Positions 1-64,000 of a stretch of DNA of 64,000 nt are shown here, piece after piece. The stretch spans positions 3,727,501-3,791,500 of the forward strand of contig NZ_CP031416.1 of assembly GCF_003367375.1 (NCBI RefSeq), written 5' to 3'. The DNA comes from Gallaecimonas mangrovi. GTDB lineage: Bacteria; Pseudomonadota; Gammaproteobacteria; Enterobacterales; Gallaecimonadaceae. Every line of letters begins with the position of its first letter. The first letter of the stretch is position 1. The notes under the pieces are model-generated. The model saw only the letters and a list, made by a program, of their open reading frames with translations, had not been told where the DNA came from and ran no database searches. A program made the position numbers and the translations under genes.

Positions 1-1
1 C

Positions 2-1780
2 ATTGTTACCATCGATTTGCCCAGCCTAAACCTGTCTGGTGTTTTCAGAGTGGATGATTGGTCTTTTGAAATGGGCAAGCCTGTGCAGTTGGTGCTGAGC
101 TACCACACAGCAGAACTTTTCGAGAATGCGGACACGGGCGGAACCCCCTTGGTACCGGCAAACCCGGTAAATTATCCTGATGCCAGCGTGGTTCCCGCAC
201 CCAGTGGCGTAGCATTTACTGCCTATGAAGCAGACGATAGCTTGCTAGGGCAACTGACGTGGAACGCCCCTGGCGGCTCTAGCTCATACCGTTACCGTGT
301 GGAGATCAGTAGTGGGGATTTTCTGGCATATCAGGCTAACCCCAGCGGCACTGTATTACCGCTGCCCCGCTTAGATGCAGGTACCTACAGTGTTCAGGTG
401 TGGGCCATAAACTTATTTGGCAATAAATCTAATAACCCCGCAGAAATAGAGCTGGCCGTCGATACTGCCCCTGCGGTGACCGGCATTGAAACCATTGCCA
501 GTTTATTTGAGCTGGCGATATACCCACGAACGGCAGTTGCTACTGCAACCAGCACCGTGTTTGAAATTATGGGGGGCTCTACCGATGACCGTGCCCAAGC
601 CACAGCGCTAGGAACAGGTAAAACGGTTGTATGGCCAGGGCTTCGCTCTAATACAACGTATTACTTGTGGGCACGCACTGTTAACGACTACGGGATCAGT
701 GCGTGGTATGGCCCTGTTGCAGCTGCTACATCAGCAGACTCAGCCGCGCTGGCCGAATCACTCGAAGGCCAAATTGGTAAGACGCAGCTGGCCCAAGAGC
801 TATTGGCTGAGGTTGAGAAGATCCCGTTACTTGAAGGCCAAATTGGTGAGTTGGTTGGTGCGCCGGATTGGGATCCTGAGGCTGCTTACACTACAGGTGA
901 GTATGTGAAGGAAGACGGCGTGCTTTATCAAGCCACGCAAGATGTACCGGAAGGCACAGCCGTGACTAACACCACCTATTGGAAAAATTTAGGTGCGTAC
1001 GAGTCGGTCACTGAGCAGTTACAAGCGATTGCTGTACAGCTTAGCGATGTCAGCAACACCGTTGATACTGTAGAAGGCCAGATGACAGCAACGGCCAGCC
1101 GTACCGATACCCTGGTATCAATGTCGAGAGACAGCAGTGATGAAGGACGCCTAAGTGACGTACTGGCGGCCTGGAGCGCCAAAAGTGCTATTCGCAACGA
1201 ACAGGTCACCCGAACAACAGAAAAAGAGGCCTTTGCTCAGCAGGTCAGCCAAGTACAAGCGGAAATGGCTGATAACAGTGCAGTGGTACAAGAAACCAGT
1301 GAGGCAACTGCCAGCCTAGAAAGTGGCCTAAATGCCATGTGGAAAGTGAGTCTGGGGGTTACCAGTGACGGGGTGTATTACGGTGGTGGTTTCGGTGCCG
1401 GAATAGAAAACACTGGCGCAGGATTCCAGAGCTATTTTGCGGTGCTGGCCAGCAATTTTTATGTGCTTAATCAGGTAAGTGGGACAACGACACTCAAGGC
1501 ACCTTTTGTTGTTAAAGATGGCACAACGTTCATCAATAGCGCAGTTATTGATCAGGCTGACATTATCAACCTAATCATCACCGGTGTTTTGAAATCAGGA
1601 AATTATGTGGCGGGGCAACAAGGCATCAAAATTGACTTTGTAAACAGCACTATGGATATAAACGGTAGTAAGCCTGGTGTAGGTAGAGTCAACATTAGTG
1701 TTTCTGACGATGACCTGGTTGGTATGCAGGTATTCGATGCTAATGGTGTGCGCCGCGCCCGATTTGGTATCTGGAGTTGA
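2..1780 (+). CDS. Prophage tip attachment protein (lambda J-like), C-terminal part, 5' end outside window
   Basis: The reading frame is open to the left edge, so the first TTG at 17 is probably not the real start; only the last ~590 residues are present. After a short N-terminal piece come two fibronectin-III-like segments (about residues 55-240 of the visible part, with TYSVQVWAIN and TYYLWARTVNDYG), then a long helical, coiled-coil-prone region rich in Q/E/A (about 245-440), and a C-terminal beta region with SNFYVLNQVSG and FINSAVIDQADIINLIITG. The last part is typical of host-specificity J proteins (DUF1983-type region) of lambda-like siphophages. The protein would form the tail tip that binds the host receptor. 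It ends in GMQVFDANG, a motif repeated in the next two genes. The following gene starts 1 nt after the stop. Family assignment is firm; receptor specificity cannot be read. Confidence 0.85.
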   Translation: MVTIDLPSLNLSGVFRVDDWSFEMGKPVQLVLSYHTAELFENADTGGTPLVPANPVNYPDASVVPAPSGVAFTAYEADDSLLGQLTWNAPGGSSSYRYRVEISSGDFLAYQANPSGTVLPLPRLDAGTYSVQVWAINLFGNKSNNPAEIELAVDTAPAVTGIETIASLFELAIYPRTAVATATSTVFEIMGGSTDDRAQATALGTGKTVVWPGLRSNTTYYLWARTVNDYGISAWYGPVAAATSADSAALAESLEGQIGKTQLAQELLAEVEKIPLLEGQIGELVGAPDWDPEAAYTTGEYVKEDGVLYQATQDVPEGTAVTNTTYWKNLGAYESVTEQLQAIAVQLSDVSNTVDTVEGQMTATASRTDTLVSMSRDSSDEGRLSDVLAAWSAKSAIRNEQVTRTTEKEAFAQQVSQVQAEMADNSAVVQETSEATASLESGLNAMWKVSLGVTSDGVYYGGGFGAGIENTGAGFQSYFAVLASNFYVLNQVSGTTTLKAPFVVKDGTTFINSAVIDQADIINLIITGVLKSGNYVAGQQGIKIDFVNSTMDINGSKPGVGRVNISVSDDDLVGMQVFDANGVRRARFGIWS

Positions 1781-1781
1781 T

Positions 1782-2102
1782 ATGGCTATTGGCATGCAGG
1801 CCTGGGACGCCAATGGAAATCTCATATTCGATCTGACATCTAGGGTGGGCAGGATCTTAGGGACGGTTAGTAATGCCGCATCATCAGGCACTATTACTAA
1901 CGCCCAGTTTTCAACTGGAACGCCTTTTTGCATCCCTATATGCAATTACAGCAGCGGCTGGTCGGCGAATAATTTGGGGTCTACAACTGCAATGCCGCTG
2001 GTTAGCTTTTCAAACAACACTATGAGTTGGCAGCAATCTGAGGCATATACATCAGATCCCGAAAGTGGCATTTCAGTCACGCTGCTGTATGGGGTCTACT
2101 AA
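1782..2102 (+). CDS. Small prophage tail-tip-associated protein (106 aa) with GMQ-x-W-DANG motif
   Basis: The ATG at 1782 lies directly behind the J stop codon, and the stop TAA overlaps the ATG of the next gene (TAATG), so the three genes are translationally coupled. The protein begins MAIGMQAWDANGNLIFD, which repeats the end of the J-like protein (GMQVFDANG). The remainder is a Ser/Thr/Asn-rich beta-type sequence without recognisable enzyme motifs. Small proteins with this opening are found behind J genes in many lambda-like prophages (I recall DUF6453-type proteins). A longer frame from 1698 would overlap J and is unlikely. A structural role at the tail tip is inferred from position only. 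Confidence 0.7.
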   Translation: MAIGMQAWDANGNLIFDLTSRVGRILGTVSNAASSGTITNAQFSTGTPFCIPICNYSSGWSANNLGSTTAMPLVSFSNNTMSWQQSEAYTSDPESGISVTLLYGVY

Positions 2103-2791
2103 TGGCAGCCGGCATGCAACTATGGCTTCAGGGCTCATCTAGTGTTTTTCAAATCGACGGCAGCAATCAAAACATCCAATTCAAAAGAAAAGTTACCTTA
2201 ACATTGGCAGAAACTACCATGACCAGCGGCCAATGGTCTGGAACGGTTTATTTAGGTAGCACATCTATCAGTGACTCTGAGATCTATGCCGTTCAGTCGC
2301 CTGTGTTTGTGTGTGTAACAGCAAGGCGTAATGGAGCCATTGAGTTCCAAGCCGCAGAACAGGGCACTGTCACCGTTTATATTTTCGGCCCTGGAAGCCA
2401 AGAGTCTGATTTTGGGTGCCAAGTGTTTGATGATGATGGCAGCTTGGTGTACGACGCAATAGCCAAGCCGATGATAGTAAAAGGTGTTTTTAGCGGCACT
2501 GGCAGTTTTTCTTCAACGGGCACCATTGCGGTGATGCCAGCACAGATCCACACCAGGCTAACCAGGGCATCGAATTTGGAGAGTCCCGGTTCAGGAAAAG
2601 TCTGGCTACAAATTGCAGCGTGGAACTCTGATTCAATAAAAAACACATCAAATAGCGACTTTACGGTTAGCTTCGAAACAATCGGGGGCTTTGCCTACGG
2701 CCCAACAGAAACACCGATAGCGTACTGGGATAAGGTCGTAGATAACGGTTTAACATCCCTTAACCTTGCAGTTGACGTCGCCAACCTTTAA
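2102..2791 (+). CDS. Prophage tail-tip-associated protein (229 aa), two copies of the GxQ motif
   Basis: Starts in a TAATG overlap with the preceding gene. It opens with MAAGMQLWLQGSSSVFQIDG and has a second, internal copy of the same module near residue 100 (FGCQVFDDDGSLVYD). Each copy heads a beta-rich stretch of roughly 100 residues. This suggests that the protein is a fusion or duplication of the 106-aa neighbour's domain. No signal peptide, membrane segment or catalytic motif is visible. It belongs to the prophage tail module by position and motif. The molecular function is unknown; an accessory tail-tip or fibre-joint protein is the plausible role. Confidence 0.7.
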   Translation: MAAGMQLWLQGSSSVFQIDGSNQNIQFKRKVTLTLAETTMTSGQWSGTVYLGSTSISDSEIYAVQSPVFVCVTARRNGAIEFQAAEQGTVTVYIFGPGSQESDFGCQVFDDDGSLVYDAIAKPMIVKGVFSGTGSFSSTGTIAVMPAQIHTRLTRASNLESPGSGKVWLQIAAWNSDSIKNTSNSDFTVSFETIGGFAYGPTETPIAYWDKVVDNGLTSLNLAVDVANL

Positions 2792-2881
2792 ATCACGCGC
2801 AACATTTTTGCCTTATTGTGCTAACTTTTTGCTCATTGCGACTGGCATGGATTTGCCACATTAAGAAAAGGAGAGGAAGTG

Positions 2882-3178
2882 ATGAAAGGTATCTGTTTAG
2901 CTGTGACGTTAATTGCCCTTGGTGGCTGCGCACAAATGGTGGACTACGGCAGGGTAACCGAGCATAACGAAACCTTTGCCGTTGCTGAGGTTAAGAGTTG
3001 CAGTGCAATTACAGGTTCATGCTATGTCATGGCAAAATATGCCTCTGGCAAAGAGGTACTGACCGCAGTGAAGAATGACGACGTTGCTGTTGGCGACGTC
3101 CTTGAGCGTAGCTGCAAAACCTATGAAAAGATGCCAGGAGAATATTGTGACAGGTACTGGCATAAAGCATCTAACTAG
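2882..3178 (+). CDS. Small prophage-encoded lipoprotein (about 98 aa)
   Basis: The protein has a short type II signal peptide ending in a lipobox, LGGC, with the lipidated Cys near residue 16, followed by a small domain with several further Cys residues (SCSAITGSC, RSCKTY, GEYCDRY) that could form disulfides in the periplasm. The ATG at 2882 is preceded by a strong purine-rich ribosome-binding site; an in-frame GTG at 2879 is an alternative. It stands between tail genes and is followed by its own terminator, so it is probably a separately transcribed prophage cargo ('moron') gene or a lysis/exclusion lipoprotein. I do not recognise the family, and it does not look like an Rz1 spanin because there is no Pro-rich region and no embedding Rz frame. 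Confidence 0.7.
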   Translation: MKGICLAVTLIALGGCAQMVDYGRVTEHNETFAVAEVKSCSAITGSCYVMAKYASGKEVLTAVKNDDVAVGDVLERSCKTYEKMPGEYCDRYWHKASN

Positions 3179-3194
3179 AATTAGCACCCTCAAG

Positions 3195-3219
3195 AAAACC
3201 GGCATTAAGCCGGTTTTTT
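3195..3219 (+). terminator. Rho-independent terminator after lipoprotein gene
   Basis: AAAACCGGC and GCCGGTTTT form a 9-bp stem around the loop ATTAA, followed by a T run. Confidence 0.85.
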
Positions 3220-3293
3220 AGTAAATGACTTACTTTCCAACACGTATCTTTGGCCCTGGAAAATAGCTAAAAGCTATTTGATTGGAGCACATG

Positions 3294-4469
3294 ATGAGTT
3301 GGTATGTCGCAGGTACTGTAAGTGTGACAGAAGGCAATAACCTAGTGTCTGGCACCGGTACCGACTTTGTTAACAACGTTCGGGCGGGTGATTCCTTCCA
3401 GGGCCCAGACGGGCGGCAATATCAAATTACAAACGTTATATCTGCGCTCCAGATATCAATACTGCCTGCATATCAGAGCGAATCCCTAAGCGACCAAAGT
3501 TATGCAATCATCCCAAGCTTTGCTTGGGCTAAAGAAGCTGTAGACAAGCTTTCTCACGTAGTCGATCAGTTCGGAACACTAGCAGCTAACACCAATAACG
3601 AATGGGTTTCTGCATCGACCCCCGCCGCCGCCCTAGAAGCCCTGGGTGCATTCGTAAATTTGGTCACCGCCGCAGACGATGAATCCGCAAGGACCGTGCT
3701 GGGGTTGGGTGCAGCAGCTACGCTTGGCGTTGCCACAGCCACACAATCAGCGTCCGGGTCGGCCACTAATGTTCTAAACACGCCAGCTGGTCTTAAAGCC
3801 GCCCTAGATCAGTTTGGGTTGTTTGGCACTCCTTACGAAATAAATCCTTCCGGCGGAGCTACGCAATCTGATATTGATTCGCTGCCGTATGGGATCGTTA
3901 AATTCTCTAGTGGTATACCCGCAAATTCAGGGAGTCTGGCATACTCATATGTTGGATTGAAAATCAGGACTTCTAGTGAGGGCTCTTATCGGCTTTTCTG
4001 TTACACGACGGCTGGTTCAAGTAGATATACCGCTATGTATGACACCGCCGCGGGTAGCTGGGTACTGTATTGGCACAATAGCAATACCACTGTTGATTCC
4101 TCCGGTTTCATTAAAAAAGCTTCACCTATTGTGAACCTCTATGCTGACCGCGTGGTAGCGAATAACTATACCGAGTCTAAAGATGTGCAACTGGTCATCA
4201 ATGGCACCGGCGACTATACGCTCACTAACACAACGGGTTTCGCCGATGACGGCTGGTATATAGAGACATTTGAGGACGCGAACGGAAATAAAAAGGTATT
4301 TGTCGAATACTCCCAAACTCACAAAGCCGACGGCAGTTTTGATATCAATATCAAAACATACACTCCGGACTACAGCACCGGCCCCGCAACCGCTGGTGAC
4401 CCAATAGATATCACTGAGGGCCGTTTCATTGCTATCCGTCTGAATGAAATACCCATAGCCGAAAGTTGA
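3294..4469 (+). CDS. Prophage tail fibre protein
   Basis: The N-terminus (MSWYVAGTVSVTEG, then VSGTGTDFVNNVRAGDSF) is the conserved N-terminal module by which many phage tail fibres begin. Residues ~80-180 are Ala-rich repeats of the kind seen in fibre shafts (ASTPAAALEALGAF, ARTVLGLGAAATLGVAT), and the C-terminal half is a beta-rich tip. GGAG at 3284 gives good spacing for the ATG at 3294; the ATG at 3291 is an in-frame alternative and the TTG at 3282 is less likely. It would be a receptor-binding fibre of the prophage whose J-like gene lies upstream. It is the last phage gene before the host junction, a usual place for fibre genes. Confidence 0.8.
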   Translation: MSWYVAGTVSVTEGNNLVSGTGTDFVNNVRAGDSFQGPDGRQYQITNVISALQISILPAYQSESLSDQSYAIIPSFAWAKEAVDKLSHVVDQFGTLAANTNNEWVSASTPAAALEALGAFVNLVTAADDESARTVLGLGAAATLGVATATQSASGSATNVLNTPAGLKAALDQFGLFGTPYEINPSGGATQSDIDSLPYGIVKFSSGIPANSGSLAYSYVGLKIRTSSEGSYRLFCYTTAGSSRYTAMYDTAAGSWVLYWHNSNTTVDSSGFIKKASPIVNLYADRVVANNYTESKDVQLVINGTGDYTLTNTTGFADDGWYIETFEDANGNKKVFVEYSQTHKADGSFDINIKTYTPDYSTGPATAGDPIDITEGRFIAIRLNEIPIAES

Positions 4470-4511
4470 GAACCAGCCCCATCTAATATTTGGCTTGTAA
4501 TTTGATCACTT
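4470..4511. other. Probable prophage/chromosome junction (attachment site region)
   Basis: The short gap between the tail-fibre stop and the first codons of an EamA-transporter fragment must contain the right end of the prophage. The transporter frame meets a stop (TGA at 4503-4505) just upstream of its first possible start. The att core cannot be delimited without the left junction, which lies outside the window. Confidence 0.5.
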
Positions 4512-5063
4512 TTGGCATTGATCGTTTTTTTCGCGGGTGGTGATCAATATTCGCGCCGGGCTACACTGGGGTTTGTGGGGCTGCTGATTTTATTCTCGCC
4601 GCAACTTGGCCAGGGTCTTACCAGCACGCTTTGGGGCGCCATAGCCATCATCCTTGCCTGCGGCTGCTTTGCCGTTGCCCTGTTGCTATTGAAAAAGCTC
4701 GATAACGAAGCGCCGCTTATCGTGGCCCGTAATGTACTGACTGCCGCCAGCAGCCAGCTACTGATATTGGCGCAAATTTTCGCGCCTATCAGCCATTTGC
4801 AAGCCGATGCCAGCAGCTTATGGGCGGTGCTGTATCTGGGGGTGGTGTGCGCCGGGGTGGTGTATCTGCTGTATATGCTGCTGATTCAAAAAGCCGGGCC
4901 GGTGTTTGCGTCGCTGTCTAACTACTTGGTGCCACTGGTGGGGGTTATTTTAGCCGGCACCCTAAACCACGAAACCTTGGGCGGCCATACCTGGCTGGCA
5001 CTGGCCATTATCTTGGCGGCGGTGGCGGTGAACCAACTTGGTGCACAAAAAAAGGCCGCTTAG
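4512..5063 (+). pseudogene. EamA/DMT-family transporter, 5'-truncated by the prophage
   Basis: These 183 codons encode the C-terminal ~60% of a drug/metabolite transporter of the EamA type. About 5-6 hydrophobic helices are visible, including the end of the first EamA repeat (FVGLLILFSPQ) and the whole second repeat (ending GGHTWLALAIILAAVAVNQL). Intact members have about 290-300 residues and 10 helices, so about 110 residues and four helices are missing. The frame is closed upstream by TGA at 4503, the first possible start is a TTG with no ribosome-binding site, and prophage genes abut it. The simplest reading is that phage integration split the gene and the 5' part lies beyond the left end of the prophage. 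The stop codon lies within the terminator stem. Confidence 0.75.
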
Positions 5064-5073
5064 CGGCCTTTTT
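5051..5073. terminator. Bidirectional terminator
   Basis: AAAGGCCGC and GCGGCCTTT surround a short loop with T/A runs on both sides. It serves the EamA remnant (+) and the converging membrane protein gene (-). Confidence 0.85.
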
Positions 5074-5084
5074 AGCGTACAAGG

Positions 5085-5429
5085 CTAGTCTCTTGAAAGC
5101 GCGCCGGAGGATTTTCGAAATGCCACTTTGGCACAGATCACCGCCGCTATCATCACCCCAAGATTGGTGAACATAAAATACGGGTCGTGGGCGTAACCGG
5201 TTAGTGCCGCCACCAGTTGCGAGCCTTGCGACAAGGTGACAACCGCCATAACGGCAACCATCAGTCGGCTTTTCGGCTGGCGCATTCGAAACAGCACCAG
5301 TGCCACCAGCATCAGCGCTGAGGTAAACAATACCGGAGCAGGCGTTTGGCCCACTAACATTCGCCCCAGCAGCAACAGTGCATCCAAGGCGGCTAAAAGA
5401 TAAAAGGCACGGGCAATGTTCGCTGTCAT
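5085..5429 (-). CDS. Hypothetical four-helix membrane protein (114 aa)
   Basis: There are four hydrophobic segments (about residues 6-26, 31-47, 56-76 and 84-103) with a basic loop after helix 2 (RMRQPKSR). No catalytic or binding motif is seen. The ATG at 5429 is preceded by a GGGGAAA purine tract. It converges with the EamA remnant and shares its terminator. It resembles small uncharacterised inner-membrane proteins; I do not recognise the family. Confidence 0.7.
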   Translation of the reverse strand: MTANIARAFYLLAALDALLLLGRMLVGQTPAPVLFTSALMLVALVLFRMRQPKSRLMVAVMAVVTLSQGSQLVAALTGYAHDPYFMFTNLGVMIAAVICAKVAFRKSSGALSRD

Positions 5430-5654
5430 ATCGAATTTCCCCTTAAGGTCCCTGTTGTTTTAATCGCTATTCTGGCCAAAGGCGAGCGCCAGTTTTGTAA
5501 AGTGTTAGCTGTATCAAGGCTTAACAGTGTTCTCTTAACTAAAACGACCTTTCATCGCCACAACTGAACTGCAACTCACAACCGCTTACCTCAAGACATT
5601 GCTGCCTATTAACACTTTGCTTTAAAGTGCCCGGATTCACATAGGAGCTTTATC

Positions 5655-6272
5655 TTGTCACCCCATCTGTTGCTGGCGTTTTTAGCCACCTTCTTTTTTG
5701 TGTCCATTACCCCTGGCATGTGCATGACGCTGTCGATGACCTTGGGGATGACCATTGGTGTGCGCCGCACCCTGTGGATGATGGCAGGTGAGCTATTAGG
5801 GGTGGCTTTGGTCGCGGTGGCGGCGGTTATTGGCGTGGCAACGGTGATGCTGAATTACCCGCTGGCCTTTACCCTGGTGAAGTACCTCGGTGGCGCTTAC
5901 CTCATCTACCTCGGCATTCAGATGTGGCGGGCCAAGGGCAAACTGGCGATGAAACTGGATGCCAGCGAAACCCAGGCGTCCAGGCAACAGCTTGCCATGC
6001 AAGGGCTGGTCACCGCCATCGCCAACCCTAAAGGCTGGGCCTTTATGGTGTCTCTGCTGCCCCCTTTTATCGATGCCAGCAAACCCATGGCTGGGCAGTT
6101 ATCCATGCTGGTGGGCATTATTATGTGCACCGAGTTTAGCTGCCTGCTGCTGTATGCCAGTGGCGGCAAAAGCCTTGGCCGCTTTTTAGGAAGCGGCAAT
6201 AACCTGAGGCTTCTGAACCGTATTGCCGGCAGTTTGATGATGGGGGTCGGTATCTGGCTGGCGGTGAGCTAA
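5655..6272 (+). CDS. LysE/RhtB-family amino-acid exporter
   Basis: The 205-residue protein has about six membrane helices and the family signatures: an N-terminal helix with FVSITPGMCM (the PGP-like hairpin after helix 1), then KYLGGAYLIYLGIQMWRA, and GLVTAIANPKGWAFMVSLLPPFI (the conserved NPKG.FF region). Members export amino acids such as lysine, homoserine or threonine and related metabolites; the substrate here is not predictable. The start is TTG at 5655 with AGGAG 7 nt upstream, and no better ATG lies close by. It is a single-gene unit with a strong terminator behind it. Confidence 0.88.
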   Translation: MSPHLLLAFLATFFFVSITPGMCMTLSMTLGMTIGVRRTLWMMAGELLGVALVAVAAVIGVATVMLNYPLAFTLVKYLGGAYLIYLGIQMWRAKGKLAMKLDASETQASRQQLAMQGLVTAIANPKGWAFMVSLLPPFIDASKPMAGQLSMLVGIIMCTEFSCLLLYASGGKSLGRFLGSGNNLRLLNRIAGSLMMGVGIWLAVS

Positions 6273-6298
6273 AAAAGGCCGCTTATGCGGCCTTTTTT
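6271..6298. terminator. Bidirectional terminator
   Basis: AAAAAAGGCCGC and GCGGCCTTTTTT form a long stem between the converging LysE and DUF4234-like genes. Confidence 0.9.
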
Positions 6299-6301
6299 AG
6301 C

Positions 6302-6787
6302 TTAAGCATCCATATGCTCAGACGGTGCTTGCGGTTGCTGCCGCATGGCTGCTTCCGGCAAATCATTAATGCAGTAGTTAATGTAATAGACGGTAAACAA
6401 AAAGGTGTAAAAGCCGTTCATCTTCAAGGTGACATTGTGTTCTCTTTGGGCATATGCCTGAAGCGCGGCTTTGGTTTTAAAGGCCCAAACAACATAAAGC
6501 ACCGCCGAGGCAATACTCAGCACCATGGCGATCACCGCCAGCACCAGTTTGGCGTATGGATCTAACGCATCATCGCTATTTGCAAAAGAGCCGCTTAACC
6601 CGGCGCAAACCGCCATCCAAATAAGGTGAACATCGCTGACAATTACCGCGCCGGTGATACGTTCAATGTTTTTGTTGTGGCGGTAAATCCACATCAACGG
6701 AAACAGGCCAGCGGTAGCAAGGGTCAGTAAAACAAGGTTCAGCGTGCCGGTGTGGGTGGTGTTACGCAGTTCAGAGACATCAGACAT
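6302..6787 (-). CDS. DUF4234-like membrane protein
   Basis: A 161-residue protein. After a short polar N-terminus comes NLVLLTLATAGLFPLMWIYRHN, the pattern of DUF4234 proteins (a helix followed by W-x-YR), then two more helices around residues 50-67 and 84-105. The Tyr-rich stretch FYTFLFTVYYINYCIN is a fourth. The C-terminus is polar and Pro/Gln-rich. ATG at 6787 with upstream AAGGA is preferred over the adjacent TTG. The function is unknown; the gene stands alone and ends in the terminator shared with the LysE gene. Confidence 0.75.
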   Translation of the reverse strand: MSDVSELRNTTHTGTLNLVLLTLATAGLFPLMWIYRHNKNIERITGAVIVSDVHLIWMAVCAGLSGSFANSDDALDPYAKLVLAVIAMVLSIASAVLYVVWAFKTKAALQAYAQREHNVTLKMNGFYTFLFTVYYINYCINDLPEAAMRQQPQAPSEHMDA

Positions 6788-7005
6788 CAAAAGCCATCCT
6801 TGAGCAAAAATCAGTAAAAAGGTGTTCAGAGATAAAGCGACGCCTTCGCCACCATGATGAAATCATTGGTAATGATGCACCCACGTCATCCCTGACCAGC
6901 GGGATCCTATGAGTTTTAACACGAGATAACAACACCTTCACCTAGGGCGAAACGCCAGCAGCAACGCTACGCTTCAACTGAGGTTCACACTGGCAGGAGG
7001 CCGGT

Positions 7006-7590
7006 ATGTTGCGGTTATTCAAAACCACGATAGTGGCAGGGGTGGTGTTTCTTTTTCCGTTTGTGATTGGTTTGTGGCTTATCGCCAGCCTGTTACAACT
7101 GTTAACTCACATTGCAACACCACTCATCAAGCTTTGGCAGCTAGGGCCCTTAACTGCCGACTTACTGGTGCTGGTAATGCTACTGGCTATTTGCCTGCTG
7201 GCGGGGCTGGTTGCCCGCAGCCAAGCGATGGTTCGGTTAGCAAAAAGGCTGGAAAATTGGCTGAGTGAGCGGGTGCCTGTCTATGCCTTTTTAAAAACCC
7301 GCGCCACCAATACCTTCACCCCAACACATACCGAAGGCTTAAAGGTGGTGGCAGCGCGCTTTGACGACTGCTGGCAATTGGCCTTTGAAATGGAAAGAAC
7401 CGGCACTGGCATGGTGCTGCTGTTTTTACCCGGCGCCCCGGATCCCTGGTCGGGCAACTGCTGTTTAATGGCCCCAGACCGGGTAACGCCTTTGGCCATT
7501 AACGCCCGTGATGTGTTGCTGATGAGCGGGCGCTTAGGGGCCGGAATGGGCCAATGGCTGGCCGCAGCGGCCGAGGGTAAAGCGCCTTAA
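7006..7590 (+). CDS. DUF502-family membrane protein
   Basis: The 194-residue protein has two N-terminal membrane helices (about residues 10-33 and 47-68) followed by a soluble domain containing ERVPVYAFLKTRATN and TGTGMVLLFLPGAPDPWSGNCCLM. The helix-loop-helix plus the P..Y..LK and FLPGAPDPWSG-type motifs match the DUF502 family, whose members are inner-membrane proteins of unknown function widespread in bacteria. A good ribosome-binding site (AGGAGG) precedes ATG 7006. The last codons overlap the stop of the converging 72-aa gene. Confidence 0.78.
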   Translation: MLRLFKTTIVAGVVFLFPFVIGLWLIASLLQLLTHIATPLIKLWQLGPLTADLLVLVMLLAICLLAGLVARSQAMVRLAKRLENWLSERVPVYAFLKTRATNTFTPTHTEGLKVVAARFDDCWQLAFEMERTGTGMVLLFLPGAPDPWSGNCCLMAPDRVTPLAINARDVLLMSGRLGAGMGQWLAAAAEGKAP

Positions 7591-7805
7591 AAATGATCGG
7601 CCGCACCCAGGCGTTGCAAGCAGGCCACTAACTGCGCCTCGCTGATGTTAATGTACTCCACCACCCGGCCATAAAGCATGGCAGTGGGCACATTGCGCCC
7701 GCCCCTTTCCTTTTGGGTTTCGCTGAGCACATAAAGCACAATGCGCTCGAGCCGGGTTAAACCGTCACGCACATCCGGCAAGGGGTCGAACTGATCCTCT
7801 AACAT
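7587..7805 (-). CDS. Conserved hypothetical protein (72 aa)
   Basis: A short soluble protein with a helical pattern (LTRLERIVLYVLSETQKERGG) followed by a second half (TAMLYGRVVEYINISEAQLVACLQRL) that reads like a small winged-helix or helix-turn-helix fold. No metal or catalytic motif is seen. It begins 32 nt downstream of the hutI stop on the same strand, so it may be co-transcribed as the last gene of the hutI unit. Coding is supported by the codon pattern and tight packing. The function is unknown. Confidence 0.6.
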   Translation of the reverse strand: MLEDQFDPLPDVRDGLTRLERIVLYVLSETQKERGGRNVPTAMLYGRVVEYINISEAQLVACLQRLGAADHF

Positions 7806-7837
7806 TTTTGGCTCCGGCGGGTTGCGAATAACCCATC

Positions 7838-9061
7838 TTAACGGCGTATACCGCCCACTTCACGGCCCGCGACCCAAAGTTGCTGCAAGGGCCGCACACC
7901 AAACTGATAGCAAAGCTCGGCTGGGTCATCGATGGCCCACAGTGCCAGGTCGGCTTGCTTGCCCACTTTAATGGAGCCAATTTGGTCGGCCATGCCTAAC
8001 GCTTTTGCACCGTTCAGGGTGGCCGCCAGCAACGCTTCTTTCGGCGTTAACCGAAATAACGTGCAGCTCATGTTGAGCATCAGCAGCATGGAAGCCAAAG
8101 GTGACGTGCCGGGGTTAATGTCGGTGGCCACCGCCATTGGCACCTGGTACTGGCGCAGCAGTGCGATAGGCGGCAGCTGGGTTTCACGCAGAAAATAAAA
8201 GGCGCCGGGCAGCAGCACTGCCACAGTACCGCTGTCTTTGATGGCCTTAACCCCGGCCTCATCAAGGTGCTCCAGGTGGTCCACCGACAAAGCCTGAAAG
8301 CGGGCGGCAAGCGCCGAGCCGCCAAGATTAGACAGCTGCTCGGCATGCAGTTTTACCGGCAGGCCATGGGCCTTGGCGGCCTCGAACACACGCTGGGTTT
8401 GCGAAACCGAAAACCCGACCCCTTCACAGAAGGCATCAACAGCATCGGCTAGCTGCTCACGGGCAATCGCCGGTAGCATTTCGCTACAGACTGTCTCGAT
8501 GTAAGCGTCGGCATCGTCTTTAAATTCGGCCGGTAAGGCGTGAGCCCCTAAAAAAGTGGTGCGAATACGCTGCGGCATCTGGTGGCCTAGCACCCGAGCA
8601 ATACGCAAGCATTTACGCTCGCTTTCCAGCTCCAGGCCATAGCCGGATTTTATTTCTACCGTGGTCACGCCCTCGTCCAGCAAGGCGCGCAATCTGGCAC
8701 GAGCGCTGTGATAAAGGCTTTCTTCGCTGGCGTCGCGGGTAGCGCGCACCGTGCTCATGATGCCGCCACCGGCCTTGGCGATGTCTTGGTAGCTGGCCCC
8801 TTCCAGGCGCGCTGCAAACTCTTTGGCCCTACTACCGCCATAGATAAGGTGAGTGTGGCAATCTACAAAGCCCGGCAGCAGCCAGCCACCGCCGCCGTCA
8901 ATCACCGGCAGCAGGGTGTCTAGTGCCGGTAAGTCGCGCTTTTGGCCCATCCAGACAATACGCTCACCCTTCACCGCCAGCGCCGCGTCACGCAGCTCGC
9001 CAGCGTCATCCATGGTGGCAATATTGACGTTCACTACCAGCCAATCCCAGTCTGTCGACAT
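7838..9061 (-). CDS. hutI: Imidazolonepropionase
   Basis: Third enzyme of histidine degradation: hydrolyses 4-imidazolone-5-propionate to N-formimino-L-glutamate in the cytosol. With the ATG at 9061 (preceded by GAGGG) it has 407 residues, the usual length; an upstream extension to 9118 would run through the operator. It has the amidohydrolase signatures: metal-binding HTH at about residues 69-71 inside [55 protein letters not shown] and [13 protein letters not shown]. It is transcribed divergently from hutC-hutU-hutH, with the palindromic operator between the two starts, so both arms are presumably repressed by HutC and induced by urocanate. Confidence 0.96.
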
Positions 9062-9071
9062 AGCGCCCTCA

Positions 9072-9085
9072 CTTGTATATACAAG
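9072..9085. promoter_or_regulatory. HutC operator
   Basis: CTTGTATATACAAG is a perfect 14-bp palindrome lying between the divergent hutI and hutC starts. It agrees with the known binding-site pattern of GntR-type HutC repressors (TGTATATACA core). Its position, 10 nt upstream of the hutI ATG and 45 nt upstream of hutC, allows it to control both directions. Confidence 0.9.
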
Positions 9086-9130
9086 ATGACTGTGCCACAT
9101 TGGGCGCAATCGCAACAAGCCCTTTAAGCC

Positions 9131-9850
9131 ATGAGCAAATTTCTTTCCATTCGTCGCTGGCTGCTCGACAGCATCGACAATGGTCAGCTGAATTCAGGGG
9201 ATGCTGTTCCTTCTGAAAACCAACTGGCAGAAAAGTTTACTGTATCGCGGATGACAGCCCGGCGCGCCTTAACCGAGTTAGTGGCGGCGGGGGTGCTGGA
9301 GCGGCGCCAGGGCCAGGGCACTTTTGTTGCCGAACTGAAAGCCCAGAGCGCGCTTTTAAATATTCGTAATATTGCCATTGAAGTGGCCGAGCGTGGCCAC
9401 CTTTACCAAGCCCAGGTGCTGGAGCTTAAAGCCCTGCCTTGCCCGGCCGATGTTGCCAAAGTATTGGGGCTGGCCATAGGCACCGAAGTGGCACTGTCGC
9501 GCATTTTACACTTGGAAGACGGCGCCCCTATTCAGCTTGAGGCGCGTTATGTAAACCAAGGGCTGATTCCTGACTATTTAAGCCAAGATTTTAACCGCCA
9601 TACCCCCCACGAATACCTCAGTGCCGTGGCCCCCATTACCGAAGCCCACCACTGGGTTGAAGCCGTGGCCGCCACCTTGAATGAAGCGGCGCTGCTCGAT
9701 GTGGCAGAACATAGCCCGCTACTGAAACTGACCCGTTTAACCGCCTCGCGCCATGGCGCCGTTAGCCTGGCACGCCTTTATCACCCCAGCCATTACCGAC
9801 TGGGCGGACAATTACCGACTTTGGGGAACACCGATGCAAACCACAGGTAA
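9131..9850 (+). CDS. hutC: Histidine utilisation repressor HutC
   Basis: GntR-family (HutC subfamily) regulator of 239 residues. The N-terminal winged helix-turn-helix (residues ~5-66, with [21 protein letters not shown] and [13 protein letters not shown]) is followed by a UTRA ligand-binding domain (~85-230), which in this family binds urocanate. It represses the hut genes until urocanate accumulates. It is the first gene of the rightward unit, and its 3' end overlaps the hutU start by 17 nt, so repressor and enzymes are made together (autoregulation). The operator lies just upstream. Confidence 0.95.
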
Positions 9851-11516
9851 CCGACTCGATAATAGCCGCGATATTCGCGCCCCTCACGGCAGCCAGTTAA
9901 GCTGCAAAAGCTGGCTCAGCGAAGCCGCCATGCGCATGTTGATGAATAACCTCGACCCGGCCGTGGCCGAGCATCCCCAGGCGTTGGTGGTTTACGGTGG
10001 TATTGGCCGCGCCGCCCGTAACTGGGAGTGCTTTGACAAAATCATTGCCACCTTAAAGCGCTTGGAAGACGACGAAACCTTGCTGGTGCAGTCGGGCAAA
10101 CCGGTGGGGGTTTTTAAAACCCACAGCGACGCGCCGCGGGTGCTCATTGCCAATTCCAATTTGGTGCCGCACTGGGCCACCTGGGAGCACTTTAACGAGC
10201 TCGATAAAAAAGGCCTGATGATGTACGGCCAAATGACTGCCGGCTCCTGGATTTACATCGGCTCCCAGGGCATCGTCCAGGGCACCTACGAAACCTTTGT
10301 GGCGGTAGCCAAGCAACATTTTGCCGGTAAGGCCCAAGGCCGCTGGATCTTAACCGGTGGTCTTGGCGGCATGGGCGGCGCCCAGCCGTTAGCCGCCACC
10401 ATGGCCGGCTTTAGCATGCTGGCGGTGGAATGCGACGAGAGCCGCATCGACTTTCGCCTGCGCACCCGTTATGTGGACAAAAAGGCCACCAGCCTGGATG
10501 AAGCCCTAGGCATGATTGAAGATGCCAACGCCATGGGCCGCGCGGTGTCGGTGGGCCTCTTGGGTAACGCCGCTGACGTTTTTGCAGAGCTCGTCAAACG
10601 CGGCATCACCCCGGATGTGGTTACCGACCAAACTTCAGCCCACGACCCGTTAAATGGCTACCTGCCACAGGGCTGGACCCTGGCTGAGGCCCGCGAGATG
10701 CGCGCCAAGGACGAAAAAGCCGTAGTTAACGCCGCCAAAGCCTCGATGGCAGTGCAGGTAACGGCGATGCTGGCCCTGCAAAAAGCGGGGGCGGCCACCC
10801 TTGATTACGGCAATAACATTCGCCAGATGGCCTTTGAAGAAGGGGTGCAAAACGCCTTTGATTTCCCCGGCTTTGTACCGGCCTATATTCGCCCCTTGTT
10901 CTGTGAAGGCATTGGCCCTTTCCGCTGGGTGGCGCTCAGTGGTGACCCAGAAGACATTTACAAGACCGACGCCAAAGTCAAAGAACTTATCCCCAACGAC
11001 CCACACCTGCACAACTGGCTGGACATGGCTCGTGAGCGCATTGCCTTTCAGGGCCTGCCGGCGCGTATTTGCTGGGTTGGCCTTAAAGACCGGGCGCGGC
11101 TAGCCAAAGCCTTTAACGACATGGTGAAAAGTGGCGAATTAAAAGCCCCCATCGTTATTGGCCGTGACCACCTCGACAGCGGCTCGGTGGCCAGCCCCAA
11201 CCGTGAAACCGAAGCCATGGAAGACGGCTCTGACGCGGTATCTGACTGGCCTCTTTTAAACGCGCTGTTGAACACCGCCGGCGGTGCCACTTGGGTTTCC
11301 TTGCACCACGGCGGCGGCGTTGGCATGGGCTTTAGCCAGCACGCCGGGGTGGTGATCGTTGCCGACGGCACCGATGCCGCGGCGAAGCGTATTGGCCGGG
11401 TGCTGTGGAACGACCCGGCCACCGGCGTTATGCGCCACAGCGATGCCGGCTACGATATTGCTCAACACTGTGCCCGTGAACAGGGCCTGGATTTACCCAT
11501 GCTGGAGACCAAATAG
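9834..11516 (+). CDS. hutU: Urocanate hydratase
   Basis: Second enzyme of histidine degradation: converts urocanate to 4-imidazolone-5-propionate using tightly bound NAD+. From the ATG at 9834 the product has 560 residues, the typical size; the frame upstream of it is shadow within hutC. Family sequences are present: [16 protein letters not shown], the Gly-rich [16 protein letters not shown] of the NAD-binding Rossmann region, [20 protein letters not shown] and [21 protein letters not shown]. The start overlaps the end of hutC, and hutH begins at the very next base after the stop, indicating strict operon coupling. Confidence 0.97.
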
Positions 11517-13049
11517 ATGTTTAACCTGGTACTCAACCCCGGTGCGCTTTCCCTTTCTGACCTGCGCCGGGTGGCATTTGAACCGGTCACTGTCACCCTG
11601 GCCGATAGCGCTTGGCCAGCCATTGAAAAAAGCGCTGCCCAAGTGCAAAAAGTGGTGGAAGAAGACCGGGTGGTATATGGCATTAACACCGGCTTTGGCC
11701 TGTTAGCCAATACCCGTATCGCCCGCCATGAGCTGGAAGAACTGCAGCGGCGCATTGTGCTGTCCCACGCCGCCGGTATTGGCGAACTCATGGGCGAAAA
11801 CACGGTGCGGCTGTTGATGGTGTTAAAGCTCAACGCCCTGTCCCGTGGTTATTCCGGCATCCGCCGGGTGGTTTTAGAAGGCTTGATGGCGCTGATTAAC
11901 GCCGAGGTGTACCCCTGCATTCCGCAAAAAGGCTCAGTGGGCGCCTCTGGCGATTTGGCGCCACTTGCGCACATGGTCTGCCCACTGATTGGCGAAGGCT
12001 TTGTGCTGCACAAAGGCCAAAAGCTCAGCGCCGCCGAAGGCCTGGCAATAGCCGGTATTAAGCCAGTTACCCTTGCCGCGAAAGAAGGTCTAGCGCTCCT
12101 TAACGGCACCCAAGCCAGCACCGCCTTTGCCCTGCAAGGGCTCTTTGCCGCCGAAGATTTGTTTGTGGCCGGTAGCGTGGTGGGCAGCACCAGTGTGGAA
12201 GCGGCCCTGGGGTCACGCCGCCCCTTTGACGCGCGCATTCATAAAGTGCGCGGCCAGCAAGGCCAAATCGATAGCGCCGCGCTGTACCGCCATATTCTCA
12301 CCGACACTTCCGAAGTTGGCGCCTCACACGCCAACTGCGACAAGGTGCAAGACCCATACAGCCTGCGCTGCCAGCCACAGGTAATGGGCGCTTGTCTCAC
12401 GCAAATTCGCCAGGCCGCCGAGGTGCTTTTGTGCGAAGCCAACGGCGTTACCGATAACCCGCTGGTGTTCGCGGAAGATGACGACATCATCAGTGGTGGT
12501 AACTTCCACGCCGAACCGGTGGCCATGGCCGCCGACAACCTGGCGCTGGCCATTAGCGAAATTGGTGCCTTGTCCGAACGGCGCATGGCGCTGTTAATCG
12601 ACAAAAACCTCTCCGGCCTGCCGGCGTTTTTGGTTAATAACGGCGGCGTGAACTCGGGCTTTATGATTGCCCAGGTCACCGCTGCCGCCTTAGCGTCAGA
12701 GAACAAATCTCTGGCCCACCCGGCCAGCGTTGATTCCCTGCCCACCAGTGCCAACCAGGAAGACCATGTGTCGATGGCCACCTTTGCTGGCCGCCGCCTC
12801 AAAGACATGGCCGCCAACAGCCGTGGCGTGCTGGCGGTGGAATACCTGGCCGCTTGCCAGGGCCTTGATTTTAGGGCGCCGCTAAAAGCCGCCCCTATCG
12901 TTGAAAGTGCCAAGGCCATTTTGCGCGGCCAGGTCAGCTTCTACGACCAAGACCGTTACATGGCCGCCGACATGGAAGCCGCCAATGCCATTTTAGAAAG
13001 CGGCGCCTTAAATGCGTTTGTACCCAAAACGCTGCTACCATCGCTGTAA
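11517..13049 (+). CDS. hutH: Histidine ammonia-lyase
   Basis: First enzyme of the pathway: deaminates L-histidine to urocanate. The 510-residue protein has the Ala-Ser-Gly triad (A143-S144-G145 in [14 protein letters not shown]) that cyclises to the MIO cofactor, the catalytic Tyr54 loop (YGINTGFG), [11 protein letters not shown], and the [15 protein letters not shown] segment. The ATG directly follows the hutU stop. A terminator follows. No formimidoylglutamase (hutG) or hutF/hutT is present in this window, so the last step of the pathway must be encoded elsewhere. Confidence 0.97.
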
Positions 13050-13066
13050 TTACCGCCAATCACACT

Positions 13067-13092
13067 AAAGGCCCCGGACAGGGGCCTTTTTT
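13067..13092 (+). terminator. Terminator of the hutCUH operon
   Basis: AAAGGCCCC and GGGGCCTTT flank the loop GGACA, followed by T residues. Confidence 0.9.
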
Positions 13093-13153
13093 ATTGCCCC
13101 TCACTCCCGCCGCAATTTAAAGTAAGCCACAGAAATTAAAAGGAATAACAATA

Positions 13154-13780
13154 ATGACATTCGCCTTTGGGAAAGGAGCACTGGCCACGGTGCTTGCTGT
13201 TTGGCTCACCGGCTGCGCCACTCACCTCCAGCCAGCACAGTTGACAAAAGTGCAGTCGGTTGGCGTGATTGATGATTTCCCTGCCGTGCCTAATTACGCG
13301 GTGGTTGGCACCACCATCTTTAACAACGATTTTGACGACATTAACGCGCCGCACTTTAAAAAACTCCTAGAGCAAACCGCCATGCGCGCTTTAACTGCAA
13401 AAGGCTATCAGCCAGAGATCATCAGCCAAGACCAGCAACAGCAATTTGATTTAGTGCTGAAGTTAGAACCGGCCGCCATTCCCGACATGCTTTGGACCTG
13501 GGGTTACGGCGTTTACCAACGTTCGGAATTTACCGTGCCAAAGACCGCCGTTACCTATATGGCGATAAAAGTGCTGCCCTATATCCATGGCAAGCTGTTG
13601 TGTTCCGATTGCTACTACCAGCAGCAACTGCCATTACTGCTAAAAAAGCTACCCGCCAATTGGCAGGCACTTTCCAGCCAACAACAAGCCGTCATTGGCG
13701 ATACCCTTGAAAGCACCATTGAATACACTGTCAGCGGTGCCTTTAAGGACATGGGCCTTACCCCCGCCACCTTCCACTAA
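13154..13780 (+). CDS. Hypothetical lipoprotein (208 aa)
   Basis: The signal peptide ends in the lipobox LTGC (Cys near residue 21). The mature domain opens with KVQSVGVIDDFPAVPNYAVVGTTIFNNDF, a pattern of periplasmic lipoproteins in which a 'vaVi' strand is followed by variable loops, and has a mid-region WTWGYGVYQRSEF and a CSDCYYQQQ segment. Outer-membrane or periplasmic location is expected, with no enzyme motif recognised. It is a single-gene unit between two terminators, preceded by AAGGA. Confidence 0.75.
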   Translation: MTFAFGKGALATVLAVWLTGCATHLQPAQLTKVQSVGVIDDFPAVPNYAVVGTTIFNNDFDDINAPHFKKLLEQTAMRALTAKGYQPEIISQDQQQQFDLVLKLEPAAIPDMLWTWGYGVYQRSEFTVPKTAVTYMAIKVLPYIHGKLLCSDCYYQQQLPLLLKKLPANWQALSSQQQAVIGDTLESTIEYTVSGAFKDMGLTPATFH

Positions 13781-13802
13781 AAAGGCCCAATGGGCCTTTT
13801 TT
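13779..13802 (+). terminator. Terminator after the lipoprotein gene
   Basis: AAAAAGGCCC and GGGCCTTTTTT form the stem; it overlaps the stop codon. Confidence 0.88.
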
Positions 13803-13840
13803 GGTTACCTGTTAGGCGTTGAAATAACCCCCCTTTCGCC

Positions 13841-13867
13841 TAAAGCCCAATAGCCTTGCGCCGATAA
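13841..13867 (+). promoter_or_regulatory. Sigma-28 (FliA) promoter of the chemoreceptor gene
   Basis: TAAAGCCC, exactly 11 nt, then GCCGATAA. The consensus for flagellar sigma-28 promoters is TAAAGTTT-N11-GCCGATAA, so the -10 is perfect and the -35 keeps the TAAAG core. It lies 107 nt upstream of the GTG start of a methyl-accepting chemotaxis protein, a standard member of FliA regulons. Confidence 0.85.
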
Positions 13868-13974
13868 ACATTTTATTAACAATAGGCGCCACGGCAGGCT
13901 GTCGTCTACCTTTATCGGCACCACTCAGGGCAGAGATAACCAGAATCTAATACAGCACTTAAGGGGGTAGTACT

Positions 13975-15963
13975 GTGAAATTCAATACGATTCAGGCCCG
14001 TTATACGCTTTGGCTCATCGGTTTTATGCTAATGATTTGCCTGCTAACGGTGCTTGGCATTCGTTACTTTGTGTTTCCAAAACTGGAAGCGTTACAAAAG
14101 GACAATGTCAGCCTGCAAATGCAGGAGATCTCCCAAGATATTCATCTGGAGCTGGCGCGTATTGAAGCCCAGTCCCGCGCCATTACCCAGACGGCGGCCG
14201 AGCTTTCCAGCGACGACATCGACCGCCTGCTACCGGCCCTGATGGACCAATACGGCAACAAAGCCGTGTTTGGCGGCGGTATTTGGCCTTTGCCCGGTAA
14301 ACGCCAGGCTGGCCGTGACCGTTTCAGCAGCTTTTATGTGCGCGGCCAAAATGGCCAGTTTGAGAAAAGCGAATACTGGAACAGCCCCGACACCCAGGCC
14401 AATTACTACCAGGAAGGTTGGTACACCACCGCCCTTAACATGCCCAAAGGCCAATGCAAGTGGTGGCCCGCCTATGCCGATGCCGGCTTTGAGGCGCGCA
14501 CCAACTGCGCCATGGCCATTTACAAAAATGGCGAAGCCTATGGCGTCTCCACTATCGACTTAACCCTGGGTTTTTTTAATAAGCTGGTGGCCAATCTTGA
14601 AAAGAAAATCAATGGCGAAGTATTGATTGTTGAAGCGGGTGGCAAGGTGGTGTCTAACAGCACCCGTATCAGCGGTGACATAGTGCTGAAAAACCTCAAT
14701 GCATTGCCAAAGTCTGCTTACGTCGACGCCGTTAGCAAGCTCATGGCCAACGTCGATAGCGGCCAGCCTCTGGAAGCCACCTACGACAACAACGGCGAAA
14801 GCTACACGCTGCTATTGCATAAGGTTAAAGGCACGCCCTGGTTTGTGGCGGCAGGCCTGCCCACAGCGCTGTTAACCTCTTCTGGCAACGCCATTCTTAA
14901 CGCCCTGGCCGGAGTGCAAATTCCGTTGGTGGTCATCCTTATTGCCATGATGATGGTTGCCCTTCGCCAGCTTATTCGCCGCCTGACCGTACTGCGCCAA
15001 AACCTCGACAGGCTGTCGTCGGGTGATGCTGACCTCACTCAACGGGTGCGCATTGTGCGTAACGACGAGCTGGGTGCCATTGGCGACTCGGTCAACCGCT
15101 TTATTGGTGCCCTGCAAGAGATGGTGAAAGAGGTTATGGAAACCTCTGGCCATATTCGCGATGGCGTAACCGAATTGCAGCGCCAGGCCGAACAAACCAA
15201 CGGCGCCCTGGCACGCCACTCGTCTGAAACCGACCAGGCCGTTACCGCCATCAACGAGATGAGCTCCACCGCCGAAACTGTGGCCCGCAACGCTGCCGAA
15301 ACCGCCAGTTTTGCCCAAGAAGTCAACGGCAATACCCAGCAAACCCGCGGCATTGTTGAGGCGGCTTCCAACAGTGTGTTGGAACTGTCTGACCATGTCG
15401 GTAGCGCTACCGACAAAGTGCAGGCGATGAAGCAAGACGCCGAGAAAATCACCTCGGTGCTGGGGGTTATCCGTGAGATCGCAGAGCAAACCAACCTGCT
15501 GGCCCTAAACGCCGCCATTGAAGCCGCCAGGGCTGGCGACCAAGGCCGCGGCTTTGCGGTGGTGGCTGACGAGGTTCGCACCTTAGCCGGGCGCACCCAA
15601 AACAGCACCGTCGAGATTGGCGACATGCTGTCAAGGATGCAGCAAGGGGTGGATTCGGTGGTTAGCGCTATGGAGCAAACCCAAACCAGCAGCCAATACA
15701 CCGGCGAGCGCACCGCCGAAGTGCACACCGGTTTGGATGGTGTGGCCAATGCGGTTACCCGCATTAGCGACCTCAGCACCCAAATAGCCACCGCCGCTGA
15801 AGAGCAAAGCTCGGTCAGCGAGGAAATCAATCAGAACATGGTGGCCATTAAAGACTTGGTCGATTCACTGGTGGCCAGCGGCCAGGCCGCAGGCGCCTCG
15901 ACCGAAGCACTGGCCGACTCCAACAAGCGCCTAAATGACTTAATGAGCCGCTTTAAGGTGTAA
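13975..15963 (+). CDS. Methyl-accepting chemotaxis protein
   Basis: Transmembrane chemoreceptor of 662 residues. Layout: a first membrane helix at ~11-32, a large periplasmic sensor domain of Cache type (~40-300; WYTTALN and GVSTIDLTL are typical Cache strings), a second helix at ~305-328, HAMP (~330-385), and a long cytoplasmic helical hairpin (~400-655) with the invariant tip [20 protein letters not shown] near residues 501-520. It has no C-terminal CheR/CheB pentapeptide (it ends SRFKV). It would signal to CheA/CheW; the ligand is unknown, although Cache domains often sense small organic acids or amino acids. The start is GTG at 13975. Expression is probably from the sigma-28 promoter at 13841. 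Confidence 0.94.
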
Positions 15964-15974
15964 GCTTTTTTTTC

Positions 15975-15997
15975 AAAAGGCCCTGCGGGGCCTTTTT
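15975..15997 (+). terminator. Terminator of the chemoreceptor gene
   Basis: AAAAGGCCC and GGGCCTTTT stem followed by a T run. Confidence 0.88.
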
Positions 15998-16060
15998 TAT
16001 TTTCTACAGTAAAAATAACGGGTTAAATTAAATTCTTATCGCTACTCACAGGATTTCGTG

Positions 16061-16231
16061 ATGCCGTTTATCAAACGCTTTGTGCTGCCAGCGCTGTGCC
16101 TTATCGCCGCCCTTAGCTGCTACAGTGCCAGCTACCCGGCCGGTGGCACACTACTGCTGCTGATGGGGGCAGGCTTTGAAGCGCTATTTTGGATGGGGTT
16201 TTTAAAGAAAAATCGCGCCGCCAAGGCTTAA
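16061..16231 (+). CDS. Small membrane protein (56 aa)
   Basis: An ATG at 16061 opens a 56-codon frame with two hydrophobic segments: FVLPALCLIAALSCY near residues 7-21 and TLLLLMGAGFEALFWMGF near 30-47, ending in the basic tail KKNRAAKA. An ACAGGA element precedes the start. The topology (two short helices, cytoplasmic basic tail) and compact placement between a terminator and the next gene support a real gene. No family is recognised. It may be transcribed alone or together with the following hydrolase gene. Confidence 0.55.
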   Translation: MPFIKRFVLPALCLIAALSCYSASYPAGGTLLLLMGAGFEALFWMGFLKKNRAAKA

Positions 16232-16310
16232 TATCTTGTTACCAACGTACCTTCAGCCCCGTTGGTAAAACCTTACTCCCGCTTCTATGGTTTGGGCACG
16301 GGAGGGAGCC

Positions 16311-17504
16311 ATGACCATCTTAAGCCGCGTGTTAGCCATCATCGCCTTTTGCCTGATTAGCCAGGTACAAGCCGCCACCATCAAGCGCCTCGACGGCAGC
16401 ACTATCAGCAGCCAGCAGCTCACCAAAGGCGTTAACAAGTTGCTGGCTATCGGCCAGGTAACGGGCCTTAGCGTCACCGTCTTTAACGATGCCAAGCCGG
16501 TTTACAGCCAGGCCTTTGGCTATGCCAATGTTCAAGCCCAAACGCCCTTAACACTGGATACCGAGATCTACGGTGCATCCATTAGTAAGGCGGTATTTGC
16601 CACCTTGGTGATGCAACTGGTGGATAAAGGCGTTATTGATTTAGACACTCCGCTATATCAGTACCTCGACAAACCGCTGTGGCAAATCAAAGGGGACAAG
16701 CGCGCCTGGCACCGGGATTTATCTAGCCTCAAGGGCCAACCCGAGGCCAAGCTTATCACCGCCCGTATGTGCCTGAGCCACACCACTGGCCTTGGTAACT
16801 GGCGCTGGTTTGAGCCGGACCACAAGCTGCATTTTCACGCCAAGCCCGGCAGCCATTACCGCTACTCCGGCGAGGGCATGACGCTTTTGCAAACGGTGCT
16901 GGAGCAAAAAACCGGCAAAACCCTGGAAGAGTTGGCCCAAGAATACGTGTTCACTCCTTTTGGCATGGCGAGTTCCAGCTACCAGTGGCAACCGCGCTTT
17001 GAGGGCCACTACGCCACCGGTTACAACGGCGAGGGCCGCCCCTACCCGAAAGACAAAGACAACGCCCCGCGTAGTGCCAGTACCCTGGAAACCACGCCCA
17101 ACGAGCTCACCCACTTTGTCAGCGCAGTGCTGCAAGGCGCAGGGCTAACCCCAGCCTCCTACAACGCCATGTTTAGCCCGCAAATTCGCATCCGCGCCCC
17201 CACCCAGTTCGGCCCCGGTATCGATGAAGTTACAGGCGCCTACGACGATATTGCTCTTAGCTATGGCCTGGGTTGGGGACTCATTAAAACCCCCTTCGGC
17301 TGGGGCGCTTTTAAAGAAGGCCGGGGCGACGGCTGCGTGCACTACTTGATTGTTTTTCCAAAGCAAAAAATGGCGGTATTGCTGCTAAGCAACAGTGAAA
17401 ACGCTGAAAAAATTATTGATGCCCTGCTGCGCCTGAGTATCGCTGACAGCTACACCCCGGTTGCCTGGGAACGCTATGCCGACGGCAGTCACTTGCTGGA
17501 CTAA
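16311..17504 (+). CDS. Secreted serine hydrolase of the beta-lactamase fold
   Basis: The 397-residue protein starts at ATG 16311 (GGGAGGGAG upstream; the frame extends to 16287 but without need). A signal peptide (~1-21, ending VQA) is followed by a class C beta-lactamase/DD-peptidase-type domain. S90-I-S-K93 is the SxxK nucleophile motif in EIYGASISKAVF, LSHTTGLGNW is the conserved SHTSGL-like segment, and RYSGEGM provides the YSx motif. The C-terminal GDGCVHY stands in place of the usual HxG/KTG strand. Such proteins are peptidases or esterases, rarely true beta-lactamases, and the natural substrate is unknown. Periplasmic or secreted. Confidence 0.85.
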   Translation: MTILSRVLAIIAFCLISQVQAATIKRLDGSTISSQQLTKGVNKLLAIGQVTGLSVTVFNDAKPVYSQAFGYANVQAQTPLTLDTEIYGASISKAVFATLVMQLVDKGVIDLDTPLYQYLDKPLWQIKGDKRAWHRDLSSLKGQPEAKLITARMCLSHTTGLGNWRWFEPDHKLHFHAKPGSHYRYSGEGMTLLQTVLEQKTGKTLEELAQEYVFTPFGMASSSYQWQPRFEGHYATGYNGEGRPYPKDKDNAPRSASTLETTPNELTHFVSAVLQGAGLTPASYNAMFSPQIRIRAPTQFGPGIDEVTGAYDDIALSYGLGWGLIKTPFGWGAFKEGRGDGCVHYLIVFPKQKMAVLLLSNSENAEKIIDALLRLSIADSYTPVAWERYADGSHLLD

Positions 17505-17516
17505 ATTCCCGCCGAT

Positions 17517-17546
17517 AAAAAAGCAGTACCCTGCGCTGCTTTTTTT
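17517..17546 (+). terminator. Terminator after the hydrolase gene
   Basis: AAAAAAGCAG pairs with CTGCTTTTTT around a 9-nt loop, and a T run follows. Confidence 0.8.
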
Positions 17547-18387
17547 GCTTTATTGCCAGCGGCTTAGCCGGTAGTTTGGTAATCAGCTGACAAGGAGTGT
17601 TTGGCGCTGTCTTGGCAACGTAGGTGAAAGTCCTGAGGGCGGTAGCGTGGGTGCTGGTTGGCCAATTTGCCATTAGTACGTTGCGGATTGTTAAGGAGCT
17701 TAGCTTCGTTATTGTTCCTTTAGTTGCCGGTTTGCGCACCGGTAGGCGCTTTTGTTTGCCGGGTTTCGGCCCGGCGGCCGTCCCACTTTTGTTTTGGCAA
17801 AAGTCAGCGGGGCTGCCCAACCAAAACCATCGCCCATGTTTACTCAGACCATCCTTGGTCTTCGCCCTAACGGGTGATCGTCGCTAGCGCCAATATTCAA
17901 ATTTGCTCCTGGCAAATTTGTCGCGTTGTCTTTGCTTCTGGTCGTTCTCGGGTCACCAGTTCATACGCGTGTCCCGACGCGTACTCACCTGCTTCGACAT
18001 CCCTGTCTCAGCTGCCCCTTCACTCTCGACAGCAAAGCGCTGCACTTAACGGGCTTAAAAGGAATCATCGTCAGGATCTAAGTACAAAATGTAGACCTCT
18101 GATGGCCATTGGATTTTTTGAAGGGGAACTAAGCCTCCGAGGTGCTCATTACATACAGCCCACAGCGCGCTTTTTATGGTGTAACCAGTTATAAGTGGTT
18201 AAAAAGGCGCGGAATATCACTTGTCCGATGTGATGATAACTACTATATAGCTCGCATAAAAACGAGACCGCTCGCTTTCGCCGACTGAAAGGATATGTAA
18301 AAGTAGATAATCAAGATGAATATCAGTTTGTTAGTGTAATAAATGACAACTGATCTGATGAGTAAAAACGAGTTCGCTAATAAAACT
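17547..18387. other. Non-coding left flank of the accessory island
   Basis: About 840 bases with no convincing gene. It holds GC-rich hairpins (17758-17804, listed separately) and two direct copies of the palindrome CAAATTTG (17898-17905, 17913-17920). Between roughly 18060 and 18300 short open stretches exist on both strands: on the plus strand a frame ending at the TGA near 18288 containing YKWLKRRGISLVRCDDNYY, on the minus strand one ending WPSEVYILYLDPDDDSF with its stop near 18060. Either may be a fragment of a decayed gene; neither has a proper start. The GC content falls from left to right. Confidence 0.5.
17758..17804. repeat. GC-rich double-hairpin intergenic element (copy A)
   Basis: Two adjacent inverted repeats: GCCGGG/CCCGGC (17758-17775) and ACTTTTG/CAAAAGT (17785-17804), linked by GGCGGCCGTCC. 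Sequences of this style, a GC-rich part followed by an ACTTTTnnnnAAAAGT hairpin, are common as dispersed intergenic repeats in gammaproteobacteria. A comparable element (copy B) is at 21575-21611 on the other side of the island. Confidence 0.5.
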
Positions 18388-18397
18388 GTTAAATGTC

Positions 18398-18809
18398 ATG
18401 AAGAATATAGAGCAAGCATTTGAAAAATCACTGAACAAGCTCGAATCAAAAGGATTCGATGGTATTCGCGAACCAGAACGCGTATTGGCAACAATATGGT
18501 CTGTAGAAGCAGAGGTGAATAACGGTGGCTTTGATCAGTTGTTCTATAACACTGCTGTGTGATATCGCTTTTTACGCAGCAAAGGCTCTCGATTCGATTG
18601 GGGCTCACAGGATGGCAGGTATCGCTCAGAAAGCACTGGATCTGTTTGGTGAGGGCGGCCCACCCAGAGATCGCGATGAGAGAGTTAAGGCGCTAGAGAG
18701 TATTTCCGAAAAGCATGAAGAGTACCTAAATAAACTCGATTATGAGTTCACAGAGTACCCAGATAACATTCAAGAGTTACTGTTTACTTATGTGCAATCC
18801 AATTTCTAG
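18398..18809 (+). pseudogene. DMP19/DUF4375-like protein, frameshifted (cassette 1)
   Basis: The first frame from ATG 18398 gives 54 residues ending EAEVNNGGFDQLFYNTAV and stops at TGA 18560. The +1 frame continues the same protein: DIAFYAAKALDSIGAHRMAG and onwards to TAG 18807. The joined product (~136 residues) has the NNGGFDQFFYN and AL..IGA..... pattern of DMP19-like (DUF4375) proteins, DNA-mimic-type or uncharacterised. Removing one T at about 18558 (GTGTGAT to GGTGAT) restores a continuous NTAGDIAF, so a single-base insertion explains the break. It could also be a sequencing error. The gene lies 4 nt after the cassette boundary. Confidence 0.75.
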
Positions 18810-18817
18810 CCAACAAC

Positions 18818-18893
18818 ATTTAACAAGGCCAAGCTGCATCGCCCCTTCGGGGCTGGACCTCACTATACTCGGCCGCTGTTGGCGGCGTTATAT
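18818..18893 (+). repeat. attC site of cassette 1
   Basis: A 76-bp site bounded by ATTTAAC (R'') and GTTATAT (R'), containing AAGGCCAAGC near the left end, CTGTTGGCGGC near the right end (imperfectly complementary), and a central GCCCCTTCGGGGC hairpin. The recombination point would be between G18887 and T18888. Confidence 0.75.
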
Positions 18894-18907
18894 TTCAGGG
18901 GGCATCC

Positions 18908-19180
18908 TTGGGTTTAGCACAAAATATTCGACTTGAAGACAAAGTCTCTTGTGATCAAGCATCACTGTTTCTAGACAACCTTTGCACAGGTCTTCAATTT
19001 AAAAAAAGCGATAACAAATGGATTGTCCACTCAATGCACGGAGAGCAAATGTCATTTGAAATTGTCGTTATAGATGAAGGTTTTTATACTCACCGTTCAG
19101 GAGACTACTTCTTGTTTCTCGGTTTTTTTATAGAACAGCTAACCGGAGAGTTTGGTTGCATCTCAATCGAGGATGTATAG
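18908..19180 (+). CDS. Cassette-encoded hypothetical protein (90 aa)
   Basis: Intact frame filling cassette 2. It begins with TTG at 18908, 20 nt behind the cassette boundary (GGGGG precedes), and ends at TAG 19178, 9 nt before the next attC. The protein (MGLAQNIRLEDKVSCDQ..., ...YTHRSGDYFLFLGFFIEQLTGEFGCISIEDV) is a small soluble alpha/beta protein without membrane helices or known motifs. The placement, filling the cassette between two recombination sites, is itself evidence of a gene. AT-rich codon use unlike the chromosomal neighbours indicates transfer. Function unknown. Confidence 0.65.
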   Translation: MGLAQNIRLEDKVSCDQASLFLDNLCTGLQFKKSDNKWIVHSMHGEQMSFEIVVIDEGFYTHRSGDYFLFLGFFIEQLTGEFGCISIEDV

Positions 19181-19188
19181 GCAATGCA

Positions 19189-19296
19189 ATATAATAAACA
19201 AATCGTATCGCCCGCCAGGGCGGGCTGAGACACAAACAGGTAGGCGGCTTCGCCATTATCACCTGCCTGTTTACGCCCCATATTTAGGCGTTATGC
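19189..19296 (+). repeat. attC-like site of cassette 2
   Basis: A ~108-bp site from ATATAAT to GTTATGC, with inner hairpins CCCGCC/GGCGGG (19211-19224) and AAACAGGTAGG pairing imperfectly with CCTGCCTGTTT (19234-19272). The left end carries AAACAAATC, the right end AGGCGTTATGC. It is longer and more degenerate than the first site. Confidence 0.65.
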
Positions 19297-19377
19297 GGCA
19301 AAGATGGTTAGAGAGAGATGCTCAATCCGATAAAAGATGAAACTTAAGATCATCCTATACCGATGAGTTGGCGGCCA

Positions 19378-19692
19378 ATGATAAGTGAAGTGGTCCGTTC
19401 GTTTACTCGTGATAACTTTGAATTACAATCAAAAATTGAAGGCATCACGGAAGTACCCGCAAAAATTGCAAATCAAAATCGTGACTACGTAAATGACTAT
19501 GGTGAAACCTTAATTTAGTTAACCGATGAGTCTTTGGTTACTTCCTGTGCTCAATGGATGTGCGGCCACTGAGATGTGTTGATTGAACTCTGTACTGAGG
19601 GAGAGGGTGTAAGCGATTTAGTTTTAACTGGTAAGGTGGCTGAAGTTGAGCAGGGTTATCAATTTACGATCGGGCTAATTTATGTACCATAA
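19378..19692 (+). pseudogene. DUF7668-like protein with two in-frame stops (cassette 3)
   Basis: The frame from ATG 19378 to TAA 19690 reads as one protein of about 104 residues interrupted by TAG at 19516 and TGA at 19570. The readable parts, NRDYVNDYGETLI, CAQWMCGH-stop-DVLIELCTEGEGVSDLVLTG and YQFTIGLIYVP, match a family of small proteins whose conserved core is YV.DYGETL..L.......QWMG.HWDVLVDL.TEE...SDL (a DUF7668-type pattern). The TGA stands where the family has Trp. Two nonsense changes in one 315-bp gene show real decay, not a sequencing slip. Confidence 0.7.
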
Positions 19693-19737
19693 AGACTTGA
19701 TGAATGGGTCCAACGCATAACAAAAATATGCAATAGG

Positions 19738-19740
19738 ACG
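19738..19740 (+). repeat. IS target-site duplication, left copy
   Basis: ACG immediately left of the IS; the same ACG follows its right end at 21003-21005. Three to four bp is normal for IS3-family transposition. Confidence 0.7.
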
Positions 19741-19794
19741 TGGACCTCACCCGGTTTATCGGACACGCATCAATAACTGACAAAGAGGTCATTG

Positions 19795-20157
19795 ATGCCC
19801 GCTTACAAGACCGGAAAACGTACCCAGCAGTACAGCCTTGAGTTCAAGAAGAAGGCCGTGCAGTGGAGCCATGAGCCACACCGCAGCGTCAAGGAAGTGG
19901 CCGAGGCGCTGGACATTCACCCCTTCATGTTGTCTCGTTGGCGCAAAGAATCCCGTGAAGGTAAGTACGGCATGGCCAGCAAGACCCCGAAGCCCGAAGG
20001 CAAGCTCAAAGAGCAGGATGAAGTGAAACAGCTCAAGAAGCGCATTGCCGAGCTGGAGATGGAGAACGACATCCTAAAAAAGTGGCAACGTTTCCAGGCG
20101 GAGGAACAACGCAGCGGTATCGCTTCATCCAACGCCAGCAAGGGCAAATCCCGGTAA
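19795..20157 (+). CDS. IS3-family transposase OrfA
   Basis: A 120-residue protein with an N-terminal helix-turn-helix (residues ~12-58, SLEFKKKAVQW, SVKEVAEALDIHPFMLSRWR) that binds the IS ends and a C-terminal leucine-zipper-like coiled coil (KQLKKRIAELEMENDILKK). It starts at ATG 19795 with AGAGG upstream. Ribosomes slipping -1 on A-AAA-AAG at 20076-20082 would make the OrfAB transposase; OrfA alone is usually a regulator. Confidence 0.93.
   Translation: MPAYKTGKRTQQYSLEFKKKAVQWSHEPHRSVKEVAEALDIHPFMLSRWRKESREGKYGMASKTPKPEGKLKEQDEVKQLKKRIAELEMENDILKKWQRFQAEEQRSGIASSNASKGKSR
20076..20082 (+). promoter_or_regulatory. Programmed -1 frameshift site
   Basis: A-AAA-AAG lies in the correct phase of orfA (codons AAA at 20077 and AAG at 20080), the standard IS3 slippery heptamer; the -1 frame is that of orfB. 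Confidence 0.85.
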
Positions 20158-20966
20158 AAGCGCTGTGTGCCAGGCTGAAGGTCTCGCGCAGTGGCTACTA
20201 CGACTGGCTCAAGCGCCAACCAAGCCAACGTCAGCAACAAGACGACGCTTTGCTAACGGCTATCCGCCGCCTATTTGAGAAGGCAAAGCAACGCTATGGC
20301 AGCCCGAAAATCCATCGTGCCTTGCGCTTGGAGGGTATTCGGGTTGGCGCTAAACGGGTGGCAAGGCTGATGCGTGAAGCGGGGCTAAAAGCCCGTGTGG
20401 AGCGGGTTTACCGGCGGATGAACAAGCGCCGTGCAGAACTGAAAGTGCTGCCGAACCATCGCCTGGCTATCCCCAAAGCGAGCGGCCCAAACCAGCAGTG
20501 GTCCAGTGATGTTACCTACATCCGCTTTGGCCGCCGCCATGTGTTTTTAGCGGTTATCGTGGACCTGTGGTCACGGAAAATCATCGGCTGGGCGCTGCAT
20601 GAAAAGCTCAACGCCGAACTGAGCACGGTCGCGCTTTATAAAGCCATCAAGCAGCGTAAGCCCAAGCCAGGATTGATACTGCACACCGACAGGGGCATTG
20701 AATTCCGGGCGAAAGTGATGCAGAAATGGCTCAATCGATATGGTATTCGCCATAGCATGAACCGCCCAGGGCAATGCACGGATAATGCAGAAGTGGAGTC
20801 GTTCTTTAAGACGCTCAAAGCCGAACTGATACACGACAATCACTTCGGTACGGTGGCGTCACTGCGCCAACAGGTAGGCCATTACATCCAGCATTTTTAC
20901 AACAAGGTGCGGCTACACAGTAGCCTCGATTACGTATCACCGATACAGTACGAGCAAGCCGCTTAA
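20082..20966 (+). CDS. IS3-family transposase OrfB (integrase core)
   Basis: Catalytic part of the transposase, in the -1 frame relative to orfA. An N-terminal HTH_21-type region (VKALCARLKVSRSGYYDWLKR, YGSPKIHRAL) is followed by the rve integrase core. The DDE triad is visible: D143 in SDVTYIRF, D203 in LILHTDRGIEF and E239 in NAEVESFFKTLK, with exactly 35 residues between the second D and the E. It ends RLHSSLDYVSPIQYE, the usual C-terminus. The frame is intact. It is normally translated as the OrfAB fusion, and the GTG at 20082 is within the slippery site. Confidence 0.93.
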   Translation: MATFPGGGTTQRYRFIQRQQGQIPVKALCARLKVSRSGYYDWLKRQPSQRQQQDDALLTAIRRLFEKAKQRYGSPKIHRALRLEGIRVGAKRVARLMREAGLKARVERVYRRMNKRRAELKVLPNHRLAIPKASGPNQQWSSDVTYIRFGRRHVFLAVIVDLWSRKIIGWALHEKLNAELSTVALYKAIKQRKPKPGLILHTDRGIEFRAKVMQKWLNRYGIRHSMNRPGQCTDNAEVESFFKTLKAELIHDNHFGTVASLRQQVGHYIQHFYNKVRLHSSLDYVSPIQYEQAA

Positions 20967-21002
20967 TAACAACTGCGTGTCCGTTTTATCGGGTGAACAT
21001 CA

Positions 21003-21005
21003 ACG
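21003..21005 (+). repeat. IS target-site duplication, right copy
   Basis: ACG directly after the IS end, identical to 19738-19740. Confidence 0.7.
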
Positions 21006-21010
21006 GGTGG

Positions 21011-21436
21011 ATGATTATTCCAGAGGATGTTCAAGAGATCTTAGTTGGACACTATTATGATGTTGAGTGCGGTCCCTGTGAGACGAACGAAGAAGATACT
21101 TCCTGCTCTGACGTGCCCATTGGATTTGTGCGCCTAGCTTGTGCATCGGCCAGCCCAAAACCAGTTCACTTTTGGGCTGCATGCGTGCACGCGGACTCAG
21201 TTCTGGACCTGAGCAAAGCCAAGCTCAAAATGGTTGGTTCTAACACGGCTGAAGAAATGTTACAGATCGCACGCTCTGACCTCGACAGAGTAAAAAAACA
21301 AATGCCACTACCGAAAGAAAAGGAAGTAGAGAAAGCCTTTGAGGTGGAAGGCGCATGCCCAGGTTGCGCGGGGGCAGTGCTTTTGCTCCAAACTACAAAA
21401 GGCGCAGCGTATGTGCATTGGCATCGAGAGTCCTAA
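21011..21436 (+). CDS. Hypothetical Cys-rich protein (141 aa) next to the IS
   Basis: The ATG at 21011 (GGTGG upstream) is the only sensible start, since the frame upstream enters the IS end. The N-terminal half has clustered cysteines (VECGPCE, TSC, RLACAS, WAACVH), the C-terminal half a long charged helix (SDLDRVKKQMPLPKEKEVEKAFEVE) and then a CPGCAG motif. The pairs CGPC and CPGC suggest metal (zinc ribbon-like) binding or a redox role. No family is recognised. It lies where a fourth cassette might be, but no attC follows it. AT content and context mark it as accessory. Confidence 0.6.
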   Translation: MIIPEDVQEILVGHYYDVECGPCETNEEDTSCSDVPIGFVRLACASASPKPVHFWAACVHADSVLDLSKAKLKMVGSNTAEEMLQIARSDLDRVKKQMPLPKEKEVEKAFEVEGACPGCAGAVLLLQTTKGAAYVHWHRES

Positions 21437-21574
21437 CTAGCGTAAAACAACATAAGACACCCACTTCTATATTTCAATAAAATCAAATGGTAACGAAGCC
21501 ACCTGCTTTTGGGGCCCCTTTAAGTGGAGCGCTGAGGGGTAAGGAACGAGTGAGCACGAGGCACGGATGCGAGG

Positions 21575-21611
21575 CGGCCCCGCTTACTTTCCTGGCCACG
21601 CAAGAAAGTAA
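21575..21611. repeat. GC-rich hairpin intergenic element (copy B)
   Basis: GGCGGCCCCGC followed by TTACTTTC (21584-21591), a 12-nt loop and the exact complement GAAAGTAA (21604-21611). It has the same plan as copy A at 17758-17804, and the preceding GAGCGCTGAGGGGTAAGG... tract belongs to the same type of dispersed element. The two copies bracket the cassette/IS segment. Confidence 0.5.
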
Positions 21612-21708
21612 CTTTTGCCCTCATTCCCCTGCGAATAAACTCACTTTAGACACCGACAGCTACCGCGCCTGACAATAATACCGCACCGATTTTATTGGGA
21701 CGCATCAC

Positions 21709-22269
21709 ATGGCTTTTAAGGAGAAACATTTGCCCAAGGTTATATCGGTAAGTCGAAGCCAGGAACATCACTTTTCAAAGTCGCCCGTTGACACCATACG
21801 CCTTATCGCTGGAGAGGGTATTGAAGGGGATGCACACCGGGGTACAACGGTTAAGCATCGCTCAAGAGTGAAAGTAGACCCCAGTCAGCCAAATTTGCGG
21901 CAGGTGCATTTAATACAGGCAGAGCTTTTTGAGGAATTACAAGACCAAGGCTTCGCCGTAGCACCTGCGGCATTAGGTGAAAACATGACTACCGCCGGTA
22001 TTAACCTGCTGGCGTTGCCGAAAGGTGCGGTTTTAACCTTCCCCATTGGCGCCGCCATTGAAATAACCGGTCTGCGTAACCCCTGCCCACAAATCGAAAA
22101 CTACCAAAAAGGCTTGCTGGCTGCGGTGTTGGGTAAAGACGATAGCGGAAATGTGCTTCGCAAAGCCGGTGTTATGGCCATTGTGAAGGCGGGGGGTAAC
22201 GTCAACAAAGGCGATGACATAACCCTGCTAATGCCCAAGCCGCCTTTTGAAAAGCTCGAACGCGTTTAA
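21709..22269 (+). CDS. MOSC-domain protein
   Basis: The MOSC domain (molybdenum-cofactor sulfurase C-terminal type) spans most of the 186 residues, with GEGIEGDAHRG, RQVHLIQAELFEEL, LGENMTTAGINLLALP and the conserved RNPCPQIENYQKGL, whose Cys is the expected sulfur-carrying residue of the domain. Members bind or transfer sulfur in molybdenum-cofactor-related or detoxification reactions; the precise substrate is unknown. ATG 21709 is annotated, but a perfect AAGGAG (21718-21723) stands 6 nt before a TTG at 21730 that would give a protein starting LPKVISVSRS, as homologues typically begin, so the TTG may be the real start. Confidence 0.85.
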   Translation: MAFKEKHLPKVISVSRSQEHHFSKSPVDTIRLIAGEGIEGDAHRGTTVKHRSRVKVDPSQPNLRQVHLIQAELFEELQDQGFAVAPAALGENMTTAGINLLALPKGAVLTFPIGAAIEITGLRNPCPQIENYQKGLLAAVLGKDDSGNVLRKAGVMAIVKAGGNVNKGDDITLLMPKPPFEKLERV

Positions 22270-22300
22270 ACGCCACTATCGCTAACCGGGCAATACGAAG

Positions 22301-22540
22301 ATGCATGATAGTTGCCAACCTATCGGCAGTTTTGGCGGCTTGGCCGAGGGGCAACACCTACAGCACGGCTTTAAAAAGCGGGCTGTCCTGGGTACTCAGT
22401 GGCGACTTGCAAGCGATGCCTACCTTAAGAAAATGACCAAAGCCGGGTTACGCTGGCAGCGCCCTGCCGGCGATACAATCAAGACTATTGGCGGCAATCG
22501 CTATGGCAACAGGCAAACCTGTATCGCTTTAGAAGCGTAA
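22301..22540 (+). CDS. Hypothetical protein (79 aa), possibly a gene remnant
   Basis: An open frame between two plausible genes. It starts ATG 22301 without a good ribosome-binding site. The second half (YLKKMTKAGLRWQRPAGDTIKTIGGNRYGNRQTCIALEA) reads like the natural C-terminus of a protein, while the N-terminal part (MHDSCQPIGSFGGLAEG) is less convincing. It may be a truncated or decayed gene. No family recognised. Confidence 0.35.
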   Translation: MHDSCQPIGSFGGLAEGQHLQHGFKKRAVLGTQWRLASDAYLKKMTKAGLRWQRPAGDTIKTIGGNRYGNRQTCIALEA

Positions 22541-22558
22541 TTATCAAAGAGTGGAGCG

Positions 22559-22828
22559 ATGAGTTTAAACAGCGATATAGCGGCATTAAACCTGCTTTTA
22601 AAAACACATGGCGAAAAGCACTGGCGACTTCCCACCGCGCACAGCAGTGCCAGTGCGGCCAAGGTATTAAGGATGTTTGGTGGCATGGGTAGCATTGGCG
22701 ATCTCGTGCTTTGCCAAAGTAACGGCCACCGCATTGACAAGCATGAAGAACGGGCTGTTAACAGCCGTTTTCGGGCGCTGCTGTCGTCAATATATAGGCA
22801 GTGCTCGCTTTACGATAAAACCCCATAA
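22559..22828 (+). CDS. Small hypothetical protein (DUF6966-like, 89 aa)
   Basis: The ATG at 22559 follows the purine tract GTGGAGCG. The sequence has LNLLLKTHGEKHWRLP, then KVLRMFGGMGSIGDLVLC, then NGHRID and LLSSIYRQC. The pattern of an N-terminal helix with HGE.HW, a central GGMGS..DL and a short C-terminal helix corresponds to small uncharacterised proteins of the DUF6966 kind (from memory, not checked). It is soluble, with no known activity. It may be co-transcribed with the preceding frame. Confidence 0.55.
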   Translation: MSLNSDIAALNLLLKTHGEKHWRLPTAHSSASAAKVLRMFGGMGSIGDLVLCQSNGHRIDKHEERAVNSRFRALLSSIYRQCSLYDKTP

Positions 22829-22856
22829 GGCAGCAGCTGGCTTTACCAAGCACCGC

Positions 22857-23504
22857 TTAGGTTTTATCGGTATCGGTGTCGCAGTAATCAGGCCGATAAC
22901 TGGCGGCATAACTGACCAGCAAGGCGCCAATAAGTGTGTCGGTTTTGTCTAAGCCTTTAATCAGCCAAATGTGGTCTTCGGCCCGCATCGAGCCGCCGTA
23001 AGCACCGAGGTGCAGTTCCGCAAAGGCATGGCCATCCTGGCTGATACTCACAACCACAGGCCAGTTCGATGGGCCATAGGCCAGATGATACTGATGGCCA
23101 CCGACGGTGAAATGGTATGGGTCCGAAGAGGTACTTTGCAGGCCCTGAACGTCGATTCGCGCAGCAAATTTATTGGCCTCAACAAAGGTCACTGAGCCGT
23201 GGTGGCCATCGCACCGTTGCTGGTAAAGAAAACGCGCATCACCGCCTTGAGCGTCTGTCAGCTGTAGCGCAACGCTTTGGTGCCTGGCGTTTAACAGCAT
23301 ATTATCCAAAAAATTAAAGTGGCCGCTGCTATCAACATCGACCCGATAAGGGCCAAAGCTGAGGTGGCGCCCCGGCATCCAGCCTTGCCTGCCGGATAAT
23401 ACATAATAGGTACTGCGGCTTTGCCAAGGCGGCGGCGTGTCGGTGGGCATCGCCGTGCAGCCCACCAGGGCGAGCGCAGCGACGGTAGTGATTCCTTTCA
23501 GCAC
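22857..23504 (-). CDS. Hypothetical lipoprotein (215 aa)
   Basis: Signal peptide with lipobox LVGC (Cys near 16) followed by TAMPTDTPPPWQSRSTYYVLSG. The mature part is beta-rich (HLSFGPYRVDVDSSGHFNFLDN, VTFVEANKFAARIDVQG, HFTVGGHQYHLAYG, HAFAELHLGAYGG), suggesting a beta-sandwich or barrel-like periplasmic domain. The start codon is GTG at 23504 with GAGGG 7 nt upstream. It is a single gene converging with the DUF6966-like gene. Its own 5' region is the long AT-rich tract. Function unknown. Confidence 0.75.
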   Translation of the reverse strand: MLKGITTVAALALVGCTAMPTDTPPPWQSRSTYYVLSGRQGWMPGRHLSFGPYRVDVDSSGHFNFLDNMLLNARHQSVALQLTDAQGGDARFLYQQRCDGHHGSVTFVEANKFAARIDVQGLQSTSSDPYHFTVGGHQYHLAYGPSNWPVVVSISQDGHAFAELHLGAYGGSMRAEDHIWLIKGLDKTDTLIGALLVSYAASYRPDYCDTDTDKT

Positions 23505-24397
23505 ATGTATTCCCTCTATTACAAAACACGGGCAGCGGTTTGCCGCCGGTAACTCAAGACGACAAAGCGGCCAATTAATAGCATAAATAAAGTGCCACTA
23601 AGCGTTTACTGCCTTTGGCGATATTTAAAAGCTTCGATAGGGCTTTCATTAAGACTACTAATATTGTCCCTCAAGCAGGAATAAAAATAATATGCATTAT
23701 TGACTGCTCACACTTTCATTATCAGCTTACAGGTGAAAGTCAGTCCTTCAATAACGACCGCCATCTCCCAAATAACTATTTTCTTTTCTGATAGTTACGC
23801 AGCATCTGTAAAAAAATTGAATTTAACGATATCAGGAAATAATTTTTCGTAGCAAGATACACGTTAGAAAAAATTACTTCCGGTAATGATTAATTGGCAT
23901 TTCACAGTTAATTTAAGATATATAATTATATCTTAAATTAACTAATGAAAATCATTGACGTTATTTTTGCTTCCATTCAACAAATAAAAATTTACCATCC
24001 GACTTTCATAAAACATACAATGATGACGATCCGACCTACTGTCTAACAGGTAAAATAATTATTAAAAAACCCCACTAGGAATAATATCTCAATTGAGATA
24101 CTACATTATAAATAAATACCATGGAATCCGGGATGTAAACTTAATAAGCACGCTTACAGCTTACTGTTGAAATCTACAGCACCGTTGAATCCCTCATTTA
24201 AATATCCCAGCAGGTTTTCAATAACCCGTCTATCATATTTGAACTACTAACAGAAAACAGAACTGTAACTTTACAAATTAAAAAGCAGATTATTTTAAAT
24301 TTTAACCAAAGGAATTTTAATTTACAAACAACATTTCTATATATACTAAATCAACTAAAGATAGCTAGTTTTATAAATTTAATCAGAGGAAGATAAA
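23505..24397. other. AT-rich intergenic tract (~890 bases)
   Basis: No open frame of note on either strand. GC content drops sharply from about 23,580 onwards compared with both sides. It contains the 38-bp palindrome described separately and the upstream region of the methyltransferase gene. No tRNA, attC or IS end was seen. Confidence 0.6.
23906..23943. repeat. Perfect 38-bp AT-rich palindrome
   Basis: Arms 23906-23922 and 23927-23943 are exact complements (17 bp each, beginning AGTTAATTTAAGATATA), with the 4-nt loop TAAT. There is no T tract, so a terminator is unlikely; it could extrude as a cruciform or be a binding site. Confidence 0.85.
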
Positions 24398-25219
24398 ATG
24401 AGTAAAATAGTGAACGTATCTAAATATATAAAGAAATTTGGATTGAGATGGACAACATCGATGATAATAAATCGAATCCTTCGAAAACTTGGGATTTTAT
24501 CAGATATAGGGTTAATAAAAGAAGAAATTTTCTTAGATTCGTTATCAACGTTAAAAGGAGAGGTTGCCTTAGGACCCTTCAAAGGAATGAAGATATCTGA
24601 AAAAAGTTGGTGGGGAAAAGACGACATTTTAAATAAACTTCTCGGTCAATATGAAATTCATATTCTTGAAAAAATTATCGAACTCAGTCGAAAATATGAT
24701 CATTTTATAGATATTGGTGCGGCAGATGGCTACTACCCAGTGGGGCTTTTGGTGTCTAAGCACTTTAAAGAATGCAGCTGTTTTGAAATATCAGAAAAAG
24801 GAAGATCAGTAATATACGAAAATGGAAAAATAAATAAAATTTCAGACAAACTAGAAATTCATAAAGAAGCGAACGCACAGTCAATTAGAGAAATTTTAAA
24901 TAGAAAAGGTCCCAGCTTAATTCTCTGCGATATAGAAGGTGCAGAGTTCTCACTTTTTGACGAGGCCCTACTCTCATCAATTAGTAACTCGGAGATAATT
25001 ATTGAACTTCATGATTGGTTGTTTAATGATGAAGATAGACCGATAGATAATTTAATTTTAAGAGCCAAGAAGTTTTTTACCGTTGAATACTTAATAAGAA
25101 AGTCACCAGAAATATATTACTGTGAATATTTCAATGATTGGTCTGATAATAAGCGAATGCTTGCCTTCAGTGAAACTAGACCCAAAAAGATGGACTGGAT
25201 TCTGCTAACTCCTAAATAA
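24398..25219 (+). CDS. FkbM-like SAM-dependent methyltransferase, horizontally acquired
   Basis: The 273-residue protein has a Rossmann methyltransferase core: HFIDIGAADGYYPVG (motif I, SAM binding, around residues 105-120), CFEISEKGRSVIYENGKIN (acidic residue after strand 2) and LILCDIEGAEFSLFDEALL (the CD-x-EGAE.D pattern seen in FkbM-type enzymes), followed by IIELHDWLFNDEDRPI. The N-terminal ~90 residues are helical and basic. The codon use is extremely AT-rich, unlike all neighbours, and the gene stands alone in an AT-rich tract, which points to transfer. FkbM-like enzymes often methylate sugars or polysaccharides; the substrate is unknown. AGAGGAAG precedes the ATG. Confidence 0.8.
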   Translation: MSKIVNVSKYIKKFGLRWTTSMIINRILRKLGILSDIGLIKEEIFLDSLSTLKGEVALGPFKGMKISEKSWWGKDDILNKLLGQYEIHILEKIIELSRKYDHFIDIGAADGYYPVGLLVSKHFKECSCFEISEKGRSVIYENGKINKISDKLEIHKEANAQSIREILNRKGPSLILCDIEGAEFSLFDEALLSSISNSEIIIELHDWLFNDEDRPIDNLILRAKKFFTVEYLIRKSPEIYYCEYFNDWSDNKRMLAFSETRPKKMDWILLTPK

Positions 25220-25258
25220 GAAATTCCTCTATTAGATTAAGGTGGTATCTAAGTTTCC

Positions 25259-25285
25259 CAGCCGCCCTGGCGGCTGTCCTTTCTC
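25259..25285 (+). terminator. Probable terminator after the methyltransferase gene
   Basis: CAGCCGCC/GGCGGCTG hairpin followed by TCCTTTCT; the T tract is interrupted. Confidence 0.55.
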
Positions 25286-25320
25286 TATATGTAATTTCAT
25301 TATTGCTACACGCTAGACGT

Positions 25321-25336
25321 TGTGACATAAATCACA
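25321..25336 (+). promoter_or_regulatory. CRP-type binding site
   Basis: TGTGACATAAATCACA is a perfect match to TGTGA-N6-TCACA, the cAMP-CRP (or FNR/CRP-like, e.g. Vfr) consensus. It lies about 240 nt upstream of the DJ-1/PfpI gene at 25579 and just behind the methyltransferase terminator. A further half-site GTGTGACC follows at 25342-25349. Confidence 0.75.
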
Positions 25337-25578
25337 TTCAAGTGTGACCTCTAAACGCATATTGGCAGTGATGCCCGCTCTATCATAACCGGCTTATGTG
25401 TCACTCCCCTGACAAGCAGTGCACTATTAGTGCCAGCAACAACTTGTGACCTTATCCGCATTACAAAAACTCGTTACACAGTTACGCGCATTTGCAACAG
25501 TCATGAATAAAAAAACGTGTTACAAGAATAAAAAACTAGCGTCGCACGACAGCCAGGCCCCTCCAGCAAGGATCCCCC

Positions 25579-26151
25579 ATGAATATTGGAATTTATGTTT
25601 ACGAGCAGGCCGAAGTGCTCGATTTTTCCGGGCCCTTCGAAGTATTTAGTACCGCCAAGCGGGTTGGCGCCAAAGATTGGAATGTGTTTCTGATTGGTCA
25701 AAGTACCGAATTGGTTAATGCCAGGGGCGGCTATTGGGTTAAGCCGCATTACGCCATTACTGACCACCCCAAATTAGACGCGCTAGTGGTGGCTGGCGGC
25801 GTACACAGTGCCGAGGTAAAAAAGCCAGAGGTGATTGACTGGATCCGCCAGGTAGATAAAACCGCCTTGAAGGTTACCTCGGTTTGTACCGGCGCTTTTC
25901 TGCTGGCCGAAGCCGGGCTACTGGATGGCCATTCTGTTACCACCCACAGTGAAGACATTCCGCATTTACGGGCCGATTACCCCGCTTTGGACGTGGTGCT
26001 GGATAAACGCTGGGTGGCCAGTGGTAAATACATCACTTCTGGCGGCATTTCCGCCGGTATCGACATGAGCCTTTATCTAGTTTCCATGCTGCAGGGCCAG
26101 GAACTGGCAGAAGCCACGGCCCACCAGATGGAATACCGCTGGTATTACTAA
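25579..26151 (+). CDS. DJ-1/PfpI family protein
   Basis: A 190-residue class I glutamine-amidotransferase-like protein. The nucleophile elbow is TSVCTGAFLLAEAGLLDGHSVTTHSE (Cys near residue 98 followed by the T-x-H-x-E element), and DALVVAGGVHS is the strand before it. This arrangement is typical of the isonitrile-hydratase/AraC-N-terminal branch of the superfamily (no HTH here), whose members act as hydratases, glyoxalases or stress proteins. The start at ATG 25579 is 6 nt after AAGGA. It stands as a single gene, downstream of a CRP-type site. Confidence 0.87.
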   Translation: MNIGIYVYEQAEVLDFSGPFEVFSTAKRVGAKDWNVFLIGQSTELVNARGGYWVKPHYAITDHPKLDALVVAGGVHSAEVKKPEVIDWIRQVDKTALKVTSVCTGAFLLAEAGLLDGHSVTTHSEDIPHLRADYPALDVVLDKRWVASGKYITSGGISAGIDMSLYLVSMLQGQELAEATAHQMEYRWYY

Positions 26152-26300
26152 CCTGCTGCAATAACGCTAAAGCTAGCCACTAAATTGATATAGATGATTC
26201 ATATTGTTTAACGTCTTAGCGAGATAAAATAACGCCAGGAAGCAACACGTGATCAGCCGTTAAAGACTGCTCACAAGCATTAACACGGAGTAAAAGCTTA

Positions 26301-26927
26301 ATGCGTTATCTTTTATTGGCACTCTTCTTTGGTTCAAGCCTGGCCTACGCCCAAGCCCCCTTCAAACCTTACCATCTCCAAACGGTGTTTGATGGTTGGG
26401 TAAAAGAAAGTGAACAAAGCCACGAGCTTGACCCTAACGCCTTGAAAAAGGCCGAGGCAAAACGCCAAGCCTTGGTAAAAGGCAGCACCGATGCCAGCGC
26501 CGTATACAACTATGGCCGCGCCCTGCACTTGGCGTTGCAGCCGGGTTTAACCCTCCCTAACCGCAGCTACAACGACTTAACCAATGGCACCAAACATTTA
26601 GCCATGCGTGCTGAAGCCGCTTATCGCTACGCCATCCAAGCCGACCCAGACTTTGGCCGCGCCAACATCATGATGGGCATGCTGTATAACCAGACCAATC
26701 GCCATGTCACCGCCATTCCTTATTTGGAAAAAGGGCTGCAACTGCCGCAGGGCTCTAACGATTGGATGATTGCCGCCAGCGAGTTTTTAAAAGCGGGCAT
26801 TTACACCCAGCGCTATGGCCAGCCTGAATACGACAAGGTGTTTGCTGCCTTTAAAAGCGAAGTGGCGAAATCGCCGCAAGGCTATTACCAGTCAATGCTG
26901 AAGCTGTACGGCAAATTTTATAAATAA
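26301..26927 (+). CDS. Periplasmic TPR-like protein
   Basis: The signal peptide (~1-18, cut near AYA-QA) is followed by about 190 residues of helical repeats: SAVYNYGRALHLALQ, AEAAYRYAIQADPDFGRANIMMGMLYNQTNRHVTAIPYLEKGLQ, matching the TPR spacing and residues (A..Y..AI..DP....A....G..Y...). No enzymatic motif. It is probably a protein-protein interaction module in the periplasm. AACACGGAGT gives a ribosome-binding site ahead of ATG 26301. A strong terminator follows. Confidence 0.78.
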   Translation: MRYLLLALFFGSSLAYAQAPFKPYHLQTVFDGWVKESEQSHELDPNALKKAEAKRQALVKGSTDASAVYNYGRALHLALQPGLTLPNRSYNDLTNGTKHLAMRAEAAYRYAIQADPDFGRANIMMGMLYNQTNRHVTAIPYLEKGLQLPQGSNDWMIAASEFLKAGIYTQRYGQPEYDKVFAAFKSEVAKSPQGYYQSMLKLYGKFYK

Positions 26928-26942
26928 GCCGCAGCTGCAAAG

Positions 26943-26973
26943 AAAAAAGCCAACCCAAAGGTTGGCTTTTTTT
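26943..26973. terminator. Terminator between the TPR gene and the PRISE-type SDR gene
   Basis: AAAAAAGCCAACC and GGTTGGCTTTTTT flank the loop CAAA; usable from both sides. Confidence 0.9.
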
Positions 26974-26988
26974 ATGGCTTAATGGCGG

Positions 26989-28029
26989 TTAAGGCTTGGG
27001 GATCAGGCCCTTTGCCACCATGGCATCTAAGTGGTCGAGCAAGCATTGGTCAGAATGTAACGTCATGGCGTCAAAGCCTGCCTGGCGCGCTTTGGTGACA
27101 TCAAATACCGCATCGGTTTGTACATGAAAGATAAAGTCACCAAAGCCACCTGGGCCTAATCGGCTTATCACCGGCTCTTTAAGATGCTGCTCGGCGGCCA
27201 GCTTTTCCCATGGTTCACGGCAGGCTTTGTCTAACCGTAAATCCAGGGAAATAGGCTGCGGTTCGCCGGCATCAACCCCAAACCAGGCAGCCAGTTTCGG
27301 CCACACATGCTTCCAGCGGAATTGGTCACCATTGGTGATATTAAAAGCGCCGTCTTGCTGCTGTTCGGCAGCCCATTGCACCGCTTGGCCCAACAATTTA
27401 GCGTCGCAAATATTCACCAACACCTCATAGGCGGCGGCAGGCCCCGGAAACTGCATGGCATGGCCCATGGCTTTACACAAGCTGCCATAAACCCCAATCA
27501 GGTTGCCAAGATTCATGGCCGACCCCAGCGAATGGCCAATCACAATATCCGGGCGCAGCGCGGTCCAGGCCACGCCGCGCTCAGGCAAGCTGCGGGCATA
27601 ATCTTCTTGGGTGAAATACAGGTTTGGCGGGAAATGACGGCTATCGTCCTCCCGAGCCGGGGTTTTATACACCCCTAAGTGCGCGCCATAGACTTTGCCG
27701 CCCTGCAAGAAAATCAGTCGTTCTAAAGGCGCGCCAATATCCAGCAAGGTTTCAATCAGGTTTTCCAGCATCTGGCCATTTTCGGTGGCCTCGGTCAGCG
27801 GATCCGGGCTGGGCTTTAAGGCCGCATAAAAGACATGGCTGATGTCTTTTAGCGCCGCAGCCTGGTCTTGCAAGCTGGCCTTATTCAGTAAATCCGCACT
27901 GATGTGCTGGCCCTTGCCGGGGCCGGTATTCGAGCGCGACAGGGTGGTAACCTGATGGCCCGCCGCTTCCAACACTTCGGTGGCGCCAAGGCCGGTAACA
28001 CCGCTAGCGCCAGCTATCAAAAAATGCAT
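26989..28029 (-). CDS. SDR-family oxidoreductase of the PRISE (progesterone 5-beta-reductase-like) type
   Basis: A 346-residue extended SDR. It has the N-terminal NAD(P) motif GASGVTG (residues 7-13), the RS.. segment for NADPH (LSRS), LIFLQGGKVYGAHLG (the substrate/catalytic region in which PRISE enzymes keep a Tyr and Lys in altered spacing), ALRPDIVIGHSLGSAMNL and FNITNGDQFRWKHVWPKLAAWFGV, characteristic of P5-beta-R/iridoid synthase-like enzymes that reduce activated C=C bonds of enones. The natural substrate in bacteria is unknown. It lies 12 nt behind a second SDR gene, forming an operon controlled from the divergent LysR side. Confidence 0.85.
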   Translation of the reverse strand: MHFLIAGASGVTGLGATEVLEAAGHQVTTLSRSNTGPGKGQHISADLLNKASLQDQAAALKDISHVFYAALKPSPDPLTEATENGQMLENLIETLLDIGAPLERLIFLQGGKVYGAHLGVYKTPAREDDSRHFPPNLYFTQEDYARSLPERGVAWTALRPDIVIGHSLGSAMNLGNLIGVYGSLCKAMGHAMQFPGPAAAYEVLVNICDAKLLGQAVQWAAEQQQDGAFNITNGDQFRWKHVWPKLAAWFGVDAGEPQPISLDLRLDKACREPWEKLAAEQHLKEPVISRLGPGGFGDFIFHVQTDAVFDVTKARQAGFDAMTLHSDQCLLDHLDAMVAKGLIPKP

Positions 28030-28041
28030 AGCAACCTCCTA

Positions 28042-28803
28042 TCAGGCAATGCGGCCGCCGCCATCAACATTGACCACAGTACCGGTAATAAAGCCATTTT
28101 CCATCAAGCCGATCGCGGCGTGAGCCAAGTCATCAACATGGCCAACCCGGCCAACCGGCAGGCTTGCCGCAACCGAGTCAAATAACGCTTGGCGGTCAGC
28201 GTCTGACAAAAAGTCCCAGCTGCCAGCGTCCACCACACCGGGGGAAATAACGTTGAAACGTTTGGGCTTCATTTCAATGGCAAGGTTAGCGGCCAGGCTT
28301 TCCAGGGCCATGTTAAGCGCGCCCACAATGGAAGAGCCTTCGCCTTGGCGATAAGCGGCAAGGCCAGAGAAAAACAGCACACTGCCGTTGGCATTTAAAT
28401 ACTGGTTAGCGCCGCGAGCGATATTGAGCGGCGCAAAGAATTTTGAGCCAAGCATTTTTTCGATGTCGTCATCGCTCAGCTCCACGAAGGGTTTAAAGGT
28501 TAGGTCGGCCGCGGTGGTAACAATGTGGTCATAGGGGGCTTTATCGGCCAAAGCAGCGTCCACCGCTTGTGAATCCACCGCATCCAGCGGGTAAATGCCC
28601 AATACCGCGTCGCCCAGCTCACTGGCAGTACGCTTGAGCTTTTCTTCACTGCGGCCAGAAAGGGCAACCTTCGCACCTTTGGCTACCGCCATTTTGGCGA
28701 TAGCGGCGCCCATGCCGGAACCGGCCCCCAGAATAAAGAGTTTCTTACCTTCTAAGGCTTCGCAGCCCCGCTGAAAATGGCTGACTGGCGTTGCATTGGC
28801 CAT
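28042..28803 (-). CDS. Short-chain dehydrogenase-like protein lacking the YxxxK catalytic pair
   Basis: The 253-residue SDR fold is clear: cofactor motif GAGSGMG (26-32), SGRSEEKL (NADP-type Arg), the conserved 'NNAG' replaced by TTAAD (96-100), the serine strand NGSVLFFSG (S146) and the C-terminal PGVVDAGSWDFL and GTVVNVDGG. In the place of YxxxK (13 residues after S146) the sequence is I159-V-G-A-L163, so catalytic Tyr and Lys are absent. Some SDRs with this pattern still bind ligand or use other residues. It is the first gene of the SDR pair and divergent from a LysR regulator, which is likely its controller. Confidence 0.85.
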   Translation of the reverse strand: MANATPVSHFQRGCEALEGKKLFILGAGSGMGAAIAKMAVAKGAKVALSGRSEEKLKRTASELGDAVLGIYPLDAVDSQAVDAALADKAPYDHIVTTAADLTFKPFVELSDDDIEKMLGSKFFAPLNIARGANQYLNANGSVLFFSGLAAYRQGEGSSIVGALNMALESLAANLAIEMKPKRFNVISPGVVDAGSWDFLSDADRQALFDSVAASLPVGRVGHVDDLAHAAIGLMENGFITGTVVNVDGGGRIA

Positions 28804-28936
28804 AACAAATCTCCGTCTTTTGACTAGGTTATGGCCATCTTATGCTTACGATTTAAATGAATAAATGTGCCAAAATTGAATGCTTTATTTATTATTTTAT
28901 TAATAATAAGCACCAATTACCGAGGGGAAGCGCTGA

Positions 28937-29833
28937 ATGGACCGACTGAACTTAATGCGCGTTTTTGTCGACATTGTTGAGCAAGGCAGCATGGCGGCAG
29001 TGGCCCGCAGCCGCAGCTGCGCCCCGGCGGCCATTACCCAGGCCTTAAGGCAATTAGAGCAACTGGCCGGCAGCCAGCTGCTGGTACGTACCACCCGGCG
29101 TATGAACCTCACCCCAGAAGGTGAACGCTTTTTAGCAGATTGCCGCCGTATCTTGGACGACGTTGACGACAGCTTTGAACGGGTCGCCGATAGCGGGCCA
29201 CTGCGCGGTACACTTCGGCTGACCGCCACTAACGATTTTGGCCGCCACCAACTGCCACCATTAATTGACGCCTTTATCGAAAAGCACCCACAACTGCGCT
29301 TCGAGTTAGTGCTTAGCGACGGCGTAACCGACCTGGTGGAAGGCCACTTCGATTTGGCCATTCGCATTGGCCCCCTTGCCGACTCGCGGTTTCGAAGCCG
29401 TCGTTTACTCACCGACCAACGCTTGGTGTGCGCCGCCCCCAGCTATTGGCAACGCCATGGCTTACCCCGGCATCCCAACCAACTTGCCGAGCACAATTGC
29501 TTGGTACTAGACCGGCCGGGCCGGCCACAATCGCACTGGTATTTTTCCAGCAAGGAAGGCGACTTTTCAGTCAAGGTACAAGGCAACCGCACCGCCAGTG
29601 ACGGCGGCGTGTTGCGCCACTGGGCAACCAAGGGAGTAGGGGTAGTGCTTAAATCCTATGTGGATGTGAAGGCCGACCTTGATGCCGGCAGGTTACAAGC
29701 CGTGTTGCAGGACTTTACCCGCCACGACGTTAACATTTATGTGGTGCATCCCGGGCAAAGCCTGGTGCCAAGAAGGGTGCAGGCCTTTTTGGATTTTCTA
29801 CACCAAGCCTTTGAAAACGAACCGCTGTTATAA
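28937..29833 (+). CDS. LysR-family regulator (SDR pair)
   Basis: 298 residues: an N-terminal winged HTH (1-62; MDRLNLMRVFVDIVEQGSMA, ITQALRQLEQLAGSQLLVRTTRR) and a LysR substrate domain of the CrgA type (from ~88: GTLRLTATNDFGRHQLPPLI). Members control divergently transcribed oxidoreductase genes in response to small electrophilic or aromatic compounds. The 133-nt gap to the SDR gene contains an AT-rich tract with the imperfect palindrome TTATTATTTTATTAATAATAA (28890-28910), a candidate LysR site. The ligand is not predictable. Confidence 0.88.
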   Translation: MDRLNLMRVFVDIVEQGSMAAVARSRSCAPAAITQALRQLEQLAGSQLLVRTTRRMNLTPEGERFLADCRRILDDVDDSFERVADSGPLRGTLRLTATNDFGRHQLPPLIDAFIEKHPQLRFELVLSDGVTDLVEGHFDLAIRIGPLADSRFRSRRLLTDQRLVCAAPSYWQRHGLPRHPNQLAEHNCLVLDRPGRPQSHWYFSSKEGDFSVKVQGNRTASDGGVLRHWATKGVGVVLKSYVDVKADLDAGRLQAVLQDFTRHDVNIYVVHPGQSLVPRRVQAFLDFLHQAFENEPLL

Positions 29834-29882
29834 GCCCGCGGCCAAGGCTACACTGGCCTTTTGTTATTTTGGCTCTTACCAC

Positions 29883-30557
29883 ATGCGACTCAAACCATAC
29901 CAAGTTTGGCTGGCCGCCTTGGCACTGCTGCCAGCACTGGCCATGGCCGACAACATCAGCGTTGACGTCTTCGCCATTCCTTCCCAGCCGATCATCGACC
30001 AAGTTAAAACCACCAGTAACCTGCTGAAAGCAAACGGCATGACCAGCTTTTATGCCAAGGGCCGGCCGGTGCATGTCACCTTGTATTTAACCCGCTACCC
30101 CGCAGGCAGCGAAGCAGCCATTAAAGCCGCCGTTGCCAAACTGGTGGCAAAGCAGCACAGCTTTGCGGTGCAAATAAGTGGTTTTAGCGTAACCAAAAGC
30201 CGCTGGGCCTTTCTTGATGTTGCCAATTCAGCGCCGCTGCAACGCTTGGCCGACGAAACCACCATGGCGCTCTCGCCCATGCGTAGCCCCAAGCCACCGC
30301 TACCAGGCTGGGTAAAAGCCTACCCGGAAAAATTAGCCGCCTTTGAGCGCTATGGCAGCCCCAATGTCTTTCAAAACTTCGAGCCACATTTGAGTTTACT
30401 GGCGGCAGAAAAAAGCCCAGCGCTAGCCACCGTTGCTCAAGCGCTAGCCGCCAAACCGCCAACAGCGCAAGGCAAAATCATCGGCATTGGCATTGGCCTT
30501 ACCGACCAGTACGGCCAACAGAAAAAAGTGCTGGGCGAGTACTTTTTTGCTCGCTAG
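29883..30557 (+). CDS. Secreted 2H phosphoesterase (LigT/2'-5' RNA ligase-like)
   Basis: 224 residues from ATG 29883. The signal peptide (~1-22, ALAMA-DN) is followed by a two-motif 2H phosphoesterase domain: H64-V-T-L and H169-L-S-L are the two HxT/Sx motifs that define the superfamily (RNA ligase LigT, cyclic phosphodiesterases, AKAP7-like). Location in the periplasm or outside the cell would make it a phosphodiesterase for external or periplasmic 2',3'-cyclic or 2'-5' linked nucleotides. This secreted version is unusual, as LigT is cytosolic. It overlaps the stop of the converging AraC-type gene by 4 nt. Confidence 0.8.
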   Translation: MRLKPYQVWLAALALLPALAMADNISVDVFAIPSQPIIDQVKTTSNLLKANGMTSFYAKGRPVHVTLYLTRYPAGSEAAIKAAVAKLVAKQHSFAVQISGFSVTKSRWAFLDVANSAPLQRLADETTMALSPMRSPKPPLPGWVKAYPEKLAAFERYGSPNVFQNFEPHLSLLAAEKSPALATVAQALAAKPPTAQGKIIGIGIGLTDQYGQQKKVLGEYFFAR

Positions 30558-31294
30558 CCCGCCGCCTGCAGCTGGCGCCGGTATTGCCCAGGTGTCACCG
30601 CAAAGCGAGCCTTAAAAATATCAATAAAGGTGCTGATGCTTTGGTAACCCAACTCCAGCGCCACCGCTGTTACCGACTGGCCGTGGCCCAACAGCTCGGC
30701 CGCCTTCAACATGCGCAGCTGAATAAGCCAGCTTTTAAAGGCACTGCCGCAGCTTTGTTGCCAGCGCCGCTGTAAGGTTTTGGGGCTGATGTGCAGTGCC
30801 TTGGCCGCCTGCTCCACCGTCACCGGTAACTCGGCCTTGGCCACCAGTGCGGCCGCCATCTCTTGTAAGCGCTTGTCTGTCGGCAGCTCTAATACAAAGG
30901 GCTGCGCCAGCGCCTCGTCTATTTCATTGATAAGCAGCGGCACCAGATGTTGATGCAATGGGTGGCCGGCGGCAAATTCAGCACTTTTTTTCATTAATGA
31001 GCGCAGCAGCTCGCCACTTTGAAACACCTTGATAGCCCCGGGTAATTGCGCGGCCATCGCTGTTGGAAAGTAACCACTGTAACCACGGCAGGCACCGAAG
31101 GATCGCACCCCATGCGGCATGTTACCGGGCAACCACACAGCACTGCCTTTGGGCAGCAACCAATGCTGGTGCAAGGTATCGATACGGGCCATGGCCGACA
31201 AATTCACCAGCAACTGGCCGTTAGCATGTTGATGCAGGGCTGTTTGCCGAAAATCTTCATCGATATAGCGGCATTCAAATTGCGCTGTTAGCAC
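30554..31294 (-). CDS. AraC-family transcriptional regulator
   Basis: 246 residues. An N-terminal cupin-like sensing domain (residues ~1-120 with the HQHANGQLLV and LPKGSAVWLPGNMPHGV stretches) is followed by the AraC DNA-binding domain with two HTHs (VEQAAKALHISPKTLQRRWQ and SVTAVALELGYQSISTFIDIFKARFAVTPGQYRR), well conserved. The target is unknown; it is convergent with the 2H phosphoesterase gene and divergent from the small NTF2-like gene at 31396, the more likely target because their starts face each other over ~100 nt. Confidence 0.87.
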   Translation of the reverse strand: MLTAQFECRYIDEDFRQTALHQHANGQLLVNLSAMARIDTLHQHWLLPKGSAVWLPGNMPHGVRSFGACRGYSGYFPTAMAAQLPGAIKVFQSGELLRSLMKKSAEFAAGHPLHQHLVPLLINEIDEALAQPFVLELPTDKRLQEMAAALVAKAELPVTVEQAAKALHISPKTLQRRWQQSCGSAFKSWLIQLRMLKAAELLGHGQSVTAVALELGYQSISTFIDIFKARFAVTPGQYRRQLQAAG

Positions 31295-31395
31295 GGTGGC
31301 CTTGTCCTTTTATCGGCATTTATTCACTTTATACCGGAAGATATCGACCTGCAGTAGGCGCTACCGTAGTGCTATTGACCTAACGGAGCACCCTA

Positions 31396-31785
31396 ATGAC
31401 ACATTTAGAATACGTCACCAACCTGATGGCAGACCTTGGCAACCCTGAGCGGCCCATCAGCACGCTTGCCGACTACTTCTGCGCGGACTACGTACAAAAA
31501 GTGGACGGTAAAACATTGAATTTAGATGACTTTCTAAACCATGCCAGCGCCCTTCGCAGCCAACTGCAAAGCGCCAAAGTGCGCTTTATCGAACACCTTG
31601 AGCAACCTGGGAAGCTGGCCACCTTACACGAGGTAGAGGCACTAAAAACCGACGGCAGCCGCGCCCGGCTCCAGGTTTATGCCTTTTGGCACTTTAGCCA
31701 TGACGGCAGGCTGCGCACGGTTAATGAAGTCAGCCGGGTATTGGAAGGCAGCCAGAGCGACAGTCAGTTGGCATCCGTTCGCTAA
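31396..31785 (+). CDS. SnoaL/NTF2-like protein
   Basis: A 129-residue single-domain protein with the cone-shaped NTF2/SnoaL pattern (ADYFCADYVQKVDGKTLNLDDFLNHASALRSQL; RARLQVYAFWHFSHDGRLRTVNEVSRVL). These act as isomerases, hydrolases or ligand-binding proteins. It follows CCTAACGGAGCACC with a usable ribosome-binding site (GGAG). Divergent from an AraC-family regulator, so it is possibly regulated by it. No residue set for a defined reaction is seen. Confidence 0.78.
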   Translation: MTHLEYVTNLMADLGNPERPISTLADYFCADYVQKVDGKTLNLDDFLNHASALRSQLQSAKVRFIEHLEQPGKLATLHEVEALKTDGSRARLQVYAFWHFSHDGRLRTVNEVSRVLEGSQSDSQLASVR

Positions 31786-31811
31786 CAAGAGGCGGTGAAA
31801 AAGTTGCAGGC

Positions 31812-31840
31812 AAAAAAAACGCGCCTTAGTGAGAGGCGCG
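31812..31840 (-). terminator. Terminator of the first 63-aa gene
   Basis: On the minus strand CGCGCCT/AGGCGCG with a loop, followed by a run of T (A on the plus strand at 31812-31819). Confidence 0.85.
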
Positions 31841-31880
31841 ATAAACAGCAGAAAAAACGGGGTATAGAAATTTTTTAGGG

Positions 31881-31904
31881 GGTTGGCGACGTTTTTCGCC
31901 AACC
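31881..31904 (-). promoter_or_regulatory. 3'-UTR hairpin of the first 63-aa gene
   Basis: GGTTGGCGA and TCGCCAACC (31881-31889/31896-31904). The same hairpin recurs in the same position behind the paralogue at 32530-32553. Confidence 0.8.
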
Positions 31905-32131
31905 GACACGAGGACAGTAAAAATTAGTGGCTGTGGCTACGGCGGTGGCCGTGGTGCAGCTTGCTCATTTCTGTCCGGAAGAAGCCTTTTACTTTTGCTT
32001 TAACGCTGGAACCCAGTTGTGCCAGAAATTCGCTACGGGCGATTTTGGCTTGCTGTACGTAGTAGTCGACGTCGATTTTACCGGTGTGGTCCAGTTTCAA
32101 TTCAGTGTTGTTCATGGTGCCATCCTCGTGT
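31903..32131 (-). repeat. Duplicated 229-bp gene unit, copy 1
   Basis: The unit contains the 63-aa gene at 31924-32115. The left border has ACACGAGGA on the plus strand (31906-31914) and the right border its complement TCCTCGTGT (32123-32131), which on the minus strand is the ribosome-binding site of the gene. Both ends therefore carry inverted copies of the same 9-mer. Copy 2 is at 32553-32782. Confidence 0.65.
31924..32115 (-). CDS. Small protein of a tandem paralogue pair (63 aa)
   Basis: The protein (MNNTELKLDHTGKIDVDYYVQQ and onwards) has a Tyr/Gln-rich segment, a basic helix (AQLGSSVKAKVKGFFRT) and a histidine-rich tail HHGHRRSHSH. The neighbour at 32572-32763 shares over half of its residues in the same order (IDVDYYVQQAK/VDVDYYVAQAQ; AQLGSSVKAKVKGFFR/SQLGASIKTKVKAFFR; HRRSHSH/HRHSASH). 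The family reminds me of RSP_7527-type small proteins of unknown function, an unverified association. The His tail may bind metal. Translation starts at ATG 32115 behind the ACGAGGA ribosome-binding site. Confidence 0.75.
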   Translation of the reverse strand: MNNTELKLDHTGKIDVDYYVQQAKIARSEFLAQLGSSVKAKVKGFFRTEMSKLHHGHRRSHSH

Positions 32132-32445
32132 GGGGAGTTGCTTAATTTCTACACTGCAAATGGTAGTTCGCCTTCCCCCTTTCCAAAAGCGATCCTTTCT
32201 CACGTTAAAGTTGAATTTATTTCATCATTTTAATTTAAAGGCAGGCTACACTTTAGCGTTATGCAGAAAGTAAAAATTCATAACTACATGTTATTAAACA
32301 ATAAAATTATTATTTCACGCCGTAATGGCTGTCCAAGCCGTTTTCTAGAAAGCCCACAAAGCTTGATTTAAATCATCCATTGCCAACAAATTCACTGGCC
32401 TTTCAATACACCGGTGTTCTCAGCGCTTTTCGCTGTATTTTTTGC

Positions 32446-32472
32446 AAAAAAAAACGCGCCTATTGGCGCGTT
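32446..32472 (-). terminator. Terminator of the second 63-aa gene
   Basis: On the minus strand AACGCGCC/GGCGCGTT around AATA followed by nine T, a canonical intrinsic terminator. Confidence 0.9.
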
Positions 32473-32529
32473 CAATATGCAACAAATGACATTGCTAGAA
32501 GGAAAGGGATCGATAGAAATTTTCAACTC

Positions 32530-32553
32530 GGTTGGCGACAGGAGCCGCCAACC
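32530..32553 (-). promoter_or_regulatory. 3'-UTR hairpin of the second 63-aa gene
   Basis: GGTTGGCG (32530-32537) and CGCCAACC (32546-32553), identical in the stem to the hairpin behind the first copy. Confidence 0.8.
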
Positions 32554-32782
32554 GACACGAGGAAGGAAAATTTAGTGGCTAGCGCTGTGGCGATGACCGC
32601 CAGACAGTTTTGCGCCTTCGACGCGGAAAAAGGCCTTAACTTTTGTCTTGATGCTGGCGCCTAATTGAGAAAGGTACTCGCGACGTAGTTGCTGGGCTTG
32701 CGCGACGTAGTAGTCAACGTCAACGTTACCAAAGCGGTCCAGTTTGATGTCGGTTTTGTCCATGGTGCTGTTCCTCGTGTCG
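32553..32782 (-). repeat. Duplicated 230-bp gene unit, copy 2
   Basis: Bounded by a perfect 12-bp inverted repeat: CGACACGAGGAA at 32553-32564 and TTCCTCGTGTCG at 32771-32782. The right copy contains the ribosome-binding site of the gene. In the mRNA the sequence behind the stop codon is therefore the exact complement of the leader. Confidence 0.75.
32572..32763 (-). CDS. Small protein of a tandem paralogue pair (63 aa)
   Basis: Starts MDKTDIKLDRFGNVDVDYYV; the ATG is at 32763 with CACGAGGA as ribosome-binding site. The upstream in-frame extension to 32859 is unlikely because it would run through this leader. It shares the domain order of the copy at 31924 (DVDYY.AQA segment, basic helix, His/Ser tail HRHSASH). 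Both units have the same hairpin and terminator behind them, showing that a whole transcription unit was duplicated. Function unknown. A LysR gene starts 130 nt away on the other strand and could control it. Confidence 0.75.
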   Translation of the reverse strand: MDKTDIKLDRFGNVDVDYYVAQAQQLRREYLSQLGASIKTKVKAFFRVEGAKLSGGHRHSASH

Positions 32783-32893
32783 AAATAAAGTTGGTTAATT
32801 TCTACACGGCGAATGTTACTGGCAGCACCCCAGTTGAAAAAGCGAAGCTTTCTAAGCAAAATGCTGAGAATAATTCAGCAGTCAGGATCCCTC

Positions 32894-33805
32894 ATGCGCC
32901 GTCTACCTCCGCTAAACGCTCTCAGAGTGTTCGAGTCTTCCGCCAGAAACGCCAGTTTTGCTGCCGCTGCTGAAGAACTTTTCGTCACAGCCTCGGCGGT
33001 CAGTCACCAAATTAAAACCCTTGAAGAATATTTGGGGGTGTCACTGTTCAGCCGTAATAAGCGCAGAGTGGAGTTAACCGCCGCCGGTGAACAGTATTTA
33101 ACCTCGATTAAACACGCCCTGGACGAAATAGAAGCCGCCACCCAGCGCCTGGCGACCAGCCAGGAAAACAACGTGGTGCAAATCAGTGTGGCGCCCAACT
33201 TTTTAATTCGTTGGTTAATGCCGCGCATGGCGCGCTTTCAAGAGCAGTACCCGGACGTGGAACTGCAAATCAACGCCTCTATGGGCCTCATTGACTTTAA
33301 CCGCGCTAGCACTGATATGGCCGTGTATTTTGGCAACGGCGAGTGGGAAGACATCGAGATCCACTTTTTACGCAAGGTGATGCTGATGCCGGTGTGTAGC
33401 CCCAAGCTGGCCACTAGCCGCTTGCCACTGGATAAACCCGAAGACTTGCGTAACCACACCATTATTTATGTCTCCAAACGCAAGTATGAATGGGAGAACT
33501 GGCTAAAGCAGGCCGGTGTACCCAACCTAAAACCCAAGGGCAGTATGCAAATTTCCAGTGGCCAGTTGGCTACCGCCGCCGCCCAAGAGGGCCTGGGGGT
33601 TGCCCTGGCCGACAGCACCTTAACGTCGCGGGAAATCGAGTCTGGCCGCTTGGTCGTACCCTTTGATATCAAGCTCGACACCTTAAAGGCCTTTTATCTG
33701 GTTTATCGTAAAAACCGGCCGTTAACCACGGGCATGAAAGCCTTTAAAGAATGGGTAATGGCGGAAATGCAGGCGCCTGACGCCCTGGGTGAAACCCCCA
33801 ATTAA
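32894..33805 (+). CDS. LysR-family regulator (GcvA-like)
   Basis: From ATG 32894 (AGGA upstream) the product has 303 residues. The HTH region MRRLPPLNALRVFESSARNASFAAAAEELFVTASAVSHQIK... is typical of the GcvA/AmpR subgroup (P-LNALR-FE-aar-S...AA-EL-vT-sAvSHQI). The substrate-binding domain begins near 90 (VVQISVAPNFLIRWLMPRM). GcvA controls glycine cleavage genes in enterics, but no gcv genes are here and this subgroup is large, so the target is open; the divergent 63-aa gene is a candidate. Confidence 0.88.
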   Translation: MRRLPPLNALRVFESSARNASFAAAAEELFVTASAVSHQIKTLEEYLGVSLFSRNKRRVELTAAGEQYLTSIKHALDEIEAATQRLATSQENNVVQISVAPNFLIRWLMPRMARFQEQYPDVELQINASMGLIDFNRASTDMAVYFGNGEWEDIEIHFLRKVMLMPVCSPKLATSRLPLDKPEDLRNHTIIYVSKRKYEWENWLKQAGVPNLKPKGSMQISSGQLATAAAQEGLGVALADSTLTSREIESGRLVVPFDIKLDTLKAFYLVYRKNRPLTTGMKAFKEWVMAEMQAPDALGETPN

Positions 33806-33831
33806 AGGCGATAGCGCCAATCGCTTGCCAT

Positions 33832-33855
33832 GCGGCCGCCTTAAACGGCGGCCGT
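33832..33855. terminator. GC-rich stem-loop after the LysR gene
   Basis: CGGCCGCC (33833-33840) and GGCGGCCG (33847-33854) with a 6-nt loop. No T tract follows, so termination is uncertain. Confidence 0.4.
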
Positions 33856-33892
33856 GTTAGTATCAGGCCCTGCAAACAGGAAGGGCAACGCC

Positions 33893-34258
33893 ATGCACGC
33901 CTTACATCGCTACATTGCCGCTATTAATGCCGCAGTAAGCGACGCCACCATCAGCCAGCGCACCCTAACCGATAACCGTTATCAAGAGGCTGGCCTTGAA
34001 GTCGTTAGCCAGGAAGGCCTTTACACCTTCAGTGATGGGGTGGTGGTGCGTCGCCGCTTTGAAATGGAACAAAACCCAGCAGACAGCGCCCAGGCCTGCC
34101 CCGAATGCTGGATTGACTATCAGGTGATAAGCACACCCAAAGGTGTTGAGGTCAGCCCCCGGCAGAAGGCCTTTTCAAACAAATGCCAGGAGCTCTTTTG
34201 GCTGCGCATGACAACCCGCGACGGCCTTGCCAACGGCCCTCAATTGCGCTCGAAATAG
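33893..34258 (+). CDS. Conserved hypothetical protein (121 aa)
   Basis: ATG 33893 is chosen because of AGGAAGG 9-15 nt upstream; the frame extends to 33854 without a good site. The protein is soluble (MHALHRYIAAINAAV; LEVVSQEGLYTFSDGVVVRRRFEMEQ; CPECWIDYQVISTPKGVEVSPRQ), mostly beta, with a CPEC pair. No membrane or catalytic motif. The last 19 nt overlap the end of the converging gene. Unknown family. Confidence 0.65.
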   Translation: MHALHRYIAAINAAVSDATISQRTLTDNRYQEAGLEVVSQEGLYTFSDGVVVRRRFEMEQNPADSAQACPECWIDYQVISTPKGVEVSPRQKAFSNKCQELFWLRMTTRDGLANGPQLRSK

Positions 34259-34575
34259 AGATTGATCATGGTGTCGAGCAGCTGGTTAACCTTTTCTTCC
34301 AGGCCATCGACCGTTTGCTGATGTAAATTCAGCACCTTTTCGACTTTATCCCGTGAAATTGCCCGCCCATTTAAGGAATACTGCATCTCTGGCAAGGCCT
34401 TATCGTAACGGGGAATAATGTCCCAACGCAGGTAACGCCTGGCCAAGCGGTCAAAATGCTGCTGTGCGAGCTGACAAAAATCTTCAATGTGGCTAAGGCC
34501 ATCTGGGCCAAGACAGCCAGGCTCAATACGGAAGGTCACATCGAGGATCAGTTCAGGTGCAGCAGCTTTAGACAT
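34240..34575 (-). CDS. Conserved hypothetical protein (111 aa)
   Basis: The N-terminal half has LILDVTFRIEPGCLGPDGLSHIEDFCQLAQQHF, which I recognise as a conserved string of small gammaproteobacterial proteins of unknown function. The C-terminal half is a long helix (ISRDKVEKVLNLHQQTVDGLEEKVNQLLDTMINLYF) suited to dimerisation. No signal peptide. The end overlaps the previous gene's 3' end. Confidence 0.7.
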   Translation of the reverse strand: MSKAAAPELILDVTFRIEPGCLGPDGLSHIEDFCQLAQQHFDRLARRYLRWDIIPRYDKALPEMQYSLNGRAISRDKVEKVLNLHQQTVDGLEEKVNQLLDTMINLYFERN

Positions 34576-34670
34576 AAGGTTGTTTTAGTAGGCCGTAAAG
34601 CTAGCAACTATAGCTTATTGGTGTTGCGGTTCCTGCTTTAAAAAAGGCCAAACAGCAAACCGGAGTAAAG

Positions 34671-35165
34671 ATGCAAATTCGCCCAGCACAGGCAGATGAC
34701 GCCAACGCGATAGCTGATATCTATAACCACTACATCCTCAATACCGGCGTTTCCTTTGAGGAAACACCGGTTAGCGGCGAGGAGATGGCCAAACGCATTG
34801 CCAAGGTGCAAGGGGGCGGTTTGCCGTGGCTGGTGGCATGCCAGCACAACCAGGTGCTCGGTTACAGCTACGCCACCCCGTGGAAAGAGCGCAGTGCTTA
34901 CCGCTTTAGTGTCGAAAGTACCGTTTATGTCAAACAAGGCGAGGTTGGCCAGGGCCTTGGCAAAGGGCTCTACCTGGCTGTTATCGAGGCGCTAAAAGAA
35001 ACCGAGGTCCGTAACGTACTTGGCGGTATTTCCCTACCCAACGCCGCCAGTGTGGCCCTGCACGAGAAGCTGGGCTTTACCAAGGTCGCACAGCTTAACA
35101 ACATTGGCTATAAACAGGGGCAGTGGCTGTCGGTCGGTTACTGGCAGTTATCGTTATCTAGCTGA
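34671..35165 (+). CDS. GNAT-family N-acetyltransferase (phosphinothricin-acetyltransferase-like)
   Basis: 164 residues. The order MQIRPAQADDANAIADIYNHYILNTGVSFEE, then AYRFSVESTVYVKQGEVGQGLGKGLYLAVIEALK (motif A with the acetyl-CoA pyrophosphate loop QGLGKGL), then NAASVALHEKLGFTKV and YKQGQWLSVGYW, corresponds to the PAT/bar group that acetylates phosphinothricin, methionine sulfoximine/sulfone or similar amino-acid analogues. GGAG stands close before the ATG at 34671. Confidence 0.9.
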   Translation: MQIRPAQADDANAIADIYNHYILNTGVSFEETPVSGEEMAKRIAKVQGGGLPWLVACQHNQVLGYSYATPWKERSAYRFSVESTVYVKQGEVGQGLGKGLYLAVIEALKETEVRNVLGGISLPNAASVALHEKLGFTKVAQLNNIGYKQGQWLSVGYWQLSLSS

Positions 35166-35237
35166 ACAACAAGGCGTTAAAACTCACTTAAACGCCGGTC
35201 ATTAGCCAAGATAAAGCGAGGTAGAAGGGAGCTTGGT

Positions 35238-35405
35238 ATGCCACAAACGTTTCTCAGTGCTTTTCTTTTTGGCTTGGTGGCCGTGGCCTACGGCGTTGCC
35301 GCTGTGGTAGATAAGCAAATGGCCTTCTGGACCCCGGCCGCCCTTTTCGCGCTGGCCAGTATCGCTTTTGCCGCCAACGGTGTTTACCAGCGCCACGGCA
35401 GATAA
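35238..35405 (+). CDS. Small membrane protein (55 aa)
   Basis: An ATG at 35238 with AGGGAG 6-11 nt upstream opens 55 codons with two hydrophobic segments (AFLFGLVAVAYGVAAVV and FWTPAALFALASIAFAA), joined by DKQM and ending VYQRHGR. The codon pattern resembles the neighbours. Probably a two-helix inner-membrane protein of unknown function, between the GNAT gene and the next membrane-protein gene. Confidence 0.6.
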   Translation: MPQTFLSAFLFGLVAVAYGVAAVVDKQMAFWTPAALFALASIAFAANGVYQRHGR

Positions 35406-35495
35406 GACGTAGCTCCCATTCCCCCGCCACCATCCTTGACGCCTTAGCAGCGATGTTCTTAGCTGCTAGCACTTATTCCATTCTCGAGGTGGCAC

Positions 35496-36131
35496 ATGGA
35501 CCCGGCCGCTTACATTGCCATAACCATCTATAGCTTGGGCCTGATTGGCTGGTATTTGCTCTGGCACGCCTTGGTAGGGCTGCCGCTACTCAACAAACTG
35601 CGATACCTGCATATTCCTTTTTGGGGTGCCCAGTTTGTATTTATCGCCAATATCGTTTTAGGTGCCTTTGCGCCCCACATTGACTACCAAACCGAACTGC
35701 AGCTTTATCCCTACGTTGAAACCAATTCCACCACCGTCGCAGGTATGACCTTGGCCATCGCGGTGTTTTGGGTTTTCGTGAGTAAAAACAAACCGCTGGA
35801 AGAAACCGGCTCCCTGGTTAAAATTTTCCTTTGGCTGCTGCTGTGGTCATTTTTGATCGCCGTAATGGGTACCTTGCCGCTGTACTGGGTGCCACCTGGC
35901 GGCTACTGGTTAATGTGTTTAAGGCATCTAAAAAGCGTGCCGTTTTTCTACTCGCTGTTTTTACTTTCGTCAGCCTTAATCGTCTTTATGTATGAACTTC
36001 GCTATCGGCGTGAGCTTATCCACCAGCAAAGTGCCATTGCCTTTAGCCACGACATCAAGGACTGGCAGCCACCGCCCTCCAAAAGCCGCATGCGCTTGTT
36101 TGGCAAAAGTCGTAGCCACGAAGAGATTTAA
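35496..36131 (+). CDS. Hypothetical multi-helix membrane protein (211 aa)
   Basis: Five or so hydrophobic helices: residues ~5-27, 38-58, 81-97, 106-130 and 143-163, then a cytoplasmic basic tail (RYRRELIHQQ and KSRMRLFGKSRS). GAGGTGG precedes ATG 35496. No conserved polar residues suggest a transporter type. Unknown function; converges with the CPBP protease gene. Confidence 0.7.
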   Translation: MDPAAYIAITIYSLGLIGWYLLWHALVGLPLLNKLRYLHIPFWGAQFVFIANIVLGAFAPHIDYQTELQLYPYVETNSTTVAGMTLAIAVFWVFVSKNKPLEETGSLVKIFLWLLLWSFLIAVMGTLPLYWVPPGGYWLMCLRHLKSVPFFYSLFLLSSALIVFMYELRYRRELIHQQSAIAFSHDIKDWQPPPSKSRMRLFGKSRSHEEI

Positions 36132-36139
36132 CAGCGGCC

Positions 36140-36970
36140 TTAGCGGCTCATCGGCCAAGTCAGCAATAATAGCTGCGTCATATTAAGCGCCCAGTGGCAA
36201 AACACCGCCGGCGCCAAGCGGCCCGTGAGCTGTACCATTAACCCGTAAAGCACGCCGGCCAGGGATGCGAGCAGCACATAAAGCCCGCCTCCGGCCAGAT
36301 GAGCCACACCAAACAGCAGGCTGCTTAGCAAAAGCGCCGCTACCGGCCCGCTTTTATCGTGCAGCCAAGGCAGCAAAATTCCACGAAACAGCAGCTCTTC
36401 TGCGACACAGGTATTGAGTAAATTCGATACCGCCAACAGCGGCAACCAAGGCGTAAGCCCCGGTTGCCAAGCCACTAACCCAAGCGCAATTGCCAGCCAC
36501 ATTAAAAGGCCAATCCCCACCGGTACCAGTAAGGCCGCCCAGTAAGCTGACAGCGGCCAGGGCCGGGTAAAATGAGGCCTAAAAAGCGGGCACCACCCCA
36601 GCAACGACCACGCCACCAACACCTTATCGACATTGAGATAGAGATTGACCGGCACACTGCCCGGTTTCACCACCCATTGCTGGGCTAACTCAAGGCCGTG
36701 ATAACCAGGCAAATGGTGACTAAAAAGCCCGTAGCTCACCACAAACCACAGCAGCCGTTGCGGCCAAATAAGCCAATCAGGGCCGCGCTTTTGCTGCATC
36801 CAGGCACTAAGGGCAACGTAACCAAGGGCGATGGCGACAAAGTGCCAGGAAAAAGGCCCGATAAGCAGCAGTATTAATAGCGCCACCGGCAGCCCGTAAT
36901 AAAGCCGTTTGTCGCGGCTGATACCAGCCAGCAGCATCAGCAGTGAATAGGCCAATAACAGAACGCTCAT
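36140..36970 (-). CDS. CPBP-family intramembrane metalloprotease
   Basis: 276 residues, mostly membrane helices, with the Abi/CPBP motifs: E191-E192-x3-R196 (NTCVAEELLFRGILLPW), FGVAHLAGG (H224) and FCHWALN (H259, N263). These residues form the metal/catalytic site of this family, which includes CAAX-prenyl endopeptidase-like proteins and bacteriocin-immunity proteins. The role here cannot be told. The ATG overlaps the stop of the upstream LysR gene by 4 nt, so both are made from one transcript. Confidence 0.85.
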   Translation of the reverse strand: MSVLLLAYSLLMLLAGISRDKRLYYGLPVALLILLLIGPFSWHFVAIALGYVALSAWMQQKRGPDWLIWPQRLLWFVVSYGLFSHHLPGYHGLELAQQWVVKPGSVPVNLYLNVDKVLVAWSLLGWCPLFRPHFTRPWPLSAYWAALLVPVGIGLLMWLAIALGLVAWQPGLTPWLPLLAVSNLLNTCVAEELLFRGILLPWLHDKSGPVAALLLSSLLFGVAHLAGGGLYVLLASLAGVLYGLMVQLTGRLAPAVFCHWALNMTQLLLLTWPMSR

Positions 36971-37869
36971 TGCACTGCCTCGCCGTACCAGGCCATCACT
37001 TCATCAATCAGGGTCCGCATTACGGTGGTGCGATAGCGGTCTTGGCGATACACAAAATGCAATGGCCGCGACGGGCCACTAAAGTCCGGCATAACCTCAA
37101 GCAGCGCGCCGCTGGCGATGTGTTTTTTCACCATCACCTCTGGCGCCAAGGTTAACCCTTGCCCGGCCAGCGCCGCATGCAACAGCGCCTGGCTTTCGTT
37201 AATGCGCAGCCGCGACTGCGCTTTTACCTGCCAACGCTGACCTTGGGCGTCATCAAACTGCCAAATGTTGCGCACCCCCGGCGTGGCAAAGCAGTAATCC
37301 AGGCATTGGTGGCGTTCAAGGTCGCGAGGGTGAGCCGGTTTACCAAAGCGCGCCACATAATCGGGGGAAGCGCACAGCAGCAAGGTAAAGGGCGGCAGCG
37401 CCCGGGCGATCAGCGAGTCGTCATCTACCGGGCCAATACGAAAGGCGCCATCGACACTTTCTTCCAGCAAATTCACACGATGGTCGGCCAGGTTAAGCTC
37501 CAGCTCAATTTTCGGGTACTTGTCCAAAAAATGGCTAACAAAGGGCATCAGGCTGAAGGTGCCAAAGGTCTTGGCTGAGCTTAGGCGCAGGCTGCCTTGC
37601 GGCTCTTGGTCCAGCATTTGCGGCAGGGCATCGGCCACCTGCATGTCAGCCAAGATTTGTTTGCAGCGCTGAAAGTACTGGCTGCCAACGGCGGTGAGCT
37701 TTTGGCTGCGGGTGGTACGTTGCAGCAAGCTTGCCTTAAGGTGCGCTTCTAAGGTGGCGACGTGCTTGGCCACCATCTGCTGGGAAATGGCCAACTGCTG
37801 GGCCGCGGCGGTAAAAGAGCCGGCTTCCACCGTGGCCACAAAGGCCTCCATGCATTTGAGCTTGTCCAC
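36967..37869 (-). CDS. LysR-family regulator (reductase-linked)
   Basis: 300 residues with the winged HTH at 1-60 (MDKLKCMEAFVATVEAGSFTAAAQQLAISQQMVAKHVATLEAHL) and a C-terminal LysR domain. It is divergent from the NADP-type reductase gene at 37986. The 116-nt gap holds the inverted repeat GTAAG-N10-CTTAC (37888-37907) and a further GGTAAGG, candidate LysR sites. The CPBP gene follows with a 4-nt overlap. It probably controls the reductase and itself. Confidence 0.87.
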   Translation of the reverse strand: MDKLKCMEAFVATVEAGSFTAAAQQLAISQQMVAKHVATLEAHLKASLLQRTTRSQKLTAVGSQYFQRCKQILADMQVADALPQMLDQEPQGSLRLSSAKTFGTFSLMPFVSHFLDKYPKIELELNLADHRVNLLEESVDGAFRIGPVDDDSLIARALPPFTLLLCASPDYVARFGKPAHPRDLERHQCLDYCFATPGVRNIWQFDDAQGQRWQVKAQSRLRINESQALLHAALAGQGLTLAPEVMVKKHIASGALLEVMPDFSGPSRPLHFVYRQDRYRTTVMRTLIDEVMAWYGEAVQ

Positions 37870-37887
37870 TATTCACCACTTTTGGTT

Positions 37888-37907
37888 GTAAGTATTAAAA
37901 ACCTTAC
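37888..37907. promoter_or_regulatory. Candidate LysR-type operator
   Basis: GTAAG-N10-CTTAC, a symmetric site in the gap between the LysR gene and the reductase. Similar arrangements are used by LysR regulators, but the sequence is short and the assignment rests on position. Confidence 0.4.
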
Positions 37908-37985
37908 TGCATTTATCGATTTTAGGTAAGGCAATAACCTCTTGGTAAAGCGGCAAGGTGCCGCTGACAGACAGGAGACACAACC

Positions 37986-38648
37986 ATGAAACTCGGTATT
38001 ATCGGCGCTGGTTTTATTGGCCAGAATGTAGCCAAGCTGGCCCTGGCAGCAGGCCATCAGGTCATGGTGGCCAATTCCCGCGGGCCGCAAACCCTGTTTA
38101 GCTTTAAAGCCATGAACCCGGGCGTTGAAGTGGGCACGGTGGCAGAGGCTTGCGACTTTGGCGACATGGTGCTGCTGGCACTGCCTTTTGCCAATTATCC
38201 GCAACTGCCTGCCGACAAGCTCAGCGGTAAAATTGTGCTCGATGCCAACAACTATTACCCCGCTCGTGACGGCCATTTTGAGGCCTTGGATAAACACCAC
38301 ACCACCACCAGCGAGCTTATTGCAGGCCACCTAACGGGCGCGACGCTGGTGAAGGTATTTAATGCCATTATTGCCAGTGACCTGGCGACCGACGGCCGCC
38401 CCCAAGGCGCAAAGGATCGCCGGGCCCTGCCCATCGCCGGTGACGACGTAGCCGCCAAGGCCCAGGTCGTGGCGCTACTGGATGAAATGGGTTTTGACGC
38501 GGTAGATGCAGGGCCCTTGGCCGAAGGCTGGCGTTTTGAACGCGCCCGCCCGGTTTATTGTGTGGCCCTGAACAAGGCCGACCTTGCTGCGAAAATGGCC
38601 GCTACCGAGCGCTATGTTGACTTGCCCGAAACAACCTGGGCCGAGTAA
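37986..38648 (+). CDS. F420/NADP oxidoreductase-like reductase (NADPH-dependent)
   Basis: 220 residues. An N-terminal Rossmann fold with GIIGAGFIGQNVA and the N-S-R after strand 2 (MVANSRGP; the Arg suggests NADPH), then ALPFANYPQLP and IVLDANNYYPARDG, LVKVFNAI and DAGPLAEGWRFERARP, is the pattern of NADPH-dependent F420 reductase/NADP oxidoreductase coenzyme F420-dependent family. Most such bacterial proteins do not use F420 and reduce other electrophiles. A clear ribosome-binding site (AGGAG) precedes the ATG. Divergent LysR gene and terminator frame it as a single-gene unit. Confidence 0.87.
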   Translation: MKLGIIGAGFIGQNVAKLALAAGHQVMVANSRGPQTLFSFKAMNPGVEVGTVAEACDFGDMVLLALPFANYPQLPADKLSGKIVLDANNYYPARDGHFEALDKHHTTTSELIAGHLTGATLVKVFNAIIASDLATDGRPQGAKDRRALPIAGDDVAAKAQVVALLDEMGFDAVDAGPLAEGWRFERARPVYCVALNKADLAAKMAATERYVDLPETTWAE

Positions 38649-38675
38649 AAAAACCGGGGGAGCTCCCCCGGTTTT
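38649..38675 (+). terminator. Terminator after the reductase gene
   Basis: AAAACCGGGGGAGCTCCCCCGGTTTT, an almost complete palindrome (stem of 11-13 bp). Confidence 0.88.
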
Positions 38676-38678
38676 CGG

Positions 38679-38832
38679 CTAGCGAATAACGTTGTCTCGC
38701 AGCAGCGACACCACTTCGTCAGTGCGCGTCGCTTTAACACCAAACAACGCGGTTGAAGCCACTTGGCCTGCGTTAATTTTGGGTGGCATTACCAGCGCCA
38801 TGCGGTTGACCTTCACATCCAGCAGTGCCGGG
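38679..38832 (-). pseudogene. Remnant C-terminus of a pyruvate dehydrogenase (PoxB)-like ThDP enzyme
   Basis: Reading leftward from the FKBP gene stop, one open frame gives LTPALLDVKVNRMALVMPPK, then INAGQVASTALFGVKA, then RTDEVVSLLRDNVIR and the stop at 38679-38681. E. coli PoxB ends in a similar sequence: VDV....ELAIPP.IKLEQAKGF.L....A...GRGDEVIELAKTN..R. Only the last ~50 codons remain, without a start or ThDP motif, and the frame merges into the FKBP coding region. It is thus the tail of a deleted gene. Confidence 0.65.
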
Positions 38833-38833
38833 G

Positions 38834-39175
38834 TTAGTCGTCTCGGGTCAGCACTTCTAACAGCTCAATTTCAAAATGCAGGTTGGAGCCGGGCTTAATG
38901 TACTGGCCAATTTGTCGATCGCCATAGGCCAATTCTGCTGGCACAAACAGCCGGCGTTTACCGCCCACTTTCATGCCCATCAGGCCGATGTCCCAGCCTT
39001 TAATCACCCGGCCGGTGCCAATCACACACTGAAAGGCTTTACCGCGACTGTAGCTGGAATCGAACTCGGTACCGTCTTCTAGGGTGCCACGATACTGAGT
39101 GGTGATCAGCGCTCCTTTCACCGCCGCCTTACCGCTACCTTCTACCAGGTCCTCAATTTGCAGCTGGTCAGTCAT
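38834..39175 (-). CDS. FKBP-type peptidyl-prolyl cis-trans isomerase
   Basis: 113 residues, a single FKBP domain without a signal peptide. It has VEGSGKAAVKGALITTQYRGTLEDGTEFDSSYSRGKAFQCVIGTGRVIKGWD: the conserved Y26-like, D37-like and FD/S positions, the GxVIxGWDxGL segment and VPAELAYGDRQIGQYIKPGSNLHFEIELL. These residues form the proline-isomerase pocket. Single-domain cytosolic FKBPs of this size act as housekeeping isomerases or chaperones. It is a single gene. Confidence 0.92.
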   Translation of the reverse strand: MTDQLQIEDLVEGSGKAAVKGALITTQYRGTLEDGTEFDSSYSRGKAFQCVIGTGRVIKGWDIGLMGMKVGGKRRLFVPAELAYGDRQIGQYIKPGSNLHFEIELLEVLTRDD

Positions 39176-39256
39176 TTCAGTTACTCATTATTGGGAAAAC
39201 GCTCATTTTATGAAACAGTAGACCGGTGACAACTGCTTATTGCATAGGGTTTTCCC

Positions 39257-39694
39257 ATGGACGACATTTTTTTCCGTTACCTGCACTTTCTCGGCATGCT
39301 GGTGATGATGGCGGCACTAGTGTGTGAACACATGCTGCTTTCCCCCACCATGACCGCAACGCAATTAAAAAAGCTGGCCCGGTTGGACATTGTTTATGGC
39401 ATTAGCGCCTTGGTGGTCTTTATTGCCGGCATTAGCCTTTGGTTCTGGGTGGGCAAACCAGCGGCTTTTTACAGCCAGAACTGGGTTTTCCACCTCAAAG
39501 TCACCCTGTTTGTACTGATACTGGCGCTGTCGATATTGCCGTCTTTGTTCTTTATTCGCGCCAGCAGAAGCGGCGCCGAGACGGTGGCATTGCCAAAAGT
39601 GGTTATCATGCTTGTCCGCACCGAAATGCTCGTGATGCTAATCATTCCGCTGCTGGCGGTGCTGATGGCCAAAGGGGTTGGCCTGAGCCATTAA
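39257..39694 (+). CDS. DUF2214-family membrane protein
   Basis: 145 residues with four helices. MDDIFFRYLHFLGMLVMMAALVCEHMLLSP is the DUF2214 N-terminus with conserved H and E, and KVTLFVLILALSILPSLFFIRA the third helix. Members are uncharacterised four-helix inner-membrane proteins, possibly heme binding from the conserved His/Glu. Followed 9 nt later by the next membrane protein gene. Confidence 0.82.
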   Translation: MDDIFFRYLHFLGMLVMMAALVCEHMLLSPTMTATQLKKLARLDIVYGISALVVFIAGISLWFWVGKPAAFYSQNWVFHLKVTLFVLILALSILPSLFFIRASRSGAETVALPKVVIMLVRTEMLVMLIIPLLAVLMAKGVGLSH

Positions 39695-39702
39695 AAAACG
39701 CG

Positions 39703-40086
39703 ATGAGTTTTTCAAATAATTCAAGGGGTTTGTCCAATGAAGCAACGACCTTTTGCTACACCTGCATATGGCCGGCCTGTATCTTTGGCTTTTTCAGTGT
39801 CTTTCACCTCGGCTGGCTTGGCCTTATCAGCGCTCTGGCGTTAATCACCGTTACCTTAGTGAATTGGAACGACCCAAGCTTAAAAGACGATACCGTTACC
39901 CTTAGGCACCCTCGGCGTTGGTACGCCATTACCGCCGGCAGCGCTTTGGGTTCGGCGGTAATAGGCTTACTTATCCCAGCTTGGCAGCTGCTAGCAGAGG
40001 TGCTTGGGGTTGTGACGATTGTGCTATTGGCATCGCTTTACTTCACCATTTTGCGTGGTGACGACCTGCAAGACCCCCTTGAATAA
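39703..40086 (+). CDS. Hypothetical membrane protein (127 aa)
   Basis: ATG 39703 is 8 nt behind the previous stop; the frame reaching back to 39439 is a shadow in DUF2214. Three or four hydrophobic segments (CIWPACIFGFFSVFHLGWLGLISALALITVTLVNW; YAITAGSALGSAVIGLLIPAWQLLAEVLGVVTIVLLASLYFTIL) surround a polar loop NDPSLKDDTVTLRHPRRW. Probably co-transcribed with DUF2214. Function unknown. Confidence 0.68.
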   Translation: MSFSNNSRGLSNEATTFCYTCIWPACIFGFFSVFHLGWLGLISALALITVTLVNWNDPSLKDDTVTLRHPRRWYAITAGSALGSAVIGLLIPAWQLLAEVLGVVTIVLLASLYFTILRGDDLQDPLE

Positions 40087-40110
40087 AAAGGCGCCAACCG
40101 GCGCCTTTTT
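40085..40110. terminator. Bidirectional terminator
   Basis: AAAAAGGCGCC and GGCGCCTTTTT with loop AACC, between the converging membrane-protein and apyrase genes. Confidence 0.9.
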
Positions 40111-41275
40111 ATAAACAGCCAAATTTTGACCAACGACACTGCTGCGGTTTGGCCTTGGCCAGGCAATGCTGGCTTTGACAAATCATCGCCCCTTCGGTCC
40201 AGTTGCTTTTCGCAGGCTTGGCGCTGGCCGGGATCTGTAAGTCGTGCAGGTATTTGGGCAGATAAGCGGCGCGAAAGCAGGCAGTTTGCGGGTGGTAGCA
40301 GGCGCCTTTTGTCAGGCAGCAGCGCTGCACCTGGTCACTTTCAAGGTAATTAAAAGCACCGGTCAGGTACCACTGGCTGACTTGTGCCAAGGCTACCGGC
40401 ACGTCTCGGCGGCGCCCGACACGGCCTTTGTCATTAAGGTTGTATGGGTCTTTAAGCTCGCCGTCGTGGGTTAACAATAGCCGCTCACTGCATTGCTCAA
40501 GGCTCCAGCCTGGAATAACGGCGCCAATGCCGTACTGGCAGCGCTTGGGCAATTTATACACCTTGGCTGCCTCATCCTGGCCCAGGCCCAAAAAGGAATA
40601 GCTGTAAAACGGCAGCGTTTTACCGTCAATTTGGATCTGACGAATGGCATCGTCGTCGTGGCGGCAATAAAGGCAGGGAAAGGCCACTTGGCTGGATGCG
40701 CCGCCCATTTCCACCATGCCAATATTCAGCGTCTTTTTGGCTTTCGTTAGCGACAACCAGCCATAAAGCCCTTCTTCAAAGCCGCTGATGGTACGGGCCT
40801 TAACGCGCACTTTCGGGCCAACGGCAAATTGCACCTGCTGGCGCACTGCCATCCACAATACCTGGCTTAACCCCAGCTGTTGCTGCTCGGCAAGGCGCAT
40901 ACCGGCAGTGGCCAAAACCGACACGGATTTTAAAGCGCAGCGGTGCTGCCAGTCGTAGCCGTGCCAGGCAGGCTTGCCTTCTTTGCCTTTTGGACCGTTA
41001 TGGCGAAACGCCTTGATGCTGTCGCCAAGGGCTTTGGCCACCTTAGGAATATCGTCAGCCGTTTGGCCGTTAATGCCGCGTACCGGGTCGGCCAGTGCCG
41101 GTGATGTTGGCCCGGCAAACTCGCGCCAACCGTGACCGGTGGCCTGATAAAGGTATAAGCGGGTACCACTGGAGCCAGCGTCAAACACCATTTGGCAGGC
41201 AGGTTTGGCCGCATGGGCCGAGGCGCTAAGCAAAGCGAAAAAGGCACAACAAACAACAACAGCGCGTTTAAACAT
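40109..41275 (-). CDS. Secreted GDA1/CD39-family nucleoside phosphatase (apyrase)
   Basis: 388 residues from the ATG at 41275 (GGGTGG upstream). A signal peptide (~1-22, SAHA-AK) leads to the mature enzyme. Apyrase-conserved regions are present: ACR1 VFDAGSSGTRLYLY (~31-44), ACR3 SVLATAGMRL, the Glu of GFEEGLYGWLS (ACR3/4 area), ACR4 GMVEMGGASSQVAF, and cysteines in several pairs. This is the actin/hexokinase-fold NTPDase family, common in eukaryotes and known in few bacteria such as Legionella. Expected to hydrolyse extracellular or periplasmic NTP/NDP to NMP with Ca/Mg. Confidence 0.9.
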   Translation of the reverse strand: MFKRAVVVCCAFFALLSASAHAAKPACQMVFDAGSSGTRLYLYQATGHGWREFAGPTSPALADPVRGINGQTADDIPKVAKALGDSIKAFRHNGPKGKEGKPAWHGYDWQHRCALKSVSVLATAGMRLAEQQQLGLSQVLWMAVRQQVQFAVGPKVRVKARTISGFEEGLYGWLSLTKAKKTLNIGMVEMGGASSQVAFPCLYCRHDDDAIRQIQIDGKTLPFYSYSFLGLGQDEAAKVYKLPKRCQYGIGAVIPGWSLEQCSERLLLTHDGELKDPYNLNDKGRVGRRRDVPVALAQVSQWYLTGAFNYLESDQVQRCCLTKGACYHPQTACFRAAYLPKYLHDLQIPASAKPAKSNWTEGAMICQSQHCLAKAKPQQCRWSKFGCL

Positions 41276-41320
41276 AAGCCACCCAAAGACAAACAAGGTT
41301 GTAGTGTAAAGGCGGCAAAG

Positions 41321-41348
41321 AAAAACCGGGGCCTTAACCCCGGTTTTT
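41321..41348 (-). terminator. Terminator of the glutathione peroxidase gene
   Basis: AAAAACCGGGG/CCCCGGTTTTT around a 6-nt loop; adjacent to the peroxidase stop codon. Confidence 0.88.
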
Positions 41349-41888
41349 TTAAAGCACTTCGCTTAGCAGGTTTTGGATGCGCGCGTCATCAACGGTAATG
41401 TCAGGGGCGAAACGGCCAGCCACCTCGCCTTGGCGGTTCACCACAAACTTTTCGAAGTTCCACATAATGGCATTAGCATCTTTCGGGGCCAGGCCATGCT
41501 GGTTCAACAATGCCAACAGTTCGCTGTTGTCATTTTTCACCGCTTCGGGCTTGGCCACCAGCAGGGCTTGGTATAGCGGATGAATGTCATCTCCGGTAAC
41601 CGAGATTTTTTCCGCCACCGGGAATTCAACACCAAAAGTGGCGCGGCAAAAGCCGGCAATTTCTTCGTTGCTGCCCGGCTCTTGGGCACCAAAGTTGTTG
41701 GCGGGAAAGCCCAAAACCACTAAGCCCTGACCGCGGTGCTGCTCATAGAGTGCCTCCAGCGCTTCATATTGCGGGGTAAGGCCGCACTTGGAGGCCACGT
41801 TAACAATCAGCACCACTTTGCCAGCGAAATCGGCCAGGCTGGTGTTGGTACCGTCAATCAGTTTAAAGGGGATGTTAGTTAAGGACAT
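41349..41888 (-). CDS. Glutathione peroxidase (first paralogue)
   Basis: 179 residues with ATG 41888; the longer frame to 41948 would include promoter DNA. Catalytic Cys35 in VNVASKCGLTPQY, the Gln/Trp positions in VLGFPANNFGAQEPG and IMWNFEKFV are the GPx tetrad. As in most bacteria it has Cys, not Sec, and probably uses thioredoxin or glutathione to reduce peroxides. No signal peptide. A paralogue of about half identity sits at 44737-45285. GGAG precedes the ATG. Confidence 0.93.
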   Translation of the reverse strand: MSLTNIPFKLIDGTNTSLADFAGKVVLIVNVASKCGLTPQYEALEALYEQHRGQGLVVLGFPANNFGAQEPGSNEEIAGFCRATFGVEFPVAEKISVTGDDIHPLYQALLVAKPEAVKNDNSELLALLNQHGLAPKDANAIMWNFEKFVVNRQGEVAGRFAPDITVDDARIQNLLSEVL

Positions 41889-42053
41889 ACGAAACACTCC
41901 TTGGTTATCGCGATAACAATATAGCAGCAAGGTGCTTAGAACAAGCACTTGAGGAAAATCTCGCCCTGCGGCTAATCAAACGCCATTAGCCATTTCATAA
42001 CGACGCAAATTCTGCTTTTATGAACGACCCGCCATCAAACAAGGAACCCTAAC

Positions 42054-43271
42054 TTGGTCAACCGTTTAACCTCGTTACCACTGCTGGTTTGGGTCACCTT
42101 GCTTGGCGCTTTGCTGGTGCAGGGCACCTTCTTTATGGTGTGGCCGTTTTTATCCATTTTGCTGTACCAGAGATTTGCGCTGGGGCCATATCAAATTGGC
42201 GTGATCCTGTCGGTGGCCGCCCTGGCAGGCAGCTTGCTGGGTTTTTATGTCAGTGCCCTTTCCGACCGCTTTGGCCGCAAGCACATTATGCTGGCCTCAG
42301 GTCTTTGCTGCGCCTTGGCCTTTGTGGTGATGGCCATGGCCGACAGCGTGCATGGCTACGTGCTGGGCATTTTGCTGGTCTCCATTGGCCGTTCTATTTT
42401 CGGCCCTGCCACCCAGGCGCTGATGATTGACCAACTGCCGGAAAAACCCCGTCGCGAACTGGCACTGCAATTGCGCTACTTTGTGGCCAATATGGCGGGT
42501 GCGGCTGGCCCCTTGGTGGGAGTGTGGGTAGGACTGACCGCTAAACAATCCACTTTTTTTATTACCGCCGCCACCTACCTGCTGCTGCTGGCCATGCTGC
42601 TGTGGGCGATGAAAAGGGGCTATCGGCTGGCAGACAATACCTTGGGCAACCAAGGCTTTCGCCGCACCCTGATGCTGCTCGGCCAAGACCATGGCTTTTT
42701 GCTGTTGGTGCTGGCCAATATCTTACTGATGTTTGTGTACGCCCATATTGATTCGTCGCTGATCCAGTACCTGACTCGCGCCCATGTGCCAGCGCTAGTA
42801 AAGCTGATTTCGCAGCTGATTTTGGTCAACACCCTGACCATTATTTGTTTGCAGTTCCCGCTGCGGCACTTGCTTGGCCGCTGGGCCATCAGCACCCAGA
42901 TGCAATTGGGGGTGGTACTCATTACCGTCGCCCAGCTCTGGTACGCCTTTAATCCGATGAGCTGGCATTTGGGCTGGCTTGGCGCCACTTTTGTGCTGAG
43001 TGTGGGCGAAGTGATTTTGTTTCCTAACATTAGCGTGCAGATTGATGACATGGCGCCGCCCGGGCTTAAAGGCGCTTATTTCGGGGCCGGGAATCTTTAT
43101 GCTATTGGCTGGTCGTTATCGCCGTTAATTGGCGGCTGGATGCTGGAACACTATTCGGGCCGCATCCTGTATTTGTGGCTGGCGCTGGTCTCTATTGCGG
43201 TATTGGTGCTGTACGCCATGGCCAGTAAAGTGCCCAGGCCAAGTTGGCTAAAGACCGAAGCAAAGCTTTAA
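42054..43271 (+). CDS. MFS transporter
   Basis: 405 residues, twelve membrane helices, single MFS fold. The conserved loop between helices 2 and 3 is SALSDRFGRKHIMLASG, and the helix 4-5 motif FGPATQALMIDQLPEKPRRELALQL lies in the first half. It resembles the MDR-type exporters, but substrate unknown. The start is TTG at 42054 with AAGGA 7-11 nt before. It lies alone with a strong terminator behind. Confidence 0.87.
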   Translation: MVNRLTSLPLLVWVTLLGALLVQGTFFMVWPFLSILLYQRFALGPYQIGVILSVAALAGSLLGFYVSALSDRFGRKHIMLASGLCCALAFVVMAMADSVHGYVLGILLVSIGRSIFGPATQALMIDQLPEKPRRELALQLRYFVANMAGAAGPLVGVWVGLTAKQSTFFITAATYLLLLAMLLWAMKRGYRLADNTLGNQGFRRTLMLLGQDHGFLLLVLANILLMFVYAHIDSSLIQYLTRAHVPALVKLISQLILVNTLTIICLQFPLRHLLGRWAISTQMQLGVVLITVAQLWYAFNPMSWHLGWLGATFVLSVGEVILFPNISVQIDDMAPPGLKGAYFGAGNLYAIGWSLSPLIGGWMLEHYSGRILYLWLALVSIAVLVLYAMASKVPRPSWLKTEAKL

Positions 43272-43298
43272 AAAAGCCCCGCTATTGCGGGGCTTTTT
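43271..43298. terminator. Terminator between the MFS gene and qmcA
   Basis: AAAAAGCCCCGC and GCGGGGCTTTTT with loop TATT; symmetrical, serving both converging genes. Confidence 0.9.
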
Positions 43299-43309
43299 GC
43301 CGGTTTGGC

Positions 43310-44170
43310 TTATTTCATCATGCTGCCCATTAGCGAGCGCACTGCCGCCGGAATATCCCCCGGCAACACCACCAGTTTGCTGTTGGCGGAAGTCGACATA
43401 TCTTTTATCGCTTCCACATAACGCTCGCCTAGCAGGTACATGACCGGCAACTCTTGGCCCTGCACCGCTTGCGACACCTTTTCGATGGCAGTTTGGCTGG
43501 CCGTTGCCAGCACCACTTGTGCCTCGGCGTCGCGGCGCGAGGCTTCCAGGCGCCCTTCCGCTTCCAAAATGGCGGCGGCTTTTTCACCGTCAGCGCGGGT
43601 TACGGTAGCGCGGCGGCTCCGCTCGGCGGCGGCCTGCTCTTCCATGGCTTTTTGCATGGTAAGCGAGGGGTTAATATCCTGAATTTCCACTGTTTTTAAA
43701 GTAATACCCCAGTCAGCAATATCATCAGAAATGCTGCCCTTGAGTTTGGCCTTAATGGCGTCGCGGCTGGACAAGGCGTCGTCAAGGTCCATCTCGCCAA
43801 TAATGGAGCGCAGCGAGGTTTGCACCAGGGTTTGGATGGCAACACCATAGTTTTCAATGCCGTAGACGGCCTTTTCTGGCGACACGATATTGATGTAAGC
43901 CACGGCATTGGCAATGATCACGGCGTTGTCGCGGGTGATCACTTCCTGGGAGGGGATATCAAGCACGATATCTTTGGTAGTGATTTTGTAAGCCACCATA
44001 TCGATATAGGGGATCACAAAATGTAAGCCCGGGCCCAGCGTCCTGCTGTATTTACCCAAGCGCTGAATGACGTATTTGGTGCCCTGGGGAACGATATTAA
44101 CCCCCATAAAAATGGTCACCAGTACCAGCAGCAAGAACACTACCGATACAATCATGCCATTGAATATCAT
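43310..44170 (-). CDS. qmcA: SPFH-domain membrane protein QmcA (stomatin/paraslipin)
   Basis: 286 residues. The N-terminal membrane anchor (6-26, VSVVFLLLVLVTIFMGVN) is followed by the SPFH domain (VPQGTKYVIQRLGKYSRTLGPGLHFVIPYID ... RSIIGEMDLDDALSSRDAI) and a coiled-coil Ala/Glu-rich region (EEQAAAERSRRATVTRADGEKAA) with the C-terminal oligomerisation tail. The protein assembles into ring-like membrane complexes; in E. coli QmcA is linked to FtsH quality control. It is the second gene after the NfeD gene, the characteristic qmcA-nfeD pair. Confidence 0.93.
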   Translation of the reverse strand: MIFNGMIVSVVFLLLVLVTIFMGVNIVPQGTKYVIQRLGKYSRTLGPGLHFVIPYIDMVAYKITTKDIVLDIPSQEVITRDNAVIIANAVAYINIVSPEKAVYGIENYGVAIQTLVQTSLRSIIGEMDLDDALSSRDAIKAKLKGSISDDIADWGITLKTVEIQDINPSLTMQKAMEEQAAAERSRRATVTRADGEKAAAILEAEGRLEASRRDAEAQVVLATASQTAIEKVSQAVQGQELPVMYLLGERYVEAIKDMSTSANSKLVVLPGDIPAAVRSLMGSMMK

Positions 44171-44208
44171 CTTCTCTTCCTTTTGTTAGCGCTATGCCAG
44201 CCTGGCGT

Positions 44209-44661
44209 TTAGCGTTTTTCCACAATCAGGGTGTTCCCTGACATTTCTAAAACAAAAATTCGGTCGCCGATAGCGACGTCACTTTGGCAGATAAAGGGCC
44301 ATTCGTCGTCGCCCATTAGCGGCGTAGTAAAGCGGGCCACGCCGCGTTTGTCGCCCACCGGCACGGCAATCACCAACCCCGACTCGCCCTTAATGGCTTC
44401 GCTGGCATTACCGGCTTTACTTTTATCGCGCATCATCGGTTTGAAATAGCGGAACCACAACAGGGTGAAAAGCACCGAGGAGATGGCCCAAAGGCCCACT
44501 TGCCAGGGGTGAGAAAGCGCGGGGAAAAAGGCCAGCACCGCTGACACAACCAAAGCACCAAGGCCAAACCAAAACACCGTAAAGCTGGTAAGAAAAATCT
44601 CGACCATCAGCAAAATCATGCCGAAGACCAGCCAGTGCCAATATTGCAGGTCAAATTCCAT
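44209..44661 (-). CDS. NfeD-family protein (YbbK/QmcA partner)
   Basis: 150 residues: two or three N-terminal helices (8-30, 34-52, 55-70) and a C-terminal OB-fold domain (GESGLVIAVPVGDKRGVARFTTPLMGDDEWPF ... GDRIFVLEMSGNTLIVEKR). The YbbJ/short NfeD type lacks the ClpP-like protease. It forms an operon with qmcA (39 nt apart) and the two proteins are expected to interact in the membrane. Confidence 0.9.
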   Translation of the reverse strand: MEFDLQYWHWLVFGMILLMVEIFLTSFTVFWFGLGALVVSAVLAFFPALSHPWQVGLWAISSVLFTLLWFRYFKPMMRDKSKAGNASEAIKGESGLVIAVPVGDKRGVARFTTPLMGDDEWPFICQSDVAIGDRIFVLEMSGNTLIVEKR

Positions 44662-44736
44662 TCTGGGTACGTGTTAAATGGCCATGGCCCATAGTCCTTT
44701 AAGCCAGCGGCTTACGCAACTTTCTTTGCCGCGCCG

Positions 44737-45285
44737 TTAGATCCCCAGTAAGGAATCGAGGGTGGCAGTAATGCGCGGGTCGTCTGGGGTAATGTCCGGG
44801 CGAAAACGCCCCACCACATTGCCGTGATGGTCAATCAGAAACTTCTCGAAATTCCAGGTGATTTGCCGGGCATCTTTTGGCAATAGCCCCATTTGCGAGA
44901 GCTTGGATTTCAGCTGGCTGTCAACATTGCCGGTGGCTTGAGGCTGCGCTTCTATCATGGCGGCAAACAGCGGGTGGATGTCTTCACCGGCTACCGATAC
45001 CTTGGCGGCCATGGGAAAGGTTACCCCGTAATTGCCATGGCAGAACTCCATGATCTCCTGCTCCGTGCCAGGTTCCTGGCCGAGAAAGTTATTGGCGGGA
45101 AAGCCAATAATTTCAAAGCCTTTATCGCGGTAACGAGCGTAGAGCTTTTGCAACGCTTCATACTGCGGTGTCAGCCCGCACTGTGAAGCGACATTGACCA
45201 CCAGCAATACCTTACCGGCAAAATCGTCAAGGGTAGCGCCCTTCCCATCGATGAGGGTAAAGGGGATCGATGTAATGGCTGACAT
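44737..45285 (-). CDS. Glutathione peroxidase (second paralogue)
   Basis: 182 residues. Catalytic Cys36 in VNVASQCGLTPQY, GFPANNFLGQEPGT and ITWNFEKFLIDHHGNVVGRF are the family motifs. It differs from the first paralogue in ~half of positions but has the same domain length. GGAGG stands 6-10 nt upstream of the ATG at 45285. It is separated from nfeD by ~75 nt with no terminator seen, so nfeD-qmcA might be partly co-transcribed with it. Confidence 0.93.
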   Translation of the reverse strand: MSAITSIPFTLIDGKGATLDDFAGKVLLVVNVASQCGLTPQYEALQKLYARYRDKGFEIIGFPANNFLGQEPGTEQEIMEFCHGNYGVTFPMAAKVSVAGEDIHPLFAAMIEAQPQATGNVDSQLKSKLSQMGLLPKDARQITWNFEKFLIDHHGNVVGRFRPDITPDDPRITATLDSLLGI

Positions 45286-45543
45286 GCTGCCTCCTTGTCG
45301 TTATTCGAGCACCCAATCGTACTCTTTTTATACAACAACCGTTTTGCCACCTTAAGGCAATGACTTTGATCAAGGACTGCCACCAAAGCCGCAAATCCTT
45401 GGCCAATTACAGGGTAACTTCTGTGATACGGGTAGCGATTCATCGCACTTGGCCCGGCAAAAGAGGCGATTGGCCCAAAAGCACAGGTTCACAAACCGGG
45501 CCTCACTTAGCTTGAATGGTCAGTCTTTTATCAGGAGTATTCC

Positions 45544-47451
45544 GTGGCGTTATCAAGCAAGTTTTGGCAAACCGGCCTGGCCCTGCTGGCGGCATCTTGG
45601 GGCTTAAGTGCCGCCCCCATCACCCCAGAGCAAGTGCTGTCACAAACCTATGTGTTTGACCCACAAATTGCGCCTGATGGCACCTCGGTGCTGTTTTCCA
45701 TGCTCTCGACTCCCGATGAAAAAGGCATACGCACCACCGAGCTTTGGCAAGTGGCCACCCGTAAAGGGGCCAAAGCGCGGCAAGTGCTAAAAGGCGAGGC
45801 AACGGAGCCGCAGTGGACCAACGATGGCCACGCCTTTGGCTACCTGGCGGCAGGCAACAACCAAAAGCCGCAGCTTTTTATGCGCCGCCTTGATGGCAGC
45901 AGCCAGCAGCTTACCCACTTAACCGGCGGCGTTTACCAATATGCCTGGTCGCCAGACGGCAGGCAGGTAGCGGTACTGGGCCAGGAACCGGCCAATAACG
46001 ACAAGCCCTATATCGAAGTGGATAAGCACTTTGCCCCCATCCACCTGTATTTACTCAACCTTAAATCCGGCAAGCTGCACCGCCAAAGCCTGGGCGGCAT
46101 GAGCATCAGTGGCGTGCGCTGGGGGCCAAAAAGCCAGCGGCTGGTGGTGCGCTTGGCCGAAACCTCGTCTATCAACAATTACTTTTACCACTCCAGCCTG
46201 CACGTGCTTGATTTGGCGTCAGGCAAGCTTGGCAAGGCCTTTGAGCATAGCGCCATAAATGACTTTAGCTGGGCCCCCGACGGCCACGCCATTGCCTATT
46301 GCCGGCTCAACACCGGCGGTATTGCCGAAACCTGCCACCAGTATTGGCCCGCTACCGGTAAAAGTGCGCGTTTGCTGCCTCACTACCACGGCGCCATTCC
46401 GTCCTTGGCCTGGATGCCCGACAGCCGCCACATGATGATGATGGGCTTTTTCGGCGCCCACCACGAAATTCTCTGGGTCGACACAAAAACCAATACCGTT
46501 GATAAAAAGCGCCGCATCAGCGCCTTTGAAGCCACATTAACCTTGAGCCGCGATGGCAAAAAAATGGCCTTTAGCGGCGACCGCACTGACCACCCCAACG
46601 AGGTGTGGCTGATGCAAAACAACACCCTGACCCAGCTCACCAATACCAACCCACAAGTGGACGCCTGGCCAAAAGCGCAAGTAAAAGAGGTGCACTGGCA
46701 GTCGAGCATCGACGATACGCCCATCTATGGCGTGCTACTGACACCACCCGGTTACAAGGGTGATAAACCGCTAAAAACCGTGGTGGAACTGCACGGCGGC
46801 CCGGAATGGCGCTGGAGCTATGGCTGGCAAAGCTCCTGGCACGAATGGGGGGTAATGCTGGCCTCGCGCGGCTATGCGGTATTGCTGCCCAATCCACGGG
46901 GGTCAGTGAGCCAAGGGGTGGCCTTTTCCCGGGCGGTGATCAACGACTGGGGCGGCGGCGACTACCAAGACATTCTTGACGGCGTCGATATGCTGGAAAA
47001 AGACGGCATTGCCGACCCCAAACATCTGGGCATTGGCGGCTGGAGCTACGGCGGCTACATGTCGGCTTGGGCGGTAGGCCATACCGACAGGTTCAAGGCA
47101 GCGGTGGTCGGCGCGCCGCCGGTTGATTTGGTGAGTTTCGTCAACACCACCGACACCCCGGACTTTACCCTGGGCTACTTCGGCACCGCCGCTGATAACC
47201 TCAAGCTGCTGCAACAGCGCTCACCCATTAGCTACCTGAAAAACGTGCATACGCCGGTGTTGGTGATGCAAGGCCAACAAGACACCCGGGTGCCGGTTAC
47301 CCAGGGTCTGGCCTTTTATCGCGGCTTAAAACTGCAAGGCAAAACCGCTGAAATGGTCGAATATAAAGGCGCTCCACACTGGATAAGCAACGGACTTCAC
47401 CAACGTGACATCATGCACCGCATGCTCGATTGGTTTGGCAAATATCTCTGA
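45544..47451 (+). CDS. S9-family (prolyl oligopeptidase-type) serine peptidase
   Basis: 635 residues with GTG 45544 (AGGAG upstream). Signal peptide ~1-23 (LSA-AP). The N-terminal half is a beta-propeller with PD40/WD40-like repeats (FDPQIAPDGTSVLFSM, YAWSPDGRQVAVLG, FSWAPDGHAIAYCR), the C-terminal half the alpha/beta-hydrolase: S501 (GGWSYGGYMSAW), D580 (GQQDTRVPV) and H612 (KGAPHWI) form the triad. It resembles dipeptidyl-aminopeptidase/acylaminoacyl-peptidase, cutting oligopeptides in the periplasm. The stop is 6 nt before the next gene, forming an operon. Confidence 0.92.
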   Translation: MALSSKFWQTGLALLAASWGLSAAPITPEQVLSQTYVFDPQIAPDGTSVLFSMLSTPDEKGIRTTELWQVATRKGAKARQVLKGEATEPQWTNDGHAFGYLAAGNNQKPQLFMRRLDGSSQQLTHLTGGVYQYAWSPDGRQVAVLGQEPANNDKPYIEVDKHFAPIHLYLLNLKSGKLHRQSLGGMSISGVRWGPKSQRLVVRLAETSSINNYFYHSSLHVLDLASGKLGKAFEHSAINDFSWAPDGHAIAYCRLNTGGIAETCHQYWPATGKSARLLPHYHGAIPSLAWMPDSRHMMMMGFFGAHHEILWVDTKTNTVDKKRRISAFEATLTLSRDGKKMAFSGDRTDHPNEVWLMQNNTLTQLTNTNPQVDAWPKAQVKEVHWQSSIDDTPIYGVLLTPPGYKGDKPLKTVVELHGGPEWRWSYGWQSSWHEWGVMLASRGYAVLLPNPRGSVSQGVAFSRAVINDWGGGDYQDILDGVDMLEKDGIADPKHLGIGGWSYGGYMSAWAVGHTDRFKAAVVGAPPVDLVSFVNTTDTPDFTLGYFGTAADNLKLLQQRSPISYLKNVHTPVLVMQGQQDTRVPVTQGLAFYRGLKLQGKTAEMVEYKGAPHWISNGLHQRDIMHRMLDWFGKYL

Positions 47452-47457
47452 GGAATT

Positions 47458-48078
47458 ATGTACGTACCTGAGCCTTACCGCGCGGCATCGCTAGCTGAGC
47501 AACAACAACTGATTGAAAGGGTGCGCATGGGCACCCTGGTTACCGCTAGTCCAGGCTGGCTGGCCAGCCCGCTGCCGTTTACCTTAAACCGCGAACAGGG
47601 GCCTTTCGGCACCCTTTATACCCACATGGATAAGGCCAATCCGCTGTGGCAGCGCCTTGTAAACGAACCCGAGGTGCTGGTGACATTTTGGGGGCCCAAT
47701 AGTTACGTTTCGCCCAGCTGGTATGGCACTACGCCTCGGGTACCCACCTGGTATTACGGCGCCGTGCACGTTACCGGCACAGCCAAGCTTATTACCGACG
47801 CCGAGCCGCTAATGGCCATTCTTAACGACCTTACCGAACAAATGGAGGGGCCTGACAGCCCCTGGCACCTCAGCCAAGTCAGTGACTACGCCGACCGCCT
47901 GGTTAAACACATCATCGGTGTCGCGGTCCAAATTGGTGCAATGGATGCACAAATTCGGGTCGGTCAAGGGGATAACGCCGCCGACGCTACGGCCGTAGAG
48001 CAAGCGCTCAAAAGCGGAGAGCCAGGCCAGCAGGCAATGGCATCTTTTATGCAGCAACGAAAAGAATCAAAGCCTTAG
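47458..48078 (+). CDS. PaiB-like FMN-binding protein
   Basis: 206 residues: MYVPEPYRAASLAEQQQLIERVRMGTLVTAS, then HMDKANPLWQRL, VTFWGPNSYVSPSWYGTTPRVPTWYYGAVHVTGTA and MEGPDSPWHLSQVSDYADRLVKHIIGVAVQI follow the PaiB/PAI2 family line by line (split-barrel FMN-binding fold). PaiB is described as a negative regulator of sporulation and protease synthesis in Bacillus; in gammaproteobacteria its function is unknown, probably a flavin-dependent oxidoreductase. It shares an operon with the peptidase gene upstream. Confidence 0.9.
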   Translation: MYVPEPYRAASLAEQQQLIERVRMGTLVTASPGWLASPLPFTLNREQGPFGTLYTHMDKANPLWQRLVNEPEVLVTFWGPNSYVSPSWYGTTPRVPTWYYGAVHVTGTAKLITDAEPLMAILNDLTEQMEGPDSPWHLSQVSDYADRLVKHIIGVAVQIGAMDAQIRVGQGDNAADATAVEQALKSGEPGQQAMASFMQQRKESKP

Positions 48079-48145
48079 CTTAAACTGTGGCACCGGGGGG
48101 GTGTTTGCCACAAACCGTTACAGCCAACATCGAAGGAGCGCTATT

Positions 48146-48934
48146 GTGGAACAGTCCAGAGTCAGAATGCCCAGTTCAGTACTGCTAGAAAGTGCCAAGC
48201 GCTCTGTGGTGACCCTCAAGGACGACTACCCGGCCAACCATTATGATGGCCGCCACCGTCATGACCGCGGCGAGTTCCTGTATGCCACCAACGGCGTGAT
48301 GGTGGTGACTACCGACACCAGCAGCTTTGTGGTGCCGCCGCACCGCGGCCTGTGGATCCCGGCCGGTATTTACCACGCTGCCCATGTGCGCAGCAGCTTG
48401 TCGCTACATTGTCTGTTTATCGAGCAGGGCAGCCACCCGGGGTTGCCTGACAGCTGTATGGTCGTTGGCGTCAGTGAGCTGTTACGTTCACTTATTGTGC
48501 AAGCGATGTTGCTGCCTGCCGAGTACGACGAAAGTAACCGCGAAGGGCGCATCATGCAGCTGATCGTTGACGAGATAGCGCTCATGAGCCACGAACCCTT
48601 GCTGCTACCAATGCCGCAAGACACCCGGTTACTTAAAGTCTGCCAGCAGTTTTTGAATGACCCCACCCAGGAGCAAGACCTAAGCGACTGGGCCGATGTG
48701 GCCTGCATGAGCCGCCGTTCCTTCACCCGCTTGTTCCGCCAGCAAACACAGCTGAGCTTTACCGCCTGGCGCCAGCAAGCCCGCCTTAACGAAGCGCTGT
48801 CGCGGCTTTCAAACGGTGCCCCTATAACCACCGTTGCCATGGACGTGGGCTACAACAGCTCCAGCGCTTTTAGCGCCGCCTTTCACAAGGTGTTTGGGGT
48901 GCCGCCCAGCAAGTTTGCAACGGCACTGAGCTGA
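48146..48934 (+). CDS. AraC-family regulator
   Basis: 262 residues from GTG 48146, which has AAGGAG 7 nt upstream; the open frame extends to 48101. The cupin N-terminal part has HYDGRHRHDRGEFLYATNGV and VVPPHRGLWIPAGIYH (sensing pocket), the C-terminal part two HTHs (LSDWADVACMSRRSFTRLFRQQTQLSFTAWRQQ and ITTVAMDVGYNSSSAFSAAFHKVFGVPPS). It is similar to regulators that control nearby transport or oxidoreductase genes. It converges with the hydrolase gene at 48936. Confidence 0.87.
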   Translation: MEQSRVRMPSSVLLESAKRSVVTLKDDYPANHYDGRHRHDRGEFLYATNGVMVVTTDTSSFVVPPHRGLWIPAGIYHAAHVRSSLSLHCLFIEQGSHPGLPDSCMVVGVSELLRSLIVQAMLLPAEYDESNREGRIMQLIVDEIALMSHEPLLLPMPQDTRLLKVCQQFLNDPTQEQDLSDWADVACMSRRSFTRLFRQQTQLSFTAWRQQARLNEALSRLSNGAPITTVAMDVGYNSSSAFSAAFHKVFGVPPSKFATALS

Positions 48935-48935
48935 T

Positions 48936-49886
48936 TTATAAGTAGCGGCGTAGCCAGTCTGCCCCGGCCGCAATCGCCTGACGGGCAACCTTGGCGCTGG
49001 CCATGGCTTCAATAAAGCTGTGGGTAGCACCCATAAAGGTTTTGGCTTCACTGGTTACTCCGGCCTGTTGCATCCGCGCCGCCAGCTGCAAGCCCTCGTC
49101 CGCCAGCACATCACACTCGGCCACCACCACCAGCGATGGTGGCAAGCCGCTAACATTGGCCAAAGCCAGGTTGGTTTTGGGGTCGTCGCGGGCGGCATCG
49201 CCCAAGTAGTGCTGCCAAAAAGTGAGCATTTCATCGCGGGCCAGTACATAGTCAGGGCCATCATAAAGCGTAAAAGACGCGTGCTGGCAGCGCGGGTCCA
49301 GCGCCGGGTAATTGAGCAGCAGCGCCTTGACCATGGCACTACCCTGCGCTTTTAGCGCCAAGGCACTGGCCAGGGATAAATAGCCCCCGGCCGAATCGCC
49401 GCCTAGGGCAAGGCGCTGGCTATCAAGGCCCAAGGTTTGGCTTTGCGCTTTAAGCCAGGCAATGGCGTCCAGGCAGTCGTCGAGGGCAGCCGGGCTTGGG
49501 TGTTCCGGCGCCAACCGGTAATTCACCCCCAACACCGCTACCCCGGCCTGGGCGGCGTATTCGCGCATCAACCGGTCGTGGGTATCAATACTGAAATAGG
49601 TCCAGCCGCCGCCGTGCAGATAGATAAGCACCGGCAGCTGGGGCTGGTTGCTGGGCCGGTAAAGACGCAGGGTTACCCCGTCTTTTAAACAAAATTCCTG
49701 GCAGCTGTGCATGGCCGGGCCCCCTTCCCGAAAAGGGGCTCGCACCTGTTCAATCACCGCTCTGGCTTCATCGAAAGACAAGGGGCTTAAGTCACCAAAG
49801 GCTTGGTAGCGGGCGGCCAACTGGTCGCGAAAGTCAGCTATCTCTGGGTCAAGGGGAGCGGGGCTCGTTACATGGGAAAGGGACAT
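48936..49886 (-). CDS. Alpha/beta hydrolase (hormone-sensitive-lipase family)
   Basis: 316 residues: oxyanion-hole HGGG motif at 91-94 (IYLHGGGWTYFSID), nucleophile S165 in GGDSAGGYLSLA, Asp in CDVLADEG and His in MGATHSFIEA complete the HSL/bacterial esterase type IV triad. No signal peptide, so a cytosolic esterase or lipase for short acyl or carboxyl esters. The gene is single and faces the AraC-family gene. Confidence 0.92.
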   Translation of the reverse strand: MSLSHVTSPAPLDPEIADFRDQLAARYQAFGDLSPLSFDEARAVIEQVRAPFREGGPAMHSCQEFCLKDGVTLRLYRPSNQPQLPVLIYLHGGGWTYFSIDTHDRLMREYAAQAGVAVLGVNYRLAPEHPSPAALDDCLDAIAWLKAQSQTLGLDSQRLALGGDSAGGYLSLASALALKAQGSAMVKALLLNYPALDPRCQHASFTLYDGPDYVLARDEMLTFWQHYLGDAARDDPKTNLALANVSGLPPSLVVVAECDVLADEGLQLAARMQQAGVTSEAKTFMGATHSFIEAMASAKVARQAIAAGADWLRRYL

Positions 49887-50133
49887 GGTGTCTCACAGTC
49901 GGTCTATTTATAGCGTTATATCCTGCGCTACACAGGCCAATTTGCCGCCCGAGCTGGGCCAGTGTTCGCCAATTTTGGGCCACTCATAACAAGCCTTTTA
50001 AATTCTGCGGCCAAGGCCACAGTCGCTGGCCCAGTTACCAACAACATTGGCCCTTCGCGGCAGGTTTACTGCACAGATTTCCGACAGCATCAACCTCAAC
50101 GACTGAAACAAAAGCGTCACGAGGCTTAAACAG

Positions 50134-52365
50134 ATGCGTACTTCGACCCCCAACGCCAAGTCCTGGCTGGCCCTGTGTATTATGGCTGCTTTAGGCACTT
50201 CCTTTAACGCTCTGGCTGCCGAGCAAACCGCAGCCAGTAACGCCAACAGCACCACTCAAAGCGATAAAACCAAAGATAAAGACATTGAAACCCTGACCGT
50301 TACCGCGTCCAAACGTAAAGAAAGCATTCACGACGTGGCAGGCTCGGTATCGGCCATGGGCCAAAGCAAACTGGAGTCCCTGGCAGCGCAAAGCTTGTCA
50401 GACTACGTGACGCAAATGCCGGGGGTGTCGTTTAACGACTACCAGCCTGGGGTGTCAGAGGTGGTGCTGCGCGGCATGTCATCCACCACTTATCACGAGC
50501 AAAACCAAACCACCACCGGTTACTACCTCAACGAAATTCCCTTGAGTGAACCGGGCTGGCCGGTGGTGATCCCCGACATCGACACCTTTGACCTTAAACG
50601 GGTGGAAGTGCTGCGCGGCCCGCAAGGCACCCTGTTCGGTTCTTCATCCCTTGGCGGCCTGATTAACTATGTGGTCAATGAAGCCAGTACCGACGGCTTT
50701 GATGCCGCCGTGCAAGCCGGGGTAGATAACACCGCCCATTCAGACGACACCGGCTATAACCTCAAAGGCATGGTAAACCTGCCCATCACCAGTACCTTTG
50801 CGGCAAGGGCGGTGGTCAGCACCCATAAAAAAGCCGGTTTTCTCGATAACACCGGCACCGGCCAAAAGGATGCCGATCAAACCAAAACCAACGGCGGGCG
50901 CTTGTCGCTGGTGTGGAAACCCACCGACAGTACCAAGCTAAGCTGGCTGTCGATGCACCAAACCATTGATGCCGAAGACCAAACCTATGCCAACATTGGC
51001 ACCTACACCCGGACCACACAAATTCCCGAACCGATGAAGCCTGAGTTTACGGTGCACAGCCTGCGCCTAGACCAAGACCTGGACTTTGCCACCCTGACGG
51101 TACTGGGCGCCTACGCCAAAAAGGAAAGCCACTCGCAGTTTGACTACAGCAGCTATTACAGCAGCGGTTACCTAGGCGGCGACTACGTGGCTGACCACAG
51201 CTATGCCGACTCGAAGATGTATAACATCGAAGCGCGCCTGACCTCGCCCGACAACCAGCGACTGCGCTGGATAGCGGGCACCATGTACAACAGCACCAAG
51301 AAAAGCTCGGTTGACCAAGACTATGTACCGGGCTCGGAAGACTACATAAACAACAACCCCGACACCTACGGTGCAGACCAGGGCGCGGCGCTGGCAAGTG
51401 GCGACATTATTTACGATTACCGCACCCACCAGAAATACACCGAAAAGGCCGTATTTGGTGAAGCCAACTACGACTTTACCCCCCAGTGGACCCTCACGTT
51501 GGGCGGCCGCTATTTCCGTACCACCACCCACAGCCAATTGCAGCAGGCCGCCGACCTTTTGGGTGGCGATGGCTTTAACTACAGCCAGGACGCCGACGAC
51601 ACCGGCTTTACCCCCAAAGTCAGCCTGCGCTACAAGCTCAATGCCAATTGGATGTTCTACGGGCTGTATTCCGAAGGCTATCGGGTAGGTGGCGCTAACC
51701 CGGTGCCGCCCACAGGCGATGATAATACGCCGCTAACCTTCGACGCCGATACCGACAAAAACTATGAGCTGGGGATGCGCTCTGAGCTTTTTGACGGCAA
51801 AGTGGTCTTTAATGCCACCGCCTATTTAGTGGATTGGGACAACATTCAAGTACGGCTATTCCGTGATGACGGCTTTGCCTACGTTATGAATGCCGGTGGC
51901 GCCCGTAACAAAGGGGTGGAAAGCGCCATTCAGTGGAACATCAATGACAACCTGACCTGGAACACCAACTTTACCTACCTTGATGCCCGCCTAACCCAAG
52001 ACCTGGAAACGTCTTCTGGCACCATTGCCGACGGCACCGCCATGCCAGGAGCATCGCACTGGACGGTCAATAACAGCCTGACCTGGTACATGAACCTGCC
52101 TTGGAGCCCACGGCTTATTCTGACCCACCAGTATCTGTCTAAGGCGCCGGTAACCTGGAATTCGGAAGTACAAAGGGGCGATTACAACCTCTACAACCTC
52201 AAAGCCAGCGTGGTGAAAGGCCCTTACGAGGTTAACTTCTACATCAATAACCTGTTTGACCAATACGGCATTGTCAACGCTCCCTACGCCACCCCAAGCT
52301 CAATGCTTGGCACCGTGGTGCGGCCAAGAACCATTGGCCTGACATTCTCCTGGAAGTACTACTAA
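50134..52365 (+). CDS. TonB-dependent outer-membrane receptor
   Basis: 743 residues. Signal peptide (~1-29, LA-AE), a linker, then the plug domain (DIETLTVTASKRKESIHDVAGSVSAM, LSDYVTQMPGVSFND, VEVLRGPQGTLFGSSSLGGLINYVV with the classic RGPQGTLFG) and a C-terminal beta-barrel of ~22 strands, ending in Tyr-Tyr after a ...GLTFSWKYY strand as required for BAM. The TonB box is probably DIETLTVTA. The substrate (siderophore, cobalamin, carbohydrate or other) cannot be judged from sequence. No partner uptake operon is next to it. Confidence 0.93.
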   Translation: MRTSTPNAKSWLALCIMAALGTSFNALAAEQTAASNANSTTQSDKTKDKDIETLTVTASKRKESIHDVAGSVSAMGQSKLESLAAQSLSDYVTQMPGVSFNDYQPGVSEVVLRGMSSTTYHEQNQTTTGYYLNEIPLSEPGWPVVIPDIDTFDLKRVEVLRGPQGTLFGSSSLGGLINYVVNEASTDGFDAAVQAGVDNTAHSDDTGYNLKGMVNLPITSTFAARAVVSTHKKAGFLDNTGTGQKDADQTKTNGGRLSLVWKPTDSTKLSWLSMHQTIDAEDQTYANIGTYTRTTQIPEPMKPEFTVHSLRLDQDLDFATLTVLGAYAKKESHSQFDYSSYYSSGYLGGDYVADHSYADSKMYNIEARLTSPDNQRLRWIAGTMYNSTKKSSVDQDYVPGSEDYINNNPDTYGADQGAALASGDIIYDYRTHQKYTEKAVFGEANYDFTPQWTLTLGGRYFRTTTHSQLQQAADLLGGDGFNYSQDADDTGFTPKVSLRYKLNANWMFYGLYSEGYRVGGANPVPPTGDDNTPLTFDADTDKNYELGMRSELFDGKVVFNATAYLVDWDNIQVRLFRDDGFAYVMNAGGARNKGVESAIQWNINDNLTWNTNFTYLDARLTQDLETSSGTIADGTAMPGASHWTVNNSLTWYMNLPWSPRLILTHQYLSKAPVTWNSEVQRGDYNLYNLKASVVKGPYEVNFYINNLFDQYGIVNAPYATPSSMLGTVVRPRTIGLTFSWKYY

Positions 52366-52380
52366 CCGCGACGAGAATGC

Positions 52381-52409
52381 AAAAAGCCCCGCCATTGGCG
52401 GGGCTTTTT
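52381..52409. terminator. Bidirectional terminator
   Basis: AAAAAGCCCCGCC attached to GGCGGGGCTTTTT, loop ATT. It ends the TonB receptor and the converging nucleosidase gene. Confidence 0.92.
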
Positions 52410-52414
52410 GCTAC

Positions 52415-53383
52415 TCAAGACAGCTTATCCAACATCGCCAATAACAGCTCGGCGGCGGTGCCAGAGGCGATGGCATCAAACACATTTTCGGTATTTTTGC
52501 CTTGCTGGCCACCTGCCAAGTCACTTACCGAGCGGATCACCACCCAGGGCACGTTATTCACAAAACACACCTGGGCCAGCGCCGCCGACTCCATTTCGGT
52601 AACGTCAGCCCGATAAACCCGGCGCAACCATTGCCGGTAGCGGCTGTTATCTAAAAACACCGAGCCGGTAACGCCATTGCCGCCCACCGACACCTGCACT
52701 TTGCGGCCCGACGGCATCTTGATGGTAACGGCGCTGGCCGCGGCTTTTACCGCCGCCAATAGCTGGCTGTCGGCACTGAAATAAGGCATAGGCTGGCGCT
52801 GCTGCCAGCCGTCTTTAATCACTTTCACTTCGTTGGGGAAGATAAAACCAAACGGCTGGTAATGCGGCCGGTTAGGGTCGGATTTCGCCAACTGTTGCCA
52901 CTTTTTCAGCTCGGCCTGGTAGTAATCGGGCAACAGATATTGGCCTTTGTGGGCCGGGTCAGGATTGGCATAAACCGCTTCGTCGTGATAGTACCAGCGC
53001 GCCGGCACGGCGATGTCGCCAGGGTGAAATTTTGGGTTTACGCCACCGGCAATGCCCATCATCACTACTTGGCCAACCGGGAAGTAATCAAGCGCCATTT
53101 GCATGGTCATGGCGGCATTGGTGACCGATACCCCACTGGCAAAAATCAGCAATTTTTTGCCTTTGTAATGGGCAAGCTGGTAGCGCACACCGCGAAAGGT
53201 TTGGGTTGCACTAATGCTGGCATCGGGGCTGCTGGCAAGCGCTTTATCAATGGCGGCCATTTCCGGCTCATAGGCGGCCACTATTGCCAGCCAATCACGC
53301 TTGGCAAAATCGGCAGGGCCGAAACTGGCTGCCCACAACGGCAGGCAAAACAACCACAATAACGTTATTCGCAGCACGGCCAT
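52415..53383 (-). CDS. Secreted nucleosidase / phosphorylase-like protein (MTA/SAH nucleosidase superfamily)
   Basis: 322 residues. Signal peptide (~1-18, LPLWAA) and then the PNP/UDP (MTA/SAH nucleosidase) fold: MMGIAGGVNPKFHPGDIAVPARWYYHDEA, VSVGGNGVTGSVFLDN and EMESAALAQVCFVNNVPWVVIRSVSDLAGG. The last contains the EMES..A.. and SD...G positions typical of nucleosidases. Members cut N-glycosidic bonds of purine nucleosides such as methylthioadenosine. The export signal is unusual for cytosolic MTAN, but exported relatives are known in other bacteria. It is a single gene. Confidence 0.85.
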   Translation of the reverse strand: MAVLRITLLWLFCLPLWAASFGPADFAKRDWLAIVAAYEPEMAAIDKALASSPDASISATQTFRGVRYQLAHYKGKKLLIFASGVSVTNAAMTMQMALDYFPVGQVVMMGIAGGVNPKFHPGDIAVPARWYYHDEAVYANPDPAHKGQYLLPDYYQAELKKWQQLAKSDPNRPHYQPFGFIFPNEVKVIKDGWQQRQPMPYFSADSQLLAAVKAAASAVTIKMPSGRKVQVSVGGNGVTGSVFLDNSRYRQWLRRVYRADVTEMESAALAQVCFVNNVPWVVIRSVSDLAGGQQGKNTENVFDAIASGTAAELLLAMLDKLS

Positions 53384-53453
53384 GTGTTAAATCCTTGTTT
53401 AATAAAACAACAAGGTGGCACAGCAGCCGGCAAGCGGCAATAACTGCCAGCGC

Positions 53454-53831
53454 TTACTGTGACGCCGACATCGCCGAATGAATGGTGCTGATGTTGTGTT
53501 CAACCCAGCGATTAAGAGCACTGATCGGCTCACCAAGGGAAACCCCCAGCTCGGTAAGCTGATACTCAACCCGCGGCGGCACTTCGGGGTAAGCGATGCG
53601 TCTGACCAAACCAAAGCGTTCCATTTTTCTAAGGTTCTGGATCAGCATCTTTTCAGAGATCCCACCGACCCGGCGCCGTAGCTCACCGGTGCGCGCCGGC
53701 CCTTGCTTGGCCAGGGTGTAAAGCACTAGCAAAGCCCATTTATCCCCCAACACTTCCAGCAGGCTTCTGGCTGGGCAATGGCTGTTCAGCACATTACCTG
53801 TCCAGACTCCCGCTTCACTGCTTTGGCTCAT
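53454..53831 (-). CDS. HxlR-family regulator
   Basis: 125 residues from ATG 53831. Winged-helix HxlR domain: C19-PARSLLEVLGDKWALLVLYTLAKQG, then ELRRRVGGISEKMLIQNLRKMERFGLV and TELGVSLGEPISAL. The conserved N-terminal Cys19 is the redox-sensing residue in YodB/HypR/QorR relatives that respond to quinones, diamide or aldehydes. It faces gstA divergently, with a palindromic operator between them, and probably represses both until electrophiles modify its Cys. Confidence 0.9.
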   Translation of the reverse strand: MSQSSEAGVWTGNVLNSHCPARSLLEVLGDKWALLVLYTLAKQGPARTGELRRRVGGISEKMLIQNLRKMERFGLVRRIAYPEVPPRVEYQLTELGVSLGEPISALNRWVEHNISTIHSAMSASQ

Positions 53832-53853
53832 CGCTGTTCCTGCCCCTCTCAAA

Positions 53854-53871
53854 ACTTACCAAAAGGTAAGT
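53854..53871. promoter_or_regulatory. HxlR-type operator
   Basis: ACTTACC-AAAA-GGTAAGT is a perfect inverted repeat, 23 nt upstream of the HxlR gene start and 62 nt upstream of gstA. HxlR-type regulators (QorR, YodB) bind such GTAAGT-type palindromes. Its place between the two genes supports autoregulation and control of the glutathione transferase. Confidence 0.8.
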
Positions 53872-53933
53872 ACTTGTTTTTAAGAAAGCAATATTTACAC
53901 TCAAAGCAAACCCATTGTGACGCTAGGATCCCC

Positions 53934-54536
53934 ATGAAGCTTTATTACAAGGCCGGTGCCTGTTCCCTTTCTCCCCATATTATTCTTGAAGAGCTGGAAC
54001 TGCCTTACACCACCGAAGCGGTAGATACCAAAACCAAAAAAACCGAGACCGGTAGTGACTACTTGGCTATTAACAGCAAGGGCTACATTCCGGCGCTACT
54101 GCTGGATAACGGCCATTTGCTGACCGAAGGCATTGCGATTGCCCAGTATCTGGCTGACCAAAAACCCCAAGCGGGCCTGCTGCCAGAAAAGGGAGAAACC
54201 CGTTATCAAGTGCTGAGCCTGATGGCCTTTATTGCCACCGAACTGCACAAATCCCTTGGCGTTTTTTTCAACCCCAACGCACCTGAAGAATGGAAGACGG
54301 CGGTAGGCGCCATGCTCAATAAGCGCTTTGCCTGGGTAAGCGAGCAGATCGGTGAGCAGGATTATCTAACCGGCAAGCAATTTACCATTGCCGATGCCTA
54401 CCTCTTTACGATTCTGAACTGGACCCGCTTTTTAAATATCGACCTGTCCCCTTGGCCGAACCTTGGCGCCTTCTTGGCGCGCGTTGCTGAGCGTCCAGCG
54501 GTACAAAAAGCCCTCAAAGCCGAAGGCCTTATTTAA
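53934..54536 (+). CDS. gstA: Glutathione S-transferase, beta class
   Basis: 200 residues with ATG 53934 (the frame runs back to 53778 through the operator, which is excluded). The N-terminal thioredoxin domain is MKLYYKAGACSLSPHIILEELELPY with C10, the catalytic Cys typical of beta-class GstA, followed by the VDTKTKKT loop and YIPALLLDNG (cis-Pro), then the helical C-terminal domain with FTIADAYLFTILNWTRF (N-capping box). It conjugates glutathione to electrophiles and links to the divergent HxlR regulator. The stop overlaps the converging dehydrogenase gene by 4 nt. Confidence 0.93.
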   Translation: MKLYYKAGACSLSPHIILEELELPYTTEAVDTKTKKTETGSDYLAINSKGYIPALLLDNGHLLTEGIAIAQYLADQKPQAGLLPEKGETRYQVLSLMAFIATELHKSLGVFFNPNAPEEWKTAVGAMLNKRFAWVSEQIGEQDYLTGKQFTIADAYLFTILNWTRFLNIDLSPWPNLGAFLARVAERPAVQKALKAEGLI

Positions 54537-55606
54537 TCGGCGCTAACCGCATCGGCCACAGTCCGGGCCAACGCCCGGGCTGTGGTCCATTTACCACCGC
54601 TTACCGTTAACACCCGGCCTTGCCAATCAAGGGCAAATTCACGGCTCAAGCGGCTGGTACTTTGTGCGGCCGCCAAAAGTGGCCTAACCCCGGAAAATTC
54701 CCCCACAATATCCTTCTCAGTCATCCCTTTTAAAAAGTGGTGGTTATACACCGCCAGTAAGTAGCGGCGCTCTTCATCACTACACTGCACCGGTTGCTCT
54801 ATGCTTTGCAGCACTTCGGTGGTGCCAAGCAAACTGTGCTGGCCATGGGGCAATACAAATACCACCCGTTCCTCACCGGGCACCTCCAGCATTAAGCCAT
54901 GTTGGCGCTCACCGGGTAGCAGCAAATGGCTGCCCCGCACCAGGCTTAATGGCCGGCCCGGTTGCATGCTTGAATCCAGCAACAACTGCTGGCTCCAGGG
55001 CCCGGCCACATTCACCACGGTGTCAAACTGCTGCATGCCGGAATCCAGTACCACCAGCCCTTGCCCATCCAGCGCCAGCGCTGGCCGGTTTTCAAAAATT
55101 TTTACCCCGCTTTCCCGGCACTGTTCTGCCACCCAAAGCCCGAGCTTGTTGTCATCAAGCATTTGGCCGTCAAAAAAGCAGTAAGCGCCCAGCAAGCCCC
55201 GGCGCTCCAGCGTCGGTTCAATGGCCAGCACCGCTTGGTGGCTCAGCCAGCGGTGGCGGCCCAAGCCCTTGCCCAAGGCCATGGCGTCATAAAGGGTGAG
55301 ACCGGCTTTGATGCGCCAACGGCTGCGTTGGCCTTGGCGATAGATGGGATAAAGTAACGGCAAGCGCCTTGTGAGCTGCGGGGCGTTATCCAGCCACCAG
55401 CGCCGCTCGGCAAGCGCTTGATAAACTAGGTGAAACTGGCCTTGTTCTAAATAACGCAAGCCACCGTGCAGTAACTTACTCGAGGCGCTGCTGGTGGCCG
55501 CCATTAATTGTGCCTTTTCAAACAGCGTCACCTGATGGCCGCGTTCGGCCAGTTCCCAGGCCGCACAGAGTCCGTTAATGCCACCGCCTATTACCGCCAC
55601 CCGCAT
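54533..55606 (-). CDS. FAD-dependent glycerol-3-phosphate dehydrogenase-like oxidoreductase, short form
   Basis: 357 residues. N-terminal FAD motif VIGGGINGLCAAWELAERG (5-23), SSASSKLLHGGLRYLEQGQF (the SSK..HGG.RY segment specific to GlpD), YDAMALGKGLGRHR and RPLSLVRGSHLLLP. GlpD usually has ~500 residues, ending in a helical C-terminal domain which is missing here; the frame ends in SGGKWTTARALART, the last motif of the catalytic domain. It may oxidise sn-glycerol-3-phosphate or another substrate. Not in a glp operon. Confidence 0.85.
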   Translation of the reverse strand: MRVAVIGGGINGLCAAWELAERGHQVTLFEKAQLMAATSSASSKLLHGGLRYLEQGQFHLVYQALAERRWWLDNAPQLTRRLPLLYPIYRQGQRSRWRIKAGLTLYDAMALGKGLGRHRWLSHQAVLAIEPTLERRGLLGAYCFFDGQMLDDNKLGLWVAEQCRESGVKIFENRPALALDGQGLVVLDSGMQQFDTVVNVAGPWSQQLLLDSSMQPGRPLSLVRGSHLLLPGERQHGLMLEVPGEERVVFVLPHGQHSLLGTTEVLQSIEQPVQCSDEERRYLLAVYNHHFLKGMTEKDIVGEFSGVRPLLAAAQSTSRLSREFALDWQGRVLTVSGGKWTTARALARTVADAVSAD

Positions 55607-55639
55607 GGCTCTCTCCCAGTGCCGTGTCAGCTTACATCT

Positions 55640-56749
55640 TTAGCCGCGATCGGCTGCCAAAGCCATACGGCGACGTTGTGAAAGTCGTTTTTTGCTACGT
55701 CGGTGCCACCAAAGGTAACTGCCGGTGGCAGCCAGCAGCAGCGGCATTAGCCCAACCAGGCTCCAAAGCAGTTTCGACAGCAAGCCGCCGAAACTGCCAA
55801 AATGCAGCAAGCGGTAGCTATCGAGAATTTGCCCACCAAGGCCCATTTGACGAATATCCCACTGGCTTTGAAAGGCGCCGCTCTGGGCGTCAAAACTCAC
55901 GCCGCTGGCGTAGTCTGATAGCAGCGGGTTCGCCGACGGTACCGCCCCGTAAAAACTGATGGCCATGCCTTGTTCATAAGGCAGCAGCAAATAGGTGGCT
56001 TTAAAGCCGCTAACACGCTTTTCGGCCTGCTGGCGAAGCTGCTCTAACGGCAATTGGTCGTTGTAGAGCCGCTGGCTCACCGGCAGGTCCGTATGTTCAA
56101 ACTCGTGCGCGGCGTACTCGATATTCCACCAAAGCCCGGTAAAGGCCAGCACCAGCAACACCGGAGACGCCAGGGTACCCACCAATTTGTGGGTGTCCGA
56201 CAGCGCTAGGCGCAAGTCTTTGCCCCAGCGCAAGGTGAAAAGACGCGTGTAAAACTGGCGATAAAGCACCAGCCCGGAAAGGCCCAAAAACAGCAAAATA
56301 GCGCCATAGACCGCGCCCAGTACCATGCCGGTTTCAGCCAGTAAGAATTGGTAGTGAAATTCGCTAAGCCAGTCGGTGAAGTGGTGATTAACCGGCAGCG
56401 GGCCACTGAGCAGCCGGCCCTGATAGGGGTCGAGGTAGAGCTTGAACCAGTCACTGCTGTGGCGGCGAATAAGATAAACCCGGTCGGCACTGTGTTTGTC
56501 GTCAAACAATTCCCAGGCCCCCAGCTCATAGCTCGGCCACTGCCGGTTGATGTCGGCGGCCAACGATTCTAGCGGCAGCCGCGTTGCCGAAGCGCCGGCG
56601 GTTAGCGTTACCTCGGCTGGGCGCAACAGGCCATCAAGCTCATTTTTGAACACCAAAATGCTGCCGCTAACCGACATTAAAATCAGCGGCAACAAGGCAA
56701 AAAGCGCCAGCCAGGAGTGCAAACGGAACAGGGTTTTGCGCATAGCCAC
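55640..56749 (-). CDS. PepSY-associated TM-helix protein (FhuF/siderophore-reductase-like)
   Basis: 369 residues, four membrane helices: ~13-35 (LHSWLALFALLPLILMSVSG), 143-165, 190-212 and 330-350, with two PepSY-type domains in the periplasm. The HSW near 10 and H..T in the helices would bind heme, as in this family of iron-regulated membrane reductases paired with siderophore uptake. A Fur-like site stands directly upstream (56761-56785). Start GTG 56749 (ATG 56743 possible). The TonB receptor lies ~3 kb away, not adjacent. Confidence 0.85.
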   Translation of the reverse strand: MAMRKTLFRLHSWLALFALLPLILMSVSGSILVFKNELDGLLRPAEVTLTAGASATRLPLESLAADINRQWPSYELGAWELFDDKHSADRVYLIRRHSSDWFKLYLDPYQGRLLSGPLPVNHHFTDWLSEFHYQFLLAETGMVLGAVYGAILLFLGLSGLVLYRQFYTRLFTLRWGKDLRLALSDTHKLVGTLASPVLLVLAFTGLWWNIEYAAHEFEHTDLPVSQRLYNDQLPLEQLRQQAEKRVSGFKATYLLLPYEQGMAISFYGAVPSANPLLSDYASGVSFDAQSGAFQSQWDIRQMGLGGQILDSYRLLHFGSFGGLLSKLLWSLVGLMPLLLAATGSYLWWHRRSKKRLSQRRRMALAADRG

Positions 56750-56760
56750 TCAGTAATTAG

Positions 56761-56785
56761 CAACAATTCTCATTTCGATATTGTT
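56761..56785 (-). promoter_or_regulatory. Candidate Fur box upstream of the PepSY gene
   Basis: On the minus strand AACAATATCGAAATGAGAAT, continuing TTGTT, 12 nt upstream of the start codon. It contains AATGAGAATTGTT, close to the iron-box halves ATGATAATNATTATC and with the AACAAT...ATTGTT dyad. Assigned on similarity and context. Confidence 0.5.
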
Positions 56786-56833
56786 ACTAACTTGTAAGCA
56801 GCTGTCGAGTGATTACAGGCCTTAAATGCCACA

Positions 56834-56862
56834 AAAAAACCGGCCATTAAGGCCGGTTTTTA
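56834..56862 (-). terminator. Terminator of the antiporter gene
   Basis: AAAAACCGGCC/GGCCGGTTTTT with loop ATTAA; follows the antiporter stop at 56878 on the minus strand. Confidence 0.88.
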
Positions 56863-56877
56863 TTGAGCAATAGCGGC

Positions 56878-58188
56878 TTATTCGCCGTCGCCGAGTTTTT
56901 CACCCCGGGCCTTGGCCGCCGCAATGCTTTGGCGAATTAACGGCGAGATAGTCAGGCCCTGCACGATGATGGAGAAAATCACCACCATGTAGGTCATCAG
57001 CACCAATAAGCTGTGTAAGTCGACGTTATGCACCATCACCTTGCCACTGGGAATAGAGGCTGCCATGGCCAGCGCCAGGCCACCACGCAAACCACCCCAA
57101 GTAAGAATTTTTACCGAGTTTACGTCGTAGCTGCGAAAGCGGCGGAACACTGAGAACGGCAGAATGACACTGATAAAACGTGCCAGCAGCACCAGCGGGA
57201 TCATCATCAAGCCAAGGCCAATTTCTTCCATGGAAATAGGCATGGTAACCAGCAGCAAGCCAATGATCAGGAACAATAAGGCGTTCAAGAAGCTGTCGGT
57301 GGCGTGCCAGAAATGCTGCACGTAGAGGTTTTCGTGGGCATCTTCAGGGTCTTTAACCGGCAGGCGGTCACGGGTGACGTTACCGATAAAGATACCGGCG
57401 ACCACCATCGCCAACGCGCCGGAGATATCCATGATGTTGGCCAGGGCAAAACCGGCAGACGGAATGGTCATGGTTACCAGCAAGCGGATGTTGGCGTCTT
57501 TAGACAAGATAAGCAGCACATGGCCAATCAGCGCCAGTACAAAGCCAAACAGTACGCCGCCTACCGCATCTTCTAAAAACAGATGGGCAACACCACCAAA
57601 GGTTGGGGAACCGCCAGAGAACGCCACGGCGAAAATGGTGGTAAAGACCACCAGGCCAACACCGTCGTTAAACAGCGACTCGCCTTCCACCTGAATAGAA
57701 ATACCTTCAGGGGCACGCATTTGTTTGATGATGGCCAGCACCGCAATGGGGTCGGTGGGGCTAATGAGGGCGCCAAACAGCAGGCAGTAAATGAACGGTA
57801 CTTGCCAGCCCACCAGACCCAGCAGCCAGTAGCTGAGGTAGCCCACGATAAAGGTCGATGCCAGTGTCGAGAACAACACCAAAATGGTGATTTCCCAGCG
57901 CTGCTTGCGCATGGCGTGCAAGTCAATTTCCAGTGCCCCGGCAAAAAGCAGGAAGCCGAGCATGCCTTTTAGCAGCAGCTGGTTGAAGTTCAGCCCGGAT
58001 ACGATGTGTTCCAGCGCTAAAGCAGTATCAGCCCCGGCGAACTTTCCGGACAAAATCAACAACAAAGACAGCACCACCGAACCGGTAGTGATGGCAATAG
58101 TGCTTTGCAGTTTGAGAATATATTGGTTGCTAAAAGCAAGGAAGACGGCCAGAGCCGACAGAAAGCAAATCAAATACCATGCATTCAT
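56878..58188 (-). CDS. CPA1 (NhaP-type) cation:proton antiporter
   Basis: 436 residues with 12-13 membrane helices. Recognisable are FGALISPTDPIAVLAIIKQM (the TDP motif of the ion-binding helix), EGESLFNDGVGLVVFTT (the ND pair that binds Na+) and TWGGLRGGLALAMAASIP (conserved near helix 11). It exchanges Na+ or K+ for protons in pH and salt homeostasis. There is a 490-nt upstream region without genes that may carry its regulation. Confidence 0.92.
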   Translation of the reverse strand: MNAWYLICFLSALAVFLAFSNQYILKLQSTIAITTGSVVLSLLLILSGKFAGADTALALEHIVSGLNFNQLLLKGMLGFLLFAGALEIDLHAMRKQRWEITILVLFSTLASTFIVGYLSYWLLGLVGWQVPFIYCLLFGALISPTDPIAVLAIIKQMRAPEGISIQVEGESLFNDGVGLVVFTTIFAVAFSGGSPTFGGVAHLFLEDAVGGVLFGFVLALIGHVLLILSKDANIRLLVTMTIPSAGFALANIMDISGALAMVVAGIFIGNVTRDRLPVKDPEDAHENLYVQHFWHATDSFLNALLFLIIGLLLVTMPISMEEIGLGLMMIPLVLLARFISVILPFSVFRRFRSYDVNSVKILTWGGLRGGLALAMAASIPSGKVMVHNVDLHSLLVLMTYMVVIFSIIVQGLTISPLIRQSIAAAKARGEKLGDGE

Positions 58189-58681
58189 GGACTACATCCT
58201 GATTAAGTTAGAGCAGTTCTGACTGACAGTAAAAACAGTCGCCGCAAGCCCCATCAACGATGGGTCTAGCGAAGGCCAGATCCATTTTTTGCCCAAGATC
58301 GATGCATTAAAACAGGGCGAACCAAGATGACAGGACGCCATAAGATACCACCAAAGGCGGTGTTTTCTTTGTCATCCATATCAACGGAAGCTGAAAAACA
58401 GCGTCACATGACTCGCAATAAAAGTAATGAATAATTTTAATAAGTAACGCGTTTTTATGACGATTAGGCAACTTATGCTGCTCTTTTTGCGCCGGAATTC
58501 GTTCAGTAGCGGCCAAGATGCAGGTTGAATATTCCTTCCCCCACCCAAGGCCGACTGTTGCAAACGCGGGGACATGTTAACCATAGATGCGGCGCGGTGA
58601 TAGCTGACCAGTAGTGATCTGGCGCCAAAAACCAGCTATCTGCTGGTTAAATCAGCATAAATAGCCACCAAACGGCGCCGC
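58189..58681. other. Intergenic region without recognised genes
   Basis: About 490 bases between two minus-strand genes. Short frames occur (e.g. 58307-58516 on the minus strand) but have no ribosome-binding site or coherent protein character. A T-rich stretch lies around 58429-58450; no clear terminator or repeat could be found. Confidence 0.5.
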
Positions 58682-60697
58682 CTAGTGACCACTTCTTAAC
58701 TGCAACAGACCCCGGTCTAGCGCGTGCAGCAGCTGCGGATGCACTTGTTCGGCGTCCAGCAGCGATGGCGGCGCTAATTCTAAGGCTTGAATCGACACCC
58801 AAGAACTTTGGCGAGTTTCATTGGCCAGTATTTGCGCCTGCGCCAGGGTAAAACGCGCCAATTCCAGCTGCGCTGAGATGGCCAAAGCCGAGGCCCGTTG
58901 CTGGATAGTTGGCGCCAAATTAAAGCCCACCGCTACCCGCACATCTTCCAGCCCTTCGCTGCTAACAAAGCGTGCGGTAATTTCAGCCAGCCGCTGATAA
59001 AGCTCGGGCAAGGTGGTCGCTTCGTCTTGTAAAACCAGTAACAGGTGTTCGTCGCTGACCTGGCCTTTTAGCATCAGCTTGTCACTCAAACCATCCAACA
59101 GGCCAATGTAGCGGCGCAGCAACTGCTGGCTTTCATCAATGCCGGCCAGCAGCGGTAACTGGTTGATAAAGGCCGGGCTGAAACTCAGCAGCACCAGCGG
59201 TTCTGGCTTCTCAAGGCCCGATTCCCGGCTCTGGTTATGGCGCAGTTGTATCGCTTCAAGTAGTGCAGGTAATTCCCTAACCAGGCCAAGCTGGTTTGGC
59301 AGCAGGGAACCAGGGTTAGTGGTGAGTTGCTGGGCTTGCTCGGCCAGCAGCCGGTCTTGCTGTTGTTTGTGGCGATAAAGCCACAGCAACATCAGCAGTG
59401 CTAGCAGCAATACTACCGCCGTTACCGAACCACTCAGCTGCCAGGTACGCAGCGCCTGCTGGGCCTCTATTCGGCCACTTTCACTCTGGCGTAAGCGCTC
59501 ACTTTGATTGAGCTGCTCGGTGAGCCTTTCCATGGCCTGGCGACCATCTTTAATATCATCATTGGCCAGTTTTTCCTGCAGCGCCATGGCTTGGCGCAAG
59601 GCCGCAATGGCCATGCCTTTTTTACCCAAGGCTTCATAAAGATTGGCTAGGCGTTTATTGGCTTTTTCTTTTTCCTGCCAGTCAGACACCGAATTGCGTT
59701 TTGATAACAGCACCAGGGCCTGGTTAAGGTCGCTAATGGCTTGCTGCTTGTTGCTCAGCAGCTCTGCCCGCATGGAAAGCGCCGTACCCAGGTAAAAATC
59801 CACCTTGTTTTGCTGATACAGCGTAACGGCTCTATCTAAAAATTCGCGGGCCTTGTCGCGATGATCCGGGTCTTTTAAATAGATGCTGGCGATATTGATC
59901 AGCGCCTTGCCTTCAGACAACTGCCGGTTCTGCTGATGGTAAAGATCTAAGGCATGCATCGATTCAAGTAAGGCGCTATTGCTGTCGCCCATCTCTTGAT
60001 AGGTAACAGCTATTCCCACCAACAGGTCAGGGACTTTTTTGTTGTTACCCTGCTGCTGGGCAAGGACCAGCGCGCGCTGCAGGTAGTCTAGGGCTTTGTC
60101 GTAAGCGTGATTAAGGCGGAAAATGCGGCCCTTGGTGGCCAAAATATCCAGCCGCAAAGCCGGGTCGTCTTGGTGCAACAGCCTAAGGCTGGCTTCATCT
60201 AAATACGACAATGCCTGCACGATATCGTTTTGGCGGTACTTAAGGTAACCAATGCGATACAGCGCCATGGCCTCGGCCTTTGCCGCATGCTGCTGACGGG
60301 CTTTATCAAGGGCAAAACGAAAATAAGATTCGGCTTGGTCAAAGTGGCTGAGGTACTGGTTGAGCGAACCTTGCTCAATCCAAATTTTCATTTGCACTGC
60401 CAGTGCCTGGTCGCCGCTTTGCTTGGCAACCGCCTTGGCGGCTTGTTCGAGGGTTTGTAATGACTGCTGATAATCGCGGTCGATACGGCTTTCAACGTTT
60501 GCTTTGATATAAAGCACATCCCCAAGTACCAAGGGGTTATGGCTCGCTTCTGCCTCGGCTACTGCCGGGCCGATAAGCGCTTTTAGCTGGCTACGATAAT
60601 GGGGGTCACTGCGGTGAGCCATGGCTTGGTGCAGGTCATCAACGGCCGATGCCTGAGCCAAAATCGGGAACAGCAACAACCAAAACCATCGCTTCAT
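58682..60697 (-). CDS. Periplasmic TPR sensor with C-terminal degenerate GGDEF-like domain
   Basis: 671 residues. Signal peptide (~1-16), at least six TPR-like repeats (YLSHFDQAESYFRFALDKAR, YDKALDYLQRALVLAQ, DKAREFLDRAVTLYQQ), a coiled coil, a membrane helix (~420-440, VVLLLALLMLLWLYR) and a C-terminal cytoplasmic domain of ~200 residues. The last resembles the fold order of GGDEF cyclases (PLVLLSFSP..., YIGLLDGLSDKLM, VRVAVGFNL) but has no GG[DE]EF or other active-site residues. It probably acts as a signal receptor or scaffold. It is a single gene. Confidence 0.72.
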   Translation of the reverse strand: MKRWFWLLLFPILAQASAVDDLHQAMAHRSDPHYRSQLKALIGPAVAEAEASHNPLVLGDVLYIKANVESRIDRDYQQSLQTLEQAAKAVAKQSGDQALAVQMKIWIEQGSLNQYLSHFDQAESYFRFALDKARQQHAAKAEAMALYRIGYLKYRQNDIVQALSYLDEASLRLLHQDDPALRLDILATKGRIFRLNHAYDKALDYLQRALVLAQQQGNNKKVPDLLVGIAVTYQEMGDSNSALLESMHALDLYHQQNRQLSEGKALINIASIYLKDPDHRDKAREFLDRAVTLYQQNKVDFYLGTALSMRAELLSNKQQAISDLNQALVLLSKRNSVSDWQEKEKANKRLANLYEALGKKGMAIAALRQAMALQEKLANDDIKDGRQAMERLTEQLNQSERLRQSESGRIEAQQALRTWQLSGSVTAVVLLLALLMLLWLYRHKQQQDRLLAEQAQQLTTNPGSLLPNQLGLVRELPALLEAIQLRHNQSRESGLEKPEPLVLLSFSPAFINQLPLLAGIDESQQLLRRYIGLLDGLSDKLMLKGQVSDEHLLLVLQDEATTLPELYQRLAEITARFVSSEGLEDVRVAVGFNLAPTIQQRASALAISAQLELARFTLAQAQILANETRQSSWVSIQALELAPPSLLDAEQVHPQLLHALDRGLLQLRSGH

Positions 60698-60967
60698 ATC
60701 TACAAACCCTGTAAGCAGCCAAAAGCAACGCTTTCACGCCATAGGCGCCAGCGCTCTTATCATTGTTGGAAATACCCTCAGTGGGTCAGTGGCTTATCAA
60801 CGCCAGCTAATCTCCAAATTGCCCATATCAATGCCGATAGGCAACTGTTCTTTCTATTCGCTGCCTTTGTCTGTGACATGGCACCTTGTATCGCAAGGCA
60901 GTGGTCTTCTTATTTGCTAGCTGGCATCTTAGCGAGCGAGCCACACCAACAACAATGAGGGATCTGT

Positions 60968-61411
60968 ATGAAAAAGTTCGTTTTTTTATTAATGGTATTG
61001 CTCAGTAGCAGTGCTTTTGCCAGTGCCAACAGCGATAAACAACAGATCCTCTCGGTGCTGCACCAGCAACAAAACGCCTGGAACCAAGGCAACATTCCCG
61101 GCTTCATGCAGGGTTACTGGCATAGCCCCAAGCTGCGTTTTACCTCGGGCGGGCAAGTCAGCTATGGCTGGCAGCAAGCCATGAACCACTACCAAGCTCA
61201 CTATAAAAACAAAGCAGCCATGGGAAAGTTGCTGTTTGATATTAAGGACGTGCAGCTATTTGGCGACCATGCCGTGGTGTTTGGTCACTGGCAGCTAAAC
61301 CGCGAAAAGGACCAGCCACAAGGTTACTTTACCCTGGTGCTGGCCAAGTTGGATGGGAGCTGGAAAATTACCGCAGACCACACCTCCGCAGCGCGGCCTG
61401 CTAAGCATTAA
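60968..61411 (+). CDS. Periplasmic DUF4440/SnoaL-like protein
   Basis: 147 residues with a signal peptide (1-18, AFA-SA). The mature ~125 residues form an NTF2-like domain: ILSVLHQQQNAWNQGNIPGFMQGYWHSPKLRFTSGG (typical N-terminal DUF4440 signature), MNHYQAHY and ITADHTSAA at the end. Function unknown; members bind small ligands. GAGG stands before the ATG at 60968. The end overlaps the stop of the converging gene by 4 nt. Confidence 0.82.
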   Translation: MKKFVFLLMVLLSSSAFASANSDKQQILSVLHQQQNAWNQGNIPGFMQGYWHSPKLRFTSGGQVSYGWQQAMNHYQAHYKNKAAMGKLLFDIKDVQLFGDHAVVFGHWQLNREKDQPQGYFTLVLAKLDGSWKITADHTSAARPAKH

Positions 61412-62151
61412 TCGCCCTTATGGTTAATGTCGCCGGAGCCCATAATGCTTTGCTTGAGGCTAGGGTTACCGTAGTAATCCACATCACCGGAACCGGCGAT
61501 GCTGATTTTCAAACTGTCACTGGCGCGCACCGAGATATCACCTGAACCCGCCACCGACACCTTGGCGTGCTGGGCGACCAGTTTATGGGTGTCAACGTCG
61601 CCACTACCGGCAATGCTGATGTCTAATTGCTCGGCGCTGCCACCGTTGATGGTCACGTCATTACTGCCAGCCACATCAACGCTGACTTTGGGGTAGCTGG
61701 CGCTAGCTACCGTTAACGAGCCGGAACCGGCCAGTTTTAACTTCAAATCCTTGTCACCGCTAAAACTATCAACCGTTACGTCACCGGAGCCGGCCACCGC
61801 CACTTCAGCAAGCTGCTCGGTACTGATGGTGATTTTTATCGGCTTGGTCGGTTCAAGGTCGTAGCCATCTTTGCTGCCAAGCTTTAAGGTGCCGTCGTCA
61901 ATCTCGACCTTGATGTAAGACTGCAAGTTATCTTCGGCGCTGATGGTTAGCTTGCCGTCGCCTTTGACAACATGCACATCGGCGGGCAACGCCACCTTGA
62001 TTTCATCAATCTTATTAAGCGCTTGGCTATGCTCGATAACGTGGCCATTACCCTTGATGTCGTTATCACCCCACCAGGATGCATAGGCACCACCAGACAC
62101 GGTGCTCAACAGTAAAACAGCGGTGGCTACCACTAAATGTTTGGGTTTCAT
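61408..62151 (-). CDS. Head-GIN/DUF2807 auto-transporter-adhesin-like protein with AGSGD repeats
   Basis: 247 residues from ATG 62151 (signal peptide ~1-24, YAS). The protein is almost wholly beta and contains seven copies of the motif (V/I/L)AGSGD(V/I) at about 20-residue spacing: VAGSGDVTV, LAGSGSLTV, VAGSNDVTI, IAGSGDVDT, VAGSGDISV, IAGSGDVDY, IMGSGDINH. Such repeats give a right-handed beta-helix (putative auto-transporter adhesin, head GIN domain). Secreted or periplasmic, possibly for adhesion or stress. Confidence 0.85.
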   Translation of the reverse strand: MKPKHLVVATAVLLLSTVSGGAYASWWGDNDIKGNGHVIEHSQALNKIDEIKVALPADVHVVKGDGKLTISAEDNLQSYIKVEIDDGTLKLGSKDGYDLEPTKPIKITISTEQLAEVAVAGSGDVTVDSFSGDKDLKLKLAGSGSLTVASASYPKVSVDVAGSNDVTINGGSAEQLDISIAGSGDVDTHKLVAQHAKVSVAGSGDISVRASDSLKISIAGSGDVDYYGNPSLKQSIMGSGDINHKGD

Positions 62152-62225
62152 TGCAGTAAATCCTTGGTTTTGTTTTTCCTGCAATGACTTTAGCAACCCC
62201 TGTGCCAACCACAGGGGCCGCATTT

Positions 62226-63452
62226 TTAGTGGGCTTGCGGCGGGGTCTCAATAACCGGGGTAGCCGTTTTCGCCAAAGACTGGCTAACTTCACCAACTCG
62301 GCGCGCCTGCCACCAGGCCAACACAGCAAACAGTGTTAACAAGGCGCCGAGCGGCAAGGCATCATGTTGCGGAATAAAGCTCGACAGCGCCGCCGCCATA
62401 CCCGCTGCCAGGTTTTGTAAACCGCCAAGCAGCGCCCCGGCCGTACCAGCGCCTTTGCTGAAATCAGCAAGGGCGCCACTGGTAGCCACCGGCCCCAAGA
62501 TCCCGGCCGCCATAAAATAAAGCGATACCGGTGCCAGCAGCGTCCAGGCCGATAACGGCAACAACCACGCCAGCAATAACTGCGAAAGGGCCGCGGTTAG
62601 CAACAAGCTGGTGCCTAACTGCAGCAGTTTTTTGTGGCGCCAGCGGTGCGCGAGACTCGCGGCCATAAAGGAGCCCAAAATGTAGGGCGGCAGTGGCACA
62701 ATATAAAGCCAGCTTACCAGCCAAGCGGGCAGTCCCAGCCGTTCACCCAGTAGCACCCCGGCCACAGCCTCAAACACCACCACCCCGCTAAACACCGCCA
62801 ACAGCGGCCATAAGTGGTGGCGAAAATGCGCATTACGCCAGGTGCTGCGGTAACGCACCCAAACCGGCGCTTTCGGCTCTAGATCTTCCGGCCGCGTTTC
62901 TTTAAAGGCCAGCGCTTGCAGCAGTAGCACCACAGCCCCGAGCCCCAGCAAAAAGAGGTAACAGGCGCGCCAGTCAAAACTGGACACCAAAACGCCGCCC
63001 AGCACAGGAGCCAGCATTGGCGACAAAATAAGCGCCATGCTCAGCAAGCTATTAACGCGGGTCAGCGCCGCACCTTGGTAACAGTCGCGCGGTACGGTGC
63101 GCACCATCACCCCGGCCACACCGGCCCCCAACCCCTGAATAAGGGCGCCCGCCAGCAGGCTTGCAAAACTGGCGGCATGCCAGGCCAGCAAGCTGCCGGC
63201 TAAAAACAGCACCAGGCCGGCCAGAATAATGGGCCGACGGCCCAAACTGTCGGATAAAGGCCCGTAGAAAAACTGCGACAGGCCATACATGGCCAGATAG
63301 GCCGCCATAATGCCTTGGGTCAGGCCCGGGCTAATACCAAAGCTTTGGGCGATACCACCCTGGCCCGGTACAAATAAGGTTTGAGACATCTGGCCAACAG
63401 CGGCCAGGGCAACCATAAGCAACAAAAACAGTCGCAAAGACGGCGAACGCAT
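62226..63452 (-). CDS. Bcr/CflA (EmrD-type) multidrug effflux MFS transporter
   Basis: 408 residues from ATG 63452 (AAGGTG upstream; the frame reaches back three codons to GTG 63461). Twelve membrane helices, with the family motif GPLSDSLGRRPIILAGLVLFLAGS (loop 2-3) and PMLAPVLGGVLVSSFDWRACYLFLL (helix 5-6, the antiporter P-x8-G-x3-G-P type). It exports hydrophobic drugs or metabolites with proton exchange. EmrD is a near relative in E. coli. Lies 75 nt upstream of the adhesin-like gene. Confidence 0.88.
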   Translation of the reverse strand: MRSPSLRLFLLLMVALAAVGQMSQTLFVPGQGGIAQSFGISPGLTQGIMAAYLAMYGLSQFFYGPLSDSLGRRPIILAGLVLFLAGSLLAWHAASFASLLAGALIQGLGAGVAGVMVRTVPRDCYQGAALTRVNSLLSMALILSPMLAPVLGGVLVSSFDWRACYLFLLGLGAVVLLLQALAFKETRPEDLEPKAPVWVRYRSTWRNAHFRHHLWPLLAVFSGVVVFEAVAGVLLGERLGLPAWLVSWLYIVPLPPYILGSFMAASLAHRWRHKKLLQLGTSLLLTAALSQLLLAWLLPLSAWTLLAPVSLYFMAAGILGPVATSGALADFSKGAGTAGALLGGLQNLAAGMAAALSSFIPQHDALPLGALLTLFAVLAWWQARRVGEVSQSLAKTATPVIETPPQAH

Positions 63453-63591
63453 CACGCACACCTTAAAAAAGTGAGAAAAGGGCTAATTGGTCGGCTCCCT
63501 GCCGACGGCGCGCAATCTACCAGCGCCACATGACAAAGTCAGTAACGGTTGCTGGCTTTTTCGACAGGTTTTTTGTGAACTTCGTCAACTT

Positions 63592-64000
63592 TTATTGACG
63601 GCGTAACAGCGCCATGTAAAAGCCGTCGGTGTCGGTGGTGACGGGGCTTAAGGTGCACTCACTTTCCAGCACAAATTGCCCTTGGGAACGCTCAATAAAA
63701 TCAGCAATTTGCAGTTGGTTTTCTTGCGGTAACAGCGAGCAGGTGCCGTACACCAGCTTGCCGCCGGGTTTGAGCATTCTTGGGTAGCTGTCGAGGATAT
63801 CGCGCTGAATTCCTATCAGTTTGTCGATATGCTCCGGGGCAATGCTCCATTTCGCATCAGGATTACGGCGCAGCACCCCCAGGCCAGAGCACGGCACATC
63901 CAACAGCAAGCGGTCGGCTTTACCTTTTAAACGCTTGATGGTGGCAGCACCTTCAATAACGCGGGTTTCAAGGTTATGCACCCCGGCGCGGCGCGCCCTT
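63592..64000 (-). CDS. RsmB/NOP-type rRNA (cytosine-C5) methyltransferase, C-terminal part, 5' end outside window
   Basis: The last ~136 residues are visible; the frame is open to the right edge. Sequence RLLLDVPCSGLGVLRRNPDAKW contains motif IV with a Cys in DVPCSG, and LVYGTCSLLPQENQLQIADFI carries the TCS Cys of motif VI that acts as nucleophile in m5C enzymes. It methylates cytosine in 16S rRNA in the RsmB/RsmF line (which one cannot be said from this fragment). It ends at TTA 63592. Confidence 0.9.
   Translation of the reverse strand, partial: RARRAGVHNLETRVIEGAATIKRLKGKADRLLLDVPCSGLGVLRRNPDAKWSIAPEHIDKLIGIQRDILDSYPRMLKPGGKLVYGTCSLLPQENQLQIADFIERSQGQFVLESECTLSPVTTDTDGFYMALLRRQ

Follow-up and report, generated by a model that had tools for sequence, protein, structure and literature searches.

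Tandem RSP_7527-family genes of Gallaecimonas mangrovi with 3' UTRs complementary to their own Shine-Dalgarno sites: a probable built-in brake on translation

Two tandem copies of a 63-codon gene in Gallaecimonas mangrovi are each followed by a 3' UTR that is complementary to the Shine-Dalgarno (SD) site of the same mRNA. Related species keep this SD/3'-UTR pairing, and for this reason the unit probably carries a built-in translation brake. Both proteins belong to the RSP_7527 family (NCBIfam NF046098), a family in which a small-protein gene and a structured 3' UTR recur together.

The window, that is, the whole stretch of 64,000 nucleotides that was analyzed, carries the two genes on its minus strand (Table 1). 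Copy 1 lies downstream of copy 2, and copy 2 adjoins a divergent LysR-type gene. The order of elements given in a preliminary description of this DNA was found in both units. In full, each unit starts with a leader with GUGUAGAAAUUAA, which is followed by the SD site CACGAGGA, the gene, the complement UCCUCGUGUCGG, a hairpin, AAUUUCUAU, and lastly a terminator-like hairpin that carries a T run. The complement sits 8-9 nt past the stop codon in copies 1 and 2, and in copy 2 the inverted repeat is indeed a perfect 12-mer. The hairpin of both units is built from GGUUGGCG...CGCCAACC, and in both copies the GGTTGGCG hairpin stands immediately 3' of the anti-SD arm. A second complementarity, which the preliminary description had overlooked, is also present in both copies and connects the leader's GUGUAGAAAUU with AAUUUCUAU on the far side of the hairpin. 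The copies align all the way from the promoter side through the terminator, with conserved islands at both strands of each helix. Transcript starts were placed by eye just upstream of GUGUAGAAAUU; a promoter scan found no site at these assumed starts (two promoter-like sites in the region vs 1.3 expected). The two proteins are 59% identical. They share the His-rich tail that had been described, a trait that does not extend to the two orthologues in the genus, which have short tails ending in H. A stretch of 24 bases that lies between the hairpin and the terminator of copy 2 (32482-32505) has a 96% identical match elsewhere in the same genome (G000:C1:202927-202950, locus L194, E 0.0012).

Table 1. 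Positions of the elements of both units, of the neighboring regulator gene, and of one candidate target (window positions unless a contig is named)
Feature	Position	Strand	Remarks
Copy 2 gene, 63 aa, RSP_7527 family	32572..32763	-	NF046098 37.4 bits, cut-off 26; position relative to LysR as in G001 and G003
Copy 2 leader arm CGACACGAGGAA, includes SD site	32771..32782	-	
Copy 2 3'-UTR arm UUCCUCGUGUCG (anti-SD)	32553..32564	-	Perfect 12-bp complement of leader arm
Copy 2 3'-UTR hairpin CGGUUGGCGGCUCCUGUCGCCAACCG	32529..32554	-	
Copy 2 outer helix, leader strand GUGUAGAAAUU	32797..32807	-	
Copy 2 outer helix, 3'-UTR strand AAUUUCUAU	32513..32521	-	
Copy 2 terminator-like hairpin, T run	32452..32473	-	
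Copy 1 gene, 63 aa, RSP_7527 family, tandem duplicate	31924..32115	-	NF046098 34.1 bits, cut-off 26
Copy 1 leader arm CCCACACGAGGA, includes SD site	32123..32134	-	
Copy 1 3'-UTR arm UCCUCGUGUCGG (anti-SD)	31903..31914	-	92% complementary over 12
Copy 1 3'-UTR hairpin GGUUGGCGAAAAACGUCGCCAACC	31881..31904	-	
Copy 1 outer helix, leader strand GUGUAGAAAUU	32144..32154	-	
Copy 1 outer helix, 3'-UTR strand AAUUUCUAUAC	31862..31872	-	
Copy 1 terminator-like hairpin, T run	31820..31840	-	
Divergent LysR-type regulator, neighbor of copy 2	32894..33805	+	Pfam HTH_1 + LysR_substrate
TolC gene start region (L097)	G000:C1:877796-877814	-	Candidate trans target, 12-nt match to copy 2 3' UTR

The genus was sampled with five genomes, G000 to G004, where G000 is the one with the two copies. 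Three of them hold the gene, namely G000 (twice), G001, and G003, and it was not found in G002 and G004. The best match to the LysR gene reaches 41% in G002 and 39% in G004, neither of which is close, vs 86% in G001 and 85% in G003. Among six relatives with both genes, the small gene and the LysR gene are linked in G001, G003, G566, and G782 and unlinked in G442 and G519; in G001, G566, and G782 they again stand divergently side by side. The position of copy 2 beside the LysR gene is probably ancestral. Between the small gene and the LysR gene, an operator-like dyad can be seen within the intergenic region 32764-32893 and in the equivalent region of locus L005; it is perfect over 11 bp in G003 (TGTTGAAAAAG-CGAGC-CTTTTTCAACA) and degenerate in the window.

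Conservation of the repeat in orthologues had been put forward as a check of its significance. Both orthologues retain the pairing, although the two strands have each changed at the helix edge, and it is kept in all four genus units (G003 ACGAGGAA/UUCCUCGU, G001 CGAGGAGCA/UGCUCCUCG), where the helix starts 7-13 nt past the stop codon. Six core pairs are invariant across the four. The first position past the core pairs in every unit, as U-G in copy 1, A-U in copy 2 and G003, and G-C in G001. The following two positions form G-U and G-C in copy 1 and C-G and A-U in G001, whereas copy 2 and G003 have no pairs there. Three positions on the opposite flank of the core are paired in both copies; of these, G001 mismatches one and G003 two. 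G003 and G001 lack one to three flanking pairs. These pairs were counted on an ungapped register, because a MAFFT alignment of the joined leader and 3' UTR misplaced gaps beside the SD site. The true register pairs 41 of 48 cells, and slides of 1-4 positions pair 14 to 26. When leaders were assigned to 3' UTRs in all 24 ways, each leader with its own 3' UTR gave the largest total of SD-helix lengths (42, next 39), and the same assignment was again the largest for the six flanking positions only (17 of 24 cells, next 16), in a test that cannot do better than 1 in 24. With n = 4 sequences, the covariation at the helix edge is suggestive and falls short of proof.

The strength of the pairing was expressed as the longest Watson-Crick helix covering the SD site that the final 30 nt of the leader can form with the initial 40 nt of the unit's own 3' UTR, a measure that was adopted only after whole-duplex energies had proved unspecific. 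The helix comprises 9 pairs in copy 1 (12 with G-U pairs), 12 in copy 2 (13 with G-U pairs), 8 in G003, and 9 in G001. As controls, 243 crudely called ORFs of at least 100 aa with an SD site were drawn from 400 kb of the same genome, in 20 stretches, plus the window; this set holds no short genes. An SD helix of at least 8 pairs was found in 0 of these 243 genes and one of 7 pairs in a single gene, and a helix of at least 8 pairs anywhere in the same leader/3'-UTR window occurred in two. When 3' UTRs were shuffled with dinucleotides preserved, the observed SD helix was reached, per 3000 shuffles, by 3 for copy 1, 1 for copy 2, 31 for G003, and 23 for G001. The energy of the whole duplex (45 nt of leader with 110 nt of 3' UTR) was matched, per 1000 shuffles, by 8 and 1 for copies 1 and 2 and by 150 and 145 for G003 and G001, neither of which stands out. 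By this energy, all four leaders score equally or slightly better with the 3' UTR of another unit than with their own.

In all four genus mRNAs, folded with 3' UTRs truncated to 112, 122, 52, and 90 nt, the SD/anti-SD helix is part of the minimum-energy structure. Against 100 shuffles each, the transcript stretch of copy 2 was more stable than every one (z -3.96), and the copy 1 stretch was more stable than 98 (z -2.58). The calculated probability that core SD nucleotides are paired to the 3' UTR is 0.94-0.98 for copy 1, 0.98-1.0 for copy 2, 0.98-1.0 for G003, and 0.31-0.69 for G001, so that the predicted occlusion of the SD site is weaker in G001 than in the other units. With the 3' UTR removed, the mean unpaired probability of the SD core is 0.36-0.53.

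We infer from these features that the unit may limit its own translation through SD occlusion. Once the full transcript is made, the 3'-UTR motif UCCUCGUG would pair with the SD region CACGAGGA and close the mRNA end to end, and in this species the second helix, farther upstream in the leader, would assist. In an mRNA closed at the SD region ribosomes would be unable to load, and translation would be confined to nascent or opened transcripts. The duplex would be exposed to RNase E and/or RNase III, and a cut may free the 3' UTR as an sRNA like UdsC, which is described below. The freed 3' UTR could then block the same SD site in trans, on both copies. Action on the paralogue is possible to judge by duplex energy, which is -25.0 for the copy 2 leader with the 3'-UTR seed of copy 1 vs -22.4 with its own seed. 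In hok-type mRNAs, which are inhibited by folding back, the 3' end gives step-wise temporal control of translation, and the proposed mechanism is similar in this respect.

The preliminary description had already read the repeat as a translational switch. The pairing kept in both orthologues, the sRNA-yielding 3' UTR of the family's R. sphaeroides member, and the high SD-pairing probability in three of the four units agree with this part of it, in which the effect on translation is a prediction. Counted against SD occlusion are the small base of four units from a single genus, a core without variation, the GUGUAGAAAUU outer helix being confined to the two paralogues, and the chance that ribosomes finish so short a gene before the pairing can form. 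SD occlusion as a means of negative autoregulation, acting in cis on the complete mRNA and perhaps also in trans once the 3' UTR has been freed, is given a probability only a little better than even, lowered somewhat by whole-duplex energy, which does not favor the unit's own 3' UTR. A more elaborate picture would be a one-gene feedback module, in which only nascent mRNA is translated, the finished mRNA is locked by two helices around the hairpin, the 3' UTR freed by RNase silences the paralogue and mRNAs such as tolC, and the small basic protein binds this RNA and sets the balance. Taken as a whole, this module is speculative and rather improbable.

The 3' UTR could also be chiefly a trans-acting sRNA with an anti-SD seed for other mRNAs, its match to the own SD site being secondary. 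This reading is unlikely in our judgment, although it has several points in its favor: UdsC acts on rpoHII, duplex energy does not rank the own 3' UTRs as best partners, and the leader of the TolC gene (NCBIfam NF007002) matches the copy 2 3' UTR perfectly over 12 nt (GACACGAGGAAG), their duplex having an energy of -22.8 vs -22.4 for copy 2's own site. Candidate targets were drawn from the 24 ACGAGGA...ATG sites of the genome. With the copy 2 seed, the start site of L098 gives -22.3, and L093, a site without a long reading frame, gives -21.9. These matches of tolC, L098, and L093 serve as leads only in a search for trans targets. A seed selected mainly for other mRNAs fits poorly with the first flanking position, which pairs with the own leader in four of four units and does so by three pair types. 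Nor are ACGAGGA-type start sites enriched in the genome (24 vs 26 for the reversed control).

Alternatively, the 5'-3' pairing may mainly protect or shape the mRNA, with a minor effect on translation, as has been reported for B. subtilis hbs (PMC7821165). The second helix links the upstream leader to the 3' UTR in both copies, and the fold of G001 also has an outer closure, formed by two other runs of four pairs. However, G003 has no outer closure, and the helix that is common to all four units covers the SD site itself, which makes mRNA shaping a distinctly doubtful main role.

Complementarity by chance, or as a by-product of the common SD sequence, is very unlikely. Purine runs like the SD site do recur across genomes, helices as long as those of G003 and G001 arise in about 1% of shuffles, and the whole-duplex energies of these two units are unremarkable; against this stand the control genes, none of which has such a helix, vs four of four genus units with proteins that are 51-59% identical to copy 1.

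Least credible of all, with next to no probability, is a small mobile unit, also suggested alongside the switch, with the repeats as its ends. In its favor are two copies flanked by inverted repeats and the gene that borders copy 1 on the side away from copy 2 (31396-31785), for which the 3-kb loci of G001 and G003 show no counterpart next to the unit. These points are outweighed by a genome search in which the exact repeat occurs nowhere else and the unit, beyond its two copies, gives only three matches of 22-29 bases, and by similarity between the copies that continues past the repeats into the promoter side and the terminator. A MITE-like unit was rejected in the same search for repeat and unit, where dispersed copies were absent. 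The lack of a third copy, and the fact that G001 and G003 each have just one copy, next to their LysR orthologue, point to local tandem duplication of the whole unit.

Membership of the proteins in the RSP_7527 family is clear for both copies, which score above the curated cut-off of NF046098; the G001 protein also exceeds it (30.1 bits), and that of G003 falls under it (23.6 bits). For the window proteins, Pfam gave no match over its cut-off, and a Pfam comparison at E up to 1 found DUF1127 neither in them nor in eight members of the family. Rfam yielded three matches in the window segment 31700-32900 and three in nine loci of relatives, all of them under the gathering threshold. A search for viral relatives returned 23 pattern matches and no true relative. 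At E up to 0.001, NF046098 was found in 21 of 398 genomes of a phylum sample (15 over the cut-off) and in 53 of 198 genomes of bacterial family f73 (45 over the cut-off), which we take to be of the Rhodobacter kind. Family matches are also present in 57 of 99 genomes of bacterial family f49. A six-member profile (A1) matches 42 of 48 genomes in the genus to which G442 belongs; proteins identical to those of named loci (L042/L068 and L035/L069) suggest that this genus is Marinomonas.

Outside the genus, an SD helix of at least 7 pairs was found in 0 of 94 measured units, the longest having 6. These units came from fetched loci and included 34 of alphaproteobacterial type, 30 of family f49, and 30 of the G442 genus. 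The set of 34 consists of 30 f73 loci (28 new and two met before) and five phylum-sample loci, less L149, which gave no unit. Start codons of the 94 units were chosen by a script, and L150 was evidently misread; the remaining phylum-sample loci, ten named loci, and the G782 group were inspected by eye only. On these sequences the anti-SD brake is not a family-wide trait, and the anti-SD form is seen in this genus only. The feature that recurs in the family is the small-protein gene with a structured 3' UTR.

Other conserved elements were noticed in these relatives. In Marinobacterium, a different 7-nt match links UCUACUC just past the SD site to GAGUAGA at the gene end in five of five named loci. 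Loci of this type with the match are L036-L039, L041, L174, and L175, and in the last two the motif is kept despite a moved stop codon. The 3' UTRs of Marinomonas-type loci (L046-L075) contain a conserved hairpin, CCC-GTT-CCG-GATCGA ... TCGATC-CGG-AAC-GGG, in which L046, L048, and L054 have changed both strands together (CCT/AGG). Its pattern fits 19 of the 35 loci given, with one further row picked on the wrong strand, and four such loci scanned against Rfam gave no match. A box, TTGATCGTTTG / TTCATCGTTTGTGCAA, lies upstream of the genes and is common to Marinomonas-type and G782-group units.

Two known kinds of RNA meet in this unit, namely a 3' UTR that pairs with the SD site of its own mRNA and a 3' UTR that yields an sRNA. 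New here is the combination of own-SD pairing with an RSP_7527-type gene, present across species. The open-licence papers found on RSP_7527 all concern R. sphaeroides, and nothing was found among such papers on this Gallaecimonas unit. The mRNA of RSP_7527 in R. sphaeroides is approximately 300 nt long, and its 3' UTR yields the 67-nt sRNA UdsC (PMC9779115), for the maturation of which RNase E, RNase III, PNPase, and Hfq have been named (PMC9779115, PMC8625941, PMC6238624). UdsC binds the rpoHII transcript in vitro and lowers the expression of an rpoHII reporter; in the main text of that paper, the terms "autoregul" and "own mRNA" do not occur (PMC9779115). The window units resemble RSP_7527-UdsC in the protein family, the short mRNA, and the structured 3' UTR, which stands directly behind the RSP_7527-family gene and ends with a terminator. 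In contrast, UdsC is an sRNA excised by RNase E that acts on rpoHII, whereas release of an sRNA from the window unit is a prediction. The two also differ in that no SD helix of at least 7 pairs was found in the 34 alphaproteobacterial-type units, a set that may or may not include R. sphaeroides itself.

The closest precedent for the pairing is icaR of S. aureus, where the 3' UTR carries an anti-SD motif that base-pairs with the SD site of the same mRNA, blocks the initiation complex, and creates a substrate for RNase III (PMC3868564). Its authors weigh action in cis against action in trans and cite hok as a temporal parallel (PMC3868564). The window units have the same kind of complementarity between 3' UTR and own SD site. 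They differ from icaR, which has a 3' UTR of 391 nt and a motif that is absent in S. epidermidis (PMC7821165), in that the helix of the window genus begins 7-13 nt past the stop codon and is kept in all three gene-holding genomes. Pairing of a 3' UTR with its own 5' region has been described for few bacterial mRNAs, those named being RNAIII, icaR, and hbs, and close relatives reportedly retain neither the 3' UTR of hbs nor the motif of icaR (PMC7821165). OppZ and CarZ of V. cholerae are released by RNase E from long operons and autoregulate in trans as sRNAs (PMC7398697), unlike the window unit, which is a single tiny gene and for which sRNA release is a prediction. The ccaF1-CcsR (CIN1) loci, in which a small protein with a DUF1127 domain (CcaF1) has been described as cotranscribed with downstream sRNAs, are similar in combining a small-protein gene with a downstream RNA and different in that the window proteins lack DUF1127.

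Cis and trans action of the 3' UTR cannot be separated from sequence. A short unit that is easily rebuilt, a natural pair of paralogues, and a pairing that is present across species would together let these two modes of action be separated directly.
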